64,000 nt of DNA from positions 62,001 to 126,000 of the forward strand of contig JAMDCQ010000002.1 in NCBI GenBank assembly GCA_023488905.1, read 5' to 3'. A program made the position numbers and the translations under genes. Positions 1 to 64,000 of the stretch are shown one piece after another. The notes under the pieces were generated by a model. That model was not told where the DNA came from. It saw only the letters and a program-made list of their open reading frames with translations, and did not search any database. This stretch comes from Candidatus Bathyarchaeota archaeon (GTDB lineage: Archaea; Thermoproteota; Bathyarchaeia; Bathyarchaeales; Bathycorpusculaceae). How positions within the stretch are numbered: position 1 is the stretch's first letter; every line of letters begins with the position of its first letter.

Positions 1-104
1 AACAGTTAAAAACGCGGTCAGATGTGTTAGTGTTTGGACTCTAAACAGTAAATTTTCATGTTACCTTCGATTATTCTGCGGCTCCGAGAAACGAAAACCA
101 ACTG

Positions 105-521
105 CTACTGTTCACCCATAACCTGAATAATCACCGTACGCTCACGGGGGTAAACATCGGTTTCCACAAAAAACAGCGACTGCCAAGTCCCAAACTCCAC
201 ACAACCATCAACAACTGGCAAGGTTTTATCTGGCGGCAGAAGCATCGAGCGCAAATGCGAGTGAGCGTTGGAGGGGTGATGGTAGTTTCGGTGTTTGGGC
301 ACCAGTTCTTCAAGACAGGTTTTGATGTCCGCCAGCAAACCCTCATCGTTCTCTGTCAAAATCAAAACCCCCGTTGCGTGTGGTGCATAAACGTGGACGA
401 TGCCATTTTTAATTCCTGACACAGCAACAACTTCCAACACTTTATCAGAGAGATCGACAAAGCTGATTTCGCCTTGAGTCTTAAATTTTAAGGCCTTGTT
501 TACCACTTTGAAACTGGGCAT
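105..521 (-). CDS. YjbQ/UPF0047 family protein
   Basis: A 138-residue single-domain protein that I recognise as the YjbQ (UPF0047) family, which some databases call secondary thiamine-phosphate synthase although the physiological role is unsettled. The family hallmarks are visible: HATGVLILTENDEGL in the first half, the histidine-rich NYHHPSNAHSHLRSMLL segment in the middle, and GTWQSLFFVETD near the end. The conserved histidines form the metal/active-site pocket in solved family members. Length is normal and the ATG start at 521 gives an intact N-terminus. It stands alone, facing away from a long gene-poor spacer that contains a copy of a 29-bp repeat 62 bp upstream of the start. Confidence 0.9.
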   Translation of the reverse strand: MPSFKVVNKALKFKTQGEISFVDLSDKVLEVVAVSGIKNGIVHVYAPHATGVLILTENDEGLLADIKTCLEELVPKHRNYHHPSNAHSHLRSMLLPPDKTLPVVDGCVEFGTWQSLFFVETDVYPRERTVIIQVMGEQ

Positions 522-582
522 ACAAATTCCTACATGAGTAGTCTGGCTTTTTTGCTGAAAAACGTTTCGAGTCGGCGTGGAA

Positions 583-611
583 CTGTGTTTGGGGGATGCT
601 TTTGTATACAG
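583..611 (+). repeat. GTATAC repeat, copy 1
   Basis: First of five copies of a short dispersed repeat with core GGATGCTTTTGTATAC preceded by CTGTGTTTGG. It lies 62 bp upstream of the yjbQ start, in the opposite orientation to that gene. Confidence 0.7.
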
Positions 612-879
612 CGGTAGCGGCTGGGTATGTTGCTTGCGACTCGTTGGTACACTCTTTACTGCTCAAATATTTCTGCGCAAAAAGTGTACCCTGTCAACTG
701 GCGCGCTGATGCACCATGAGACCCCGATATCGTTGAACACAAATGGTGGTATTCCTTCGAGAATAACGAATGCATCTAAAATAGCTATAACGCAGGTAAG
801 CTAAGAACTATGATCAACCCCTTTAGTCGCAGTTGTTTAGATACACCGCGGCATTGTATTGATCATCAACATACCATCA

Positions 880-920
880 TAGGCGCCAAATAGGATATCT
901 ATGCAAAAACCCATAGAGGG
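880..920 (+). repeat. 42-bp TATAGAGGG repeat, copy A
   Basis: Shares TAGGCGCCAAATAG at its left end and TGCAnAAACCnATAGAGGG at its right end with copies near 8.76 kb (minus strand) and 24.84 kb (plus strand). Unlike those two, it is not followed by the GGCAGAGCAACA box. Confidence 0.65.
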
Positions 921-1972
921 TCCTCAAGCACCCAACTTAGCAACAACTACTCTTAAGAACAAAGTTATCAACCATACCCTTTCCAGTTTAAAAACTAAAA
1001 ATATCAGACTCTGCCCGAACGCTTGACACTCACAAAAACATGCTTTCGATTTCTAAGAGGATAGAAACAGGACAGCGTACACTGGTAGTTTGTACCTGAG
1101 GAGCAGCACCGTCAATCTGAAACTTTAAGTCAACATAACCGCCAACGCCGACAGAGCCCCAAGGAGACGACGATACAGGCTGGTGAGAAAAAGTCTCACC
1201 TACAGCCCATTTTTTTAACTGCAGGCACCACCAAAGAAAAACCAAAAAACAGCAAACCAAACCCCACATATCCAACACAAAAATCAGCGCAACACTTCTC
1301 CTTAAACCTCAGTTGCCAAAACTGCGGCAAAGTTAATTTTCAGATGCGCCAAAGAGTATCGCCCTCTAACAAACAACTTCAGCGCTATGACCCGCTAAAA
1401 GAGGCGAGGGATTTACGATGGGATGCACTCCAGAGGCGCCTGCAATAGAATTCAGACTTTTGCTTAAAATTTTTTACCCAACCGCTGCACAGAAAAGTTA
1501 CGGGGTGCCGAAAGAGCTTATTGATTAAAATAAGCTCAAATTTGCCATATTTGCTCATAAAATGTTATGATGACCTTTGTTTGGTCACGAAATGCCATAC
1601 GCGAAAAAACAGTTCACTTTTTTGCATGGAACACAAAAACTAACGCCCCGTAAAATGCCCCTGAAGCCAAAAGCAGCCCGATTTAATCCGATTCACCCTT
1701 CCCCTAAGGGCTTGGCATGGTAAATATCAGGGCCTCTTAAAAGTACTGTCGAAAATCTCCATAGATAGCACGCAGCCATTTTTTCGGGTAACCTTCGAGC
1801 ATTTTAGTGCCTCGGCGACGCTTTTGGGGTTTTACAGCAAACTTTGCCGCTTTTTCGAAAGCGCTAAGTCTATTTTCAGAAGTGCTTTGTTTTTTGAAAT
1901 TTGGCAATTTTAGCAAAGTTGTCGTTTGACCGTTTAAGTCAGGGTGGCTGATTGGGGTTTTGTGGGTGCTGA

Positions 1973-2001
1973 CTGTGTTTTGGCGATGCTTTTGTATACA
2001 G
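1973..2001 (+). repeat. GTATAC repeat, copy 2
   Basis: Matches copy 1 at 583-611 except for TTTTGGCG in place of TTTGGGGG. Both are flanked by CTG on the left and CAG on the right. Confidence 0.7.
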
Positions 2002-2228
2002 CCTTTTTGCTGCAGCGAGGTTTGTGTGTTTGTGTCTCTTTTTGAGGTTTTGTCGCTTGGGGGTTGATGGTTTCAGCGGTGGTTTTGTAGCGGTTAGTGT
2101 TGGCTATGTGGCCCATATTTTTGAAACGTTGATGCTGTCAAATCCGTTTTCAGTTGCCATAGTTGTATGAGTAATATGATGCTGTTTTATGTTCACCAGT
2201 CACTTCCAGCGCCACCAGCAGAAAAGCA

Positions 2229-2256
2229 CAGTATACAAAAGCACCCCCCAAACACA
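2229..2256 (-). repeat. GTATAC repeat, copy 3
   Basis: Minus-strand copy with core TGCTTTTGTATACTG, 68 bp upstream of the hjc start. Together with copy 2 it brackets a 227-bp segment as inverted repeats. Confidence 0.7.
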
Positions 2257-2323
2257 CTATTCTGTTCCCTAAGAGAACATTTTTTTAACCCAAAACCCTA
2301 ATAGCCATCAGAGAGGGGCACCA

Positions 2324-2761
2324 TTGGCGACGGAAGAAGACCGCATCAGGCTAAGGCGTTGGCGCAAAAGAGGCTTCTACAGCGAAACCGTACTAGTCAA
2401 GTTGCTACACAAAAAAGGCTACTACGCCGTCCGCGTCCCCGTAAGCAACCCAAGCCTAAACCCCCTCCCAGACATAATGGCACGCAAAGGACAACACCTC
2501 TACGCCTTCGAAGTCAAAAACGCAACCTACTACGCCTACTTCCCCAAGATACAAATCGACAAACTGTTCCGCTTCCTTGACCAGTTCATTCCCACAGGTC
2601 ATGAGTTGAAGCATGCAGTGGTGGCTGCGCATTTGGGGAAACGGTGGCTCTTCAAAGAAATCAGCTGGACAGATTGGGAAAAAGACAAACTGCCCGAGAA
2701 GGTGCGTATTCTGAAGCGGGACAGAGGCAACCTCAACATCGACACATGTTACCCGCAGTAA
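2324..2761 (+). CDS. hjc: Holliday junction resolvase Hjc
   Basis: Archaeal Hjc, the nuclease that cuts four-way DNA junctions during recombination and fork repair. The 145-residue protein shows the PD-(D/E)XK arrangement in order: Glu21 in GFYSETVLVKLL, Asp50 in PLPDIMARKG, and Glu63 and Lys65 in YAFEVKN. These match the catalytic residues known for the family. I chose the TTG start at 2324 because GAGAGGGG sits 5 bp upstream and the N-terminus then matches the family length. It is monocistronic, with a GTATAC repeat 68 bp upstream. No key residue is missing. Confidence 0.93.
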   Translation: MATEEDRIRLRRWRKRGFYSETVLVKLLHKKGYYAVRVPVSNPSLNPLPDIMARKGQHLYAFEVKNATYYAYFPKIQIDKLFRFLDQFIPTGHELKHAVVAAHLGKRWLFKEISWTDWEKDKLPEKVRILKRDRGNLNIDTCYPQ

Positions 2762-2849
2762 GGGATTGTACCTCAAAAGCTATTATACATAAAAAGTAAA
2801 CTCTCGCTAATCATTAGTGGGAAATAGAGATGGCACAGCAAGAAGAGGC

Positions 2850-3554
2850 ATGGTGTCCACTCAAGGATTAGCAAAAACCTATCCTGTGGGCGAAAGAAAA
2901 ATCACTGTTCTATCAGACGTCAATCTGCAAATCAAAAAAGCCACGTTTGCCGTGATTTGCGGGCCTTGAGGCTCAGGAAAAACAACCTTGCTAAACATCA
3001 TCGGCGGCATTGATCACCCAACAAAGGGCCAAGTCATTGTCGCAGGGCAAGAACTCAACGACAAAGACGAGGATTTCCTCTCAGAATTCAGATGTGCCCA
3101 TGTGGGCTTCGTTTTTCAAGCCTACAATTTAGTCTCAACTTTGACTGTGGCGGAAAATGTTGCTTTTCTATCAGCATCTTGGCAAACCATCATGCTTTTG
3201 CCTTTAGCGACTTTGGTTTCCGCATCTATCTGCTTAGTGGCATACATGATGTTATCTGTTGATGAGCAGCATCAAGAATTCGCTATACTGCGAGCTATCG
3301 GTGCTAAACCAAGAATCATCGTGAGTATATCCGCTATTCAATCTGCAGTTGTTTTGCTTTCAAGCTTCGGAATCGGATTATCATTTGGGACGATATTCAC
3401 CTTTATGATTTTGATGGCTAACCCATCGGTGACTCCAATCACTATACTCACAATTTCAGGCTGGATAATCACAGCATTAATTGCCCTGTTCATTTTAAGT
3501 CTCTACCCAGCTTTTAAACTCTCAAAAACCTCGATCCTAAAAATACTAACTTAA
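2850..3554 (+). pseudogene. Decayed ABC transporter: ATPase N-terminus fused to permease C-terminus
   Basis: Reading from the ATG at 2850, the frame encodes the first part of a LolD/MacB-type ATPase (GLAKTYPVGERKITVLSDVN) and reaches Walker A, but a TGA at 2967-2969 interrupts it between CGP and GSGKTTLLN. After the stop the frame continues through the Q-loop (VGFVFQAYNLVSTLTVAENV). It then jumps without signature motif or Walker B into the C-terminal part of an FtsX/MacB-like permease, with FAILRAIGAKPRIIVSI and two or three membrane segments. The simplest reading is one deletion joining the 5' part of an ATPase gene to the 3' part of its neighbouring permease gene, plus a nonsense mutation. 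An intact transporter of the same class lies at 43.2-45.4 kb. Confidence 0.85.
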
Positions 3555-4244
3555 CGTGTTGAATCTCTTAGGAAAACACTTAAGCGATTCAACATGCAGA
3601 GGCAGTTGGCAAATGAAATCTTGAATTTGAAGTACTGTTACCACGGGGACTTCGTAATAAAACTTGTACGCACCCGGCATCAAGGATAGTACTGCTGGCA
3701 TGAATTTTACGTTGTCCCATTTTGTGCATTCAAGCTCTAATTTTGGGTTTGGAAGCGAATCAGCTAAGGCTTGGGTCCGTTCTGTTTGCTCTTCAACAAT
3801 CTTTCTTAGCGCTGATGCAGCGATTGCATGTTGCCAACGCTTGCAGTCAATACAAATAACTAAAGGTTTTCTGCAACCCACTACATCGACTTCATATCGG
3901 CGGCCTGCATGTTTGAAACGCAAGTTGTTATGTACAGTGTAGCCGTTACTTTTGAGGGCTATAGCGGTCATTTCTTCAAATTCTTGCCAACCGAGCAGGT
4001 TGCTGATGGTTTGAATATCTGCGCCTAAGGTGGCGGCTTTAACTGCGATTTTTAGGCGGTTGGCGCTGTCTATTTCTACGCTTTCGCTTGTGAGGTAAAT
4101 GAGGTTTTCTTTTTGCATTTTTTGCAGCAACTGCCAACAAACTTCGAGGGGTAATCGGGCTGTTGTTTTTACATCTTCAACTAAAACAGGCTTTTCTTTG
4201 GTGAATTTCAGGAGCGAAATTAACAGGTTACACTCAACACTCAT
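3546..4244 (-). CDS. Winged-helix plus PD-(D/E)XK (Mrr/Hjc-like) endonuclease
   Basis: A 232-residue protein with a probable N-terminal helix-turn-helix region (about residues 8-60) and a C-terminal restriction-endonuclease-like domain. The nuclease motif is clear: WQEFEEMTAIALKSNGY, then YEVDVVG with Asp120, then CIDCKRW with Asp133-X-Lys135. Family knowledge places this in the Mrr_cat/archaeal PD-(D/E)XK group, which cuts modified or branched DNA, but the substrate is unknown. I start it at the ATG at 4244 because AAGGAG precedes it; a longer frame upstream would run through a repeat copy at 4321-4346. It converges on the decayed ABC gene and overlaps it by 9 bp. Confidence 0.75.
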   Translation of the reverse strand: MSVECNLLISLLKFTKEKPVLVEDVKTTARLPLEVCWQLLQKMQKENLIYLTSESVEIDSANRLKIAVKAATLGADIQTISNLLGWQEFEEMTAIALKSNGYTVHNNLRFKHAGRRYEVDVVGCRKPLVICIDCKRWQHAIAASALRKIVEEQTERTQALADSLPNPKLELECTKWDNVKFMPAVLSLMPGAYKFYYEVPVVTVLQIQDFICQLPLHVESLKCFPKRFNTLS

Positions 4245-4320
4245 CACAAAGGCTCCTTCGAAATTGACGGAATCCAAGCAAAAAACAGGTTGAGCGAAGA
4301 ATAAGCAGACGTACAGTTTG

Positions 4321-4346
4321 GTATACAAAAGCATCCCCCAAACACA
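4321..4346 (-). repeat. GTATAC repeat, copy 4
   Basis: Minus-strand copy with core GGATGCTTTTGTATAC, 77 bp upstream of the nuclease start and in the sense direction for that gene. It is nearly identical to copy 1. Confidence 0.7.
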
Positions 4347-4898
4347 TTCCTGAACCACTTACCTGCAATAGTTGGCTAACTCCGCTTTTTACGTAAATTT
4401 ACATGTGTCTTATGCAAATAACTTTTCCCGTTCAGCCCACGATTTCTGGCGAGGCTAATTTTTTTGGCGCTGGTTTCGTTAATCGTAGTTGCTTAAGATT
4501 GTGTGTCCTATGGATAAATTGTCGTTATTTGTATCTTTTCAGTGATTTAGCGGTTAATATTTTAACTGTTTAGTGTAAAAAGTGGCAGTTCGAATATTTT
4601 TCGCCAAGCAAAACACCACAACAACACGACCTTAACCTAAAATTTATGTGCACAGAACAGTTTTTACAAAAAATAAAAGGAAAATAGCCTCAAAACCGAC
4701 GAATCCCCGCATCTTTTTAGCGCTTAAACTGCTCAAGCCCCCTTCAAGAGCCCATTTTATGGCGCTAAAAAGCAATTTTAGGTGTCCCTACCCATAGTTT
4801 TGGGTCAGGTCTTTCAGTGTCTATTGCATGATTATATAAAGTTCGTTCATTTTCGAGTTTTTTGGCTGATTTTGAGGCGATTTTTGAAAAGGCGACTT

Positions 4899-4922
4899 GG
4901 TTTTGGCGATGCTTTTGTATAC
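4899..4922 (+). repeat. GTATAC repeat, copy 5
   Basis: Shares GTTTTGGCGATGCTTTTGTATAC with copy 2. It lies about 270 bp upstream of trmI. Confidence 0.65.
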
Positions 4923-5008
4923 GGGCATAAATTGCGCCGAATTTCATGGACTTTTCCATTAGACGACGCCTGATGCGTTTACCATTCGTTTTTGCTTGTA
5001 GAAATCTC

Positions 5009-5125
5009 CACAACCCACCAGCAACGCATCCCAGACGCAGACACAAAAAAGCAGTCGTCTGCAATGCCCGTTGGTAGATGATGAATAAGGGCGACACCCT
5101 CTTCTTCTAATACTAGAAAAACAAA
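5009..5125 (+). repeat. Gene-tail repeat (3' fragment of a small gene)
   Basis: About 115 bp aligned by eye with 45687-45803. In one frame the 5-kb copy reads TTHQQRIPDADTKKQSSA and ends in a stop at 5078-5080. The 45-kb copy reads TTRQEFISDAEPKKQSTA with a stop at the same aligned place. The match continues past the stop (GAATAAGG then CTTCTTCTAA). No start or upstream coding part is present here, so this is a 3' remnant. Confidence 0.6.
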
Positions 5126-5193
5126 ACCCGCCCCTTGAATTGCTTCAAAGCTTAAATGGCACAACCCCATTTTGACTTTCGAGAGGAACAACT

Positions 5194-6087
5194 TTGGCTA
5201 ACCAAACAATCCAAGACGGCGACTACGTACTCATCTATCTCGATGCACGCCGCACCTACATGATTAAAGTTCAAGCGGAACAGACCTTCCACACTCACAA
5301 AGGCTACTTGAAGCTCGATGACTTAATCGGCAAAGAGTTCGGGGAACCCATCAAGAGCAGCCTCGGCGTAACCTTTACCACGCTTAAGCCGTCGTTGACT
5401 GATTACATGATGAAGTCAGGTCGCAACACACAAATCGTCTACCCCAAAGACGCCGCGCTTATCGTGATGTTTAGCGGTATTGGTCCAGGCAGCCGAGTTT
5501 TCGAATCCGGAACAGGCACAGGAGCCTTAACCAGCGCCTTAGCGCATTATGTTGGTCCAACGGGTAAAGTTTACACCTACGAGTTACGTCCCGAATTCCA
5601 AAAAAACGCCGCTAAAAACCTGCAGCGCTCAAAACTTATCGACAATGTGGAAATGAAAAGTGGCGACGTTACCATGGGTATTGAGGAGCGGGATTTGGAT
5701 GCGGTGATTTTGGATCTTGCGGTTCCGTGGCTTGTTGTTCCACATGCTTACGTGGCGCTTAAGCCATCAGGCGTTTTGGTCTCTTTCAGCCCAACAATCG
5801 ACCAAGTCATCCGCACAACCGAAGCACTACGCGACCAAGGCTTTGTATTCATAGAAACCGTCGAATGCCTAATGCGCACCATGCAGGTCGAGCGCGGAAA
5901 AACGCGGCCAAACACGATGATGACTGGACACACAGGCTATATTACGCATGCACGGAAAATCATAAAACCGCCAGTCCAACAAACAGCGCAGGCAGATTCA
6001 CTTTTACAGGAAGCCATGCCCGAAGTAAACATAGATCAAGAAGCACAGCAACAAAAAAATGAAGAGATGGCAGAGGAAGCTGCCTAA
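5194..6087 (+). CDS. trmI: tRNA (adenine-N1)-methyltransferase TrmI
   Basis: SAM-dependent methyltransferase that forms m1A at tRNA position 58 (57/58 in archaea). The 297-residue protein has the family N-terminal beta domain (GDYVLIYLDARRTY), then the Rossmann fold with FESGTGTGALTSALAHYVG for SAM binding, YTYELRPEFQKNAAKNL for the acidic ribose-binding strand, and AVILDLAVPW as motif IV. The last 40 residues are a low-complexity Gln/Glu/Ala tail that the family does not usually have. I use the TTG start at 5194, preceded by GAGAGGA. The gene converges with the radical-SAM gene and overlaps it by 4 bp. Confidence 0.93.
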   Translation: MANQTIQDGDYVLIYLDARRTYMIKVQAEQTFHTHKGYLKLDDLIGKEFGEPIKSSLGVTFTTLKPSLTDYMMKSGRNTQIVYPKDAALIVMFSGIGPGSRVFESGTGTGALTSALAHYVGPTGKVYTYELRPEFQKNAAKNLQRSKLIDNVEMKSGDVTMGIEERDLDAVILDLAVPWLVVPHAYVALKPSGVLVSFSPTIDQVIRTTEALRDQGFVFIETVECLMRTMQVERGKTRPNTMMTGHTGYITHARKIIKPPVQQTAQADSLLQEAMPEVNIDQEAQQQKNEEMAEEAA

Positions 6088-7715
6088 ACTTTCGCTTGTA
6101 CTTTTCCCTTGGTTCTTCTGCCGTTATCAGGCAGAGGCAAACTTAACTGATACACAGCTTGCTTGAACTGTTCGCCGCTTGAGCCGCGCGTTAAACCGTA
6201 GTATGCGCCTAGAATTTTACCGAAGTAGGGGATAACGACTTTGTCAAATGCATTGTAGAGCATTGGATTTTGCAGGCGATTTTCTAGGAAGGTGGGTTTC
6301 CAAATTTTGATGTTGTATTCCCAGCATTTTATGAAAAAGTCCCAGCGTGCCTTAGACAGCGAGTCCATTTCGGCGCCTTTCTGCTTCATCAAAACACAAT
6401 TTTCCAATGGCACAAAGAACAGCGGCACGTAGAAGGCATTGTAGTCTTTGAGTTTATCCATCAACTCCAAGGTTTGGAGCATGTCCTCTTCTTTCTCATC
6501 AGGCAAACCAATGATGAGCGTCGCCAGCGGGTACCAGTCATTATCGTTTAGGATACCAAACGCGTTGGTGACGACGTCTTGCCACTGTTCAGGCTGGAAC
6601 GGCAACATTTTGCCTCCCATGTACTTTTTCATCAGGCGTGGGCTGCCTGTTTCGATGCCTGTTTCAGCTGTGATAATCGGCTTTTTCCCAAAAGAATACC
6701 ATGATTTCTCAATCAAGATTTCTGCGAGTTCCCTGATCATTTGTGGGTCATGATAAACAGGTGCAAGTGACATGTGTGCGGCTTGAATGCTTTTTACGCC
6801 GTGGTAATCGGCGACGGTTTTGAAGAGTTTTACAACTGCTTCTCGATTGGGCACAAACCTTGGGTCTTTTGCGCCGTAGAGAAACATGTCTTCAGTGATT
6901 AAGGTAATGTGATCGCTACCCTGCGCTACGCTTAAAGCAACTTCCTTCATGATTTTTTCAAGCGGCACATCGATTTTGTGCTGCATAGTGGGTGTGCAGA
7001 ATTGGCAGTTTCTACCGCAGCCTTTACTGATTTCCACTGCACCATGGATGGCGACGTTTTTTGTGATAGGCATTTCTTGGTTGTAGTTCCAGTTGTCCAG
7101 TGATTCGTCGGCTTTGGCTATGCGTGGAAGCGGTTCGCCGTTTAGGGCTTTCTTGAAAAGCTCCACGATTGGTTCGGGTCTGCCGCCCATTAAGACGCAG
7201 TCAACGCCGTAGCTTTTTGAGACGTGTTGGCGTTCAAGCTGCCATGAGCCGTATCCGCCGACGATGACTTTAGGGTGATACTTTTTGATGGCGGGGTGCA
7301 TGACGAGTTTGCGGAATTCGATTCGGTTCATGGGTTCGCCGCCGCCTACGATGGAGCTGTAGGTTTTGCTAACGTAACCCATGCCTGTGGGGTCCATACT
7401 TGAGATACCGACTACTTTTGTTTCTGGACCGATGAATTTGTCCAAGTCTTCTGGGTAAGCTACCGCGATGTCGTTTGGGGAGAATCCGCCTTCTACTAGG
7501 ATGGATTCGACTTTTCGTAGTCCATAAGGTGCGTAGCTTGCTTGTCCATCAGCCCGTTTTGGGCGATGGGGGTAGAGTGTTTTGCGTACGTATGAGAGTG
7601 GGATGGGGCCTTTGCCGAAGCCGCCTGCGAACGCGATGAATGGGTTGTTTAAGAAGTCGCTCATTTCTGTGGCTGATGCTGTGAGCACGATTTTTTTGCC
7701 GCTAACTGTTTCCAA
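6084..7715 (-). CDS. B12-binding-type radical SAM protein
   Basis: A 543-residue radical SAM enzyme. The N-terminal 200 residues resemble a cobalamin-binding-like Rossmann region (VVGISSMDPTGMGY, KVIVGGYGSW) without an obvious DxHxxG motif. The [4Fe-4S] ligands follow as GCGRNCQFC (Cys233, Cys237, Cys240), then ITAETGIETGSPRLMKKY and LATLIIGLPDEKEEDM, typical of the TIM-barrel core. The substrate cannot be told from sequence; relatives are annotated as B12-domain radical SAM proteins in archaea. TTG start at 7715 with AGGAAG upstream. It diverges from rubrerythrin and shares a 270-bp intergenic region with it. Confidence 0.8.
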   Translation of the reverse strand: METVSGKKIVLTASATEMSDFLNNPFIAFAGGFGKGPIPLSYVRKTLYPHRPKRADGQASYAPYGLRKVESILVEGGFSPNDIAVAYPEDLDKFIGPETKVVGISSMDPTGMGYVSKTYSSIVGGGEPMNRIEFRKLVMHPAIKKYHPKVIVGGYGSWQLERQHVSKSYGVDCVLMGGRPEPIVELFKKALNGEPLPRIAKADESLDNWNYNQEMPITKNVAIHGAVEISKGCGRNCQFCTPTMQHKIDVPLEKIMKEVALSVAQGSDHITLITEDMFLYGAKDPRFVPNREAVVKLFKTVADYHGVKSIQAAHMSLAPVYHDPQMIRELAEILIEKSWYSFGKKPIITAETGIETGSPRLMKKYMGGKMLPFQPEQWQDVVTNAFGILNDNDWYPLATLIIGLPDEKEEDMLQTLELMDKLKDYNAFYVPLFFVPLENCVLMKQKGAEMDSLSKARWDFFIKCWEYNIKIWKPTFLENRLQNPMLYNAFDKVVIPYFGKILGAYYGLTRGSSGEQFKQAVYQLSLPLPDNGRRTKGKVQAKV

Positions 7716-7877
7716 CCTTTCGCTTCCTGTAATAGACTTAATGAATGGGTCATACGCCTTTTAAAAATTACTATCGCGTAACGTTTTTCCCAGCTAGCTT
7801 ATAAAGAGGTGCCGTCCGAGTAACTCTGAATTTTCATCCCGTTAAGTCAATTTAATGCCTTCTCTTCATCCGGCACA

Positions 7878-7913
7878 ATGTTAAGGTCTGGCGGATAATA
7901 AAAGTCTTAACAT
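7878..7913 (+). promoter_or_regulatory. Inverted repeat over the rubrerythrin TATA box
   Basis: ATGTTAAG (7878-7885) and CTTAACAT (7906-7913) form a perfect 8-bp inverted repeat whose 20-bp spacer contains the AT-rich box ATAATAAAA. The arrangement suggests an operator for a dimeric repressor occluding TBP. The regulator is unknown. Confidence 0.55.
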
Positions 7914-7984
7914 GATTGGGTGTAAGCTTGCTGAGAAGGCTTTTATCTCAGTTTTGGGTAAACTCAACTAAAGGAGTTTTAAAC

Positions 7985-8557
7985 ATGAATTTTAACGGAA
8001 GCCAAACAGAAAAGAACCTTCTTGCAGCCTTTGCAGGCGAATCCCAAGCACGCAACCGATACACCTTCTTTGCCAGCGTAGCAAAAAAGGAAGGCTATGA
8101 ACAAATCGCAGCCATATTCGAAGAAACCGCAGCCAACGAAAAAGAACATGCAGAACTATTCTTTAAACACCTAAAAGGCGGCGTAGTCGAAATCACCGCA
8201 TCATACCCCGCAGGTATCATCGCTTCTACAGCTGACAACCTTAAAGCGGCGGCGGAAGGCGAAAAAATGGAGTGGGGCACGATTTACCCAAACTTTGGTG
8301 ATGTAGCCGAAAAAGAAGGGTTCCCCGAGGTTGCTCAGATTTTTCGGATGGTTGCCCAAGTTGAAGCCTACCACGAACGCAGATACAATAAACTGCTGGC
8401 CAACGTCCAAGATGGCAAAGTGTTCAAGAAGGATGCGGCTTTGAAGTGGAAATGCCGAAACTGCGGCTTAGTCATCGAAGGTGCTACGGCCCCAGAAAAG
8501 TGCCCGACGTGCGCACATCCCAAAGCATACTTTGAAGTCTGGGTTGAAAACTACTAA
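7985..8557 (+). CDS. rbr: Rubrerythrin
   Basis: Non-heme iron peroxidase that reduces hydrogen peroxide with electrons from rubredoxin or NAD(P)H systems in the cytoplasm of anaerobes. The 190-residue protein has an N-terminal ferritin-like diiron domain (FAGESQARNRY, ANEKEHAELFFKHL, QVEAYHERRYNKLL) and a C-terminal rubredoxin domain with CRNCG and CPTCAHP. I start it at the ATG at 7985, where AAAGGAG lies 8 bp upstream; a longer frame from 7916 adds 23 residues that do not belong to the family. An inverted repeat over the promoter suggests regulation, plausibly by oxidative stress. Confidence 0.95.
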   Translation: MNFNGSQTEKNLLAAFAGESQARNRYTFFASVAKKEGYEQIAAIFEETAANEKEHAELFFKHLKGGVVEITASYPAGIIASTADNLKAAAEGEKMEWGTIYPNFGDVAEKEGFPEVAQIFRMVAQVEAYHERRYNKLLANVQDGKVFKKDAALKWKCRNCGLVIEGATAPEKCPTCAHPKAYFEVWVENY

Positions 8558-8809
8558 CCAACAAATCATTTCTTTTTTACCTTTTTGATTAATTATGGTA
8601 CGTCGTGTTCTGTTGCTCTGCCGTGACTAGACCCCCTTATTTAAAGGCGCATATAAACCGTATCCGAACAAGCGGAAACCACGCGCGCGTCTCTGCCGCT
8701 ACCTCCCCTCCCTTAAATAAAGGCAAAAGCCGATTTGCCTCCCTCTATAGGTTTCTGCAATGAATTTCTATTTGGCGCCTAATAGGTTGGCGCGTTAACT
8801 AGAGCACAA
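8558..8809. repeat. Composite repeat: 42-bp TATAGAGGG copy B plus GGCAGAGCAACA box
   Basis: Read on the minus strand, the 42-bp repeat (8782 to 8741) is followed after about 119 bp by the box GGCAGAGCAACA (8622 to 8611), with CCTTTAAATAAGGGGG just before the box. The same two parts occur in the same order at 24823-24953. The interval is also rich in CCTTTATTTAAGG-type palindromes. I see no protein gene in this region. Confidence 0.6.
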
Positions 8810-9310
8810 TTAAACGATGTATCTGCCTGTTTTCTCGAAGTCATGGACAATCTCCATTACTCGCTTGGGCGTATAAGCTGAACCCAGCGGAAGATCTTTC
8901 AACAGGACCCACGGGCTTTTCCGTGCAAGAACTGTGGCGATGTGTTGTTCGCCGAAGCTTTTTTTGGCAACGTCCACAACTTCGCGCCTAACGCCTACTT
9001 CTGATAAGTCGCCCAAAGCATGTAAATATTCATGCAAAAGCAGGTTATACACTAAAGCGTTCACTGTGGGTTTATCGGCTACTGAGGCTTCAACCACATC
9101 GACAAGGGCTCGGTTGAGCACGATGTTGTTGGTTCCCACAGGGTAGTAAGCGCCCAGTTGCAACGGTAAGTCATCGAGGAAAAGCATCATACAGTTTCGG
9201 CGTTTGCCTAATGCGGACTGCGCCGTTTCCTGCACGATAGTCCAGACTTCTGCGTAGTTTTTAGCTTGGTCTAGACTGGTGCTGAAGCGTTCAGTGTCAG
9301 GCGCGCTCAA
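8810..9310 (-). CDS. Small HExxH zincin-like protein
   Basis: A 166-residue protein with the metallopeptidase motif LLLHEYLHALGDLSEVG in the middle, where the two histidines and glutamate would bind zinc and activate water. No signal peptide or membrane segment is visible, so it is probably cytoplasmic. I do not recognise a named family. A glutamate 8 residues after the motif (DLSEVG) could be the third zinc ligand, but that is inference. TTG start at 9310 with GAGGGA upstream. It diverges from the CBS-domain gene. Confidence 0.6.
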   Translation of the reverse strand: MSAPDTERFSTSLDQAKNYAEVWTIVQETAQSALGKRRNCMMLFLDDLPLQLGAYYPVGTNNIVLNRALVDVVEASVADKPTVNALVYNLLLHEYLHALGDLSEVGVRREVVDVAKKSFGEQHIATVLARKSPWVLLKDLPLGSAYTPKRVMEIVHDFEKTGRYIV

Positions 9311-9439
9311 AACAGGTTCCCTCTAATGCAATTTTAATCGTTTTTTCGTACCTTTAAAGATTTCAGTAATGATTGAGAAAAAGAAACGTAAAATACATAA
9401 ACAACAACATCGTTGAGATAGCGTTAAGGTGAAAAATGA

Positions 9440-9859
9440 ATGGCAACCAATGTCACAGTAAAAGACATCATGACAAAAGACGTTAAAACAGTAGAAAACA
9501 ACACCGTTATGAAAGAAGTCGTTGCAATAATGAACAAATACGACAAAGATGCAATCCTCGTTATCCAAAGTGGTAAACCAACAGGCATCATCACAGTAAA
9601 AGATGTTCTAATCCGTGCAGTCGAGGCCGAAGTACCAATGAAAACCGTCATCGCAAGAATGGTCTACACAAACCCACTTGTCGTAATCGACCAAAACGCA
9701 ACCGTCAAAGAAGCAGCTGAACTCATGAAGCACTGGCAAATAAAGCACTTACCAGTCGTTGACAAAAACGGCGCATTAGTCGGTATGGTTGACGATAGAC
9801 AAATCGTCTACGCAGACCCCAAACTGATGCCCATAATGGACTACTGCCGTCGAAAGTAA
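9440..9859 (+). CDS. Two-CBS-domain protein
   Basis: A 139-residue protein made only of a CBS pair (Bateman module): the first repeat begins VKDIMTKDVKTVENN and ends GIITVKDVLIRAV; the second has MVYTNPLVVIDQNATVKEAAELM and ends LVGMVDDRQIVY. Such modules bind adenine nucleotides or SAM and usually regulate a partner enzyme or channel; which ligand cannot be read here. ATG start at 9440 with AAGGTG upstream. It is monocistronic, between a HExxH gene and a short hypothetical gene. Confidence 0.88.
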   Translation: MATNVTVKDIMTKDVKTVENNTVMKEVVAIMNKYDKDAILVIQSGKPTGIITVKDVLIRAVEAEVPMKTVIARMVYTNPLVVIDQNATVKEAAELMKHWQIKHLPVVDKNGALVGMVDDRQIVYADPKLMPIMDYCRRK

Positions 9860-9945
9860 TTTCGCGGCCAACACTTTATTTTTTAACTTTCATTCAGAAA
9901 CTAATTTTTAATAACTGAAAAATATAAAAAATATAGTTTGAGCAG

Positions 9946-10245
9946 TTACTGCTTCTGCTCTTTTGCCCATGCTTCCTTGGCAGCTTTTGCTAGGGCGTCA
10001 ATGCTTGGCTGGGTATTCAAATCGTATAAAAGACCTTTAACAAGCTCGTTGTTTACAATTAGCGCGATTTCGCCGGGTCTTAGCGGTTCTGGTCTTGTTG
10101 ATTGATATACACGTAATGCTCTAAGAACGAATTTTACAATTACATTGTTAAGTTCGTCTTGTAATTGGGTAAGTTCATCTTTGGCTTCAACCATCTTTTT
10201 GCTATAGGCAATTGAATCTCTTTTGCCAGTGGGTTCCATACTCAT
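9946..10245 (-). CDS. Conserved-looking small alpha-helical protein
   Basis: A 99-residue, mostly helical, charged protein that I do not recognise. It has a predicted coiled-coil-like stretch (SKKMVEAKDELTQLQDELNN) followed by a more hydrophobic part with IALIVNNELVKGLLYDL. No cysteines, signal peptide or membrane segment. ATG at 10245 with AAGGA upstream supports translation. It lies downstream of pyrG on the same strand, 75 bp away, and could be co-transcribed. Confidence 0.6.
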   Translation of the reverse strand: MSMEPTGKRDSIAYSKKMVEAKDELTQLQDELNNVIVKFVLRALRVYQSTRPEPLRPGEIALIVNNELVKGLLYDLNTQPSIDALAKAAKEAWAKEQKQ

Positions 10246-10320
10246 TTTATATCAATCCTTAGGGAGTCATGTAAATTGAGCATTATAACGTTTACTAAAA
10301 ACGGTAAAAAGAAAGAAGAG

Positions 10321-11937
10321 TTAGACTTTAGGTAACCCAAGCTTTTTGTTAACGCAGGCTTGGATAAAACCAAAGTATTCTGGGCTTGGTCTGCCGGGGC
10401 GACTTTTGAATTCGCCGTGAAACTGCGAGGCAAAATAGAAGTATTTGTCGGGCAACTCGAGGGTTTCCATTCTTCGGCCGTCGCTGCTTTTTCCGGTGAA
10501 GCATAAGCCTTTGTTTTTGAGGGCGTCGATGTAGTCGAGGTTTACTTCGAAGCGGTGGCGGTGGCGTTCACAGATGTCTTCTCCAAATAGCTTGTGAGCC
10601 AAGCTGCCTTTTTGCAGGACCACTTTGTGAACTCCAAGTCGCATGGTTGCACCTTTGGTTTCTATCCCGCGTTGTTCAGGCATGAGGTCGATGACTGGGT
10701 ATGGTGTGTCAGGGTTGATTTCTGTGCTGTTTGCGTCGGTTAAGCCGCATACGTTTCGGGCGAATTCTATAACTGCAAGCTGGAATCCGTAACAGATGCC
10801 CAGGAATGGGATGTCGTTTTCTCTTGCGTATTTGGCTGCTGCAATCTTGCCTTCTGTGCCTCTTGGACCGAATCCGTATGGGACAAAAACGCCGTCGAAG
10901 TTGGCGAGGTCTTTTAGGCATTCGGGTTCACGCTCGAATTTTTCGGCTTCGAGGTAGGCGATGCATACTTTGGTTTTGCATGCTGCGCCGCCATGTCTTA
11001 GCGCTTCGGTCATGCTTACGTAACTGTCAGAGAGCCCCGCGTATTTGCCTACTAATGCTATTCGGACTTCATGTTCGGGGTGAATCATGCCGTCGACAAA
11101 GGTTTGCCAAGCAACGAAGTCTTTTACGTCGCATTTAAGGCTCAAGCGTTGACAGATGAAGTCGCCCATGCCTTGTTTATCCAAAATTAATGGAACTTGG
11201 TAAACTGTTTCTGCGTTGTATGAGCAGAACACGGAACTCTCAGGTATAGTGCCGAACAGGGCGATTTTGCGTAATGCTTCAGCGTCTATCATTTGTGGGC
11301 TGCGGGCTACGATGGTGTCTGGCTGGATACCGATACGGCGCAGCTCGTTGACGCTGTGCTGGAGGGGTTTGGTTTTCATTTCGCCGGTAACATCCAAAAC
11401 CGGCACAAGCGCAACATGAACGTAGAGCGTGTTTTCGTATCCTTCTTCGACACGCATTTGGCGTATAGCTTCAAGGAAGGGTAAGCCTTCAATGTCGCCT
11501 ACTGTGCCGCCTACTTCAGTTAAAACTATATCAGCGTTTACCGCTTTGCCAGCGTTTTTAATTCGGTTTTTGATTTCGTTAGTCACATGGGGAACGATTT
11601 GGACGCATCTTCCTAAGAAGTCGCCGTGGCGTTCTTTTTCGATGACACTGCGGTAGATGGTGCCTGTCGTAAGGTTGTTTTCCTGCTTGAGACTCAAGTC
11701 CAAGAATCGTTCGTACCAGCCTAAGTCTAGGTCGGTTTCGCCGCCGTCGTCGGTGACGAAGACTTCGCCGTGCATGTAGGGGTTCATCGTACCCGCGTCG
11801 ATGTTTACGTACGGGTCGATTTTTACAACCGTGGGTTTTAGTCCACGTGCCTGCAACATTTTTCCGATAGAGGAAGTTAAAATGCCCTTGCCAACAGAGC
11901 TCAATACGCCGCCGGTTACGAAAATGTACTTAACCAT
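10321..11937 (-). CDS. pyrG: CTP synthase
   Basis: Makes CTP from UTP, ATP and glutamine, the last step of pyrimidine nucleotide synthesis. The 538-residue length is normal. The N-terminal amidoligase domain opens with YIFVTGGVLSSVGKGI and contains DPYVNIDAGTMNPYMHGEVF. The C-terminal class-I glutamine amidotransferase domain has FLGICYGFQLAVIEFAR with the nucleophilic cysteine and FYFASQFHGEFKSRPGRPSP with the histidine-glutamate pair. The ATG at 11937 matches the family N-terminus exactly. Confidence 0.97.
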   Translation of the reverse strand: MVKYIFVTGGVLSSVGKGILTSSIGKMLQARGLKPTVVKIDPYVNIDAGTMNPYMHGEVFVTDDGGETDLDLGWYERFLDLSLKQENNLTTGTIYRSVIEKERHGDFLGRCVQIVPHVTNEIKNRIKNAGKAVNADIVLTEVGGTVGDIEGLPFLEAIRQMRVEEGYENTLYVHVALVPVLDVTGEMKTKPLQHSVNELRRIGIQPDTIVARSPQMIDAEALRKIALFGTIPESSVFCSYNAETVYQVPLILDKQGMGDFICQRLSLKCDVKDFVAWQTFVDGMIHPEHEVRIALVGKYAGLSDSYVSMTEALRHGGAACKTKVCIAYLEAEKFEREPECLKDLANFDGVFVPYGFGPRGTEGKIAAAKYARENDIPFLGICYGFQLAVIEFARNVCGLTDANSTEINPDTPYPVIDLMPEQRGIETKGATMRLGVHKVVLQKGSLAHKLFGEDICERHRHRFEVNLDYIDALKNKGLCFTGKSSDGRRMETLELPDKYFYFASQFHGEFKSRPGRPSPEYFGFIQACVNKKLGLPKV

Positions 11938-12049
11938 TTGTTTCCCCGCAATATCCTACAACTTTCATGCAAAGTTAATATAACTCTTTTGTGTGCAGAG
12001 CTAAAAAATTGTGCAACATACCATCGATATTACAGAAAAGTTGTTTAGG

Positions 12050-12400
12050 TTACGATGGCGGCGGTTGCCTGTATCTGCGGTTGCGCCTCAAACCAAGTAG
12101 GAGAACCCACAAGCCGATTAAGATAAGCATGATGGGCCAAAAATACGCCCAAAACGCTGTGAAGCCTGTGAGGGCTGCCACGCCGATGATTACGATGAAT
12201 AAGCCTGCGATAAGTAGACCGATGCCGCTACCGCCGTGACTTCGACGATAGCCCTCGACGTTTCTTTGATGTTCATAGGTGTAGGGTCTGGCTGTCTGCT
12301 CCGCGGCAATCAGTGGTGCTCCGCAGTTTGAGCAGTTATTGTTGGCGTCTGGGTTGAGCGTGCCGCATCTTGTGCAATAAACCAAAACTGATTTCTCCAT
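12050..12400 (-). CDS. Zinc-ribbon membrane protein
   Basis: A 116-residue protein with an N-terminal double-CXXC zinc ribbon (YCTRCGTLNPDANNNCSNCG), a polar linker, and two closely spaced membrane segments (about residues 62-82 and 85-105) ending in a basic, proline-rich tail. This layout is common in archaeal genomes, where the ribbon faces the cytoplasm; no function is known. ATG start at 12400. Confidence 0.75.
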   Translation of the reverse strand: MEKSVLVYCTRCGTLNPDANNNCSNCGAPLIAAEQTARPYTYEHQRNVEGYRRSHGGSGIGLLIAGLFIVIIGVAALTGFTAFWAYFWPIMLILIGLWVLLLGLRRNRRYRQPPPS

Positions 12401-12530
12401 TTAACATTTTAGAAGATGTGGACTCATAAGATTTGTGGTTACATGAATAGGGCTGCTTGAATAGAACACACATTTATTTGCATAAGAACTATTAATTACA
12501 CTTGCACTAGCATTAATGGAGACTCTATAC

Positions 12531-12764
12531 ATGCCACAAGCCTATGTACTAATCAACGTTGAATCAGGCGCTGAAGAAGAAGTAGTTACGTTGCTCAAAA
12601 AAATTGATGGTGTTGTAGAAGCCTACTACTCGTATGGCGTTTACGACATAATCAGCAAGATTAAAGCTGACTCTATGGAGAACCTCAAGAACATGGTTAC
12701 TCGAAAAATCCGAACCCTCAACCGAGTTAGGTCCACTTTAACATTAATCATGATGGAAGAATAA
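12531..12764 (+). CDS. Stand-alone Lrp/AsnC RAM-domain protein (1)
   Basis: A 77-residue protein consisting only of the ligand-sensing RAM domain of Lrp/AsnC regulators, without the DNA-binding helix-turn-helix. It begins MPQAYVLINVESGAEEEV, continues with DGVVEAYYSYGVYDII and ends RVRSTLTLIMMEE. Such proteins assemble as rings, bind amino acids, and may modulate full-length Lrp proteins; the ligand is unknown. I start at the ATG at 12531, preceded by GGAGA, rather than at the ATG at 12516. Paralogues lie at 14718 and 15466. Confidence 0.88.
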   Translation: MPQAYVLINVESGAEEEVVTLLKKIDGVVEAYYSYGVYDIISKIKADSMENLKNMVTRKIRTLNRVRSTLTLIMMEE

Positions 12765-12825
12765 GAAAGAGTTTCCACTTTCTATTGACATCAATTTTAT
12801 TAGAATAAACGTCTAAAATCAAATC

Positions 12826-13503
12826 ATGAACAAATTCGCTGCAATCTTATTGCTGTTTATTTTCTTTTTTAGTTTAACCACTACGTTAAGTTATGCACAA
12901 CTATCAGTGGGCGTGAAAAGCGGAGACTGGATAGAATACTCCGTTTCCTCAACGGGGTCTCCGATGCAGGGACATGACGTGACGTGGGCACGCATGGAAA
13001 TTCTCGATGTGGAAGGCTCAAACATTTCCGTAATCATCACCTCACGCTACAGCGACAGCTCAACCGCTACAACAAACTACATCTTGGACCTTCAGAGGGG
13101 GCACTTAATAGACGACTTCATCATCCCCGCCAACTTGAACGTCGAAGACACGTTTAAAGACGAAAACCTCGGCAACGTAATGATCACCCAAGTAGAGCAG
13201 CGAACCTACGCAGGCGCCCAACGCACAGTGGCATCTGCCTCGGTGGGTAACAACACTTACGTTTGGGACCAAGCAACAGGCGTCAGCGTTGAGGGCGACT
13301 CCAAAGGCCCAGATTGGACAATACACACAGTCGTTTCAGACACCAACATGTGGCAACCATCTGCAAAGATGGATTGGACTTCGATTGGGCTGATCATAGT
13401 TATTGTTTTGATAATTGTTCTGGTCGTAGTGGCGGTTGCTGTGGACCTTTCAAAAAAAGGGCTGGCCAAAAAGGAAGGACCGTTTCTTAGTTCTTTGGTA
13501 TAG
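12826..13503 (+). CDS. Secreted, membrane-anchored protein of unknown function
   Basis: A 225-residue surface protein. A signal peptide covers about residues 1-24 (hydrophobic core, then LSYAQ). An extracellular beta-rich part follows (VKSGDWIEYSVSSTG is a type seen in archaeal surface proteins). A C-terminal membrane helix spans about 186-207 and ends in a lysine-rich cytoplasmic tail. I do not recognise a catalytic family. An AT-rich box lies about 30 bp upstream of the ATG, which is compatible with a leaderless transcript. Confidence 0.65.
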   Translation: MNKFAAILLLFIFFFSLTTTLSYAQLSVGVKSGDWIEYSVSSTGSPMQGHDVTWARMEILDVEGSNISVIITSRYSDSSTATTNYILDLQRGHLIDDFIIPANLNVEDTFKDENLGNVMITQVEQRTYAGAQRTVASASVGNNTYVWDQATGVSVEGDSKGPDWTIHTVVSDTNMWQPSAKMDWTSIGLIIVIVLIIVLVVVAVAVDLSKKGLAKKEGPFLSSLV

Positions 13504-13549
13504 GCTTAAAAGGTAAGGCACTAAACGTTAAGCAAGGCTTGAGCGTCGC

Positions 13550-14599
13550 ATGGAACCCTCGAAAAAACCCTTCCGACCCAACTTGATATTGATTGTTTTA
13601 ATCGCAGGGTTAATTGCCTTTATAGTCTACCTGATTTTTTTTGTTGACATGGCCCAAGTCGCAAAAACACTCTCCGAAACAAACCTTGCAATCTACGCCG
13701 CAGCCTTCCTAACCTATATTATGTTCACCTTATGTTCGGCACTTGTCTGGCACAGTCTCCTTGCCAGCCTGTCGGTAAAAATTACCCGACGCAAAGCATT
13801 TCTCCTCACCTGGGTCGGCTTATTCTTCGATGCCACCGTACCACAGCTTGGCTGGTCAGCAGAGGTTTCCAAAACCTACATGCTCTCAAAGGATTCGAAC
13901 GTGGACTCTGGACGTGTTGGAGCCTCTGTGGTTGGACAAAAAATCTTCACCATGACCACGACAATTATGGCGTTGAGTTTAGGGTTAGGTTTGCTTCTTT
14001 TCAGGTACTCTTTCCCCTTAGCGGAGGCGTTGCTGATTGGTCTGGTTTTGGGGCTCTCGATCTTAACGTTAGCAGTTGTCTACTATGTCAGTTTCAAGCC
14101 CTCAGCAACTAAGACGCTTCTGAATTGGGCGATTAAGGTAGCGTTGTTTTTCCGTAAAAGCTGGAATCCACAGAACTTTAAAACCAAAGCAGAAGAAATG
14201 TTGGGGAGTTTCCATGTAGGCATTGAGCAGCTAAAAGCAAAACCCAAAGCGTTGGTTCAGCCGATTGTTTTTGCGGTATTGGGGTTTGTTTTTGAAGTTT
14301 CAGTTATGTTCATAGCTTTTGCCGCTTTGGGGCAACCAGTACCTGTTGAGGTTGTACTGATTGTTTTTACTTTAACGGGAACCCTGCAAACAATCGGTGT
14401 CGCATTAGTCGGTCTGCCCGAGTTAATTATGTCTGTAACGTTATGGCAACTTGGAATTGACTCATCCATCGCTGTTTCTGTAGCGCTGTTGACGAGGCTT
14501 GTGAACCTTTGGTTTAGGCTTGTTGTTTCGTATGGGGCACTGCAGTGGACAGGCATAAAAATCATCAAGCAGAATCAAACAATCAATAAACAAGCCTAA
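13550..14599 (+). CDS. Flippase-like integral membrane protein (UPF0104/AglD-type)
   Basis: A 349-residue polytopic membrane protein with about eight helices, of the lysylphosphatidylglycerol-synthetase TM region / AglD C-terminal family. Supporting segments are FFDATVPQLGWSAEVSKTYML near residue 105, with the conserved acidic residue before the long loop, and the C-terminal VALVGLPELIMSVTLW and LLTRLVNLWFRLVVSYGAL. Relatives are implicated in lipid-linked sugar or lipid handling during surface glycan synthesis; no catalytic domain is attached here, so the substrate is unknown. It lies 46 bp after a secreted-protein gene and may be co-expressed with it. Confidence 0.85.
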   Translation: MEPSKKPFRPNLILIVLIAGLIAFIVYLIFFVDMAQVAKTLSETNLAIYAAAFLTYIMFTLCSALVWHSLLASLSVKITRRKAFLLTWVGLFFDATVPQLGWSAEVSKTYMLSKDSNVDSGRVGASVVGQKIFTMTTTIMALSLGLGLLLFRYSFPLAEALLIGLVLGLSILTLAVVYYVSFKPSATKTLLNWAIKVALFFRKSWNPQNFKTKAEEMLGSFHVGIEQLKAKPKALVQPIVFAVLGFVFEVSVMFIAFAALGQPVPVEVVLIVFTLTGTLQTIGVALVGLPELIMSVTLWQLGIDSSIAVSVALLTRLVNLWFRLVVSYGALQWTGIKIIKQNQTINKQA

Positions 14600-14717
14600 A
14601 TTTTGAAATATTAATGCTTGAACAGTTGTCTTAACGGTTGCACCTTAAGGGTGTGCTGGCTGTTTATAGGAAAGATTTTAATGTAAACCCAACCTAACTA
14701 TTTACTTGAGGATAGAT

Positions 14718-14963
14718 ATGCCTACAGCGTTTGTGTTGATAAATACCGAGATAGGCTCCGAGTCAGACGTTTTAAAAGAACTCAAAAAGGTTGAAGGCGT
14801 AGAGGAAAACGAAACATCAGCCGTTTATGGAGTCTACGACATAGTAGCAAGAGTAAGTGCCGACACAATGGATAAACTCAAAGAAATCGTCACCTGGCGC
14901 ATCAGAAAGCTAGACAAAGTCCGCTCGACACTCACAATGATTGTCGTAGAAGACAAACAATAA
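14718..14963 (+). CDS. Stand-alone Lrp/AsnC RAM-domain protein (2)
   Basis: An 81-residue RAM-only protein, MPTAFVLINTEIGSESDV to KVRSTLTMIVVE, close in sequence to the protein at 12531 (both share the YGVYDI core and the VRSTLT strand). There is no DNA-binding domain. I choose the ATG at 14718 because GAGGAT precedes it and the MPxA(Y/F)VLIN start is shared with the first paralogue; a TTG at 14706 is the alternative. Confidence 0.88.
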   Translation: MPTAFVLINTEIGSESDVLKELKKVEGVEENETSAVYGVYDIVARVSADTMDKLKEIVTWRIRKLDKVRSTLTMIVVEDKQ

Positions 14964-15057
14964 ATCACCCCTTCTTTTATCAACATAAAATTGTTGTAAT
15001 TTTTGTTTCATACACAACGTTAAACCCTCAATCAAACAAAGCATAAGCAGATTGAGC

Positions 15058-15174
15058 ATGAAGGCAGAATTAAAAACCCAGTACAAATGCCCATGGTGCG
15101 GGCTTGAGCTGGACAGCGGCAAAGAACTCGATGCCCACGCAAAAAACCACTACGTAACCTTAATCGAAGCATAA
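15058..15174 (+). CDS. 38-residue C2H2-type zinc-finger protein
   Basis: A very short frame with a clean zinc-finger pattern: KCPWCGLELDSGKELDAH then AKNHY, i.e. C-X2-C-X12-H-X4-H. Single-finger proteins of this size are found in archaea and may bind DNA or RNA. No strong ribosome-binding site is visible before the ATG, so translation is likely but not proved; a 9-bp stem-loop with a T-tract follows 24 bp after the stop. Confidence 0.55.
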   Translation: MKAELKTQYKCPWCGLELDSGKELDAHAKNHYVTLIEA

Positions 15175-15198
15175 CAAGAACACAGGCAAGTTAGCGGT

Positions 15199-15238
15199 TG
15201 TGACTGTAAGGGCACAGTCACATAATCTTAAATTTTTT
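15199..15238 (+). terminator. Stem-loop followed by T-tract
   Basis: TGTGACTGT and ACAGTCACA form a perfect 9-bp stem with a 6-nt loop (15199-15222). It is followed by TAATCTTAAATTTTTTT. It lies just downstream of the small zinc-finger gene and would end that transcript. Confidence 0.55.
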
Positions 15239-15465
15239 TCCACCCACTATCAGCCGTGCGTCCACTGGTGAAAAGCGTGACAAAAAAATTACGCCTCAAA
15301 AAAATGCAAGCGCAACAAAACAAGGCGGCATCGGCCAGCAGAGGCGCCAAAGTTTTTATCGGTTGGATAAAGAGGTTTGTATTCATATGAGCCTTTTTTG
15401 TGTTCCCCTATCACAAGAGCACACAAACCTCTAATCCAACCACCCCCGCTAAGGAGAAAAAAGTA

Positions 15466-15753
15466 ATGATTGAAGCTTATGTCCTTTTAAATACTGAAAT
15501 TGGACGGGAAAAACAAGTTCTAAACGCCCTAAAAAGAGTTGATGGCGTCAAAGAAGCCCAATGCCTCTGGGGTGTGTATGACATCCTCGTTAACGTGAAA
15601 GCCGATGACTTGGAAACACTCAAAAACATCATAAATAACAGCATAGATAAAATCGGCAAAATCAACTCAAAATTAACAATGATTATCTCCCAGAGCCCGC
15701 CCATAGCCAAGGAACAATACTTAATGTTTGAGCCAATCCAACTAACCCATTAA
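15466..15753 (+). CDS. Stand-alone Lrp/AsnC RAM-domain protein (3)
   Basis: A 95-residue RAM-only protein beginning MIEAYVLLNTEIGREKQV, with CLWGVYDILVNVKADDLETL and KLTMIISQ. It is more divergent than the two paralogues upstream and carries an extra 15-residue C-terminal tail. I start it at the ATG at 15466, preceded by AAGGAG 8 bp upstream; a longer frame from 15400 adds residues unlike the family. It lies 61 bp before tiaS on the same strand. Confidence 0.87.
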   Translation: MIEAYVLLNTEIGREKQVLNALKRVDGVKEAQCLWGVYDILVNVKADDLETLKNIINNSIDKIGKINSKLTMIISQSPPIAKEQYLMFEPIQLTH

Positions 15754-15814
15754 ACGGAACCTAAACAATTTTTACTTCCAGTGCGCTTTCACTGTTCTAG
15801 TTGGAGACGCCTCC

Positions 15815-17161
15815 TTGACTACACCCCAGACTCTGCACATTGGTTTAGATGACACTGACTCAAAGAAGGGAGGCTGCACCACCTACCTCACCGCAGTGCT
15901 GGTAGAGGAACTCAAAAAATTCAAAGTAGAATTCATCGACTACCCGGGGCTTATTAGGCTGAACCCTAATGTGCCTTGGAAAACCCGCGGGAACGGAGCC
16001 CTAAACCTCAGATTCACATACAGCTCGAAATATGAGGAAAAAATTAAACAAACCGCAATAGCGCTCTGGGAGAAACATTCAGCCGTAAACGAGAAAGGCA
16101 CAGATCCAGGCATCGTACTCTACAAGGGGGCCGAAATTCCCGCCGAATTAACGGACTTCTCCAAAAAAGCTCAAACCACAATCGTAACCCTCAAAGAAGC
16201 AATGGCGCTAATAAGAAAAGTGGGCGCGGAAGCATTAGGGTACAACACTTGCCGCGGCATCATCGGCGCATTAGCCGCCATCGGAGAAACACTCCAAAGC
16301 GACTACACTTACGAATTAATAGCGTACCGGACGCCCGAAAACCTTGGCACCAAAAGGCGCGTTGACGAAGAATCGATTTTTGAGATGGATAAACAAACCC
16401 AGCCCTTCACATTTAACAATGTTGACTGGGAAAAGAAAAGAGTAATTATCACGCCACGCGGACCGGACCCGATTTTTTTTGGCATAAGAGGCGAAACGCC
16501 CCAAATCGTCAAACAAGCGTTTCAGTTGGTTAAGACGTTGGAGCCTGTGGAACGCTGGGTTATCTTCCGAAGCAACCAAGGCACAGACGCCCACCTAAAA
16601 CCTGTAGAGAAACTAAACCAGCTTGAACCATATTGTTCGGTTATCGCTAAAGGGACAGTTTTTCAGAATCCGCGAATTGTTCCTGTTCGGCACGTCATTT
16701 TCCCAATCAAAGATGAAACAGCACAGGTCGATTGCGCGGCGTATGAACCAACAGGGGATCTGCGTAAAATCGCTCGAGAACTTTTGGTGGATGACGAAAT
16801 AGAAGCGTATGGCGCAGTGCATAAGGCAACATTGTCCAAGCCGGTTACGGTTAATCTCGAAAAAATCAGGATTCTGGAATTAGCCCAACAATCTAAAACC
16901 CAAAACCCCCTCTGCCCCAACTGCCAGAAGCGCCTAAAGTCAATGGGCAGGAATCAAGGATTCCGATGCGAAAAGTGCGGCGGAAAATATCCGGACCTGA
17001 AAAAAGCGGAGACACCTTTGCCGCGGATGCTTAAGCGGGGTTTGTATGTGACTTCCACGAGGTCTCAGAGGCATCTGACGAAACCGCTTAGGCGTTACGG
17101 ACAGGAGAAATCTGGGTTCACAGCTGAAGGGTTAAATGATTGTTGGCATTTTGAGAGTTAA
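15815..17161 (+). CDS. tiaS: tRNA(Ile2) 2-agmatinylcytidine synthetase TiaS
   Basis: Archaea-specific enzyme that attaches agmatine to C34 of tRNA-Ile(CAU) using ATP, letting it read AUA. The 448-residue protein has the N-terminal HIGLDDTDSKKGGCTTYL motif and RLNPNVPWKTRGNGA, followed by the kinase-like TCKD region (YNTCRGIIGALAAIG), an OB-fold part (VFQNPRIVPVRHVIFPIKDE), and a C-terminal zinc ribbon (CPNCQKRLKSMGRN, then CEKCGGKY). TTG start at 15815 with GGAGACG upstream. The gene ends 4 bp into a convergent small membrane-protein gene. Confidence 0.95.
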   Translation: MTTPQTLHIGLDDTDSKKGGCTTYLTAVLVEELKKFKVEFIDYPGLIRLNPNVPWKTRGNGALNLRFTYSSKYEEKIKQTAIALWEKHSAVNEKGTDPGIVLYKGAEIPAELTDFSKKAQTTIVTLKEAMALIRKVGAEALGYNTCRGIIGALAAIGETLQSDYTYELIAYRTPENLGTKRRVDEESIFEMDKQTQPFTFNNVDWEKKRVIITPRGPDPIFFGIRGETPQIVKQAFQLVKTLEPVERWVIFRSNQGTDAHLKPVEKLNQLEPYCSVIAKGTVFQNPRIVPVRHVIFPIKDETAQVDCAAYEPTGDLRKIARELLVDDEIEAYGAVHKATLSKPVTVNLEKIRILELAQQSKTQNPLCPNCQKRLKSMGRNQGFRCEKCGGKYPDLKKAETPLPRMLKRGLYVTSTRSQRHLTKPLRRYGQEKSGFTAEGLNDCWHFES

Positions 17162-17346
17162 TTTTCTGGTGTTTTTCGGTTGTTGTCTATTTCGCATTTT
17201 AATTCGTGGTTTAGAAGGGCTAATCCCGCTATTGAAACTATTATTCCTATGACGAGCATTTCCATCAGATATGTGTAGCCTATGTATTGGTCTAGTAGTG
17301 TCCAGAGACTTCTGAAGATGAGGACTGAGGCGATTAGGACTATCAT
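17158..17346 (-). CDS. Small two-helix membrane protein
   Basis: A 62-residue frame with two hydrophobic segments (about residues 2-14 and 28-46) and a polar C-terminus. No family is recognised. It overlaps the tiaS end by 4 bp in convergent orientation. No clear ribosome-binding site was seen, so I am only moderately sure that it is expressed. Confidence 0.4.
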   Translation of the reverse strand: MIVLIASVLIFRSLWTLLDQYIGYTYLMEMLVIGIIVSIAGLALLNHELKCEIDNNRKTPEN

Positions 17347-17527
17347 TTCGCTATGATTATTTTTGCTAACCGCGTGAATCGCATGGTTTAAAGATAGGCT
17401 TGTTAGCTTAAAAGTGTGCCTTGCCAGCTGACTTAGGTCTGATTGTGCACATATATCGACTTTGGGAATATATCAAACCACGAAACATCATTTATATTAA
17501 GTTTCACGATACGTTATGTGTTGAAGA

Positions 17528-17950
17528 GTGCAACAAATGAACAGTACAACACAACTACAAATAAACCGAAACACGACAGCCACAAGTAATCTTGAAACTA
17601 TACTAATCGACCTCAACCTCAAAACCCGCTCAACAAAGACAACCTTTGACCGCCTGTTCATAGACGCAATCGAATCCGCCTTTTCTAAACTTGGAAACGC
17701 TAACAAACAAACACTCTATATCCATTTGGAAAACCGCTTCGGACTCAACAAAGACACAATACCCCAAAACATCGAGTTCTTCACAAGCGCACTGGAATAT
17801 CTCTTCAGGGATAGCGCTTTGCTTTTGGAGATTCAGATCATGGAGGCGCTCCGCCGCAAAGTTCCCCAATTCAGATATTCACCGAAAGACGGAGTCCTCT
17901 CATTCAACAGTTACGTCGAGAACATCCGCAGTAACTGTAACCATCCATAA
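17528..17950 (+). CDS. Hypothetical protein with NitrOD5-like domain
   Basis: A 140-residue protein with a polar, Thr/Asn-rich N-terminus and a compact helical C-terminal region: FDRLFIDAIESAFSKLG, KQTLYIHLENRFGLNKDTIP, FFTSALEYLFRDSALLLEI. This resembles, from memory, the NitrOD5 output domain described in Nitrososphaera proteins, often attached to response regulators. The assignment is tentative. The GTG at 17528 or the ATG at 17537 could be the start. It lies just upstream of alaS with its own AT-rich promoter region (TATATTAAG near 17490). Confidence 0.55.
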   Translation: MQQMNSTTQLQINRNTTATSNLETILIDLNLKTRSTKTTFDRLFIDAIESAFSKLGNANKQTLYIHLENRFGLNKDTIPQNIEFFTSALEYLFRDSALLLEIQIMEALRRKVPQFRYSPKDGVLSFNSYVENIRSNCNHP

Positions 17951-18054
17951 TCATCATTTTTGAACTGAATATATGGGCATTTTTTTATGCTCAGATTTAA
18001 ATCCGACAACCCCATAAACCCCTCTACAACCCAATCAGCAAAGAGGCACCTTCA

Positions 18055-20862
18055 ATGGTTGAAAAAACCTTCCCAGCAGAAGCCTACCAACTCCCATTCT
18101 TCAAAGAAGAAGGCTTTGTCCGCAAGCATTGCCCAAAATGCGGCGAATACTTTTGGACACAAAACCAGCGTCAGGAAACCTGCGGCGAATCAGGCTCCGA
18201 CGAATGCGGATGCTACACTTTCCTCGGCAATCCCGCCACAAAAAAGAAATTCACGCTCCCAGAAATGCGCGAAGCCTTCCTCTCGTTCTTCGAAAAAAAC
18301 GGGCATACACGCATAAAACCTTACCCAGTAGTTGCCCGCTGGAGAAAAGACATCTACCTAACCCACGCCAGCATCATAGATTTTCAACCATACGTAACAG
18401 AAGGCATCGCGCCTCCCCCGGCTAATCCGCTGGTGATTTCTCAACCATCAATCAGATTAACCGACATATCCAACACTGGCCCCACTTTTGGCCGCCATTT
18501 AACCATCTTTGAAATGGGCGGAGCACACGCCTTCAACTACCCAGACAAAGAAGTCTACTGGAAAGATGACACCGTAAGATTCCATCAACGATTTTGCACT
18601 GAAGTGTTGGGCATTCCTTCTGATGAAGTGATTTACAAGGAGGGCGTTTGGGTCGGCGGCGGAAACGCGGGTCCCGATGTTGAATGTATCGTTCGGGGCT
18701 TAGAAGTGGGAACACTTGTGTTCATGCAGTACAAGGTGGTTGGTGACGAGTTCATCCAGTTGCCCATCCGCACGGTTGACACGGGCTATGGCATTGACCG
18801 CTTCACATGGATAAGCCAGGGTGTGCCGAGTTTGTTCCAAGCCATCTACGGCAGCCTCCTTGACAAAGTCATGAACATGGCAGGGATAACTAACGTTGAC
18901 AACGCCTTCTTAGCCAAAGTGGCCAAATACTCAGGGCTGGTCAGCGTAGATAAACGCGCTAACCGCATGGTCGCCCGCAAACGCGTCTCGGAACTCACAG
19001 GCATCGACCTCGCTACACTTGAGAAGGTGCTTGTTCCAATAGAGAACGCTTGGGCAGTAACCGACCACACCAAAACGCTAAGCTTCATGCTAAGCGAGGG
19101 CGTTGTGCCATCCAACATTCAAGAAGGTTACCTTGCGCGGCTGCTGTTCCGACGAGTATATCGTTTAATGCGCACTCTTAACATGGCTCCAGCCGACCTA
19201 TACAAGATCATCGAGATGCAGTCTGATTACTGGGCAAAAGACTTCCCCCACATCAAGGAAATGCAAAATGAAATCGTCGAAATGCTCAAAGTTGAAGAAG
19301 AAAAATTCAAAGACACCCTCCAACGCGGCGAAGGCATGGTTAAACGCATAGCAGCCGACCTCAAAGCCAAAGGCTCAACCAAACTCTCAGAGGACAAACT
19401 GGCAGAACTCTACGATTCACAAGGGCTACCGCCAGAAATCGTCAAGCAAGCCGCCGAAAAGGAAGGCGTCGAAGTCGAAGTCCCCGAAAACTTTTATGCA
19501 TTGATCGCTAAACGGCACATGCAGGCATCTAAACCAGTCGAGGAAGAGGAAGCAAAAGCAGAGGAAAACTTGGAAAAAGTCGTCGAGCAACTTCCCGCTA
19601 CTGAGCAGCTCTATTATGCTGATGTTTACATGAAAGAGTTCGCTGCCACCGTACTAAAAGTCGTTAACGGTGTTAACGTGATTTTGGACCGCACTTGCTT
19701 CTATCCTGAAGGTGGCGGTCAACCCCCCGACCAAGGCACCATAACTGCAGGAAGCGCCAAATTTGATGTGGTTGAGGTGCAGAAAATCGGCAAAGTAATA
19801 GTTCACAAACTAAAAACCCCAGCAACATTCAAAGAGGGCATCACTGTTCGCGGAGAGCTGGATTGGGAACGCCGCTACTGGCTCATGAAAGCCCACACCG
19901 TAACCCACCTCATCAACGGCGCAGCAAGACGCGTCCTAGGCGAACATGTCTGGCAATCAGGCACACAAAAAGGACTGGAAACCTCACGCCTTGACATTTC
20001 ACATTACCGCAGACTCAGCCAAGAAGAAGTCCACAAAATCGAAACCCTCGCTAACCAAGCCATCGGCGCAAACATGAAAGTAGAAACCACGTGGTTACCA
20101 CGTAACGATGCAGAAGCACGCTACGGATTCCGTCTCTATCAGGGCGGTGCGGTGCCAGGCAAAGACATCCGCGTCGTCAAAACTGGCGATTGGGATGTTG
20201 AAGCGTGCGCAGGCACACACTTAGGCAGTACAGGCGAAGTAGGCTTCGTCAAAATCGTCTATACCGAGCGGGTGCAAGATGGTGTGGAGCGGTTAGGTTA
20301 TGCTGTTGGATTAAAAGCGCTCAAGGCAGTTCAAGACCAAGAAAGCTTGCTCACCAAAGTCTCCGAAGTGCTAAATGCGCCAGTCGAAAAACTCGACAAA
20401 ACCGCTGAGAAATTGGTTAAGGAACTCAAAGAAGCCCAACTCGATAAACGCCGCTTAATCAAGGAACTCGCAGAAAAAGAAAGCGCATCAGCCCAGACTC
20501 AAACTGCGGAAGCAGCCACCGAAATCGAAGGAGTCAGCATCGTTAAGCGGGATTTCGGAGAAGTCATCGACGTAAACCGCATGTTAACAACCGCTTCAGA
20601 GATAATCAAACGCAACGACGCCACAGTCACACTGTTCTATGGTTCCGATGGAAAAACCTGCAGACTCATGGTAATGGCAGGCGAAGCAGCAGTTAAGAAA
20701 GGCGTTAACGCAGGCAACGTTGTCAAGGAGGCGGCGCCGATTTTTGGCGGCGGAGGCGGAGGAAGACCCAACTTTGCTCAGGGCGGCGGTACAAAATGCG
20801 ACAAACTCGCCGAAACTGTGCAAGCCGCGGAAGAGGTTGTCAAAAAGCAACTCCAGCATTAA
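18055..20862 (+). CDS. alaS: Alanyl-tRNA synthetase, archaeal type
   Basis: Charges tRNA-Ala. The 935-residue protein starts with the archaea-specific N-terminal zinc region (CPKCGEYFWTQNQ). It then has the class-II core (HTRIKPYPVVARWRKDI, FEMGGAHAF, RTVDTGYGIDRFTW), the editing domain with HTVTHLINGAARRVLG and its metal partner CAGTHLG, and the C-terminal coiled-coil and glycine-rich DHHA1-type domain (FGGGGGGRPNFAQGGG). Length and domain order are normal for archaea. ATG at 18055 with AAGAGG upstream. Confidence 0.97.
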   Translation: MVEKTFPAEAYQLPFFKEEGFVRKHCPKCGEYFWTQNQRQETCGESGSDECGCYTFLGNPATKKKFTLPEMREAFLSFFEKNGHTRIKPYPVVARWRKDIYLTHASIIDFQPYVTEGIAPPPANPLVISQPSIRLTDISNTGPTFGRHLTIFEMGGAHAFNYPDKEVYWKDDTVRFHQRFCTEVLGIPSDEVIYKEGVWVGGGNAGPDVECIVRGLEVGTLVFMQYKVVGDEFIQLPIRTVDTGYGIDRFTWISQGVPSLFQAIYGSLLDKVMNMAGITNVDNAFLAKVAKYSGLVSVDKRANRMVARKRVSELTGIDLATLEKVLVPIENAWAVTDHTKTLSFMLSEGVVPSNIQEGYLARLLFRRVYRLMRTLNMAPADLYKIIEMQSDYWAKDFPHIKEMQNEIVEMLKVEEEKFKDTLQRGEGMVKRIAADLKAKGSTKLSEDKLAELYDSQGLPPEIVKQAAEKEGVEVEVPENFYALIAKRHMQASKPVEEEEAKAEENLEKVVEQLPATEQLYYADVYMKEFAATVLKVVNGVNVILDRTCFYPEGGGQPPDQGTITAGSAKFDVVEVQKIGKVIVHKLKTPATFKEGITVRGELDWERRYWLMKAHTVTHLINGAARRVLGEHVWQSGTQKGLETSRLDISHYRRLSQEEVHKIETLANQAIGANMKVETTWLPRNDAEARYGFRLYQGGAVPGKDIRVVKTGDWDVEACAGTHLGSTGEVGFVKIVYTERVQDGVERLGYAVGLKALKAVQDQESLLTKVSEVLNAPVEKLDKTAEKLVKELKEAQLDKRRLIKELAEKESASAQTQTAEAATEIEGVSIVKRDFGEVIDVNRMLTTASEIIKRNDATVTLFYGSDGKTCRLMVMAGEAAVKKGVNAGNVVKEAAPIFGGGGGGRPNFAQGGGTKCDKLAETVQAAEEVVKKQLQH

Positions 20863-20944
20863 GAGCTTAGGTTTCCTTTTTCTTCTTTTTTGTTTTTTGT
20901 TCCATTGAATTTATAGGCTGCGAACGCTACAATGCTACTAACTG

Positions 20945-21289
20945 GTGACGCGTTTGGATACCTTCAAAGTGGTCGTAGTGGTTGCAATCACGCTTTCTTT
21001 AGCTTCAATAGGGTTCATTGGCGCAGTCGCTTATGATGCTATTCAGTACTCCAAAACACCCGACCAGCAATATGGAATGGTGGCATCAAAAAGCCCAGTC
21101 ACCGACAATCCAGTAGCTAATTACATGGTGAGCCTCTATAGCGGCAAAACCCTCTACATACAAAACAACGCCACACTCTACGACAGCCTCCAAGTAAACC
21201 AATCCTACCTGTTTGATTGCCGTATCGATTTCAACAACAAAATCACACTAATCGACAAAGCAAGTCAACCCGACAGAGGCACAATGTAA
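20945..21289 (+). CDS. Small membrane-anchored extracytoplasmic protein
   Basis: A 114-residue protein with one N-terminal membrane helix (about residues 8-32) and a roughly 80-residue outside domain of beta character (KTLYIQNNATLYDSL, SYLFDCRIDFNNKI). No family is recognised. The start is uncertain: GTG at 20945 has no Shine-Dalgarno sequence, and TTG at 20954 is an alternative. Confidence 0.5.
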   Translation: MTRLDTFKVVVVVAITLSLASIGFIGAVAYDAIQYSKTPDQQYGMVASKSPVTDNPVANYMVSLYSGKTLYIQNNATLYDSLQVNQSYLFDCRIDFNNKITLIDKASQPDRGTM

Positions 21290-21683
21290 ATGCGCGACCT
21301 TGATAGGTAAATTGTTGCTCTGCCATAGACCCCCTCCCCTTATAAAAAGGGTGAATTCGTTTTGTCTCTTTATGTAGGTGTGGCGGTTTACGGCACACCA
21401 CAAGACTACAATAGGGCGCGATTGCTTTTTGCGGATACAACGTTTTTCCCCGTCTGTTTCGATGTGGCATAAGCGATTTCCTTCACACGGGATACATGAC
21501 TCCATGCTGAAACCACCGCGGTGTGGATGTGGCGGCATGTATCGTTTAGTTTTTTCTCCACAAGAATATGCAATGAGGTTTTCTAATAGGCTGCCGTCTA
21601 CTGCTTTTTCTTGAGTATGAGCACAATAAACAATCTGCAAAGCGATAACGAGGATAAAGCCAAAAAAAAAGAAAGGGGGTGTT
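21290..21683. other. Spacer with GGCAGAGCAACA box and 200-bp repeat copy D
   Basis: No convincing gene. On the minus strand CTTTTTATAAGG (21351-21340) precedes the box TGGCAGAGCAACAA (21325-21312). Bases 21365-21565 match 30924-31128 by eye: they share a block CTCTTTATGT followed by GGTTTACGGCACACCAC, and a downstream part around CCACAAGAA. Short overlapping frames on the minus strand contain Cys pairs, but the two copies keep different frames open. Confidence 0.55.
21365..21565 (-). repeat. 200-bp intergenic repeat, copy D
   Basis: Homologous to copy E at 30924-31128. The most conserved block on the minus strand is GTGGTGTGCCGTAAACC, followed by CACnnACATAAAGAG. GGTGTG and CACACC around the GTAAAC core can form a short hairpin. 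Both copies lie 3' of, or between, genes with no shared function. Confidence 0.55.
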
Positions 21684-23603
21684 TTACTTTACTTTGTAGT
21701 CTTCTGAGTCAACCACGTTGTCGCCTGATTGGCCGCCTTGGTCGGACCCGCCAGTGAATGGCTCTTGTGGGCCTGCGCCGGGTTGTGGACCGGCTTGCTG
21801 GCCACCCTGTGCCTGTTGCTGCTTTGCGGCTTCGGCTGCTGCTTGCTGGTACACTTTGGTGCCGACTTCTTGGAGCACCTTCTGTAGTGCATCAGATTTG
21901 GCTTTGACAGCTTCCATGTCGTTGCTTGCAAGTGCATTCTTCAATTCGGTGACGGCTGCATCGATTTTACCTGTTTCCTCTGCTGAGAGTTTGCCTGCTA
22001 AATCCTGTTTTGTGCGTTCAGCTGTGTAGACGAGGCTGTCTGCCGCGTTACGGGTTTCTGCTTCTTCTCGCTTCTTGCGGTCTTGATCAGCAAATTGGTC
22101 GGCATCTCGGATTAGACGTTCCTTTTCTTCTTTGGAGAGTTTGGTTGAGGCTGTGATGGTGATTTTTGATTCTTTTCCTGTGCCGCGGTCTTTGGCGGTT
22201 ACGTTTAGGATGCCGTTTGCGTCTATGTCAAAGGTGACTTCGATTTGTGGTACTCCTCTTGGTGCAGGTGGCAAATCTACCAAGTTGAACATGCCCAGCG
22301 AAACGTTGTCGCCTGACATAGCGCGTTCGCCCTGCAACACATGGATGGTAACTGCGGTCTGGAAGTCTGCGGCTGTTGTGAAGGTTTGGCTACGTTTGGT
22401 GGGGATGGTGGTGTTCTTTTCGAGGACTTTGGTCATGACTCCGCCCATGGTTTCAACGCCCAATGACAGCGGTGTTACGTCGAGCAGTAGCAGGTCGGTG
22501 ACTTCGCCTGTTACGACACCTGCTTGGATGGCTGCGCCTATTGCGACGCTCTCCATTGGGTCGATTCCGCGTTCGGGTGCTTTGCCCAAGATTTGCTCCA
22601 CGAATCGCTGGACGAGGGGCATTCTGGTCATGCCGCCGATTAGGATGATTTTGTCAACTTGTTGGGGTGTGAGTTTAGCATCTTCAAGTGCCTTTAGCAG
22701 TGTGGGTCTTGTGCGTTCTACGATGGGTTGTGCGAGGGATTCTAGTTTTGTTCTGGTTAGGGTTAGATGTAGGTGTTTGGGTCCTGAGGCGTCTGCGGTT
22801 AAGAAGGGCAGATCGATGTCTGTGCTCATTAACGTGGAAAGTTCGATTTTGGCTTTTTCAGCTGCGTCTTTGAGTCGGGACATGGCCATGCGGTCGTTTG
22901 AGACATCTACTCCTGTTTGGCGTTTGAATTCGTCGAGGATGTAGCCCATAACTGCTTTGTCAACATCGGTTCCGCCGAGTTGGGTGTCGCCGCTTGTGCT
23001 GAGTACTTGGAAGACGCCTTTGCCGAAGTCCATCAAGGTGACATCGTGGGTTCCGCCGCCGAAACTGAAAACCAAGATTTTCATCTCATGCTCCAGTTTG
23101 TCGATACCGTATGCGAGGCACGCTGCGGTGGGTTCGTTGATGATACGCATGACTTCGAAGCCGGCGATTTCGCCTGCGTCTTTGGTGGCTTGGCGTTGGT
23201 TGTCGTCGAAGTGTGCGGGGACAGTGATGACTGCTTTGTTCACGGTTGTGCCCAAGTAGGTCTCAGCGTCTTTCTTGATCTTCTGCAGGATGAAAGCGGA
23301 GATTTGCTGCGGGGTGTACTCTTTGCCGTGGATGTTGGCTTTGTAGTTGCTGCCCATTTTACGTTTTATTTCAAAGATGGTTCCTTCGGAGTTGGTTGTG
23401 GCTTGCCTTTTTGCGGGTTCACCAACCAGCAGCTGGTCATCCTTGGTGAAAGCTACCACTGACGGAAACATTTTGCCCGCCATCGTGGGTCCTTCGGCGC
23501 TGGGGATAACGGATGCGTGCCCCCCCTCGTAGATGGCTGCGGCTGAATTGGTTGTTCCTAAGTCGATACCTAAGACTTTTTGACTTGTTTTTTGGTTACT
23601 CAA
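21684..23603 (-). CDS. dnaK: Molecular chaperone DnaK (Hsp70)
   Basis: ATP-dependent chaperone. The 639-residue protein has the nucleotide-binding domain ([69 protein letters not shown]), the interdomain linker region ([17 protein letters not shown]), the substrate-binding domain and a helical lid. It ends in a Gln/Gly-rich tail with DSEDYKVK. DnaK is scattered in archaea and was acquired from bacteria. It follows grpE by 35 bp; no dnaJ follows. Confidence 0.96.
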
Positions 23604-23638
23604 TTTGTTTTTTCCTCCAATTTTTTTTCGTTTTTTTG

Positions 23639-24142
23639 TTACTTTGATTTTGGTTTGGCTACTCTAACGATGCTGGGACGCAGCACCTTATCCTTCATCT
23701 TGTAGCCCTTCCGGATTTCCTCTATAACCGTGCACTCTTTAGCGTCGTCGCATTCTTCTGCGGCGATGGCGTTGTGGTTTGATGGGTCAAAAACAGTGCC
23801 CACAGTGCACTCGATTGGGCACACCCTTTCTTGCTCAAGGATTTTCCTGAGCTTCTTCAGTGTCATTTCTACCCCTTCAACGAGAGTCTTCTGCGAGTCA
23901 TCGCCACACTTCGCGACTTTAACTGCCAATTCTAACTCGTCCACCACATCAAGTAGCTGTATGATTATACGTTCGTTACTGTAGCATTTGATTTGGTCCG
24001 TTTCTCGGTCGAAGCGTTTTTTGACGTTTTCGAAGTCCGCCTGCAGATATTTTAGGCGGGTTAAATAGTCTTCGGAGCGTTTCTTTTCCGATTCAAGCAG
24101 CTTTTCAAAATCAACGGGTTGCGGTTCTTTCTCTTCGGTCAT
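23639..24142 (-). CDS. grpE: Nucleotide exchange factor GrpE
   Basis: Cochaperone that releases ADP from DnaK. The 167-residue protein has an N-terminal coiled coil ([21 protein letters not shown]), the family core with [14 protein letters not shown], and the C-terminal beta domain with [16 protein letters not shown] and [23 protein letters not shown] at 24142 with AAGGAAAT-type purines upstream. It is the middle gene of a three-gene heat-shock operon. Confidence 0.95.
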
Positions 24143-24163
24143 CTGTTATTTCCTTCTGGCTGT

Positions 24164-24565
24164 TTATGTGATGTATTTCTGTTTTTTTGGGGCTTGGGTG
24201 TTTGGTTGTTCAGGTGGCAGGGCGGGGTTTTGTTTTGTGGGGTCACATGTTGTGAGGCCTGTTTGTTCGACGAGTTTTTTGAAGATGATTTCGGCGACTA
24301 GGTCTCCGACGGATTCTTCTTTTAGTTCTGAGTTGAAGGCGTGTTTTTTGAAGGATTCAACGATTTCGTTTTTGTCGATGGTTACGTTTGTGCTGGTTTC
24401 GCCGGTGTTCCAGGCTGTTGACATGACTTTGTGGCCTAGTTCGATGAATATGTTGACCATGGTGGTGTAGTCTATGTCTAGGGGTGCTTCGCCTGTTAGG
24501 AAGCGTCCTTTTGTGAGTAGGATTTTTTTGTCGTTTTCGGGGGTTACGGTTAGGCTTCTACGCAT
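24164..24565 (-). CDS. First gene of the dnaK operon, unknown function
   Basis: A 133-residue protein that I do not recognise. The N-terminal 90 residues look like a folded domain (TKGRFLTGEAPLDIDYTTM, NVTIDKNEIVESFKKHAF, VGDLVAEIIFKKL); the last 35 are a Pro/Gln/Lys-rich tail. I start it at the ATG at 24565, with AGGTGA upstream, rather than at 24595. It is followed by grpE after 21 bp, so it is probably heat-induced with the chaperones; a regulatory role is possible but unproved. Confidence 0.7.
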   Translation of the reverse strand: MRRSLTVTPENDKKILLTKGRFLTGEAPLDIDYTTMVNIFIELGHKVMSTAWNTGETSTNVTIDKNEIVESFKKHAFNSELKEESVGDLVAEIIFKKLVEQTGLTTCDPTKQNPALPPEQPNTQAPKKQKYIT

Positions 24566-24607
24566 ATTTTCACCTGTGCTTATGCGGTTGTGCACCGCTT
24601 CACCTTA

Positions 24608-24641
24608 TGCACACCTGTGCATGCACGCTTATAAATATTTT
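24608..24641 (-). promoter_or_regulatory. Promoter and palindromes of the dnaK operon
   Basis: On the minus strand the TATA box ATTTATAAG (24637-24629) is followed by two overlapping palindromes: GTGCATGCAC (24617-24626) and TGCACACCTGTGCA (24608-24621). A further GCGGT/ACCGC inverted repeat lies at 24584-24598. They sit between the TATA box and the start codon, where a repressor would block initiation. Confidence 0.6.
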
Positions 24642-24822
24642 CGGCACCAAACAAGCAAACCAAACATCCACCAACCACGGATTTATATAGAGAGGGAACC
24701 TCGCTTTGAAAGGTCACGCGGTTCTTTTACCTCGCTAAATTAATGCTGTCTGCCTGATTTTCACGGAAAACGCAACAGACGCCACGCAAAGCGCATCTTG
24801 GGGTGCGTTTTTCGCAGACATA

Positions 24823-24953
24823 TTAGGATGCAAATATCAGTTCTATGCAGAAACCTATAGAGGGGCTCTAAGCAGCGGTGGGGATAGTGCGTTTAACGCA
24901 TCGCTTGACCTTTTTCTTCTTTTTATAGTGGATAGGGGTTAGGCAGAGCAACA
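24823..24953 (+). repeat. Composite repeat: 42-bp copy C plus GGCAGAGCAACA box
   Basis: Bases 24823-24865 match the 42-bp repeat (TATGCAGAAACCTATAGAGG is identical over the right half to copy B, apart from one base). The box GGCAGAGCAACA follows at 24942-24953, preceded by CTTTTTATAGTGG. A perfect palindrome TGCGTTTAACGCA lies between them at 24888-24900. The rest of the 24566-25143 spacer holds no gene that I can support; CCCTTTAAATAAGGGGG appears again at 24968-24985. Confidence 0.6.
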
Positions 24954-25143
24954 AAAAACCTTCACCATCCCTTTAAATAAGGGGGCTATAGAAAAAAAAT
25001 CGCAACTGAACTAGCACCACAGAGCAAACAAGACCTAACCAAAAGGGTGTTATGGCTGTTTGCTGGTGTGATTGTACAACCACATAGGGTTAATAGCGGT
25101 TCTTAGTCAGATGGTTAATGCGTAACTAAATTTCGGAGGTGTA

Positions 25144-25347
25144 ATGTTGCCTGAATCATCAATAAACATAACTGAAAAGCTTCAGCAAATCGGGGAAACC
25201 GCCCAAGAATACAAGGATGCAATAGTGAAACAGTTTAAGGATATGGAAGTGGAAGTGAAAGACTGGAATTTCGCGGTTGGAAAAGCGGATAAGGAGTACA
25301 CGGTTGAAGTGAACCTTAAGCTGGGGATCCGATCCAAAAAAGCCTGA
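25144..25347 (+). CDS. Small conserved-looking protein
   Basis: A 67-residue protein with an N-terminal amphipathic helix (NITEKLQQIGETAQEYKDAI) and a beta hairpin-like C-terminus (WNFAVGKADKEYTVEVNLKL). A strong CGGAGGTG lies immediately upstream of the ATG at 25144, which is good evidence that it is translated. No cysteines or membrane segments. Family not recognised. Confidence 0.65.
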   Translation: MLPESSINITEKLQQIGETAQEYKDAIVKQFKDMEVEVKDWNFAVGKADKEYTVEVNLKLGIRSKKA

Positions 25348-25362
25348 TTCCGTTCGGCTGTT

Positions 25363-26598
25363 TTATGTGATTGTTTGGTTCCAGAAGTAAACCTTGCTGT
25401 AATTACCCAGACTGAGTGGATACTGTGGGTCATCATAAACAATATCCAAACCCAACCCATACCGCCCAAGCAACACCTGAGTAGTGTTCCAAATGGGTGC
25501 CGATTTGTCGTCGGGACCCCAAAAACCCCAGATTTTATCGTTAACCCTGCGCAGCCCAAACCCGTAATCTGTGGGCAAAACCAAAACCGCCTCTGCATCC
25601 GCTTGAGTCGGCGCTGCTTTGGTTGCGACTTGGTTCCAGAATCGCTCAAGCGCCCGGAAGTGTTCGTCGGTTAGGGTGCCGTATGGGTTGTCGGTGTTGT
25701 TGTAGGGGTAGTTGAATATGGTTATGTATTTTGCGCCTACGTTGTAGGCGGTGACCATTTGGTTATAAATGTTTGTGCCGCTGTCGAGGTATGGTGGCTC
25801 ATTGTATTTCCAAGTTACTATTGCACCCCATTCTTTGCTCTGCAGGGTGGCTGAACCGCGTAACTCTGCTATTTGCTGGGTTAAGCTTAGGTTCCAGCCG
25901 ACCTGCGCAAACATTTTGTCGTATCCACCTAAGTAGCCATACCAGTAAAGCAGGTAATCGGACGTGAAGGTCGTAATGTTGTTATTGTTTAGGTCGACGT
26001 GTCCTCGGTTTCTGGATATGAGCGCGTTGTACCATTGGGCTTCTTCAGCGTAGCTTTGAGGCTGCGCCCCAGTCAGATTAGCCTCTTGGAGTTTATTGTA
26101 AATCGGTAGCAGACTTGACCGCGTGTAAGTTGAGTTAGTGTTTAAAATGTAATTTTGCCAGTACTCGGTCCAGTTCCAATCAAACGGTATCCCTATTGGT
26201 TCATCATCATAGTAAGCGCCAAGATACTTGTCGCCATACAAGACCTTAGAATCGTTAAGGAAGCGTAGTTGCCACTCCCAATTCTCGGGAGTACGGGTTC
26301 CAAGGTTAACGATGATGTTTAAGCCTGCGTTGGTGGCGTAGTCGCAGATTTCTTTCACTGCAGATTCATTTGTGCTGATGGGATTTATGCCACAGTCCAA
26401 GATGAACAGGTTAGTGTAGGTTTTGGTGCGGTCGATAAGTAATTTGGCTTGTTCTATGGTGGTGCCGCCGAAAGCTACGCCAACATAGACAGTTGCTGAA
26501 GGATTGTTGCTGCTTTGGGTGTAAGAGACCAGCAGTGTCCCAGACGCCACCAAAAGGGTAATCACCAGAACAACTGAAAGTGCATACGTCCGCGTCAT
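25363..26598 (-). CDS. Secreted or anchored TIM-barrel-like protein, possible glycoside hydrolase
   Basis: A 411-residue extracytoplasmic protein: a signal anchor covers residues 5-27, then a domain with alternating strands and helices that looks like a TIM barrel (VYVGVAFGGTTIEQAKLLIDR, FILDCGI, LNIIVNLGTR, YLGAYYDDEPIG, YITIFNYPY). The acidic pair in AYYDDEPIG could be catalytic, as in glycosidases, but I cannot place it in a GH family. It has many Asn-X-Thr/Ser sites. ATG at 26598; the stop lies 16 bp from the convergent small gene at 25144. Confidence 0.6.
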   Translation of the reverse strand: MTRTYALSVVLVITLLVASGTLLVSYTQSSNNPSATVYVGVAFGGTTIEQAKLLIDRTKTYTNLFILDCGINPISTNESAVKEICDYATNAGLNIIVNLGTRTPENWEWQLRFLNDSKVLYGDKYLGAYYDDEPIGIPFDWNWTEYWQNYILNTNSTYTRSSLLPIYNKLQEANLTGAQPQSYAEEAQWYNALISRNRGHVDLNNNNITTFTSDYLLYWYGYLGGYDKMFAQVGWNLSLTQQIAELRGSATLQSKEWGAIVTWKYNEPPYLDSGTNIYNQMVTAYNVGAKYITIFNYPYNNTDNPYGTLTDEHFRALERFWNQVATKAAPTQADAEAVLVLPTDYGFGLRRVNDKIWGFWGPDDKSAPIWNTTQVLLGRYGLGLDIVYDDPQYPLSLGNYSKVYFWNQTIT

Positions 26599-26752
26599 TT
26601 TCTGCTTGGTTCTCCGATTCAGGTTAGCACATACCTGCGCAACCGTGCCTCCTTAATCAGAGGGGTTGATTGCATATAAGGCATGTTGAACCAAAACAGA
26701 TAAAAACTCGGTTCGCTATCCATCACAACGAATTAACAGAGGATCTTTAAAA

Positions 26753-26956
26753 ATGCCATCTGAAATCACTGATGTAGAAAAATTTGTGTCAATGAGCGCC
26801 AAAGCCAAAGAATGCCAAGTTAAAAGGCTAAAAGACGGCGTTAAACTGAAGCTTCGCACTCCAAGCCAACTCTACACGCTCAAAATCGAAACGGTGCGTG
26901 CCGATGAAATCATAAAGAAGCTTCAATGCACCATTAAAGAAGAAGAAAAAGAATAA
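26753..26956 (+). CDS. rpl38e: Ribosomal protein eL38
   Basis: A 67-residue small basic protein matching eL38 of the large ribosomal subunit: it begins MPSEITDVEKFVSMS (eukaryotic eL38 begins MPxEIxDIKxFL) and contains KDGVKLKLRTPSQLYTL, the family's hallmark strand pair, before ADEIIKKL. The protein is present in eukaryotes and only some archaea (Thaumarchaeota, Korarchaeota, Bathyarchaeia and relatives), so it helps place the organism. ATG at 26753 with AGAGGATC upstream; monocistronic. Confidence 0.88.
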   Translation: MPSEITDVEKFVSMSAKAKECQVKRLKDGVKLKLRTPSQLYTLKIETVRADEIIKKLQCTIKEEEKE

Positions 26957-26990
26957 GCCCCTCTTTTACTCTATTCTATTAATCAATAAT

Positions 26991-27269
26991 TTATTTTCCA
27001 GAAGTTTCTTTTTCATGCGCCTCAACCATGCGCTTTACTTTCTTCTCCAGTTCTCTTTCATACACATGCTCAGGCATGGGCGGAGAAAGCACTTTTTTCT
27101 TATGCAAATCCTTGGGCGGCACAATCCGCTGCTCCCCAGCTTTAACCATAACTTTGCATCCATCTAAATAATCTTCGAAGTCTTCGAGTGCTTCGACAAT
27201 CCAGTAACCTTCACTCTCAGTTATCACTTTGACTTTGTGCAGTCCCTTGTAGAAGTAAAAATCGCTCAT
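26991..27269 (-). CDS. Hypothetical basic protein
   Basis: A 92-residue protein with an N-terminal beta-rich part (FYFYKGLHKVKVITESEGYW, VEALEDFEDYLDG) and a highly charged helical tail (ERELEKKVKRMVEAHEKE). Family not recognised; the first half could be a small SH3-like barrel. ATG at 27269. It lies 60 bp upstream of nothing obvious and downstream, on the opposite strand, of eL38. Confidence 0.55.
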   Translation of the reverse strand: MSDFYFYKGLHKVKVITESEGYWIVEALEDFEDYLDGCKVMVKAGEQRIVPPKDLHKKKVLSPPMPEHVYERELEKKVKRMVEAHEKETSGK

Positions 27270-27329
27270 AAAGTCCCCACATTATTCTCCTCTTTTGGGT
27301 AAATATGCTTTGCTTTCGCCTTAGCGTGT

Positions 27330-29033
27330 CTAATTTTGGGCCCGTTTGCAAACGTTAGAAATCGCAAGCACAATGGAGGGCATGGTGAAGATGCTAAAAA
27401 CCCGCGTGTATTTTGGTAAGGCGGCTTTGTGTATGTCAGCAATGTTTCCGCCTGCTTTGAGGTATCCCTCGATGAAGGCGATGGCTATTGAAGCGGCTTT
27501 GACGCTGCCATCCAAGGGTTGCAGATAGTGCCCGCAGTAGTAGAGGAAAACCGCGATGTCCCAAGCTATGTCTCCGCCCTGTTGGGCTTGCTCAAAGTCA
27601 ATCAGGTAGATTGTGCCATCAGGTTTTACGATCACATTATCGGGCTTAGTGTCACCTAACGAGACACCTATTTCGTGCACTTTTGCGAGGGTTTCCCCGA
27701 CTTTACCTGCCGTTCCTAAAACCTCTTCACCTGCCCCATCAGATGCATATCGCTTGATAGCTTCGCTTAGGCTTTCGCCCTCTATGAATTCCATAAAAAC
27801 AATCCGTTCTGCATTGCTGACAAGCAAGATTTTGGGAACATTGAAACCTGCAGTTAACAGAAGCTCACTAATTGCGCATTCCTTTGCCAGTCGGGCTTGT
27901 CCCGCAACCGCAAATGACCGCGCACCAAACGACCAAAGTGTCAAGGGGAACCATTTGAAGCCTGACCAATCCTTGAAACGTTTAGCCAGAACCTTTCGCT
28001 CGCCCGCAGTGATGAGGTACACGTCGTTTAGCATGCCGCCGACGGGTTCCACTTCGACATTGATATTTTGGTCTTTTAGTAACAGTCGCTGAGTGAAACC
28101 TTTAATGTCAATTTTCTCGGAAAGTGATACGTATCCTTCGGCGGTTGGGAAAAACAGGTATCGTTGGGAGTCTATGAATCGACACGTTTGGTTAGGTTGC
28201 CGTAGCCAATTGATTTTTTGGGTCCGCAAAAAGATTTCGGCATTCTGTGAAACGATGCTCATCAATTGGGGTAACACGCCAAAGATGGAGGTGAACAGCG
28301 TTCGAGGGGCGTTTTTGGAGAGGTTTATTATGCGGAGTTTTGGGTTTTGAGATTGAGAGATGAACTTTTTTGTGATGTAATAATAGCCGTTTTGCTTTGT
28401 CAGGTCGCCTTGTGCTTCTAGTTGATTTAGAGCCGCTATGTAGCTTTTAAGTGCTTGTTCCTCGTTTTGAAATAGGCAACTTGTCAGGTCAGACAAATCA
28501 TAAGCCAATAGCGGAAAAATTCTGAGGCGGATAGAAATGACTTCGTAGAGGAAATATTGCGGCAATATTCGGATACAAGAAACAAGCTCAGGGAAGTTTA
28601 TGACCAAGTTCTCAAGCGACTCCGAAACCAAGCGCCGCTTTAGCGCAACTTCCTTCTGGCGAAGGTACAATTCTCCGCTTAAAGCGTTATAGGGAAAGAT
28701 TAGTTTACTCGCTATGGCTTCACCCAGAAATCCCCTATCGATGTCCCGCTCAAAGATCCACTGATCCACCGCAAAGAAAAATACCGTTTTGTTTTTGATA
28801 GGCTTCAAGTAGCTCATGATACGGGGCTGAAAATTGTGGATAACCAGCATTATTTCATGGATAGTTCGGTCATTGGGCGGCTTGAAGTTGTAGGAATCAA
28901 CTTGCGCGGCTGCTACGATTTTTTGTTGCCCAGCTATATGCCTGCAAAACTCTAAAACTTCGTTCGAAAAGTCACTGTTGTGGTTGTCATTTGCAGGTTT
29001 AATGGCTATGCACCTAGCGTTGAGATATAGCAA
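27330..29033 (-). CDS. Kinase-fold protein with long N-terminal extension (RIO/Bud32-like)
   Basis: A 567-residue protein. The C-terminal 240 residues are a eukaryotic-like kinase fold: VLAKRFKDW supplies the likely ATP lysine, IVFMEFIEGESLSEAI the hinge, GVSLGDTKPDNVIVKPDG the catalytic loop (GD in place of the usual HGD, with Asp and Asn present), and IYLIDFEQAQQGGDIAWDI the DFG-like metal loop. About 300 residues precede it: a domain with PYNALSGELYLRQKEVALKRR that could be nucleotidyltransferase-like, and a winged-helix-like part (YIAALNQLEAQGDLTKQNGYY). TTG start at 29033. Target unknown. Confidence 0.7.
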   Translation of the reverse strand: MLYLNARCIAIKPANDNHNSDFSNEVLEFCRHIAGQQKIVAAAQVDSYNFKPPNDRTIHEIMLVIHNFQPRIMSYLKPIKNKTVFFFAVDQWIFERDIDRGFLGEAIASKLIFPYNALSGELYLRQKEVALKRRLVSESLENLVINFPELVSCIRILPQYFLYEVISIRLRIFPLLAYDLSDLTSCLFQNEEQALKSYIAALNQLEAQGDLTKQNGYYYITKKFISQSQNPKLRIINLSKNAPRTLFTSIFGVLPQLMSIVSQNAEIFLRTQKINWLRQPNQTCRFIDSQRYLFFPTAEGYVSLSEKIDIKGFTQRLLLKDQNINVEVEPVGGMLNDVYLITAGERKVLAKRFKDWSGFKWFPLTLWSFGARSFAVAGQARLAKECAISELLLTAGFNVPKILLVSNAERIVFMEFIEGESLSEAIKRYASDGAGEEVLGTAGKVGETLAKVHEIGVSLGDTKPDNVIVKPDGTIYLIDFEQAQQGGDIAWDIAVFLYYCGHYLQPLDGSVKAASIAIAFIEGYLKAGGNIADIHKAALPKYTRVFSIFTMPSIVLAISNVCKRAQN

Positions 29034-29132
29034 TAACTCTTAGGCATATTTAAAACAGGATTATGCAGGCAACCAAAATCTGCGGCCTGATTGAGTTAAA
29101 TATCTGGGCAAGTGCCTAAAAAATCTTGCCAG

Positions 29133-29522
29133 TTAACGAGATTCTATGTAGGGACCTCTGGTTTTGGTTATGATGCCTATTTCTGGTTCTGGGGTGGCGA
29201 CGGTGATTTTTCTGCAGATAAGGTTGAGGGATTCTTCGGTAAAGTTTAGCATGCTTTGTCCATCAGTGGTTAGGCTGTAGACTTTGCGTGGACGCTCAAA
29301 ACTCATATTCCAAGTGCTCTGCACATAGCCTTTCTTTTCCAGCTGGCCCAGTAGCGGGTACACTGTGCTGGGGCCGAAGTAGACGCCAAAGTTCTTGCGG
29401 ATCTTAGTGATAACTTGGTAGCCGTGCATGGGTTCACTACTGAGATACTGCAGTATGATCATGTCTAGGAGGCCTTTCATGAGTTTGGTTGAGACCTCTT
29501 TTTGTGAGCTTGCTTTGAACAT
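29133..29522 (-). CDS. PadR-family transcriptional regulator (1)
   Basis: A 129-residue winged-helix regulator: KGLLDMIILQYLSSEPMHGY is the family opening, GPSTVYPLLGQLEKKGYVQS the recognition helix and wing, and RPRKVYSLTTDGQSML the wing's end. It lacks the long C-terminal dimer helix of subfamily 1, having a short tail instead, so it is a small PadR-s2 type. It is divergent from a second padR at 29768; the 245-bp region between holds two palindromes. ATG with GGAG upstream. Confidence 0.92.
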   Translation of the reverse strand: MFKASSQKEVSTKLMKGLLDMIILQYLSSEPMHGYQVITKIRKNFGVYFGPSTVYPLLGQLEKKGYVQSTWNMSFERPRKVYSLTTDGQSMLNFTEESLNLICRKITVATPEPEIGIITKTRGPYIESR

Positions 29523-29585
29523 TTCTTTGTTTTTCTCCGTGTTGTGTATTTTTGTCCAACAGTTCGGCTGTTAGACTTGTATACA

Positions 29586-29607
29586 ATATGTCCACACACG
29601 GACATAT
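29586..29607. promoter_or_regulatory. Perfect inverted repeat, probable PadR operator
   Basis: ATATGTCC and GGACATAT are separated by 6 bp (ACACAC). PadR proteins bind ATGT/ACAT half-sites, so this is a strong candidate operator for one or both flanking padR genes. Confidence 0.65.
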
Positions 29608-29678
29608 CTTGAGTGCAGAGTATCAATACACAACCATATAAACCCTAACACATAACCCAAGCATACTACAACATACCC

Positions 29679-29690
29679 CGACATATGTCG
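29679..29690. promoter_or_regulatory. Second palindrome between the padR genes
   Basis: CGACATATGTCG is a perfect 12-bp palindrome sharing GACATAT with the inverted repeat at 29586-29607. It lies about 78 bp upstream of the second padR start. Confidence 0.6.
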
Positions 29691-29767
29691 AATCTTGAAA
29701 ATTAACATAACATAAATAAATCTAAACACCCAAACCATACAATATTCATAGCGGCAAAGGCTCAAAC

Positions 29768-30091
29768 ATGTCTGAAACCTACAAAAAACAAATTGTACAA
29801 CACATCATCAGAAACCTGCTCGACATCCAACTCTTACGCATCATCCAAGCTGAACCAACATGGGGATACAAGATAAAGAAACAGGTCGAAGCAGATTTTA
29901 ACATTAAAATCCGCCATGGCGCCCTCTACCCCACGCTGAATTTGCTTGAGGAAAAAGGGTTTGTGTCCTGTACGCTTCAGCAGAAAGGTGGGCGCGCAAG
30001 GAAAGTGTATGCTGTAACTGCCGATGGACAAGTTTATTTGCAGACATTCTATGGCGTATTGCAGGGTCAACTTGGCAGCAATGACCTGTAA
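29768..30091 (+). CDS. PadR-family transcriptional regulator (2)
   Basis: A 107-residue winged-helix regulator: NLLDIQLLRIIQAEPTWGYK, then HGALYPTLNLLEEKGFVS and GRARKVYAVTADGQVYL. Small PadR type, different from the divergent partner at 29522. ATG at 29768. It precedes the DUF996 membrane-protein gene by 86 bp on the same strand and may control it, by analogy with other PadR-membrane-protein pairs. Confidence 0.92.
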   Translation: MSETYKKQIVQHIIRNLLDIQLLRIIQAEPTWGYKIKKQVEADFNIKIRHGALYPTLNLLEEKGFVSCTLQQKGGRARKVYAVTADGQVYLQTFYGVLQGQLGSNDL

Positions 30092-30177
30092 CATGTAGTT
30101 GTTTGCCTGCTTGGTAAGCAAACATGAAAAAGCTTTTATCTATAGTGCTCTGAACAAAAACTTAGAGGAAAAATAAA

Positions 30178-30837
30178 ATGAACTATGAAACGAACAAAAT
30201 CTTGGGCGGCATCGGCGCAATATTGATGTTCATCGGCATCTTCCCCATGGCGAATTCTTACGGTGTTTTGGAATTAATCGGTGCAGTGCTTATCTTGGTG
30301 GCGTTGTATGGGCTTTCGGGTCACTTTCACGAGTCAGGCATTTTTAAGAACGCACTCATCGGCGTACTTGCAGGCATAGTAGGCGTTGTTTTAGCGTTTG
30401 TCATTTTGATCGCTGTTGTCTTGGCGAACATTAGCAATTTTCTCTACCAAATATACCCAGGTTGGGATGGCTCATGGGCTTCGCTCTCAGGCATGACTGC
30501 TGACACAAGCCAATTCGCAGCTGGCAACTTTGACTTAAGCACCCTCGTCCCGATTATAACCGGTGCACTTGCTGTGTTGGTTATTCTGTGGGTTTTTGCT
30601 ATAGTCGGCACGTTCTTTATCAGACGCTCACTAAAACAGGTCAGTACAAAATCTGGTGTTGGCTTATTCGGAACCGCTGGAACATTACTGCTTGCTGGCG
30701 CGTTTTTAACCATAATCGTCTTTGGCTTGATACTAATGTGGATAGCAGCTCTGCTTTTGGCAATCGCCTTCTTCCAACTAAAACAGGCAGAACCAATACC
30801 CCCCTCGTACGCACCGCCTCCGCAAGCACCCGTTTAA
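30178..30837 (+). CDS. DUF996 family membrane protein
   Basis: A 219-residue integral membrane protein with about five helices, opening NKILGGIGAILMFIG and containing YGVLELIGAVLILVALYGLS, which I recognise as DUF996, an archaeal family of unknown role. A proline-rich tail (PPSYAPPPQAPV) ends the protein in the cytoplasm. ATG at 30178 with AGAGGAAA upstream. Confidence 0.82.
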   Translation: MNYETNKILGGIGAILMFIGIFPMANSYGVLELIGAVLILVALYGLSGHFHESGIFKNALIGVLAGIVGVVLAFVILIAVVLANISNFLYQIYPGWDGSWASLSGMTADTSQFAAGNFDLSTLVPIITGALAVLVILWVFAIVGTFFIRRSLKQVSTKSGVGLFGTAGTLLLAGAFLTIIVFGLILMWIAALLLAIAFFQLKQAEPIPPSYAPPPQAPV

Positions 30838-31241
30838 CCCCTCTTTTTCCTTTTTTTAACCAATTTTGTGTTTTTAGAGTTGACCTTTCCCATTATTTAT
30901 CGGTAGATCAAATTTTGTTCTGCGCTCTTTATGTGAGTGGGTTGGTTTACGGCACACCACACGTCGGCAACTGGGTGCGGTTGCTTTCTGGGATTGCAAC
31001 TTGCTTTGCGCTTGTTTCGGTGTGGGCTGTGCGAACTCCACCACAAGAACAACATAACACCATGTTGAAACCCCCGCCATGTGAACGTGAAACCATGCAT
31101 CAACACCATTTTCCTTCCACAAGAACCAACCAACCCGACCAGACCGACAAACAAACCTATTCCTTGTTCCACTGTTAAAAAGTAGATTGCGCAGAATTGC
31201 GAAGAATTATTCAGATCAAGGTAAGTTAGAAGTAAGTGTGT
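30838..31241. other. Spacer containing 200-bp repeat copy E
   Basis: No gene that I can support. It carries repeat copy E (30924-31128) on the minus strand, directly upstream of the 3' end of tRNA-Val. Short frames on the minus strand run into the tRNA and are not credible genes. Confidence 0.5.
30924..31128 (-). repeat. 200-bp intergenic repeat, copy E
   Basis: Pairs with copy D at 21365-21565. The best conserved stretch is GGTTTACGGCACACCAC on the plus strand; the far ends share GTTTC(A/G)(A/G)CATGG and TTCTTGTGG on the minus strand. Neither copy keeps a common open frame. Confidence 0.55.
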
Positions 31242-31320
31242 GGTGGGCCGAACCGGATTCGGACCGGCGACCTTCTGCACGTCAAGCAGATGTCCTAACC
31301 AGGCTAGACGACCGGCCCAC
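31242..31320 (-). tRNA. tRNA-Val(GAC)
   Basis: Complete cloverleaf on the minus strand: acceptor GTGGGCC pairs with GGCCCAC, the D-arm contains TAGCCTGGTTAGGA, the anticodon stem TCTGC/GCAGA encloses TTGACGT so the anticodon is GAC (valine), and the T-arm is CCGGTCCGAATCCGG. CCA is not encoded. Its loop and stems are regular, with no intron. Confidence 0.93.
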
Positions 31321-31616
31321 GCTGTTTGCACCCTTTTCTATTACGCCTTCCTATATAGGCGCTTCGATTCATGAAAGGTGCCTTGTTTCTGAACATTTTA
31401 CTTTCGTTTCCTAAATACCTTATGCCCGCCATCAAATCAAAGAGGGGAACATTCCCTCGTGTTAACCTAAAGAAAACCCTTGTGATGTGAGTTAGCGATA
31501 TTTCGATTTTCGATGTATTGCTTCCTTCGGCTTACCACTTAATAAAGAAACAGTTACTATGGCTGAATACAAGGCAATATGCTCTATAAATAAAAAAGAC
31601 TTGGGAAGCAAGTAAC

Positions 31617-33563
31617 ATGCAAACCAAAATTCATCCTTCAAAAAAATGCTCAGCAATTTCAATAATTATTCTCATCATTATAGCTGGGCTCAGTTCATTT
31701 ATTGCATATACATACGTCACGGGCTCAGTCAACGACCCAGGCTCTAACCCAGCTGATGACACGGGCATAGATACCACTTCAAATTCAGGACCAAATCAGC
31801 AGCAAACTTCATTGTTTGCAAGTTTCAGCTACACTGCCCCAATAGTTAACTATAACATCAGATTCATCGACACTTCTCAAGCAGGTTCTGCGTCTATTAC
31901 ACAGTGGTCATGGAGTTTCGGTGACAGCGCAACAAGTACAGAACAGAACCCCCGACACGCATACTCAACAACAGGCGTAAAAACCGTCAGTTTAACCGTC
32001 ATTGATTCAGACGGCAAAACCAGCACCACAACAAAAATGATCTTCGTTGAAAGCCTCCGCGGCTTCACCGCACCATTGATGCGTTTACTGCCCTTCGCAG
32101 ATTTTTCAGTATCAACAACTAACCCAACAGTCAATCAGCAAGTTGACTTCACTGATAAATCCGTGTCCTACTTTGGCGAGATTAATTCTTGGCTATGGAG
32201 CTTCGGTGACGGCACAACAAGCATTGAGCAGAACCCAACGCACACATACTCAACCGCCGGCGTGAAAACTGTTACTTTAGCAGTTACTGACTCATTAGGT
32301 ATTGCGAGTGCAGTCACAAAAACGCTCAGTGTAGCCGCGGAAGTCATTCAAATTGAATCACCAACTGCAGAATTCACGGTATCCTCTGTTAACCCAACAG
32401 TGCTCCAAGAGGTTACGTTCACAGATACTTCTATCACTGGCTCAGGTGTAATCAATCAATGGCTCTGGAGTTTTGGTGACGAAAGCACGAGCACACAGCA
32501 GAATCCAACACACGCATACACCACCACTGGGGTCAAAACTATTACTTTAACCGTCACAGACTCAAACGGCAAGTCAAGCACAACAACAAAAACCATAACC
32601 GTCGAAGAAGCCCCCATCGCAGAATTCACAGTGTCCTCAGTTAACCCATTAGTTCTCCAACAAGTAAGCTTCACAGATACTTCCGTTGCAGGTTCAGGCG
32701 CAATTAACAACTGGCTGTGGGATTTCGGTGATGGCGTAACAAGCACTGAGCAGAACCCGACACATGCATATTCGACTATAGGTTTGAAGACTGTTACTTT
32801 AACGGTCACTGATTCGAATGGCAAAACAAGCACAGTAACACATGAATTAACAGTAAACGACTACACTTCACCGACTGCAAACTTCACATATAGTCCATCT
32901 ATACCTTTAGTTGGAGAAAACGTAAGCTTCACATGCACAACACTCCATGGGTCAGGATGGGTTAATCAGTTCCTATGGGACTTCGGAGACGGCACAACAA
33001 GCAACGAACATCACCCAACACATGTCTATTCAACTCCAGGTCTAAAAACTGTTACTTTCACTGTCACTGACGAATATGGCAAAACAAGCATCGCAACGCA
33101 AGAATTAACCGTAATCGACCTCTCAACGAAATCACTGTTTTGGTCTGGAACGGCGTGGAGTGCCAGCGATATGCGCGCCCTCTATGGCTCCAATGTGACT
33201 TCGCCAGTTCTCGAAGCAGACAAGATTTACTACATCGAGGTGTCAGAGATTTTCTGGTATAACGCCTCAGCGAGCCTCGCAGCAGACGCTATGTACTATA
33301 CAACAGATGGTTCGAATTCATGGGACTGGAGTAATTACCACGTCGCACCCGATGGGCATTCATTCCTACAGATGGACGGCAAAGACATCAATTGGGGCGC
33401 CTTCAGCAACGGAGCTACACTACACACATACTCAATAATCTACGTAGGCCAAGGCAAAGCGTTAACTTTCGAAATAGTTGACTGGATGGACGGCAATTAC
33501 GACAACAACTACTGCCACTTGCCAATAACAATATACTCAGTAGGCACCACCGCTCCAATTTAA
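31617..33563 (+). CDS. Five-PKD-domain surface protein
   Basis: A 648-residue membrane-anchored extracellular protein. A signal anchor lies at about residues 14-37, then a low-complexity linker and five PKD domains, each with the WxFGDG(T/x)TS signature and YxxxGxKTVxLTVTDS strand, at roughly residues 62-143, 158-238, 247-327, 330-410 and 415-492. A C-terminal domain of about 145 residues (residues 505-648) of unknown type follows, with aromatic-rich segments (DGSNSWDWSNYHVAPDG). PKD modules support protein or carbohydrate contact at the cell surface; the last domain may be the functional part. Confidence 0.88.
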   Translation: MQTKIHPSKKCSAISIIILIIIAGLSSFIAYTYVTGSVNDPGSNPADDTGIDTTSNSGPNQQQTSLFASFSYTAPIVNYNIRFIDTSQAGSASITQWSWSFGDSATSTEQNPRHAYSTTGVKTVSLTVIDSDGKTSTTTKMIFVESLRGFTAPLMRLLPFADFSVSTTNPTVNQQVDFTDKSVSYFGEINSWLWSFGDGTTSIEQNPTHTYSTAGVKTVTLAVTDSLGIASAVTKTLSVAAEVIQIESPTAEFTVSSVNPTVLQEVTFTDTSITGSGVINQWLWSFGDESTSTQQNPTHAYTTTGVKTITLTVTDSNGKSSTTTKTITVEEAPIAEFTVSSVNPLVLQQVSFTDTSVAGSGAINNWLWDFGDGVTSTEQNPTHAYSTIGLKTVTLTVTDSNGKTSTVTHELTVNDYTSPTANFTYSPSIPLVGENVSFTCTTLHGSGWVNQFLWDFGDGTTSNEHHPTHVYSTPGLKTVTFTVTDEYGKTSIATQELTVIDLSTKSLFWSGTAWSASDMRALYGSNVTSPVLEADKIYYIEVSEIFWYNASASLAADAMYYTTDGSNSWDWSNYHVAPDGHSFLQMDGKDINWGAFSNGATLHTYSIIYVGQGKALTFEIVDWMDGNYDNNYCHLPITIYSVGTTAPI

Positions 33564-33746
33564 TTCCAAAATGGGGGTACATTTGCCCCCGTATTTTCTG
33601 TTTTAATCCTTAAACACTTCAAATTTAAAAACCGTTTTCAACAATAAAAAACCAAGCAGAACCACAGCGCGATTGCTTAATGATGACAGAAGTTTTAAGC
33701 ATCCTTGCACAATAAACAATACAACTACAACATGGAATAACGGGTC

Positions 33747-34997
33747 ATGGCTGCAACGGACGAAGTACAAGCGCTAATAGTGGAATTCATAAACAAAAAC
33801 TCAAACGTTGCCGACGTCCAATGGGACCGCCGCATGAGTCCACGACTACTTTTCAACCCCTACTCGGAAAAGTATGAAGAAAGAAAAATCATAGCCCACT
33901 ACTTCCTACTTGCAGCCTCAATTCTAGACGACACCATCGTGGGGTACCCTGAAAACGCCCGCATGCTCATGGTATACCTGCACGAAGCGTTCGGGAGTTC
34001 TTTTTTTGAAATCAAAAAAGCGCATCTTTTTGAAGAAGAAATCGTCAAAGCCGACTTCTACCACGACTTGGGTCCAAACAAAAAAGCCGCTCCAGAAAAC
34101 CTCGCTGCGGTAAACCTGTTTATCCGCAATAACGCTGAAAAAAACCTACTCAAGTACGCCCAAAAATTCACGAAACCTAAAGACTTCATCGAAGACCTAT
34201 CAAAAAACATACCCGCGTTGAGTGGTCCGCATAAGGATCGCGCGTGGACTTATATGCGGTGGATGGTGCGTCCGCTGCCTGACCTGCAAATCTATGACCA
34301 TCTGCTGCCAGAAGACCTCTATGTGCCGCTAACAAAAGAGAACGCAAACGTCGCAGCTAGTTTGGGCATAATTCCCTCGGCTTTGCCGTCGCTTTGGCGC
34401 GATGAACCAACAGCTGCCCACGCTAGACAGAGGCTAACTGATTACGCCAAGAAGCTTTTTCCTCAGGACCCCGCAAAAATTGATTACCCCTTCTTTCTTT
34501 TGGGCAGATGGTTAAAACAGAAAACCCTCAACCGCTACACCCTCAAAACTGCCCTTGACTTTTTGGAGCGCATGCAAAAAATCACGGGTCAATCCCAAGC
34601 GTACTACCAAAAGATGAGTCGCTACAAAAGTGGCTGGGAAAAGAAAACCGCGCTTACCTTGCTGCGTATGCACATTCCATACGGTTACGAAACCATCAGT
34701 TTTCCCTTACCTAATGAGGTTTACACGCCTGACTTCATCTTAGAGAAAACCGTGCAGGGCAGAAAAATCATTCTTGAACCCCACTTCGAAATGACCAAAA
34801 AACAAGCCCGCAAATACGCCCTCTTCAAACGGACTTACGGTCACGAATTCTTGCTGATTCTGCTTCTAAAAAACGACCTTATCCCCCTGTACCATCAACG
34901 CAAAATCTTAACCGACGATGTCTGCGACGATGTGTGGCCTATTGAATTCATCCACCTTTTGGTTGAGAAAATCCGAAGAGGAACATACGGTCAATAA
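33747..34997 (+). CDS. HhH-type DNA glycosylase-like domain fused to a nuclease-like domain
   Basis: A 416-residue protein. The first 250 residues resemble the TIGR02757/DUF2400-type helix-hairpin-helix glycosylase-like family: FNPYSEKYEERKIIAHYFLLA, RAWTYMRWMVRPLPDLQIYD, EDLYVPLTKENANVAASLG. The C-terminal 100 residues look like a PD-(D/E)XK/VSR-like fold: YTPDFILE with Asp329, then KIILEPHFEMTKKQARKYALF with Glu344, and HEFLLILLL. Together these suggest a base-lesion recognition and strand-cutting enzyme, but the fused architecture is my inference. ATG at 33747. A metalloprotein gene follows 43 bp later. Confidence 0.6.
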   Translation: MAATDEVQALIVEFINKNSNVADVQWDRRMSPRLLFNPYSEKYEERKIIAHYFLLAASILDDTIVGYPENARMLMVYLHEAFGSSFFEIKKAHLFEEEIVKADFYHDLGPNKKAAPENLAAVNLFIRNNAEKNLLKYAQKFTKPKDFIEDLSKNIPALSGPHKDRAWTYMRWMVRPLPDLQIYDHLLPEDLYVPLTKENANVAASLGIIPSALPSLWRDEPTAAHARQRLTDYAKKLFPQDPAKIDYPFFLLGRWLKQKTLNRYTLKTALDFLERMQKITGQSQAYYQKMSRYKSGWEKKTALTLLRMHIPYGYETISFPLPNEVYTPDFILEKTVQGRKIILEPHFEMTKKQARKYALFKRTYGHEFLLILLLKNDLIPLYHQRKILTDDVCDDVWPIEFIHLLVEKIRRGTYGQ

Positions 34998-35040
34998 ACC
35001 ACCTTAATTAAGCGCCCCGACGTTTTAGCTGTGACTTGCG

Positions 35041-35406
35041 ATGGCACAAACCAACTTCAAACCCCATGTTGTTGCGTTGATTTTAAGCGGCAAAACTGAA
35101 GAAGCACTGGAGTTGCTTGCCAAAGAGTACGGAGTTGTTGTGCCCGCGTTGACGGTTGGGTTGCCCAAGGGACATAAAACCTCCGCCTATGGCTGCTACA
35201 CTGCCAAAAATCAAACCATAAGCGTCCTCAACAGCGACATACTAGTCAACCCATTTGTCATCCTCCACGAGTTCTATCACCACTTACGTAGTAAAGCGGT
35301 GGATCGCATGCATAGAGGCACAGAGGGCAACGCTGACAAATTCGCATTGGATTACCTGCGGGAATATCAAGTTGCAGCCCTAAGAGCACAACTGAGCGGT
35401 CAGTAG
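35041..35406 (+). CDS. Small HExxH metallopeptidase-like protein
   Basis: A 121-residue protein with LHEFYHHLRSKAVDR, the HExxH zinc motif, and TEGNADKFALDYLREY about 20 residues later, whose glutamate is well placed as the third ligand of a gluzincin-type site. No signal peptide, so cytoplasmic. It follows the glycosylase-nuclease gene and overlaps the end of the convergent JAMM gene by 7 bp. Substrate unknown. Confidence 0.6.
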   Translation: MAQTNFKPHVVALILSGKTEEALELLAKEYGVVVPALTVGLPKGHKTSAYGCYTAKNQTISVLNSDILVNPFVILHEFYHHLRSKAVDRMHRGTEGNADKFALDYLREYQVAALRAQLSGQ

Positions 35407-35819
35407 AACTCTTCGTCGTTGCATTCTACTGGTGCAGTTACTTCGATAGGTACCGTCTCTCCCTCTGAATCGTAAGCGGCAATGCAGCTTTTTCCCTCAT
35501 AAGGATACCCCACAATCACCAATACACGTCCAAAGAAATAGTTCAAATCAACATGGCTAGGTGAAATGTCACCTGAAGGATGTGAATGTACGGTTCCGAC
35601 AAGCGAGAAATCTCCCGCGAACATGTAGGGGTTAAAGTGGACTTCGCCTTCTCCATGTATTGCGAATGGCGCTAATACTAAGTCGTTGATTAGAATGGTG
35701 TTTTTTCTTTTTTTGCCTCGTAGCAGTAGGAAGCTTTCGCGGGGGTAGAGTTCTTTGGCGCCTGCATAGATGGTTTCGAGTATGTTGCTTGGGATGTGTA
35801 TGGTTGGGGGCGGTGACAT
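35400..35819 (-). CDS. JAMM/MPN+ metalloprotease domain protein
   Basis: A 139-residue protein with a complete JAMM motif: LVGTVHSHPSGDISPSHVDL (HxHPSG...PSxxD) plus the upstream glutamate in LYPRESFLLLRG. The family cleaves isopeptide bonds to ubiquitin-like or SAMP modifiers in archaea, or acts on other small conjugates. I start it at the ATG at 35819; an extended frame up to 36041 would run backwards through tRNA-Ser and is not real. There is no SAMP or E1 gene in this window to name the substrate. Confidence 0.8.
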   Translation of the reverse strand: MSPPPTIHIPSNILETIYAGAKELYPRESFLLLRGKKRKNTILINDLVLAPFAIHGEGEVHFNPYMFAGDFSLVGTVHSHPSGDISPSHVDLNYFFGRVLVIVGYPYEGKSCIAAYDSEGETVPIEVTAPVECNDEEFY

Positions 35820-35937
35820 AGCAGAACGGTTGGGTTTGTGGGTTAAGAACTTTACCCAATTGATTGTAGAAAAGTTTACTGTTGCTGGATTCGGTAAAGA
35901 TTTAAGACACAATGGATTAAGAGTGTTGATTTGTTGT

Positions 35938-36025
35938 GCCGAGATGGCAGAGTGGTTAACGCGCGGGCCTTGAGAGCCCGTGGACCTCCCGGTCCGCATG
36001 GGTTCGAATCCCATTCTCGGCGCCA
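35938..36025 (+). tRNA. tRNA-Ser(TGA)
   Basis: Class-II tRNA with a long variable arm. Acceptor GCCGAGA pairs with TCTCGGC; the D-arm has GGCAGAGTGGTTAACGC; the anticodon stem GGGC/GCCC encloses CTTGAGA, giving TGA (serine); the variable arm is GGACCTCCCGGTCC; the T-arm is ATGGGTTCGAATCCCAT. Discriminator G at 36022 is followed by an encoded CCA (36023-36025). No intron. Confidence 0.94.
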
Positions 36026-36212
36026 AAATTTTCCTTTTCAATTTAGTCGTATTTGTGTTCAGATTCTGAATTCATAAGTGATTAATACGCAAAAATCGAT
36101 AATCGGCGTCGGTAAACAGGGTGATCGCTTAACCATAATTTTAGATTAGCTAAAACAATCAGTAAAACAAAAGAAAAACGAATTAGGTGATAATCCTTGG
36201 TTAATTCCGAGG

Positions 36213-36578
36213 TTAAAGCACCAAGAAGTTACCTACAAATTCAACCATATGTGAATTAAACTCTTTCAACATTTCGGTAACGAGTTGGTTTCCTTTAGGA
36301 GTCAATTGGTAGACTGTTTTTCTTCCGTCGGATTCGCCTTTTATTAACTCCTTTCTTTCCATTGTATAGATGGTGGCGTAAACGGTGCCGGGGCTTAGGA
36401 TACCTCCGAATTTGCTGTTAACGAAGGATGTGAGGTCGTATCCGCTTAGATTGCTTTGTTTTTTCATTTCAATCAAGATGAGAATGTCGAGGAAGCATTT
36501 GACTACTCGCGTTTCTATGTCTTTTGGCGAGTATCCGCTGACATATTTTTGGGGTTTATCGTTTTCTTCGGTACTCAT
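36213..36578 (-). CDS. PadR-family transcriptional regulator (3)
   Basis: A 121-residue winged-helix protein: VVKCFLDILILIEMKKQSNL then GYDLTSFVNSKFGGILSPGT and VYATIYTMERKELIKGES, GRKTVYQLTPKGNQLV. It belongs to the PadR group with an N-terminal charged extension of about 20 residues. ATG at 36578. It stands alone between tRNA-Ser and a large surface-protein gene. Confidence 0.88.
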   Translation of the reverse strand: MSTEENDKPQKYVSGYSPKDIETRVVKCFLDILILIEMKKQSNLSGYDLTSFVNSKFGGILSPGTVYATIYTMERKELIKGESDGRKTVYQLTPKGNQLVTEMLKEFNSHMVEFVGNFLVL

Positions 36579-36869
36579 GCGTATATTCGCCTCTGAGGTT
36601 TTCAGTACCTATAGGCAATGTTGAATTTTAATATTATTGTATGCAACGTTGGGCGCTAAATATTTTTTTAGGGATACAAAAAAGGATGGGCGTGAGTGGG
36701 TTAACGCATAATATTCAGGTCATGAATACTAATTTGAAAAAGCATTCCAAAAATTCAACAATGTTAATTCACTTTTGAGATGCCATTAATTAATTTGCAT
36801 TTATCAGCCGTTCATAATACTTAAAAACACGCAACAAGAACAGTAGCTTTCAATAAGAGGATATATTGA

Positions 36870-39152
36870 ATGTTGAGAAACAATTTTACCCGAAGAATCA
36901 ACTTTAGCATAGACATACCTCCCCCACCCCCTCCACCTACATCTCCAAAATCACGCAAAAAACTCTTCGCCATCCTAGCAGCCATATTGATAGTCATAAT
37001 CATCGTTCCCACTGCGCTAATGTTTTCAGGAGCACTAAACTTCACCCCACCCACAAACCCAACCCCCACGCCCGCTCCGACACAGTCACCAACTAATTCA
37101 CCAATAATTACACCCGGAGCCACGAACCCGCCAACAACAACTAACAGCGTAGTCAGCGTAACCTCGGGCTCCAAAGTCCCCGTTACGTCCCAAGTCATCG
37201 GTTCAGGAGGCGGAACAATCCAGGTAAGCGACACTTCAAGCCCGCTTTATGGGCTCAAAATCGTGGTGCCCGCTGCGGCAACCTCGGAGACCATTCAGTT
37301 CTCCATCAGTTATGCCGACGTCTCAGGCGTAAACGGTTTGCCTACAGGTGCATCGGCTGCAAGCAAACTCGTAACCATTGACGCATCAGGTTCATCAGCC
37401 TTCAACAACTACGACATGTTCGATAAACCCGTCGAAGTCACCCTGCCATACGATTCATCTGCGGCAAACAGCGACTCCGCGCCAGTCAGGTTCTACTGGT
37501 ACGATTCCCAGAACGGCCAACTCGACGCCACGGGCTTTCTACGTCAAGACAAAACAGCACATACAATAACGTTCCTGACAGCTTCGTTCTCCGATTTCAT
37601 AGCCGTCGAAGTTGATATGATGCTTTCAGAGCTCAGCGGGGAGACAAGTTATTCAGTAGACACAGGGTTCCGGCCGCTAAACAATGGGTGGTTCATACCC
37701 AACTACGGTTCAGTGCAGACCCCCGGCGGCATGTGCCTTGGCATGGTAAACTATGCGAAATGGTACTACACCTACCACAGCTCAGACACTGGTCTTCACA
37801 GCAAGTACATTGAAGGCGACGCGGCAGAATGGCGCGACGACGCAACAGCCATCCAGCTCGCTGCAAGAGCACATCTGGCAACAAGTGGCATCTGGAGCTC
37901 TCTGACAACCGAAGAATACAACTGGGCAGTCTCTAATGCACGCGAAGTTGGCTTAAGCTGGCTGTCAGGCATGATCGTGACAGGTGAACCTCAACTGATC
38001 GGTCTCAAAGCACGAGACAACAGCGGCACTTGGCTAAACTATGCCCATGCAGTTTTAACTTACGGATACCAAGATGGAGCTTTTCAGATTTATGACCCGA
38101 ACTTCCCTGGCTCTTCACCCAGCGATAGCATGCGCGAAATACCCTTCGATTACACCGATGGATTTAGTGAAACCTACATTTCAGGCAGAACCCGCTCCGA
38201 CAACCTGGTTTTTAACATATTCTATCATGCAGGCTCCAAACTCTCCTCCACACCCAGCGATTACCAGGGACTCTATGATTCAGCACAAAGTAAATTCCAA
38301 GGCAGCAGCACCTTCCCAACCGTAACCTTAACGGATATAACCACAACACCCGCGGGAACCACACCAATCGACACAGACGGCGACGGCGTCCGCGACACCT
38401 CCGAAGCGACAACTGTCATCTCAGGCACCATTACAGGAGGGACCAAAGCGATAACGTCAACCTTGATTTTCGTTGACAACAAAAAATACACTGCTGAAGT
38501 AGTTAACGGCGAATTCTCGAAAGAAGTTCCATTGCTTGCAGGAGATAACGACGTAGTCATATTAGCAACAGATGAAAACACTTTCAGCAACTGGGCAGGT
38601 TTTCTACGTGACATCATCAAATGCACCGCAAGCCCCGCATCGTTCACTGTCACACTCACTTGGGATCAAGGAGAAAGCGACGTGGACCTTCACGTCCTAG
38701 AACCTGGAACTGACGGACGACACATCTACTACGGTAACAAAGGCACTGCAGGGGGCGAAAACCCATACCTCGACATAGATAACAGAGCTGGATATGGACC
38801 CGAACACTACTACGCCATAGAAGGCACCCAAATTCCCAGTCAAACCAACCTATACGGAACCTACCAAGTCAAAGTTCAATACTACGACGACAAAAGCGGC
38901 GCAGAAACACCCCAAACAATCACCTACCATTTGCACGTGAAGTATTTAGCGTTCAAGAATGACCAGACGGGGCAGGAATTCTGGATTGAACAATCAAGAG
39001 ACGGCGTCTTATCCACCGACAGCAGCGTAAACACAGACACATTCAGCACAACCGGCGCGTCATGGTCAACTGTTTGGTCAATAGATTATTCAGCGCCCAA
39101 CCCAGCAGACTACGGTATTCCACCGCCACCGCAAAATCAGTTCCCAACTTAG
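36870..39152 (+). CDS. Surface protein with papain-like cysteine peptidase-type domain
   Basis: A 760-residue protein anchored by an N-terminal helix (about residues 33-52) after a cytoplasmic PPPPPPP segment; a Pro/Thr linker follows outside. A ZU5/Ig-like region (residues 100-240) precedes a domain with GGMCLGMVNYAKW (Cys289), WLNYAHAVLTYGY (His393) and FQIYDPNFPG (Asp409), spaced like the catalytic triad of a papain/C39-like peptidase. Then come DTDGDGVRDTSE (a calcium-binding type-3 motif), an Ig-like bundle, and a DUF2135/YfaP-type domain (DVDLHVLEPGTDG, YLDIDNRAGYGPEHY). The enzymatic assignment is inference from spacing. Confidence 0.65.
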   Translation: MLRNNFTRRINFSIDIPPPPPPPTSPKSRKKLFAILAAILIVIIIVPTALMFSGALNFTPPTNPTPTPAPTQSPTNSPIITPGATNPPTTTNSVVSVTSGSKVPVTSQVIGSGGGTIQVSDTSSPLYGLKIVVPAAATSETIQFSISYADVSGVNGLPTGASAASKLVTIDASGSSAFNNYDMFDKPVEVTLPYDSSAANSDSAPVRFYWYDSQNGQLDATGFLRQDKTAHTITFLTASFSDFIAVEVDMMLSELSGETSYSVDTGFRPLNNGWFIPNYGSVQTPGGMCLGMVNYAKWYYTYHSSDTGLHSKYIEGDAAEWRDDATAIQLAARAHLATSGIWSSLTTEEYNWAVSNAREVGLSWLSGMIVTGEPQLIGLKARDNSGTWLNYAHAVLTYGYQDGAFQIYDPNFPGSSPSDSMREIPFDYTDGFSETYISGRTRSDNLVFNIFYHAGSKLSSTPSDYQGLYDSAQSKFQGSSTFPTVTLTDITTTPAGTTPIDTDGDGVRDTSEATTVISGTITGGTKAITSTLIFVDNKKYTAEVVNGEFSKEVPLLAGDNDVVILATDENTFSNWAGFLRDIIKCTASPASFTVTLTWDQGESDVDLHVLEPGTDGRHIYYGNKGTAGGENPYLDIDNRAGYGPEHYYAIEGTQIPSQTNLYGTYQVKVQYYDDKSGAETPQTITYHLHVKYLAFKNDQTGQEFWIEQSRDGVLSTDSSVNTDTFSTTGASWSTVWSIDYSAPNPADYGIPPPPQNQFPT

Positions 39153-39230
39153 CCCTAAAAAAAGGGCACCCTTTTCCTTTTATTCCTTTTTTAGAGTTTT
39201 GCAGCAAAGTTACCTTTTATGTTCAATTCC

Positions 39231-39521
39231 TTAAAGCAAAACCTTGTGGTTGCTTGCTTCCAGAATTTCACTATTCGCCTGATTTTTCTGTCTGCTTCTG
39301 GTTTTTTTGCGCACGACAGCTGTTTTACGATAATCGATAAAAGTAATGACAATACCCATTGCTGATAAAATAAATCCAATTACAGCCAAAAATGGTGCTT
39401 GGGCCCTATAGTCATAGGTTACCCAAGGATGTGACGATGCACCACCTGCGAAGTAAAAAACGATGCTAAGAAAGATCATAAATGCTCCCACACCTAAGAG
39501 TACGTTGCCAGCACTATTCAT
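39231..39521 (-). CDS. Small two-helix membrane protein
   Basis: A 96-residue protein with two membrane helices (about residues 5-26 and 43-63) and a basic C-terminal tail rich in Lys, Arg and Gln. The outside loop contains GGASSHPWVTYDYRAQ. Family not recognised. ATG at 39521; it converges on the surface-protein gene at 36870. Confidence 0.5.
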   Translation of the reverse strand: MNSAGNVLLGVGAFMIFLSIVFYFAGGASSHPWVTYDYRAQAPFLAVIGFILSAMGIVITFIDYRKTAVVRKKTRSRQKNQANSEILEASNHKVLL

Positions 39522-39794
39522 GGAAGCTACCGAATTTGTTTAGTTGTTCCTTGCTTATTTATTTTAATCGTAGTTTTGATTTTTCATTTTTTGTTCCATC
39601 TTGAACCCAAGGCTTTTTAGTCGGGGAAGGTGCGTTATTCATCGGGGGATGATGTCGCCGTCCCAGTCTGATCGGGAAAGATGAAGAATTAAACGAATGA
39701 CAGACCCCAAAGTGTTCAGACTGGCAAAAAACTTGAAGCTATCCGCTTCAAAGAGATTGAAAAAATAGAAAATAGTATCTGCTTTAACAGGCGG

Positions 39795-39926
39795 CTACTT
39801 TTTGCCTTTACCTGCGTGCTTGGAAGGAAGCGAAACCTGCTTTCTTTCTTTACGTTTCTGGTCTTTTTCGCGTTGCAGCTTTTTGTGCTGTTCTAATCCT
39901 TCGGCTTTCTTTGCTTTTTTAGACAA
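39795..39926 (-). CDS. 43-residue lysine-rich protein
   Basis: A very short, strongly basic protein: MSKKAKKAEGLEQHKK at the start, RKERKQVSLPSKHAGKGKK at the end. TTG start at 39926 with GGATGAG upstream, at normal spacing, supports translation. Half the residues are Lys, Arg or Gln. The composition suggests RNA or DNA binding, but no family is recognised. Confidence 0.5.
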   Translation of the reverse strand: MSKKAKKAEGLEQHKKLQREKDQKRKERKQVSLPSKHAGKGKK

Positions 39927-40047
39927 ATATACTCATCCTTGGAATGTAAGATTACGGGGGGATGCTCAAAAAGCTTCCTTACTACAAATCAGTAGCTGAG
40001 GAATATTTAATAGCGAAATACTTCAAGCTACTTGGGACGGAATAGTC

Positions 40048-40200
40048 ATGTCGAGTCCCAATTTGCGTTGCCCAAAATGTGGTTCCCATAGAGTTGAGAG
40101 GCAAAGGAATCAAGAGGTTAAGTGTTGTGCGTGTGGGATGGTTTTTTATTTTGTTACGCCTGATACGGGTTCGGCTGATTTGGATAGATATCGGCTGTGA
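40048..40200 (+). CDS. 50-residue zinc-ribbon protein
   Basis: A short protein with one CPKCGSHRVERQRNQEVKC then CACG motif, i.e. a C-X2-C...C-X2-C ribbon like the TFIIB/TFIIS type. No further domain. ATG at 40048 with GGACGGAAT upstream. Such single ribbons occur widely in archaea without assigned function. It lies just upstream of an ArsR gene on the same strand, with the ArsR operator between. Confidence 0.6.
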   Translation: MSSPNLRCPKCGSHRVERQRNQEVKCCACGMVFYFVTPDTGSADLDRYRL

Positions 40201-40210
40201 GACCCAATAA

Positions 40211-40247
40211 GTTTATATGAATAATACTTCATATGAATAGTTATTCA
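40211..40247 (+). promoter_or_regulatory. ArsR operator and promoter
   Basis: TGAATAATACTTCATATGAA is the first part of a 30-bp near-perfect palindrome at 40218-40247, centred on TTCATATGAA and ending TTATTCA. A TATA-like TTTATATGA overlaps its left edge. The form matches the ArsR/SmtB 12-2-12 operators, so binding by the gene just downstream is very likely (autoregulation). Confidence 0.75.
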
Positions 40248-40268
40248 CACAATTAATGAGATGGGAAA

Positions 40269-40589
40269 ATGAAAAAAAGCCTAACCACAATCTGCCACCG
40301 CTTCTTCACCAACCTAGCCAACCCCACACGCTTAGCAGCCATCGAACAACTCATCAACCAACCCATGAGCGTAACCGAACTCGCAACCGCACTCGGACAG
40401 GAACAAAGCATGATCAGCCACAACATCAAACCACTCCTTGACTGCAACATCCTAACCAGCCACCGAGAAGGCAAAAAACACATCCTAACAGTCAACCTCG
40501 AAACCATAGCACCCATCTTTGAAGCAATAGAAAACCACGCCCTAAAATTCTGCCCCACAGGCGGAAAATGCCTAAAAGGAGAAACATAA
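40269..40589 (+). CDS. ArsR/SmtB-family repressor
   Basis: A 106-residue winged-helix repressor: FFTNLANPTRLAAIEQLINQ opens the domain, VTELATALGQEQSMISHNIK is the recognition helix, and HREGKKHILTVN the wing. A C-terminal CPTGGKCLKGE gives a Cys pair that, with Cys9 in TTICHRF, could bind metal or be redox-active. It is followed directly by a ferredoxin gene (ATG at 40591), whose ribosome-binding site AAAGGAG lies inside this gene's end. Confidence 0.92.
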   Translation: MKKSLTTICHRFFTNLANPTRLAAIEQLINQPMSVTELATALGQEQSMISHNIKPLLDCNILTSHREGKKHILTVNLETIAPIFEAIENHALKFCPTGGKCLKGET

Positions 40590-40590
40590 A

Positions 40591-41238
40591 ATGAAGAGAA
40601 AAATCGTACACATCGATGAGAACCTCTGTAACGGATGCGGAGCATGTATCCCCAAATGCGCAGAAGGCGCACTCCAAATCATAAACGGCAAAGCCAAACT
40701 GGTCAAAGACACCTACTGCGACGGACTAGGCGCATGTCTGGGGCAATGCCCACAAGGCGCAATCACCGTCACAGAACGCGAGGCAGACGCATTTAGCGAA
40801 GCCGAAGTCCATGATTACCTCAAAAGTAAAGGCATAGAAAAATCAGTCACAATCCAACCTGCGCATGCTGAGGTGCAGAAGCCCCAGTGGCCCGTGAAAT
40901 TGGACTTGGTTCCGCCGAAAGCGCCCTTCTTCGAAAACGCAAACATCCTCTTAGCCGCCGACTGTGCGCCCGTTGCCCTCAAAAGCTTCCACGATTTGAT
41001 GGCTGGGAAACGGGTCATCATCGGTTGTCCCAAATTCAACGACGCCCGCGCTTACGCCGCTAAACTAACCGAGATCCTAAAACAAAACAACATCGCAGGC
41101 ATAACCGTCGTACACATGGAAGTGCCCTGCTGCACGGGCTTAAAGTGGGCAGTGAACAAAGCGCTTGAAGGCTCAGGTAAACAGGTTCCAGTTAAAGAGT
41201 ATGAAGTCAAAATTGGAGGTGACATTGTTGAGCTCTGA
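40591..41238 (+). CDS. 2x[4Fe-4S] ferredoxin with C-terminal domain
   Basis: A 215-residue protein. The N-terminal ferredoxin domain has CNGCGACIPKC and, about 30 residues on, CDGLGACLGQCPQGAI. The second motif is spaced C-X5-C-X3-CP, so it has only three evident Cys of its own plus neighbours. The C-terminal 130 residues include an acidic linker and a domain with LLAADCAPVALKSFHDL and VEVPCCTGLKWAV-like Cys pairs. I know such ferredoxins in anaerobic archaea and bacteria. It is co-transcribed with arsR and the next gene, so induction by a metal or redox signal is likely. Confidence 0.8.
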   Translation: MKRKIVHIDENLCNGCGACIPKCAEGALQIINGKAKLVKDTYCDGLGACLGQCPQGAITVTEREADAFSEAEVHDYLKSKGIEKSVTIQPAHAEVQKPQWPVKLDLVPPKAPFFENANILLAADCAPVALKSFHDLMAGKRVIIGCPKFNDARAYAAKLTEILKQNNIAGITVVHMEVPCCTGLKWAVNKALEGSGKQVPVKEYEVKIGGDIVEL

Positions 41239-41479
41239 TAAACCGATAGAAAAGAACCCCGATACATGCCCCGGACTGCGCGATTTGCTGCAGCCTAAAC
41301 CTGCCTACATTAACTGCCATGTCTGTGGGGGTGAGCTGGAAATCTGGAGTGACGAGGACAAAACCACTTGCCCCAGTTGCGGAGCCGAATGGAAGCGACC
41401 TGACCCTTCCGCCGCGTGCCTGCAGTACTGCCAGTTTGCTGATAAATGCCGAGGTATAATTGAATCACGCAAAAGATAA
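41225..41479 (+). CDS. Cysteine-rich zinc-ribbon-like protein
   Basis: An 84-residue protein with nine cysteines: CPGLRDLL near the start, CHVCGGELEIWSDEDKTTCP then CGAEW forming a zinc ribbon, then CLQYCQFADKC. I choose TTG at 41225, preceded by GGAGGT 5 bp upstream and overlapping the ferredoxin end. The next-codon TTG at 41228 is also possible. It completes the arsR-ferredoxin operon. It probably binds a metal or cluster; the role is unknown. Confidence 0.7.
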   Translation: MLSSDKPIEKNPDTCPGLRDLLQPKPAYINCHVCGGELEIWSDEDKTTCPSCGAEWKRPDPSAACLQYCQFADKCRGIIESRKR

Positions 41480-41562
41480 TCATAGAGCCGTTTTTTCTTT
41501 TTATTTTTTAATTCAGTTTTTACATACACAAACTACAAAAACAATCGCGTTAGAAGGTATAT

Positions 41563-41693
41563 TGGCTTTCACTCAGTGTCGCTTGCTATGCACGCGTAAA
41601 AGCCCCTTACATGTATCCTATCCGTGTCTGTGAGCTCGGGAGGCCCAACTTTGACGTTAAGTGGGTGGCGTGGACAAGCGCCAGTGAAAGCCA
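41563..41693 (+). ncRNA. Candidate structured RNA (long hairpin with inner stems)
   Basis: TGGCTTTCACT (41563-41573) pairs perfectly with AGTGAAAGCCA (41683-41693). Inside, CGCTTG (41580-41585) pairs with CAAGCG (41675-41680), and CACGC pairs with GCGTG further in. The enclosed 90 nt contains smaller hairpins (GTAAAAGCCCCTTAC). No frame of interest exists here. I looked for RNase P and SRP signatures and did not find them. The strand is unknown; plus is shown by convention. Confidence 0.4.
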
Positions 41694-41821
41694 CTATTTA
41701 CTACCATACACCCTATGTGAGAACCGAAACCTAACTGAACACCACACTGTTATGCGCAGCTAAATAGGGAATTCTACATAGAAAACACAGCTGCCTAAGA
41801 GAGTTCTGCTTGCGGAATCAA

Positions 41822-41936
41822 CCACAACCAGCCTGCAACCCAACAAAGACGCCTAAAGCAAAACGCAAACGGCAGCATAAACCGCGGGTTGTTGTTGAAA
41901 CAAGGAGGGGGCACGGCAACAACAACTACAAAAGAA
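41822..41936 (-). repeat. GTTGTTGTTG-stem element, copy 1
   Basis: On the minus strand, just after the htrA stop and a T-rich tract, GTTGTTGTTG pairs perfectly with CAACAACAAC over 10 bp (41888-41926) with a 19-nt loop. Beyond the stem lies CCGCGGTTTATGCTGC and then a TTTTGCTTT tract. The copy at 49751-49850 has the same stem and the same flanks with a different loop. Confidence 0.65.
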
Positions 41937-41943
41937 AAAGGAA

Positions 41944-43152
41944 CTAAGCGTTCCCGATAGTGACCTGAACGTTCTGTGTTTGCCCGTTACGAACCACCGA
42001 AAAAGTGACTACTTGCCCCGGAAGAGTATGCTGTTCGAGATAGGAAAACAAGTCGTCAGTATTAGCGATTCGCACATTACCTATGCCGATTATGATGTCA
42101 CCACCCACTACCACGTTTCTGTTCAAAACAGCTTTGATCGTGCTACCGCCTTGCAAGCCATTCGGCACAGAAACGGATTCCACCAAAACGCCATAGGTAA
42201 CTGTTGCGCCCATAGCTTGCGCGATTGGGTAATTCATGTCTGTACCCACGACGTTTATGGAGGGATGCTGGTCATAGCTACCTGAGCTAACAAGAGAGGG
42301 CAATACACGCATCAGGGTTGATGAGGGAATTGCAAAGCCTAAGCCTTCCGAGTTACTGATACCAGCAGTCGTTATACCCACCACTTGCCCAGCGTAGTTT
42401 ATCAGTGGACCACCAGAGTTTCCTGAATTTATAGGCGTGGTCGTTTGGATTGTGTCAGGTATAACTTGGTTATCTGAACCTACCGTTATTGTTCTGCCTA
42501 TAGCGCTTATTATTCCAGTAGTTAATGTGCCTGACAAGCCATACGGCGTGCCAACTGCCACAACGGGGTCGCCTACATTAAGGGTGGACGAACTGACAAG
42601 CGGCAAAGCTTTCACGCCGCTGGGCATTGAAGACACCGAGAGAACAGCTATGTCAGCTTTAGGGTCTTGTCCCACTACTGTAGCAGGGTAACTGTTACCA
42701 TCAGGAAAAGTCACAGTTACATTGATTGTCCCTGTCACAACATGGTCATTGGTTACTACAAATAATCGATTGTTAACTTCTGCAACAAAACCCGAACCCT
42801 GCTGAAGGGTGTAAACACGTTGACCAAACATAGTGAAACCTGGCGCTAAATCTTGGATAACAACCACGGATGATTTTACATTTGCATAAAGCGCCGCGAG
42901 AGAGACGTTTTCGTTTAATAGAAAAGTTGAGCCGCCGCTTCCCTGATACACACCGAGTTGCGATTGCAAATCAGTTAGTTTATTGTTAAAGTCAGTGTAA
43001 GTTACTGCGTAGCCGATTAAACCACCAGCAACTAAACCGACCAAAAGAAGCGCAACTAACAGTACCCCGCTAAAACGTCTCTTTTTTTCAATAGGGGGAG
43101 GGGGAATAGAAGGAAAAGAGGCAGTTTGTGTTTCTGGTTGTGACTCCATCAT
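41944..43152 (-). CDS. HtrA/DegP-type membrane-anchored serine protease
   Basis: A 402-residue protein: a short cytoplasmic N-terminus with proline cluster, an anchor helix (about residues 27-50), then an extracellular trypsin-like domain with His137 (VTNDHVV), Asp167 (DIAVLSV) and Ser246 (NSGNSGGPL), then one PDZ domain with GGSTIKAVLNRNVVVGGDII. It would degrade or refold damaged proteins outside the membrane. It follows the ABC ATPase gene by 6 bp, the third gene of a macB-lolD-htrA operon. ATG at 43152. Confidence 0.92.
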   Translation of the reverse strand: MMESQPETQTASFPSIPPPPIEKKRRFSGVLLVALLLVGLVAGGLIGYAVTYTDFNNKLTDLQSQLGVYQGSGGSTFLLNENVSLAALYANVKSSVVVIQDLAPGFTMFGQRVYTLQQGSGFVAEVNNRLFVVTNDHVVTGTINVTVTFPDGNSYPATVVGQDPKADIAVLSVSSMPSGVKALPLVSSSTLNVGDPVVAVGTPYGLSGTLTTGIISAIGRTITVGSDNQVIPDTIQTTTPINSGNSGGPLINYAGQVVGITTAGISNSEGLGFAIPSSTLMRVLPSLVSSGSYDQHPSINVVGTDMNYPIAQAMGATVTYGVLVESVSVPNGLQGGSTIKAVLNRNVVVGGDIIIGIGNVRIANTDDLFSYLEQHTLPGQVVTFSVVRNGQTQNVQVTIGNA

Positions 43153-43158
43153 TCACCA

Positions 43159-43968
43159 CTAAGAGGCAAATAGTTCGTCAGTTTGGAACAGCGGCTTCTT
43201 GCATGCCTGACAATTGTCGTCGGTGATTTTGATCGGTGCTCCGCAGTGTGGACATTTGCTGTTCTTCTTTGCTAGATGCAAGCCTTCCTTCTCTTTAACT
43301 ATTTTGCCATCTTTTAATAGTAGCATGCGTTCTGTGTGCAATGCAGCGTTGGTATCATGAGTTACCATTATGATGGTTGTTCCCTGATTCAAGTTTAGGT
43401 TTGCTAGCAGTTTGATGATTTCTTGTTTGTTCTTTGTGTCTAGGTTGCCGGTGGGTTCGTCAGCTAGGATTATTGCTGGGTCGTTTGCTAATGCCCTTGC
43501 GATTGCGACGCGTTGCTGTTCACCTTGGCTAAGTCTTTGGGGGCGATGGTTTTCCCTGCCAGATAATCCAACTAGGTTTAAGAGTTCACTTGCGCGTTTC
43601 TTGCGTTCTTCTCTGCTTTTGATTTTGCCTTCCATAGGTAATTCTACGTTTTCTCTGGCGTTTAGGTAGGGTAGTAGGTTGAAGGATTGGAAAATGAAGC
43701 CCATCTTGTCACGGCGTACCTTGTAGAGTTTGTTTTCGGGGGTTTTTGTGACATTTACGTCATCTATCGTTACAGTTCCTTCAGTTGGTTTGTCGATGCA
43801 TCCGATCACGTTCAGCAGGGTAGTTTTGCCTGATCCTGATGGGCCCATGATTGCTATGAATTCGCCTTTGTTCACGGTCAAGTTCAGATTGGTCAGGGCG
43901 TTGACTAGGCGTTTACCCAGCATGTAGGTTTTGTTTAGGTTTTCTATTTGCAGTACTGGTTTACTCAT
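43159..43968 (-). CDS. LolD/MacB-type ABC ATPase with C-terminal zinc ribbon
   Basis: A 269-residue ATPase of the LolD/MacB group: Walker A MGPSGSGKTTLLN (residues 41-53), Q-loop FIFQSFNLLPYL, signature LSQGEQQRVAIARAL (146-160), Walker B IILADEPTGNLD and the switch histidine in VTHD. Unusually, a zinc ribbon CPHCGAPIKITDDNCQACK (Cys239, 242, 253, 256) closes the protein. Pairs with the permease upstream, whose gene overlaps it by 8 bp. The role is probably export or protein release from the membrane rather than uptake. Confidence 0.93.
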   Translation of the reverse strand: MSKPVLQIENLNKTYMLGKRLVNALTNLNLTVNKGEFIAIMGPSGSGKTTLLNVIGCIDKPTEGTVTIDDVNVTKTPENKLYKVRRDKMGFIFQSFNLLPYLNARENVELPMEGKIKSREERKKRASELLNLVGLSGRENHRPQRLSQGEQQRVAIARALANDPAIILADEPTGNLDTKNKQEIIKLLANLNLNQGTTIIMVTHDTNAALHTERMLLLKDGKIVKEKEGLHLAKKNSKCPHCGAPIKITDDNCQACKKPLFQTDELFAS

Positions 43969-45400
43969 ATTTCATCGCCTCCGCTGGTCTGATTTTTGCT
44001 GCTCTCCACGCTGGGTAGAGCGTCCCCACCACGCCAAGTAACACGGCTACACCCATAGCTTCTAACATAAGGGTTGTACTCAACGTGACGGTACTTGAAG
44101 TTGCGTTTCCTACGTTAACAAAGCCCATTTGGGTTCCAACTGTTGGAAGCAGCAGAGAAGATAAAGTCGGCGCTGCGAAGGCAGCTATAGCGATACCTAC
44201 TACACCAGCGATTGTACTGAGAAGCAAGCCTTCGATTAAGAATTGCCCCATCACCACTTTGTTACTGAAACCGATTGCTTTGAGTGTTCCAATCTCTTTA
44301 GTTCGCTCCCTAACAGTGTACAACATCACGAATAACACGATGAGGCTTGTTGCTGCAACTACTACAATTATTTCCTGTATTGCCGTTGCCTCTGTCGCTG
44401 CAAGAGATGATTGGGCACTTGCCAAAGCTTCTTCGTACAGTGATTGCTGCTGCTGAAGTTGATTAAGTCGATCTTGTTGGGTAGTGACGGTCAATTCAGA
44501 ATGCAGCGATGAAATAGAACTAGCAACAGTATCTACGAGTTCGCTGCTTGTAGTGAAAACTTTCAGGCTTGTTATGTATCCAGTATTGTTTGTGATTCTT
44601 TGCGCATCAGACAGATTCATGTAGAGTGACTGAATATTTTCAGTTGAAGATGGAGAGTAAATGCCAACCACGGTAAAGGTTTCATTCACAATTTTGACTT
44701 CATCACCAACTCCTACATCAAAGAATTTGGAGTTGTTCTGACTTAACAGGACACCCCCGCTTTCACCTGCCTGAAGGTTTCTTCCAGCAGTTATGTTTGT
44801 TGGCAATACCGTGTAACCGTCAACTAATTCAGAGATTAACGGGATTCCTTGAATCGTGTAATCGGTTATTAGTGTAGTGAAGGTTCGTCCCATGAAGGTA
44901 GTTGTTTGGTTGCTGCTGCCTTGCGAGGCTGTGAGGATTTCTTCGACTGCTGCGACACCACTTATGTCTGCGATGTCAGAATATAGACTTTGATTCATGG
45001 GTGAAGCTGTGCCTGAAGCTCCACCGAACTGGCCACCTCCTGCACCTCCGAATCCACCAAAATTCTGTGGTCCAGTGACATCCGAAGTCGAGCCACCGTT
45101 TCTACCAGAGGTGTTTGGAGTCGGCGTGGCGGCTTGACTGAAGCCAAAGCCAGCAAAATTCGATGACATTGAAACATCTATTTGACTTAATGTTTCATTG
45201 ATGGACTGGCTTGTTTGGGTGATCGTGTTTCCTAGATTGTTAGCCATTGCACTAGTTGACTCCTGGTTAGCCATTAAGCCAGCAGGAATCGAAACCATAA
45301 TTGATAATGAAATGCTTAAGGCAACTATAACTAGTAGAGCTCTGACTTTTCGTCTTGATAGGTTACGCAATGCGCGACTTATTATTCCCATATACATCAC
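43961..45400 (-). CDS. MacB/FtsX-type ABC permease
   Basis: A 479-residue permease: N-terminal RALRNLSRRKVRALLVIVAL and a first helix, a long extracellular MacB-periplasmic-core domain, then three C-terminal helices (VVAATSLIVLFVMLYTVRE, TKEIGTLKAIGFSNKVVM is the coupling motif). A low-complexity Gly/Asn/Phe-rich insertion (GFGGAGGGQFGGASG) sits in the extracellular domain near residue 115. GTG at 45400 or ATG at 45397 or 45391 may start it. First gene of the operon with the ATPase and HtrA protease. Confidence 0.92.
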   Translation of the reverse strand: MMYMGIISRALRNLSRRKVRALLVIVALSISLSIMVSIPAGLMANQESTSAMANNLGNTITQTSQSINETLSQIDVSMSSNFAGFGFSQAATPTPNTSGRNGGSTSDVTGPQNFGGFGGAGGGQFGGASGTASPMNQSLYSDIADISGVAAVEEILTASQGSSNQTTTFMGRTFTTLITDYTIQGIPLISELVDGYTVLPTNITAGRNLQAGESGGVLLSQNNSKFFDVGVGDEVKIVNETFTVVGIYSPSSTENIQSLYMNLSDAQRITNNTGYITSLKVFTTSSELVDTVASSISSLHSELTVTTQQDRLNQLQQQQSLYEEALASAQSSLAATEATAIQEIIVVVAATSLIVLFVMLYTVRERTKEIGTLKAIGFSNKVVMGQFLIEGLLLSTIAGVVGIAIAAFAAPTLSSLLLPTVGTQMGFVNVGNATSSTVTLSTTLMLEAMGVAVLLGVVGTLYPAWRAAKIRPAEAMKYE

Positions 45401-45520
45401 TTGATTTTATTGTAATTCGAGACAACCAAGAAGGAAAATGAGGGGTATTTTGGGCAGTTTGGGCTTATGACCAAATTATTCACGTCCCTTCTTGGTTGTC
45501 TGCGCCCTTTTTAGCATGAT

Positions 45521-45760
45521 TTGTTATTAAACGATTTACCCAAATCTATCCCCAATCAACAGTTGCAAGAAAATTCCTCAAATACGGCACAAACCGTCAA
45601 TTATCTAAAAGGGCGCTTAGGCGGAATGGATTTCCGGCTCTATAACAGTAGATCAAAAAATTTAGCTGTTCTGCTTGAGGAAAACGGCACAACCCGCCAG
45701 GAATTCATCTCAGACGCAGAACCAAAAAAGCAATCAACCGCAAAGCTCCCCAGAAGATGA
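45521..45760 (+). CDS. Small gene with repeated 3' end
   Basis: A 79-residue predicted protein, polar and rich in Asn, Gln and Lys, with no recognised domain. It uses TTG at 45521 without a clear ribosome-binding site. Its last 25 residues (TTRQEFISDAEPKKQSTAKL) and the 40 bp after the stop recur at 5009-5125 with an open frame and the same stop, so this sequence was probably a real protein tail, or a mobile element's end. It lies upstream of a winged-helix gene. Confidence 0.4.
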   Translation: MLLNDLPKSIPNQQLQENSSNTAQTVNYLKGRLGGMDFRLYNSRSKNLAVLLEENGTTRQEFISDAEPKKQSTAKLPRR

Positions 45761-45907
45761 AGAATAAGGGAGCCACTTTCTTCTTCTAACAATAAAAAAC
45801 AAAAAAATTGACCTACTGACACGTCAGGGACTGCAGATTTGGGCACACCTTTATTACCTGAACCTAACAAACAGTTTCCTTAATTCATTGCACGGAGCGG
45901 CAAAAAA

Positions 45908-46210
45908 CTGTCCTCAAACGCACGCACACTAAAATACCTACTCGGTTGGCTAATCGCCGGCACAAGAGGGGGCCCGACCCGTGCAAAAATCATAGAAACA
46001 CTAAAAGAATCTCCGCAAAACGCAAACCAATTAGCCACTATGCTACAGATGGATTACAAAACGATGCGTCACCATCTTGAGGTCCTAGAAAAAAATAAGA
46101 TGCTGACTTCTGTTGGCGACCGATATGGTGCAACGTATTTTCTCTCGCAAATGCTAGAAGACAATTATGCCCAGTTTGAGGAGATTGTGAAGAAAATCGG
46201 GAAAAAGTAA
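45908..46210 (+). CDS. ArsR-like winged-helix protein without standard start codon
   Basis: The frame 45884-46210 encodes a typical archaeal winged helix: TLKYLLGWLIAGTRGGPTRA, KIIETLKESPQNANQLATML, DYKTMRHHLEVLEKNKMLTS and YGATYFLSQ. No ATG, GTG or TTG occurs in frame before the domain; the first ATG is at 46040, inside the recognition region. CTG at 45908 has GGAG 10 bp upstream and ATT at 45887 is the other candidate. Either translation begins at a non-standard codon or the start has been lost. It is 30 bp upstream of a membrane-protein gene, a common pairing. Confidence 0.65.
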   Translation: MSSNARTLKYLLGWLIAGTRGGPTRAKIIETLKESPQNANQLATMLQMDYKTMRHHLEVLEKNKMLTSVGDRYGATYFLSQMLEDNYAQFEEIVKKIGKK

Positions 46211-46240
46211 TAAAAGGAGAACACAAAGAGGGTTCAGGTA

Positions 46241-46678
46241 ATGAACAGAAAAAGAATGATTGCGATACTGCTTGCGGTATTGATAGGGTTATCCGCACTA
46301 CTAGCATTTATCATGTCGTCCTATCAGTTTCTAGGTGAAGGTTTCGGTTTCCCGTTTTCAACTAGAGCCGTCAGGGTTAACCCAGGCGACATTGAGCTGT
46401 ATTATACCGCGAGGACCATCCTTTCGACCGTCAACATTGTCCTCACAGTAGTTCTAATCTTCAACTACGTCGGGATTTACCTTAAAACCAAATCAGAATT
46501 CACCCTCGGATTAACAATGTTCGCCACGTTCTTCCTCATAAAAGACATCTCATGGAGCCCCTTCATAATCGGATGGGCAGGCTTTGGCATGTTTGGGCTG
46601 GGGCCCTTCGCGTTCCTACCTGACTTGTTCGAGATGGCAGCTTTGCTTGTGCTCTTCTATCTGAGTGTTAAATACTAA
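46241..46678 (+). CDS. Four-helix membrane protein
   Basis: A 145-residue integral membrane protein with about four helices and no recognised motif. Hydrophobic segments lie at about residues 5-25, 60-85, 93-115 and 120-142. It begins 30 bp after a winged-helix gene, probably as its target. ATG at 46241 with AGAGGGT upstream. Confidence 0.65.
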   Translation: MNRKRMIAILLAVLIGLSALLAFIMSSYQFLGEGFGFPFSTRAVRVNPGDIELYYTARTILSTVNIVLTVVLIFNYVGIYLKTKSEFTLGLTMFATFFLIKDISWSPFIIGWAGFGMFGLGPFAFLPDLFEMAALLVLFYLSVKY

Positions 46679-46748
46679 ACACTCAAACCCCTTGTTTTCT
46701 TAATAGCTAATAAGAAGCGCAGCATAAGTGTTTTTAGAGGATAATCTT

Positions 46749-48854
46749 TTGCCAGAACCTAATCAAAACCAAAGCAGAGAACCAAACAGGCTCATCAAAG
46801 AAAAAAGCCCCTACCTGCTTCAACATGCCTACAACCCCGTTGATTGGTATCCATGGGGAGAGGTAGCTTTTGAGAAAGCTAAGGCAGAGGACAAACCAGT
46901 TTTTGTTTCAATCGGCTACTCAACCTGCCACTGGTGCCATGTAATGGAGAAAGAATCCTTCGAGGACGAGCAAGTGTCTGAGTTGATGAATCAGGCGTTT
47001 GTCTGCATTAAAGTTGACCGAGAAGAACGACCCGATATCGACGCAACTTACATGGCGGCTTGTCAGGCTATGGGTAGAAGTTGCGGTTGGCCCCTAAACG
47101 TAATCATGTCGCCAGATAAGAAGCCGTTTTTTGTCGCCAGCTACATACCTAAAGACAACAACTACGGCGCAGTCGGCATGCTAAGCTTGGTTCCTCAGAT
47201 TGAGCAAATTTGGAAGACGCGCCGAGTGGAACTTGAAGTTATGGGCCAAGAAATTAACGAGCAGATCAGCCTGCAGCCATCAGCGACGCTTGAGAGCCAG
47301 TTAAGCAGAACTGAGCTTGATGAAGCCCTTGACCAGCTGTTTTTGGCGTTTGACCACGAAAACGGCGGGTTCGGGTCAGCCCCAAAATTCCCGTCTCCAC
47401 ATAACCTGCTTTTCCTTATGCGCTACTACGTTAGGACAAAGCAGAATTCGGCGTGGAGCATGGTTGACAAAACTCTACGTGCTATGCGTTTAGGCGGCAT
47501 CTTCGACCAAGTTGGCTTGGGGTTCCATCGGTATTCAACGGATGCACGGTGGCTTGTGCCTCATTTCGAAAAGATGCTCTACGACCAAGCCATGCTGGCG
47601 CTTGCCTACACTGAAGCGTACCAATCTTCAGGCGCGCCCCGATTCAAAGTCACAGCAAAAGAAACTCTCAACTACGTCCTGCGCGACCTCACCTCTCCAG
47701 AGGGCGGGTTCTACTCAGCCGAAGACGCTGACAGCGAAGGCGAAGAAGGCAAATTCTACGTCTGGACCCAAGATGAAATAAGGCAGGCACTACCAGTTGA
47801 CCTTGCTGATTTTGCTATCGAAATCTTCGGAGTTAAACAATTGGGCAATTATAGTGAACCGTTTAAACGGGGAAACGATAAAAACATCCTACACCTCGCT
47901 GTTCCGCTGGATCAGATGGCGACACAATTCGGCTTGACGGTTGATCAAGTAATTGGTAAACTGGGAAAAACCGTGAACCTACTTTTTGCTGAAAGAGCCA
48001 AACGAGTGCGCCCCGCCAGAGATGACAAGGTGCTTGTGGACTGGAATGGCTTAACCATCGCGGCATTGGCGAGGGCAAGTGTAGTTTTTAGGGAACAAAA
48101 ATACCTCTTGACTGCAGAGAAGGCAGCGGATTTTCTCTTGAGCACTCTGCAAACCGCTGATGGCAAACTCTACCATAGATACGCAAAAGGCGAAAGAGCA
48201 ATTACTGGGTTCCTAGACGACTACGCATGCCTGATTTTCGGTTTAATCGAGCTATATCAGGCCGATTTTAACGATAAGTACCTGCAATCCAGCATCGACC
48301 TAACAAAAACAATTATAGCCGATTTCTGGGATGAAACCCACGGCGGCTTCTACTTCACACCCAAAACCAATGAACAAGCGATTCCTCGGCTTAAACAAAC
48401 CTACGATGGCGCAGCGCCTTCAGGAAATTCTGTTGCTTTGCTTGCTTTACTGCGATTAGCACGTTTAAGTGGCGAAGTAGCCTTTGAGCAGTACGCGAAC
48501 AGGCTGCTTAGGACTTTTGGGGAGGAAGTTAAGGGATACCCTATGGGTCACACGTTCATGTTGGCGGGGCTCGATTTCGCGCTTGGATCCCAAAGCGTTG
48601 TTTTAGTTGGCGAAATTTCAGAAAAAGATACTCAGGCAATGCTTTCAGCTTTAAGAGAAAAATACTTGCCTAATTTAACTGTGACACTGTGGACACCCCA
48701 AAAAGCCAAATCAACGGCACTGGGACAAAATTATGAAAGAATGGAGGGAAAAGCCACCGCATACGTCTGCAAAAACCTGACCTGCATGCCGCCCACCAAC
48801 GAGATAAGCAAGATGGTTGAGTACTTAGATGTCGCCAAAACGAGCGATAAATAG
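46749..48854 (+). CDS. YyaL/spermatogenesis-associated-20-type thioredoxin-domain protein
   Basis: A 701-residue protein: an N-terminal thioredoxin-like DUF255 domain with [20 protein letters not shown] and [17 protein letters not shown] (the CHWCH redox motif), and a C-terminal alpha/alpha toroid like N-acylglucosamine 2-epimerase ([56 protein letters not shown]). The family is widespread; its reaction is unproved. I start at TTG 46749 with AGAGG 8 bp upstream; GTG at 46728 would add seven residues. Confidence 0.93.
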
Positions 48855-48896
48855 CAATACCAAGCTTTTTTGCGTTAAATCACTGATGCATTAAGC

Positions 48897-49675
48897 GTGG
48901 TTGATTTGCAGTTAGTACAGCTTACAAAGGATTTGGAGACCCAATTCTGGCGCGTCGTTAAACAGGATTACTGTGAATTCTATTTTTTCAAATACGATTG
49001 GGTTCTGCAAAAGGATCGGACACAGATTTCGATGGCGATAGAAGGTGATGTCGTGGTTGGTTTGATGTTGATTTATGATGGGTGTATCGCTCAGTTACGT
49101 GGAGAACGCGAGGCTGTGGAGTTTATGCTTCATAACTTGAGCATAGACAGCGTGGATGTTCAGGTGCCCTTACTGCAAAGACTTGCTCCTCAAAAAATAT
49201 CCTAAAGCGGCCCTTCAAGCAAGGGTGAATCTGTTGAGCTTAAAGAAGGGCGATGAACGGTTGAAGGTTAGCGTTGAGCCTGAACGGTTAGACGTTGGCG
49301 ATGCAGAGCAGATTGCGAAGTTAATGAATGAACGCTATCCGCAGATGTGGAGTGGAATCACCTCAGATGGAATCGCTTCCTTGATGTCTAGTTCATATAC
49401 GGTTTGGCTTGGAATAAAACATGTGGGAAAGCTGGTTTCGTTTGGTTACCACTCTAACTCCTAAAGTCAGCCATGTAACATGGATAGCCACAAGCCCTCA
49501 ACATGAAAACAAGGGTTACGCCACCTCAACCGTTTCGATGTTGGTGAAGGAATGCCTTTCTGCTGCTGAAACAACAATAATCTACGTAATGGATGACAAT
49601 GCTTCAGCCAACTGCGTGTACGCTAAGGTCGGGTTCAAACCGTACAAGTCATATTTCTTTTTAAAGTATGGTTGA
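48897..49675 (+). pseudogene. GNAT acetyltransferase with two frameshifts
   Basis: Three successive reading frames (start at 48897 to about 49200; about 49165 to 49464; about 49460 to 49675) each shift by one base and together read through a complete GNAT-type protein of roughly 255 residues. The acetyl-CoA loop WIATSPQHENKGYATSTVSM and YVMDDNASANCVYAKVGFKP are in the third frame. Two frameshifts in one gene could be decay or assembly errors. The N-terminal part (LMLIYDGCIAQLRGEREAVE) is also typical of archaeal GNAT proteins. Confidence 0.75.
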
Positions 49676-50136
49676 AGCGCGCGCTTGCTCTCAGTGACCG
49701 CCCCGCTCCCTATTTTAACAGTGGATCATAATTTGGTGTGTGTTTTTTTCTATAGTTGTTGTTGCTGAGAATCCCCTATACACAACAACAACCAGCGGCT
49801 TATGCTGCGTTTTGCTTTTTGGTTTCTGCGTCTGTTTGGGTTACGGATTGATTGTGCAAAGCCACCACAAGCAGAGCAATAAACCCTGCATGTAGAACCA
49901 AGTTAAGGGAGAATTGTTTGTGTTTGGAGAGGTGGCTTAAGTATGTTGGTTAGACCGTTAGCCATCCGTCGTTCGAGGAGAAAGGAGAAGGCTTCGAAAA
50001 CGGAAAAGGTATGCATTGGCTAGTGGTGTTCGCCTTCAACCTTAACCATTCTCTCCAATCACTAAAGAACCAGATAGCCAAAAAATCGTTATATCATTTA
50101 TGAAAACAAAATATGGATTTAGCCTACAGAGCAAGT
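49676..50136. other. Spacer with GTTGTTGTTG-stem element
   Basis: No gene in these 461 bases. It contains the second GTTGTTGTTG-stem element (49751-49850); the rest shows AT-rich, non-coding composition. The 5' end of a coiled-coil protein gene lies far to the right on the minus strand. Confidence 0.5.
49751..49850 (+). repeat. GTTGTTGTTG-stem element, copy 2
   Basis: GTTGTTGTTG (49755-49764) pairs with CAACAACAAC (49783-49792) over 10 bp with an 18-nt loop. CAGCGGCTTATGCTGC and TTTTGCTTTTT follow. Preceded by a T-rich tract (GTGTTTTTTTCTATA), as in copy 1. It lies downstream of the acetyltransferase pseudogene on the same strand. Confidence 0.65.
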
Positions 50137-50694
50137 TTACCCTATAGCTAAAACGCCTTCGAGAATACTCTGTTCGGAGACACCTAATTCCTTAGACAAA
50201 AACGCCTTAAGCATGATCGAGAACTTGGGAAGCGGCCCACTGTAATTGATTATTTGATGACCTTTTATTGCGTCTGCTTGGAAAACTTTCTCCTCTTCCT
50301 TATAATTAAACGATAAGGTTTGGGCTCCTACGGCTAATTTTTGGAAGTCTTCCCATGCTTTGCAACGCAAGATCACTGCGGGTCCACTCTGTGCAACAAC
50401 GGGCGTAACGACTGCCTGTACAGGCTGCTGTTCCTTAACTGCTGCGACTGGAGCGTTGCCTTTTGCGCCTCCGACGTAACCGATAAGGTTGGTTACTTCT
50501 TTTTGCAGGGTGGTGATTTTTTCTTCAACTTTCTCTACTTTACCACTCAGTTCACCTGCGTCGCCCATCTGTTCGGTGACAGTTGCTAATTCATTGATGA
50601 GCTTGTCTAAGTCTCGTTCATGCTCTTTTAAGACGTTAACGATGAAGTCTACTGCTTCCAGAGCTTCGTCTTTTGACTGTGGATTTTTTGCCAT
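50137..50694 (-). CDS. Coiled-coil protein of unknown function
   Basis: A 185-residue protein: an N-terminal coiled-coil half (HERDLDKLINELATVTEQMG, KVEKVEEKITTLQKEVTNLI), an Ala/Val/Gln linker, and a C-terminal globular half (CKAWEDFQKLAVGAQTLSFN, FSIMLKAFLSKELGVSEQSI). No membrane segment or signal. Family not recognised; the layout is like archaeal scaffold or signalling adaptors, but that is a guess. ATG at 50694. Confidence 0.6.
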   Translation of the reverse strand: MAKNPQSKDEALEAVDFIVNVLKEHERDLDKLINELATVTEQMGDAGELSGKVEKVEEKITTLQKEVTNLIGYVGGAKGNAPVAAVKEQQPVQAVVTPVVAQSGPAVILRCKAWEDFQKLAVGAQTLSFNYKEEEKVFQADAIKGHQIINYSGPLPKFSIMLKAFLSKELGVSEQSILEGVLAIG

Positions 50695-51007
50695 TTTTAC
50701 TATTTAACCCCCACTTAACAAACCCAATACAGCGTTTTCCGTATATAATGTTAGCGAATCGACAAGTAGAATCACAGCAACAGCGTAACTATATTTATTG
50801 AAAATTCTGTACAACAAAAAAACAGGACGAAAGTGCCTCTACACCGCACCAAAATAAAGCCATTTTCATATTATGGGTACAATATCAAGGTAAAAATTGG
50901 ATTTACAGCCGTGCTACAGCTTTTTTGTTCAAAATGGGGCTTAAAATGGACTTTTTCTCTGTTTTTTACCTAAATAGGATAGTGTGTCTATTTTCTGGAC
51001 TTCGAAA

Positions 51008-51040
51008 GTTATAAATAGCGAGTGTAGAGATTTACGTTTT
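51008..51040 (+). promoter_or_regulatory. TATA box of a leaderless transcript
   Basis: TTATAAATA (51009-51017) lies 24 bp before the ATG at 51041, the normal distance between an archaeal TATA box and the transcription start. The mRNA would therefore start at or next to the start codon. Confidence 0.6.
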
Positions 51041-51679
51041 ATGAAAATCAAACGAGCGTATATCTCAATACTTCTTTTTACCCTTTTAGCAAGTGCACTC
51101 TTGGTTAACATAGCAGGAACTAACGCACAAGAAGAAAGCGTAGAATCAATCACAGTTGTACTAAATGCTCCAGCCAACAACACAGGGAAAACTGACAACT
51201 TTAACGTGACATTCACCTATATTCCATATCTATTAGGTTCAGGCCAATTTTACGGTGCAAACTTGGTCCTTAACGGAAGCATAGTTCAATCTGCCACCAA
51301 CCAATCAGCGATATCAAACAATGTCGTTAACTCCATCAGCTACACATTTACTGCAAATGGAACATACTACTGGAACATAAGACTCCAAAACAGCACTCAT
51401 GCAGTGATATCCGATGAACCACGTAACATCACTTTAGCCGTTTACGTCCCTGACCCCACTGCAACTCCGACCCCAACACCAGCCCCAACCGCTACACCCA
51501 CACCTACACCTGCGCCAACGGCAACCCCGACACCAAAACCAGCCACTCCAACACCTACACCAGAACCACCCGCTGATTTGCTGGGCACATGGGGCATAGT
51601 CATCATCGCGATAATAGTCATCGCGGCAGTCGGCGTAATAGCGATACTTGTGCTGAGACGTAGAAACCAAGGTCCATAA
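51041..51679 (+). CDS. Surface protein with Pro/Thr-rich stalk
   Basis: A 212-residue secreted protein: signal peptide (about residues 1-27, ending NAQ), an Ig-like extracellular domain of about 100 residues (NFNVTFTYIPYLLGSGQFYG, SISYTFTANGTYYWNIRLQN), a low-complexity ATPTPTPAPTATPTPTPAPT stalk and a C-terminal membrane helix (IVIIAIIVIAAVGVIAILVL) with a basic tail. The stalk is a probable O-glycosylation region. I start at the ATG at 51041, 24 bp after a TATA box; upstream in-frame codons are not preceded by a signal. Confidence 0.7.
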   Translation: MKIKRAYISILLFTLLASALLVNIAGTNAQEESVESITVVLNAPANNTGKTDNFNVTFTYIPYLLGSGQFYGANLVLNGSIVQSATNQSAISNNVVNSISYTFTANGTYYWNIRLQNSTHAVISDEPRNITLAVYVPDPTATPTPTPAPTATPTPTPAPTATPTPKPATPTPTPEPPADLLGTWGIVIIAIIVIAAVGVIAILVLRRRNQGP

Positions 51680-51716
51680 AAGGGACCCTACCTTTTTCTT
51701 TATTTCCAAAAGTTTG

Positions 51717-52004
51717 TTATCGTGGATTCCAGACGCATCTGATTGCTTTTGAATCGCAAGCTAAAATGCATGGTGTCTGAGTTTGGTCGGGTTTGCAGGC
51801 AGCGCAGGTGTAGCTGATATTCTTCCGATGCGCCTCAGCGACTGCGGCAACGGTTTTGTCTTCTAAATCGATAAATTCAGTTATTAGCTGTAGGGCTTTT
51901 TGGGGGCATTTTTCCACGCATTTACCGCAGCCACTGCAACGGTCAGAGTCAACTATTATGTAGTATTCGCCTGAACCGTCAATGTAACCGTAATGCGTGA
52001 TTAT
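51717..52004 (-). CDS. Ferredoxin-like protein, last gene of the redox operon
   Basis: A roughly 95-residue protein with CSGCGKCVEKCPQKALQL and a second cluster-binding set CAACKPDQTQTPCILAC, i.e. two [4Fe-4S] sites. The frame opens after TGA at 52013-52011. No ATG, GTG or TTG occurs before the first cysteine motif, so I start at ATA (52004), 7 bp after AGGTG; ATC at 52001 or 52010 are alternatives. A start at GTG 51917 would cut the first cluster motif. It begins 10 bp after the ATPase stop, and would feed electrons to the ATPases. Confidence 0.7.
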   Translation of the reverse strand: MITHYGYIDGSGEYYIIVDSDRCSGCGKCVEKCPQKALQLITEFIDLEDKTVAAVAEAHRKNISYTCAACKPDQTQTPCILACDSKAIRCVWNPR

Positions 52005-52014
52005 ATCGATTCAC

Positions 52015-52911
52015 CTATGCCTTCTGAGCTTTCTCATAGAGCGCTTTGCCGAAAGATGCCGCGCCCAATGCACCCGCCACCATTGGATCTAAACCGCCAT
52101 CCCGCCATTTCGGTGAAGGCAAAGTTTTGACGCCTAAGATTACTTCGATTCGGCTGACTATGCCGATGTTTTTGGATTGCCCCCCGGTGATGACAAGCTC
52201 TTTTTCTAGGCCGACACGGTTGATTAGGTTAGCCATACGCACCGCCATCGCCCTTGTGTAGGCGGCTAAAACTTTTTCTTTAGACCAGCCTTTACGCAGA
52301 AGACCCATGGCTTCAGTTTTTGCGAAAGCAACGCAGGTGCAGCTTACGGGATCGGGTTCTTTTTCGACTTTAAGTGAGATGTCACCGATGTCTTCGATAG
52401 GGATTTGAAGCAGGTCAGCGAAGACTTCCATGCCTCTGCCTGTGCCAGCGGCGCATTTATCGTTCATGAGGAAACTGACGACTCTACCTGTTTCGTCGAT
52501 TTTTATGGCTTTAATGTCCTGTCCGCCGACATCGAGGACTGTTTTTACGCTGGGTCCCCAGAGGTAGTTGGCGCCTTTGGCGTGACACGCGATTTCAGTT
52601 ATGGCTTTGTTTGCCATAGGCACGTTGACGCGACCGTAGCCTGTGCCGACGATGAATTTTAGGTCGCCTACACTTAGGCCTGTGTCTTTTAGGGCGAAGT
52701 CGAGGGCTTTTTTGGCGCTCTCGGGGCTGTTACTGCCGGTGCGGGTGATTCCCCAAGCGTATGCTTCGCCGTTAACCATGATGGCTGCTTTGGAGCCGAC
52801 CGAGCCCACATCAACGCCCGCAGTGATTATGTCCTTGCTGCTCCACTTAATGTTGGGCATTATTCGGTGGTATTCTTGCCAACGCCAGAACTCGTCTTTA
52901 ACGCCACTCAT
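52015..52911 (-). CDS. BadF/BcrA-type ATPase (A-like)
   Basis: A 298-residue member of the ASKHA ATPase activators of benzoyl-CoA reductase and 2-hydroxyacyl-CoA dehydratase. Motifs: AGVDVGSVGSKAAIM (phosphate 1), TVLDVGGQDIKAIKIDE (adenosine/phosphate 2), NDKCAAGTGRGMEVFADLL with the cluster-binding Cys, and SCTCVAFAKTEAM with the second Cys pair. An N-terminal DEFWRWQEYHR extension is found in BcrA/BzdQ-like proteins. It couples ATP hydrolysis to low-potential electron transfer. The gene overlaps its partner by 4 bp. Confidence 0.9.
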   Translation of the reverse strand: MSGVKDEFWRWQEYHRIMPNIKWSSKDIITAGVDVGSVGSKAAIMVNGEAYAWGITRTGSNSPESAKKALDFALKDTGLSVGDLKFIVGTGYGRVNVPMANKAITEIACHAKGANYLWGPSVKTVLDVGGQDIKAIKIDETGRVVSFLMNDKCAAGTGRGMEVFADLLQIPIEDIGDISLKVEKEPDPVSCTCVAFAKTEAMGLLRKGWSKEKVLAAYTRAMAVRMANLINRVGLEKELVITGGQSKNIGIVSRIEVILGVKTLPSPKWRDGGLDPMVAGALGAASFGKALYEKAQKA

Positions 52912-53693
52912 TTAGGTGCCTCCTTAACGCGTGTTGCAGCGATTAACGCCGCGCCGAGGGCTCCAACATATTCGGGGTACTTGGGAATGACTACTGTCAG
53001 TCCTAATTTACGGTTTAATGAAGCAACAAAACCAGGGTCTTTGGCAACTCCGCCGACCAGCACCACTTCGGGGTTTATGCCCAATCGGTGCATCATAGCT
53101 GAGACGCGGTCTGCCATGGCGTCAAAGACGGCCCGTGCGATTTCAGGTTTGGATTCTTGGCGGTGAATAAGCGATACCACGTCGGATTCGCCGAAGATAA
53201 CGCATGATGCGTTGATTGGGCTTGCCCGCTCAGCTTTCAGGGCGAGTGACCCCATGTCTTCGAGTTTGACTTCGAGTGCGCGTGCCATGGCTTCGATGAA
53301 TGCTCCTGCGCCTGCAGCGCAACGTTCGTTTACGACGAAGTCAACCATGATGCCTCGTTCGTCGGTTTTCACTGCTCGGGCTTCTTCTGCGCCAACGTCG
53401 ATGATCGTTCGGGCTTTAGGAGCCAAAAAAACGCCAGCTTTTGCATCTGCACCCATCATGCTGACAGTGCTGTTGACGTAGGGCGCCATATCCATGGCTG
53501 AGCCTGTTGCTGCGAAGTGGTTAACATCTGAGAGTTTGAGGTTAGCTTGTGTTAGGGCTTCGTTGACTGCTTGCTCTGCCGCTTTTGTGGGGTCAAACCC
53601 TGAAAATCCCTGCGCTCTGCCCACAACGGCGCCATCTTTTAGGGCAACAACTTGTACGCGCTGTGTGCCAAGGTCCATTCCAACGGTTATCAC
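52908..53693 (-). CDS. BadF/BcrD-type ATPase (D-like)
   Basis: A 261-residue second ATPase, different from its neighbour: GMDLGTQRVQVVALKDG, TIIDVGAEEARAVKTDE, NERCAAGAGAFIEAMARAL with the cluster Cys and NASCVIFGESDVVSLI. Heterodimers of an A-like and a D-like ATPase sharing one [4Fe-4S] cluster are the rule for benzoyl-CoA reductases, whereas dehydratases use a homodimer. The presence of both types is therefore informative. It follows the catalytic subunit by 14 bp. Confidence 0.9.
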   Translation of the reverse strand: MITVGMDLGTQRVQVVALKDGAVVGRAQGFSGFDPTKAAEQAVNEALTQANLKLSDVNHFAATGSAMDMAPYVNSTVSMMGADAKAGVFLAPKARTIIDVGAEEARAVKTDERGIMVDFVVNERCAAGAGAFIEAMARALEVKLEDMGSLALKAERASPINASCVIFGESDVVSLIHRQESKPEIARAVFDAMADRVSAMMHRLGINPEVVLVGGVAKDPGFVASLNRKLGLTVVIPKYPEYVGALGAALIAATRVKEAPK

Positions 53694-53707
53694 TACTTCA
53701 TTTCACC

Positions 53708-55036
53708 TTAGATGTCGATTCTTGCGTTGAGCATCTCAAGGAAAGCTTCCACACGGGTCTTCATTTGCCCAACGTCTTCCCTTGTGTATTCGGTATCCAA
53801 ATAGTAAACTGGAACATTAATTTTGTCTAAAGCCTTCTTGACTCTGGTGTATTCCATGGCGTAGAGCATGCATCCACGGACCACGTAGTAGACGACGCCT
53901 TGAACTTTCCATTCTTTGACTTTGTTTAGCAGCCAGTTGATGCGGTCTTCGTTGCCGTCTTTGCTTGTGAAGCAGGGGCATGTGGAAGCCATCAAGTAGC
54001 GTTCACTCATAGCGTTTAGCATGTCGTCCATCGACCACTCGTCCACACCGATAGGGTCATTTAGGATGCGTTCACCGCTGCATTGCTCATCGGCGACGAT
54101 GACGCCCTGTGGGTTTCCTTCTTCGACGAGTGTGGGTAGCTTCCAGTTGTCGGGCCAAAACATCGGCGTCCCCGTAACCATCACACGAGGCGTATCTGGC
54201 GAAACAACCCAGTCTTTGCGTTCCACCCGCTTCTCCAATTCAGCGCAGAGGGCTTCGGTTTTTTCTGTCCAGCGCTTCTTATCATCCCAACTGTAAGCCT
54301 GATTGACAAGCATAGCGTCTCTGCCCATGATGACAGGGTTGCCTTTGCGGAGTTCTTGCAGTCGACGGAAAGCTTTGGTTGCTCGGTGGCTGATTTCGAT
54401 GGCTTCTTTTAGGTTCTTGCGGTTTATTTTGTTGCCTGTGAACTGCTCAATCTGAGTTTTCATGTGCTTTATTTCGTCATTCCAAAAACGCAGTGATTGC
54501 GTGGAGTCTTTTACGCGGGGGATGTTCATGCCCCAGACGGCTTTTGTGTCGCCTAAAATTTCGCTGAGTTTAGTCATGCCGTCGCATGTTAATACGCTAA
54601 TTAATGCGTCGCTTTGTTCCAAAAAGGGCGAGAGCTCTATCATTTTTGCGCCGATGGTAGAGCGGATAACTGGACAAACCTCCACTGGCACTACGCGGTC
54701 GCCGAGTTTTGAGGTGTCATACCAGCCTGAATTAACGCGGACTGGAATCGCGTCTGCAGCTGTGATGAGTTCGGTTGGGGCGAAGAGGCACATGTAACCG
54801 ATGACTTTTTTGCCTTTTTCCTTTTCTGCCTGAATTTCCTGCTGACGCTGCCCAAACAGGTTTGCGATGTCGTCGAAGTACTTCATGGCTTCGGGGCGGT
54901 GGGGGTCGGCTTTTTTCATTCGTTCGATGTTGTCGGCGATTATTTTTAGAGATGCAGCTTTAACGGTGTTTCTTAATTCATCCATCTCTTTTTTGGGCAC
55001 ATCAGGCAAGAATTTTTTTTCAACGGTTTTTGTCAT
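53708..55036 (-). CDS. 2-Hydroxyacyl-CoA dehydratase/benzoyl-CoA reductase family catalytic subunit
   Basis: A 442-residue protein of the HgdB/BcrB/BcrC superfamily: GYMCLFAPTELITAADAIPV with Cys83, VEVCPVIRST with Cys121, LTCDGMTKLSEILG with Cys151, plus STCPCFTSKDG and YVVRGCMLYAMEYTRVKK near the end. Three to four cysteines ligate the [4Fe-4S] or double-cubane cluster in the family. Only one such gene exists here, where dehydratases and BCRs need two. I start at the ATG at 55036 with GAGGAG upstream. Substrate unknown. Confidence 0.85.
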   Translation of the reverse strand: MTKTVEKKFLPDVPKKEMDELRNTVKAASLKIIADNIERMKKADPHRPEAMKYFDDIANLFGQRQQEIQAEKEKGKKVIGYMCLFAPTELITAADAIPVRVNSGWYDTSKLGDRVVPVEVCPVIRSTIGAKMIELSPFLEQSDALISVLTCDGMTKLSEILGDTKAVWGMNIPRVKDSTQSLRFWNDEIKHMKTQIEQFTGNKINRKNLKEAIEISHRATKAFRRLQELRKGNPVIMGRDAMLVNQAYSWDDKKRWTEKTEALCAELEKRVERKDWVVSPDTPRVMVTGTPMFWPDNWKLPTLVEEGNPQGVIVADEQCSGERILNDPIGVDEWSMDDMLNAMSERYLMASTCPCFTSKDGNEDRINWLLNKVKEWKVQGVVYYVVRGCMLYAMEYTRVKKALDKINVPVYYLDTEYTREDVGQMKTRVEAFLEMLNARIDI

Positions 55037-55047
55037 TTCTTTTCTCC

Positions 55048-56031
55048 TCATTCAACCTTCGGTGGCTGTAACCAATCTCTAGACCTAAACACGGTCTTGT
55101 TACCAACCCTAATTTTAAGCGCATCTTCGTAGGGACACATTTCGACGCATCTAGCACAAAGCATACATTGTGACGTGCCGATTTTTCCGCCCTTCTGCTC
55201 GTAAACCTCGTTAACTTGGACAGGGCAGACGCGTTTGCAGACGCCGCATTTGGTGCATTTCTCCTCGTCTTTATCCACATATACCAAAGGAACCCCTCTT
55301 AATCCTTTGAATTGGTTTATAGCTGCCAGTGAGATGCCTGTGGGGCAGAAGCGGCACCAAGCCCGCCTTATGAAGAACCCGCCGATTAATGTCACGGCAA
55401 CAAACGCGATAGCAAAAATTTGGCCCAGTTCAGCTCCAGTAAAAGTTATGATGTTTTGAGCGTATGGGTAACTTAGGTTAACTCCGCCGATATTTAGCGG
55501 GCCAGTCCAAGGGACAATAAAAGGTATCATAGGATCAAGCAAAATGCCGTAAGGGCGGAAATGCCCCGCCAAGAGTTGAGCCATAAGGGGGGAGACCAAA
55601 ATTTCCTGCGGATCCAAAAGCCACAACACAGCGGGCAATAACAAAAAAACAAGCAAAATCAAGTAACGCGATTTATGCAGAGCTATGTTTAGTTTGTCGG
55701 GGATGATGCGGTAGCGGATTTTAAGTGCTCTTCGCAGGAGGCTTTCTAAATCCATGATTAAGGCGAATGGACAGAGCCAACCGCAGAAGAACCTGCCTAT
55801 GAACAGCGTGATGGCGAAGAGGATTATGAGTTCATAAAGCATGGGAATTACAGCTGAATAAGTGAAAATATAGAAGATCGCCGCGAAAGCGACTGCTTGA
55901 ATAACCAGCCTCAGAAACGTAACACGCATCGCAAGGTTTTTCTTCCAAATCAGAATCGCCACTATCCCTGCGACTCCAAGCCCCGCCAACACAGTAAGAC
56001 GCAATAGGTCCCCGATTAGTTCTCCAGCCAT
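55048..56031 (-). CDS. NapH/CcoG-like membrane ferredoxin
   Basis: A 327-residue membrane protein with five or six helices, two cytoplasmic CxxxCP motifs (FFCGWLCPFALIMD, CRFCPTGISL) and a C-terminal 2x[4Fe-4S] domain (CTKCGVCKRVCP, CMLCARCVEMCP). Proteins of this group (NapH, NosR C-terminus, CcoG) pass electrons between quinol- or membrane-side donors and cytoplasmic acceptors. It lies between the CcdA-like protein and the catalytic subunit, 6 and 11 bp away. It would be the membrane electron entry point for the operon. Confidence 0.88.
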   Translation of the reverse strand: MAGELIGDLLRLTVLAGLGVAGIVAILIWKKNLAMRVTFLRLVIQAVAFAAIFYIFTYSAVIPMLYELIILFAITLFIGRFFCGWLCPFALIMDLESLLRRALKIRYRIIPDKLNIALHKSRYLILLVFLLLPAVLWLLDPQEILVSPLMAQLLAGHFRPYGILLDPMIPFIVPWTGPLNIGGVNLSYPYAQNIITFTGAELGQIFAIAFVAVTLIGGFFIRRAWCRFCPTGISLAAINQFKGLRGVPLVYVDKDEEKCTKCGVCKRVCPVQVNEVYEQKGGKIGTSQCMLCARCVEMCPYEDALKIRVGNKTVFRSRDWLQPPKVE

Positions 56032-56037
56032 ATTTTA

Positions 56038-56739
56038 TCACGTTAACTGAATTAGGGAATTGTACATTGTATAAGCACCTAACAATATTAGAATGCCGCC
56101 TCCAGCGATGGAAATCCACTTCTTAAACAGAGGCGCTTTACTAAGCAACCACCCTGTTAATCCGCCTAGTAGTAGCATCGGCGAAATGGTTGTTCCCAAA
56201 CCGAAAAGCACCGAAACCGCCACGCTGCCCGCAGGGGAAACTAGAGGCAAAGACGTTGCCAAAATCAAAATCAGCGGCGGACAAATAACAAGCCCACGGG
56301 TTAAACCGAGCGAGAACGCGCCGAAATCAACTCCGAACCTTCCCGCTTTGCCTGCGCCAAAAAAGTTTTCTGCGTTCTTGCCGCTGCATTCACAAGAAGG
56401 CCGTCTAACCCTGTAAAGAACCAAGGCGCCGATTAAGACCGCGACAACGCCAAAAGCAACTGAGGAATAAACTTGGATGGGCGAAAAAGCCGCCTCAGAA
56501 ACAAACAATCTCAGCAAACCGCTAAATAAAGCAACCAAAACCCCGATAACCGTGTAAGCCAACACGCGCCCAGAGTTAAAAATCAAAGTTATTTTTACAC
56601 TTTTTTTGAAGCCTGAACCGACGCCAGCGATGTATCCCGCTAAAAGGGGCAGACATGAGGCTGTGCAAACCGCCAAACCGTAAACCAAGCCTTCTGTTAA
56701 AGCCCACAGATAAGGATTAGTTAAGTCCGTTGTCGACAT
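56038..56739 (-). CDS. CcdA/DsbD-like thiol electron carrier
   Basis: A 233-residue membrane protein with six helices of the DsbD-gamma/CcdA type (also called TauE/SafE-like): VYGLAVCTASCLPLLAGYIA in TM1 and LTRGLVICPPLILILAT in TM4, each holding a membrane cysteine, as CcdA requires. A cytoplasmic loop has CECSGKNAENFF. It would move reducing equivalents across the membrane by thiol exchange. First gene of the redox operon. ATG at 56739. Confidence 0.87.
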   Translation of the reverse strand: MSTTDLTNPYLWALTEGLVYGLAVCTASCLPLLAGYIAGVGSGFKKSVKITLIFNSGRVLAYTVIGVLVALFSGLLRLFVSEAAFSPIQVYSSVAFGVVAVLIGALVLYRVRRPSCECSGKNAENFFGAGKAGRFGVDFGAFSLGLTRGLVICPPLILILATSLPLVSPAGSVAVSVLFGLGTTISPMLLLGGLTGWLLSKAPLFKKWISIAGGGILILLGAYTMYNSLIQLT

Positions 56740-56863
56740 GTGTATGTCTCGGCAGGTTTTATTTACTGCAAATAGCAGTTTAGGTCATTTAAAGTTTACA
56801 CAATTTCTGGATAGAGCACAAAATTTTTTGTGTTGACCAAAAGAAAAAGAAAGAAAAGAGCAG

Positions 56864-59080
56864 TTATGGCGGAGCTATGTACCGCGTGTTGTACTGTTGC
56901 AGATACGCGAGGTGCGCTGCATCATAGAGGTAGCTTTCGGCGGCGGTGTATGGGAAGCCCGTCATATCTAGAAACGGCATCGGATCTACAGTGAACTCAA
57001 AGCCGTAGCCCCAAGCTCCCGGTGGGTCTTTAAACCAGCAGGCTACAACGAAGAAGTAGTCGCGTTCCATGCCTTCTGCGACTGGCGAGAGGTTTTCTGT
57101 GGAGAATTGCATGTTAACTTGGTCGCCTTGTCTGCCAACTACGAACATATCGTCTGCTTCCTGCAGTAGCGTTGTCACGTCGCCGTATCGGGTGAAGTAG
57201 CCTGAAGAGACGGATTGGGTTTCCCATAGTTGACTAAAAACTGTGGATGTTGGTTTGATTATCTGTTGAGTTATGTTTTGTTGAGCGGTTATGTCTATTC
57301 CAATGTAGTCGTAGGTTACGTTCCAGTAATTGTTGAATCGGATTTGGTACTCAGTGACATCGCCGGGGAATATTCCTGTTAAATCAACGGTGTAGGTGCG
57401 GGCGCGATAATCTGCGGGTAATGGAATATCTCGCTGAACGCGAATCCAGCTTCCGTTTGCAGCTTTAACTTCCAAGTATGGGGCAGGGGTAATCTCGGTT
57501 CCATCCGCAACTAGACCCTGCTCGGCTGCTTCTATGAAGCTGTCTATCCAATCGTAGTAGGGTTCAGCTAAGCCCCAATCAACCATACCAGTAATAACCA
57601 GCTTTATTTCCGAGGCACCCGTTAGGTTGCCTAAATCTAAGCTTAACTGGTTTAGGGTGATGTTGTTCCAGACGCTGTCGTATGCGTTGATGCCGGGGGT
57701 GAACATGCCGTCTTGGGTCAGAAGTTGTGACAGGACGTTTTCGCCTTTTTCGTTTGTAGCACTAACAGGCGACAAAATGTTGTTGCTGCTTACTGTGTAG
57801 ACTTTTCCTGTGGAGCCGTCGCTTAGGTAGCTAGTCATGGACATGTAGGCGTCTGTGCCGACTGGGTGATCAACGACTAAGAGGTATGCTTGGTCTAGAT
57901 AGTAGAGTTCATCCCACTGCTGGGAGAGGGTCATGTCAAAGTAGCCGTTGTTAGTTGCAAGGATATTTCTGTCTAGTTTGACGTAGTCGTAGGGGTTTCC
58001 ATCTTTGAACACGACTGTTCCGTCGGCGTTTATGTAGCCTATGTAGCCAAGCCACCCAGAGTTAGAAACGTCAGTGACATAGGAGTAACCTGTGCCGTTC
58101 CAGATGTAGAGTGATGGGCAGGAGGCGTAACCGCTGATTAGTTGGTAGGTGGCCACCAAAATCATCCGGTCGTCAAGTGTAAACGACCTAGAGGAACTCT
58201 TAACGCCGTCGCTCCAAGTATCAAATGCCAACACGCCAGTGCCCACATCGAATGGGGATGGCATAGAAATGGAGTATTCGCCGGCAGGCAGTACTGCTTG
58301 ATAGGGAGTTTGAAGTTGTTCCCCGTTAAGGGTGAATGGCACGGACTTTGAGCCGCCACCTGAACGGTTAATCGTAAGTGTGTGATAACCTTCTTTTACG
58401 ATTATAAATGAGCCTTTGAGCGAGTTTAGCTTAACAGTGTGCTTTCCTTCGGTTGATGAGGTCAAATTGAAAGTGATTGTTTGGCTTGCTCCAGCTTCCA
58501 GCTCGATTGTGGTGGAATTAACGATTACATCATCGATTGTGACTTTTATGAATAAGCGGTCTTTTTCCGCGGATGGATTCTGGGCAAGGGCAGTTACGCT
58601 GACTGGGTAATTTGGCCAAGTCTCATAGGGGGTAGATTTGAAGTCTGAGAGAACTATTTTGCTTGTTTCAGGCGGAGCCTCTTTAAGGACAAAGTAGCTG
58701 ACTAAATCACCGATTTTTACACTAAAGTTTCCGGCGTTCATCTCGATAACGGTGAATTCAACAATTTCTGATGACTTCAAACCTGCAAGGGTGAGGTTTG
58801 AGGATTCTCTTACCTCATTGTTTATTTCAAGATTTATTGTGGTGTTGCCTTCGACGTCGCCGATGTTTGTAACGTTAACCGAAACCAGCACTGTTTCGCC
58901 GACGAAGGCTTCAGGTGGAGTAACTGTTAAGTCTGTCAGTACAAAGGTGGCTGGTTTAGAGACGCCTGTAATCGTCCCTTCGTTTAAAAGGTAAAAGTAG
59001 GCGCCTGCTGCTGCGGCAACTATAATTAAGTCCACAATCAAAATCGCTTTTAGTTTCATTACGGCTGAACGTGAAAGCAT
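56864..59080 (-). CDS. Large surface protein with CARDB-like domains
   Basis: A 738-residue extracytoplasmic protein: signal anchor (about residues 12-32), two CARDB/Ig-like domains (VGETVLVSVNVTNIGDVEGN, YETWPNYPVSVTALAQNPSA), a PEGA-like segment (GYHTLTINRSGGGSKSVPF), and a large C-terminal part with WNGTGYSYVTDVSNSGWLGY and VKLDRNILATNNGYFDMTLS. No catalytic motif is evident. It has many N-glycosylation sites. I choose ATG 59080 because GAGGGTG lies 10 bp upstream; a start at 59098 or 59059 is possible. Confidence 0.7.
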   Translation of the reverse strand: MLSRSAVMKLKAILIVDLIIVAAAAGAYFYLLNEGTITGVSKPATFVLTDLTVTPPEAFVGETVLVSVNVTNIGDVEGNTTINLEINNEVRESSNLTLAGLKSSEIVEFTVIEMNAGNFSVKIGDLVSYFVLKEAPPETSKIVLSDFKSTPYETWPNYPVSVTALAQNPSAEKDRLFIKVTIDDVIVNSTTIELEAGASQTITFNLTSSTEGKHTVKLNSLKGSFIIVKEGYHTLTINRSGGGSKSVPFTLNGEQLQTPYQAVLPAGEYSISMPSPFDVGTGVLAFDTWSDGVKSSSRSFTLDDRMILVATYQLISGYASCPSLYIWNGTGYSYVTDVSNSGWLGYIGYINADGTVVFKDGNPYDYVKLDRNILATNNGYFDMTLSQQWDELYYLDQAYLLVVDHPVGTDAYMSMTSYLSDGSTGKVYTVSSNNILSPVSATNEKGENVLSQLLTQDGMFTPGINAYDSVWNNITLNQLSLDLGNLTGASEIKLVITGMVDWGLAEPYYDWIDSFIEAAEQGLVADGTEITPAPYLEVKAANGSWIRVQRDIPLPADYRARTYTVDLTGIFPGDVTEYQIRFNNYWNVTYDYIGIDITAQQNITQQIIKPTSTVFSQLWETQSVSSGYFTRYGDVTTLLQEADDMFVVGRQGDQVNMQFSTENLSPVAEGMERDYFFVVACWFKDPPGAWGYGFEFTVDPMPFLDMTGFPYTAAESYLYDAAHLAYLQQYNTRYIAPP

Positions 59081-59286
59081 CCTTTCATGCACCCTCAATT
59101 AACGTATTAGGATGACTATTTGAGCAATAAACGTTATGTTGCTGAGCATTTTTCCTTAAAAAATTGGCAATTGCAGTGTCGGTTGCTTTGGTTTGTTGGC
59201 GTGCCCTTGCAGTCACATAGACAAATATAGCCTCTCCAGTTAACCTATTCACAAGCTAGCATGCTAGAATTTAGGAGATATTTTTA

Positions 59287-60084
59287 ATGGTTAAATCAAC
59301 AAAAACCCTGTCTATGACTTTTATTTTGTCCCTACTACTATTAGCTGCATTCGCTACAACCCTAAACGTAAAAGCACAAGGCAGCGCGACAGTCGTCTTC
59401 TTAACCACAGTCGGCGGGACAACCAACCCCACAGGAACACAAACCTACTCCGACGGCCAAACAGTCACGATGACCGCAACCCCAACAGACAGCACCTTCA
59501 TGTTCGATCGCTGGATTATTCAGTTTGATTCTTCATCTGAGGTCCTCACGGATAACCCCGCCTCAATCACCGTCATGGGCGGCGCTACATACGTCGTTGA
59601 AGCAATCTTTGTACCCCTTCTTCCCCCACCCCCTATAACCACCCTTCCCAGTGACATTTCAACCGCTGCCATAATTGTCGTTTTGGCATCAGCAGGCGGA
59701 ACCACAAATCCTGCGCCCGGCACATACGCTTTAGCCGACGCAACCCAAACCACCCTCACCGCCGTTCCTGCTGATGGCTACCAGTTTTCGCATTGGTCAA
59801 TCAGCGGCTACCCAATCGTAGGCGCACATGGAGCAGACCCGTTTACCACAACACCGACAGATAACCCCTACACAGTTGACCACGGATACGGAAACCGATA
59901 TGCTTACCAAGCAGTGTTCGTTCCCACAGGCAGCACAGTACCCACACCAACAGGCGGTGCTTCACCTACACCGACCAACACTATTGGCGGGTTATCTATG
60001 GAGTGGTGGATTATCATAGCCTTAGTCGTTGTCATCGTCATAGTTTTGGTTGCTTTCGGAGTTTTCGCTGCGAGACGCCACTAA
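59287..60084 (+). CDS. Surface protein with InlB-type B-repeats
   Basis: A 265-residue secreted protein: signal peptide (about residues 1-31), two copies of a beta-grasp-like repeat (TTVGGTTNPTGTQTYSDGQT and SAGGTTNPAPGTYALADATQ, each followed by a FxRW or FSHW strand), a Pro/Thr linker, and a C-terminal membrane helix (MEWWIIIALVVVIVIVLVAF). The repeats are like the divergent InlB B-repeats common at archaeal surfaces. ATG at 59287 with TAGGAGA upstream. Confidence 0.75.
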   Translation: MVKSTKTLSMTFILSLLLLAAFATTLNVKAQGSATVVFLTTVGGTTNPTGTQTYSDGQTVTMTATPTDSTFMFDRWIIQFDSSSEVLTDNPASITVMGGATYVVEAIFVPLLPPPPITTLPSDISTAAIIVVLASAGGTTNPAPGTYALADATQTTLTAVPADGYQFSHWSISGYPIVGAHGADPFTTTPTDNPYTVDHGYGNRYAYQAVFVPTGSTVPTPTGGASPTPTNTIGGLSMEWWIIIALVVVIVIVLVAFGVFAARRH

Positions 60085-60218
60085 CCCCCCCCCTTTTATT
60101 TCCCTATTAGTAGGGCATTTTAGTTTTTTGGAGCCTTACGTAGGGCTAATTCAACTGGTAGAGCGAGAGTTTTAAAAGAACAATACACAATCTAATGCTA
60201 TCTCAGGTGCACAGTTGA

Positions 60219-61496
60219 ATGCCCTCTACTTTCCAGCCAGTCCGAGGAATGCGCGACCTCATCGGCGAAGAAGCAAAAGCCTTCACAAACATCATAACAA
60301 CAGCCAGAAAAACTGCAGACCTCTACGGTTTCCGAGAAGTTATAACGCCCCATGTTGAACCCCTAGAGTTGCTAAGCGCCAAGTCAGGCGAAGAAATCCG
60401 CCAACGCATGTTCATCTTTAAAGATTTGGGGGAGCGTCAAGTGGCGCTACGCCCAGAATTCACCGCCTCCGTCGCACGACTAGTTACAACTGTTTTGAAA
60501 AATGAGCCGAAACCACTGCGGTTGTTCTCTGTTGGCACCGTTTACCGATATGATGAGCCTCAGAAGGGCAGGTACCGTGAGTTTTGGCAGTCAAACTTTG
60601 AGTTAATGGGTTCCAATAAACCAGAAGCAGACGCTGAAATTGTGCTGCTGACAAACAGCATGGTAGCGTCTTTGGGTTTGCAGGGTTTTGCTTTCAAAGT
60701 CGGTCACATAGGGGTAATCCGCGGCGTCTTAAGCCAAGAGGGGATGGATGAGAAAACCCAGAACGCAGTTTTCCAGCGGATGGATAAGAAAGAATACGGT
60801 GAAGCGCTCAAACTTGTGGAATCCGAGAAATGCCGTGCGATGCTAAAAGGTTTACTTGAAATTAAGGGTAAAGATTGGAAAGAGACCGTTGAGCAAATCA
60901 AGAGCCACGTTGGTGGCTACGAGAAAGCCCAAATCGCAGCAGAAAACCTCTTTGAAATCCTCAACTTAATCACTCAAAGTCCAGACATAACGGTCACGGT
61001 TGACCCAGCGTTCGCCAGAGGATTAGAATACTATACTGGCATGATTTTCGAAATCTACATACCCGAATTAGAGATAGCTTTGGGCGGCGGGGGTCGATAT
61101 GACCGATTGATTGAAGTTTTCGGCGGCGAACCCACACCCGCAGTCGGCTGCGCACACGGCATAGACCGAGTAGCAATTGCTTTGCAGGAACAAAAAGCCA
61201 CTCTTAACGGCAAAAACGGTAAATCGGTGGCGGTGATACCAATCACAGATGCACTAAAATCCGAAGCGCTCAAGATTGCACAGCAACTCCGAGCGGCAGG
61301 CATCTCGGTAGAGTTTGAGGTTATGGGTAGAAAAATGGCTAAAGCCCTCGAAGACGCAGACAAACGAAAAGAAGATTACGCCGTCATCGTCGGCGAGCGG
61401 GAACTCAAAGAATCCGCTGTGATGCTCAAGGACCTAACAAACCGTCAACAATGCATAGTGCCGTTGGCGCAGTTGGTCGAAAAAATTAAAAGTTAA
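60219..61496 (+). CDS. hisS: Histidyl-tRNA synthetase
   Basis: Charges tRNA-His. The 425-residue class-II enzyme has motif 1 (EVITPHVEPLELLSAKSGEE), motif 2 (GTVYRYDEPQKGRYREFWQS), the histidine-specific motifs ARGLEYYTGMIFEIY and ALGGGGRYDRLIEVFGG, motif 3 (GCAHGIDRVAIALQE), and a C-terminal anticodon-binding domain. ATG at 60219. A short region with a tRNA-like D-arm sequence lies before it, but it does not form a tRNA. Confidence 0.96.
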   Translation: MPSTFQPVRGMRDLIGEEAKAFTNIITTARKTADLYGFREVITPHVEPLELLSAKSGEEIRQRMFIFKDLGERQVALRPEFTASVARLVTTVLKNEPKPLRLFSVGTVYRYDEPQKGRYREFWQSNFELMGSNKPEADAEIVLLTNSMVASLGLQGFAFKVGHIGVIRGVLSQEGMDEKTQNAVFQRMDKKEYGEALKLVESEKCRAMLKGLLEIKGKDWKETVEQIKSHVGGYEKAQIAAENLFEILNLITQSPDITVTVDPAFARGLEYYTGMIFEIYIPELEIALGGGGRYDRLIEVFGGEPTPAVGCAHGIDRVAIALQEQKATLNGKNGKSVAVIPITDALKSEALKIAQQLRAAGISVEFEVMGRKMAKALEDADKRKEDYAVIVGERELKESAVMLKDLTNRQQCIVPLAQLVEKIKS

Positions 61497-61542
61497 AAAG
61501 GAAAAGTTTGGGTAAGCCAAAAGGCTTACTTTCATTGTTGTT

Positions 61543-62907
61543 TTAGAGTCTTTTTATATAGCGGTTGACTTCCCACTCAGTGACTTGTGTTCGGTAGAGG
61601 TCCCATTCGTGGCGTTTCTCTTTAAGGAAGTTATCGAATGTAACTGGACCAAGGGTTTCACGCATCAAGTCGCTGCTTTCGAGTTCGTCGAGTGCTTCTT
61701 TGAGGTTCTCTGGTAATGAGACGATTCCGCGTTGTTTGCGTTCTTCATAGCTCATGTGGTAGACGTTTAGTTCAACTGCATCGCCAGGGTCAATTTTGTT
61801 CTTTATGCCGTCGAGACCTGTAGAGAGGAGCACTGCGAATTGTAGGTATGGGTTTCCTGCGCCGTCTGGGCAGCGGATTTCCATTCTTGCAGCACTCTTT
61901 CGTCCGCCGAAGTTGGGAACACGGATGAGGGGGCTGCGGTTTTTATGTGCCCATGCAAGGTAGACTGGGGCTTCGTATCCGGGTACGAGGCGTTTGTAGC
62001 TGTTGGGCCAACTGTTTAGGACTGCCGCCATTTTGCGTCCGTGCGCTAGTTGTCCTCCGATGTAGTTGCGTGCGAGTTCTGAGAGGTAGCCGTTTTTGGC
62101 GTCGTCGGCGTAGAAGAGGTTCTGTGTCATTTCTTTGTTCCAGAGACTCTGGTGAGTGTGCATGCCGCTTCCGTTTATGCCCTGGAAGGGTTTAGGCATG
62201 TAAGTGGTGACATAGCCGTTGCGTGCTGCGACGACTTTGCCGCACATCTTCATAGTTATGGCGCGGTCAGCAGTTTCAAGCGCTTCACCGTATTTGAAGT
62301 CAATTTCGTTCTGTCCCAACGCGACTTCGTGATGGCTGATTTCGATGTCTATACCGAATGCCTCGGCTGTGTCCGCAATTTCACGGCGGAGGTCGTCGGT
62401 CAAGTCGCCTGGATGGAAGTCAAAGTAACCTGCCAAGTCTATGGGGGTTGGTAAGCCGCCGTTTTCGCTTTCTTTAACGATGAAGAATTCCAGTTCAGGG
62501 GCGCATATGAATGTGTAGCCTGCTTTTGTTGCTTTCTCAATCGCTCGCTCAAGGATGTATCGGGGGTCGCCTTCAAAGCGCTGGTTTTGTGGTGTGTAGA
62601 CGTCGCAGATTAGTCTGGCGGAGGATTTCTCTTTTGGTCTCCATGGCAAAACTGCGAAGGTGGTTGGGTCAGGGTAGAGGACCATGTCTGATTCTTCGAT
62701 GGGTCTGTAACCTGTGATTGAGGAGCCGTCAAAAGATTGGCCGTTTTCGAATATGCTTTCTATGTTTTTTGCGCTTACGGCTAAGTTTTTGAGGAAGCCG
62801 TTTATGTCAGTGAACTGTAGTCTGACGAATTTTATGTCTTGTTCTTGGACTTTTTGGACTACTTTAGTTACTTGTTCTTTCCATGCCGCATTTTTAAAAT
62901 TCTTCAT
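61543..62907 (-). CDS. glnA: Glutamine synthetase, type I-alpha
   Basis: Makes glutamine from glutamate, ammonia and ATP. The 454-residue protein has VRLQFTDINGFLKNLAVS, FDGSSITGYRPIEESDM (the conserved loop), ICAPELEFFIV and NGSGMHTHQSLWNKE for metal and substrate binding, and NRSPLIRVPNFGGRKSAARM. The Tyr of the adenylylation site (NLYxLPPE) is not present, which fits the archaeal type I-alpha, so control is not by adenylylation. ATG at 62907, with a TATA box and inverted repeat upstream (62977-63012). Confidence 0.96.
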   Translation of the reverse strand: MKNFKNAAWKEQVTKVVQKVQEQDIKFVRLQFTDINGFLKNLAVSAKNIESIFENGQSFDGSSITGYRPIEESDMVLYPDPTTFAVLPWRPKEKSSARLICDVYTPQNQRFEGDPRYILERAIEKATKAGYTFICAPELEFFIVKESENGGLPTPIDLAGYFDFHPGDLTDDLRREIADTAEAFGIDIEISHHEVALGQNEIDFKYGEALETADRAITMKMCGKVVAARNGYVTTYMPKPFQGINGSGMHTHQSLWNKEMTQNLFYADDAKNGYLSELARNYIGGQLAHGRKMAAVLNSWPNSYKRLVPGYEAPVYLAWAHKNRSPLIRVPNFGGRKSAARMEIRCPDGAGNPYLQFAVLLSTGLDGIKNKIDPGDAVELNVYHMSYEERKQRGIVSLPENLKEALDELESSDLMRETLGPVTFDNFLKEKRHEWDLYRTQVTEWEVNRYIKRL

Positions 62908-62976
62908 TTTTACAATACTCCTTGTGACTGTTTGGCTTGCTCTCCATATGTTATGGAATTCACATTAAACGTAAAC

Positions 62977-63012
62977 ATATATAAGTTTATCGCTCAAACA
63001 GTATCGATAAAC
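62977..63012 (-). promoter_or_regulatory. glnA promoter with inverted repeat
   Basis: On the minus strand GTTTATCG (63012-63005) and CGATAAAC (62992-62985) form a perfect 8-bp inverted repeat, 12 bp apart. The second arm directly abuts the TATA box CTTATATAT (62985-62977). The layout suits a repressor or activator of nitrogen control; it is not the GGAA-N-TTCC type of NrpR. Confidence 0.55.
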
Positions 63013-63126
63013 GTTCAATAACACACTGAATAATTGAAATAATGTGCTGCCAACAAAAGGAGCTATGCGCCCTAAAAACTACCCTGAAAACAACCCCAAA
63101 CTAGTCAAATAACCAAAAAAACCCAA

Positions 63127-63603
63127 TTATCGCTCCCTACGCAAGAAATCCCCAACATCAGACACATTCCGCACTGCAATTTCATCCATAGCCCCCTTAT
63201 CGCGCAGGTTTCCAACAATTCTGCCAAAACCTAAACATTCGCCAAATTCATTTAACACTAAAACATGCGTATTCTTCTTACCTGAGCCAAAAACCCGCAA
63301 AACACTTTTGGCAAGAATCGGTCTGCCACAGATAAAGAGCCACGCCGCCTTGCTCCCTACGACGATTCGGGCTGCATCTTTTTTAGCGATTATCGAGAGC
63401 AAGTTGAAGCTTGGGAAAAACTTGCCTTCCTTAGCTTTACCCAAAAAAACTCCCGCGTAAAAGAAGTCGCTACGCACCATCAGGGGCTTTAAAGCTGCGT
63501 TGACAAGGTAGAAGCGCCCGTTCTTTTCCACAGTTAATTCGGGGTTTAGGGCGATGTCGATGCCAAATTGAGCGACAAAGTTGGTTACCGCTCTTGCCTT
63601 CAT
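63127..63603 (-). CDS. Nip7-like PUA-domain protein
   Basis: A 158-residue protein that resembles archaeal/eukaryotic NIP7 and UPF0113: an N-terminal pre-PUA part (VTNFVAQFGIDIALNPELTV, KPLMVRSDFFYAGVFLGKAK) and a C-terminal PUA domain (WLFICGRPILAKSVLRVFGS, THVLVLNEFGECLGFGRIV). NIP7 helps 60S subunit maturation in eukaryotes by binding precursor rRNA; the archaeal role is probably similar. I start it at the ATG at 63603, which overlaps the stop of the upstream methyltransferase gene by 4 bp (ATGA), so the two are in one operon. Confidence 0.85.
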   Translation of the reverse strand: MKARAVTNFVAQFGIDIALNPELTVEKNGRFYLVNAALKPLMVRSDFFYAGVFLGKAKEGKFFPSFNLLSIIAKKDAARIVVGSKAAWLFICGRPILAKSVLRVFGSGKKNTHVLVLNEFGECLGFGRIVGNLRDKGAMDEIAVRNVSDVGDFLRRER

Positions 63604-64000
63604 TGCGTTTTGCTCCGTTTTAGTTTGCAAACAAAGAAGCCCTGTGTTTCTCCAGGCCAGATACGTTTACAGCGTGCAACTGACGAATCCAGCTGTTTTC
63701 CAAACACGTTTGTTAAGCCGCTATTACCGTAGCAGTCGATTTCTTGGATTTCGACGTTTAGTTGCTTTATTGCCCAATCCATGTTTAATTCGTCTTCTTC
63801 AGGTTCAAGTGAACAAGTAGAGTAAACAAGTTCTCCGTGATCACTGAGGCACTCTACAGCTTTGGTCAGAATTTCTCTTTGTGCGGCGGCGTTACGTTCG
63901 ATGTCTTTTTGGGTTCGGTTTTTGAACCAATCCCTATCTGCTGCGTAGTTACCCGAGCAGGGTGCATCAACCAGAACGCGATCAAATTTTATGCCCAGCG
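63600..64000 (-). CDS. RsmB/NOP2-type rRNA/tRNA cytosine-C5 methyltransferase (partial)
   Basis: The 3' part of a gene that continues beyond the window end (about 133 codons seen). It contains FDRVLVDAPCSGNYAADRDW (motif IV with its Cys) and GELVYSTCSLEPEEDELN (motif VI with the catalytic Cys), the two-cysteine signature of m5C methyltransferases of the NOL1/NOP2/Sun family. The 5' end lies past 64000. The overlap with the nip7-like gene suggests both act on RNA. Confidence 0.92.
   Translation of the reverse strand, partial: LGIKFDRVLVDAPCSGNYAADRDWFKNRTQKDIERNAAAQREILTKAVECLSDHGELVYSTCSLEPEEDELNMDWAIKQLNVEIQEIDCYGNSGLTNVFGKQLDSSVARCKRIWPGETQGFFVCKLKRSKTQ

Follow-up and report, generated by a model that had tools for sequence, protein, structure and literature searches.

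A DUF2400 domain with a predicted DNA-glycosylase fold joined to a T7 endonuclease I-like domain in Bathyarchaeia

Proteins of the DUF2400/TIGR02757 family (PF09674) are spread over bacteria, archaea, and phages, and the literature that we searched mentioned the family once in passing and contained no study of its function. The bacterial members that we examined stand alone, and some phage members end in a different extension. Several archaeal members, such as gp05 of the Archaeoglobus provirus ApPV1, carry a cysteine cluster (CxnCx2Cx5C) and then a C-terminal PD-(D/E)XK-like domain. Three further systems offer comparisons: the HhH-GPD glycosylases (EndoIII, OGG, and AGOG); DUF2419/QNG1, a queuosine 5′-phosphate N-glycosidase that serves in queuine salvage and has no nuclease domain; and T7 endonuclease I (gp3, PF05367), whose catalytic residues, by number and role, we take to be E20, D55, E65, and K67. 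A literature search for a DUF2400 domain fused to a T7 endonuclease I-like domain found no description of such an architecture.

We analyzed a gene with this architecture in a stretch of 64,000 nucleotides (the window) from the 1.79-Mb genome of a Candidatus Bathyarchaeota archaeon. The gene and its parts are as follows.

33747..34997, + strand: fusion gene for a 416-residue DUF2400 plus T7 endonuclease I-like protein (ORF, orthologues, AF2 model, and selection)
33747..34580, + strand: N-terminal domain, residues 1-278, all-helical DUF2400 with a predicted HhH-type DNA-glycosylase fold (PF09674, model, and Foldseek)
34581..34625, + strand: interdomain stretch, residues 279-293, probably a flexible linker (pLDDT < 50 at 279-282 and 285-293)
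34626..34994, + strand: C-terminal domain, residues 294-416, putative PD-(D/E)XK nuclease, T7 endonuclease I branch (profile and fold matches)

The open reading frame starts with ATG. Relatives of its product are present in 31 of the 32 searched genomes of the genus and in 4 genomes from other genera of the family; in the genome collection, these genomes are named Bathyarchaeota, Bathycorpusculum, Crenarchaeota, or Nitrososphaerota. Some genomes hold a divergent fusion copy (32-38% identity) as the sole or an additional copy. The dN/dS values are 0.02 to 0.05 for the N half (pairs with estimable dS) and 0.004 for the C half (the one pair in which dS was estimable), most other pairs being saturated at synonymous sites. 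Given its genus-wide presence and the strong purifying selection on both domains, the reading frame is a real gene and not a chance one. The preliminary description of the locus had posited one 416-residue protein joining two domains and had called for a search for the fused architecture in related genomes; the single protein is borne out, with support for both of its halves, and the architecture recurs across the genus. Among the relatives, the L074 copy (G022:C102:5799-7043) is apparently interrupted by one in-frame TGA, and the reading frame of the L078 copy (G058:C41:7712-8432) is apparently split.

Residues 128 to 253 match DUF2400 above the Pfam gathering cutoff (39.5 bits versus 25, E = 8.8e−10). 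The N domain also aligns with other DUF2400 proteins in a profile-profile comparison (E = 1.8e−17, 82 columns), with which it has RWMVR and FPxDPxKxD regions in common. The fusion protein differs from the family in its TIGR02757 (NCBIfam) score of 37.5 bits, which lies under the cutoff of 139.2. The isolated N domain was modeled confidently (pLDDT 94.6, pTM 0.92), and its best fold match in the PDB is DUF2419 (Foldseek, E = 9e−4, TM 0.61), followed by 8-oxoguanine glycosylases, AGOG, EndoIII, NTHL1, MutY, and OGG1. The matches to DUF2419, OGG, AGOG, and EndoIII have E values of 1e−3 to 0.4 with probabilities near 1. Although the E values are modest, nearly all of the top fifty matches belong to the HhH-type glycosylase/DUF2419 superfamily. 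These observations indicate that the N domain is a divergent DUF2400 domain with the predicted fold of a DNA glycosylase, the resemblance being one of fold and of DUF2400 homology; its place in the enzyme class of that name is putative. The HhH-type N-terminal region of the preliminary description therefore holds as far as the fold is concerned, whereas the canonical HhH hairpin (GVG) was not seen. Two other marks of the HhH-GPD glycosylases are missing: the fusion protein has no PF00730 (HhH-GPD) match at E values up to 1, and the N domain has no Fe-S loop.

Canonical DUF2400 aligns with EndoIII around the catalytic aspartate (PLDTHV versus VDTHV; E = 6e−5, probability 65%, in a single profile comparison), and the EndoIII motif register of the N domain was set through this alignment. 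Two codons of the fusion gene can be placed in this way.

34236..34238, + strand: codon of D164, the ungapped equivalent of the conserved DUF2400 Lys (EndoIII K120) in the alignment
34332..34334, + strand: codon of T196, the equivalent of the catalytic Asp (EndoIII D138, LDTHV motif); Thr in 35 of 36 fusion-family sequences

Most other DUF2400 proteins have Asp at the second position; in 10 of them (bacterial, phage, and archaeal), the Lys is invariant and the Asp nearly so. In the fusion family, the Lys position is occupied by D, N, S, H, or A in the ungapped alignment. Judged from these alignments, the N domain has lost the catalytic Asp and has probably lost the catalytic Lys. Because Asp is replaced by Thr, the Lys position is changed in the ungapped alignment, and the GVG hairpin and the Fe-S loop are absent, the N domain is unlikely to excise bases actively. 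An enzyme that combines base recognition with strand cutting, as had been suggested for this locus, is therefore upheld in its two-domain layout and its nuclease fold, and active base excision is improbable.

Could the N domain still be an active glycosylase/AP lyase, with K163 for instance as the nucleophile, that excises a base before the nuclease domain cuts the strand? Its fold is that of a glycosylase, Lys and Asp are both present in other DUF2400 proteins, and 30 of 36 sequences have K163 right beside the canonical Lys position. The remaining sequences, however, have R, V, M, or L in place of K163, and the Thr substitution and the unseen hairpin argue in the same direction, so that we regard this alternative as improbable. 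A different function is suggested by the top fold match: the protein might be a nucleoside or RNA enzyme akin to the queuosine glycosidase, with a nuclease domain that acts on RNA. Identity to DUF2419 is about 12%, the fold scores of OGG and EndoIII are similar to that of DUF2419, and canonical DUF2400 aligns with the D138 motif of EndoIII. The C-terminal family, moreover, is by homology a DNA junction nuclease, and we consider a role of this kind to be highly unlikely.

In the AF2 model, residues 296 to 374 of the C-terminal domain have the alpha-beta-beta-beta-alpha-beta order of PD-(D/E)XK nucleases together with an acidic site (DSSP). Its Foldseek matches include a viral Endonuclease I, PspGI, and Bax1. 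At the sequence level, the C domain matches phrog_945, labeled "endonuclease" (E = 4.6e−9), and phage endonuclease I homologues in a profile-profile comparison (98.8%, E = 8.8e−17); the profile of the viral homologues in turn matches T7 endonuclease I (E = 3e−52), and a PDB search with the fusion-family profile found T7 endonuclease I (2pfj, E = 1.3e−5). Many stand-alone homologues of the nuclease domain are found on viral contigs. A scan of these contigs with the full fusion protein alone gave no relative, and a scan with the fusion-family alignment gave matches restricted to the nuclease half, in frames that are stand-alone endonuclease I homologues. The active-site positions were compared in a set of 37 sequences, that is, the window protein and 36 relatives.

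34638..34640, + strand: codon of E298, equivalent of T7 endonuclease I E20; invariant in 37 of 37
34731..34733, + strand: codon of D329, in YTPDF, equivalent of T7 endonuclease I D55; invariant in 37 of 37
34776..34784, + strand: codons of E344-P345-H346, equivalent of T7 endonuclease I E65-x-K67, with His for Lys; identical in all 37 sequences

Pro328 is invariant in the whole set as well. The domain shares with T7 endonuclease I the equivalents of E20, D55, and E65 and the motif SGxE...YTPDFIL; it differs in the His that takes the place of Lys67, in its fusion to a glycosylase fold, and in being encoded by a cellular archaeal gene. Profile comparison shows the C domain to be a homologue of T7 endonuclease I, yet the domain scores below the Pfam cutoff for Phage_endo_I (PF05367; 17.9 bits versus 29.1) and lacks the catalytic Lys. 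The PD-(D/E)XK-like C-terminal region that had been proposed is thus corroborated by both the predicted structure and the homology, and Asp329 and Glu344, whose lack of conservation had been named in advance as grounds for refutation, are both invariant. A Micrarchaeota contig encodes a nuclease domain without DUF2400 in which the EPH motif is kept (L076:7043-7600, 185 aa).

The Lys position raises the question of whether the nuclease is dead and the protein a non-enzymatic binder of DNA structures, given that His346 is found in 37 of 37 sequences and Lys is invariant in the 17 aligned viral homologues. Strict conservation of E298, D329, E344, and H346, however, suggests a working site, and in every compared pair the dN of the nuclease half is lower than that of the N half. 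We consider a dead nuclease to be very unlikely.

Nuclease-like domains are joined to DUF2400 in other archaea as well. In five genomes of Thermoproteota (G083, G157, G238, G383, and G396; phylum name inferred from relatives) and in gp05 of ApPV1, DUF2400 is followed by the CxnCx2Cx5C cluster, which resembles that of EndoIII, and then by PD-(D/E)XK-like motifs (RADIV...VEVK...Q or RPDFF...AEAK...Q, by inspection). Because PDB searches with these C-terminal domains returned nothing useful, their assignment to PD-(D/E)XK rests on the motifs. Unlike the fusion described here, these proteins retain the cysteine cluster and the HhH Lys, and their C-terminal domain is of another type. The provirus gene (L106:2971-4230, Archaeoglobus profundus pleomorphic provirus) is annotated as hypothetical, and a scan of viral contigs with its product gave nothing. 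In a Bacteroides phage (L107:753-3776), a DUF2400 gene annotated as N-glycosylase/DNA lysase is flanked by a gene for an SMC/RecF-like ATPase and an annotated NinB, a setting that suggests a recombination module.

Two genes lie beside the fusion gene in the window.

35041..35406, + strand: HExxH putative metallopeptidase, 121 aa, probably outside the fusion gene's system; adjacency limited to 13 close relatives
35400..35819 (about), − strand: convergent JAMM/Prok-JAB protein, probably outside the fusion gene's system (PF14464, E = 7.6e−9); at the same 13 loci

Both genes had been pointed out as neighbors, and they do adjoin the window gene, but the pairing is kept in one subclade only. Across the 13 close relatives, the spacing of the HExxH gene and the fusion gene varies between about 30 bp and 1.7 kb, and in the termite-gut clade the fusion gene is flanked by secY and EMC3/cytidylate-kinase genes. 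We therefore rejected the HExxH and JAMM proteins as general partners. The JAMM reading frame as listed (35400-36041, − strand) overruns a tRNA-Ser gene (35938-36025), and the relatives suggest a start near 35819 (139 aa).

Around the divergent copy, repair genes lie within about 7 kb in most readable loci.

L069: UvrD-PDDEXK and MBL-RMMBL protein
L071: Dna2-like, MBL-RMMBL, and AlkA-like protein
L073: YprB-like, MrfA/HRQ1-like, pol-beta-thumb, and MBL proteins
L074: AlkA-like protein
L075: MBL and Exo5-like proteins

The L072 locus has no repair neighbors; at L033, a Mre11-like fragment was seen by inspection about 5 kb away. The neighbors of the divergent copy, an AlkA-like glycosylase and an RMMBL nuclease among them, point to a putative role in DNA repair. 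Homologues of these neighbors were found at 0 of 29 orthologue loci, a count biased by queries that were drawn from the divergent-copy loci, and no repair neighbor of the window-type copy was found at orthologue loci.

The preliminary description had also raised a defense enzyme, for which we found no direct support: PADLOC gave no defense match for the fusion protein, no defense genes were noted among the conserved neighbors of the orthologues, and the divergent copy's neighbors indicate repair. The protein might nevertheless be a nuclease of modification-dependent restriction or one directed against mobile elements; its glycosylase fold would recognize modified bases in foreign DNA, and its nuclease domain would cut. 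A base-flipping fold joined to a nuclease would suit such a role, PspGI is among the fold matches of the nuclease domain, and DUF2400 proteins are known in phages and a provirus. Against this, in addition to the PADLOC and neighborhood results, nearly all genomes of the genus carry the gene under strong purifying selection, which suits a housekeeping role, and we think restriction unlikely.

Given a glycosylase shape without a key catalytic residue and a T7-type nuclease in one chain, the protein is probably a DNA-cutting enzyme that is steered to damaged or branched DNA. Our favored reading, held with moderate confidence, is an endonuclease targeted to DNA structures or lesions, with the glycosylase fold binding distorted DNA and the T7-type domain cutting it; the setting is likely DNA repair or recombination rather than defense. 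The N domain, its base-excision chemistry presumably lost, would be the sensor, binding and bending duplex DNA that is distorted, damaged, or branched. Tied to it by the short, probably flexible linker, the C domain, probably dimeric as in T7 endonuclease I, would cut beside the sensor-bound site with a divalent metal, for which it would use the retained metal-binding acids E298, D329, and E344, H346 occupying the position of the catalytic Lys. The joining of nuclease-like domains to DUF2400 elsewhere, in Thermoproteota genomes and ApPV1 gp05, supports the endonuclease reading, as do the repair genes around the divergent copy and the surroundings of the Bacteroides phage DUF2400 gene. Counted against it are the repair-gene context, which is that of the divergent copy, and the Lys-to-His change at position 346, which could weaken or abolish cleavage. 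The same genome, moreover, encodes several HhH-GPD proteins and, in the window, an archaeal Hjc-type Holliday junction resolvase (2324-2761, + strand; G000:C3:64387-64599), so that neither activity is otherwise missing. With an ordinary Hjc present, we rejected the fusion protein as a replacement for Hjc.

More tentatively, we conjecture that DUF2400 may be an unrecognized branch of the glycosylase fold that became linked on repeated occasions to different PD-(D/E)XK nucleases in archaea and a provirus. Such proteins would form a new class of repair endonucleases, targeted to lesions or crosslinks, with a glycosylase, here catalytically dead, as the sensor; we hold this possible rather than probable. 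The fusion protein belongs to a barely studied family, whose function is made directly testable by its placement in the glycosylase fold, by the nuclease fusions, and by the apparent loss of Asp in the fusion's archaeal branch, most other members examined having retained both Lys and Asp. For the Bathyarchaeia, an abundant uncultured group, the fusion protein suggests a repair route.
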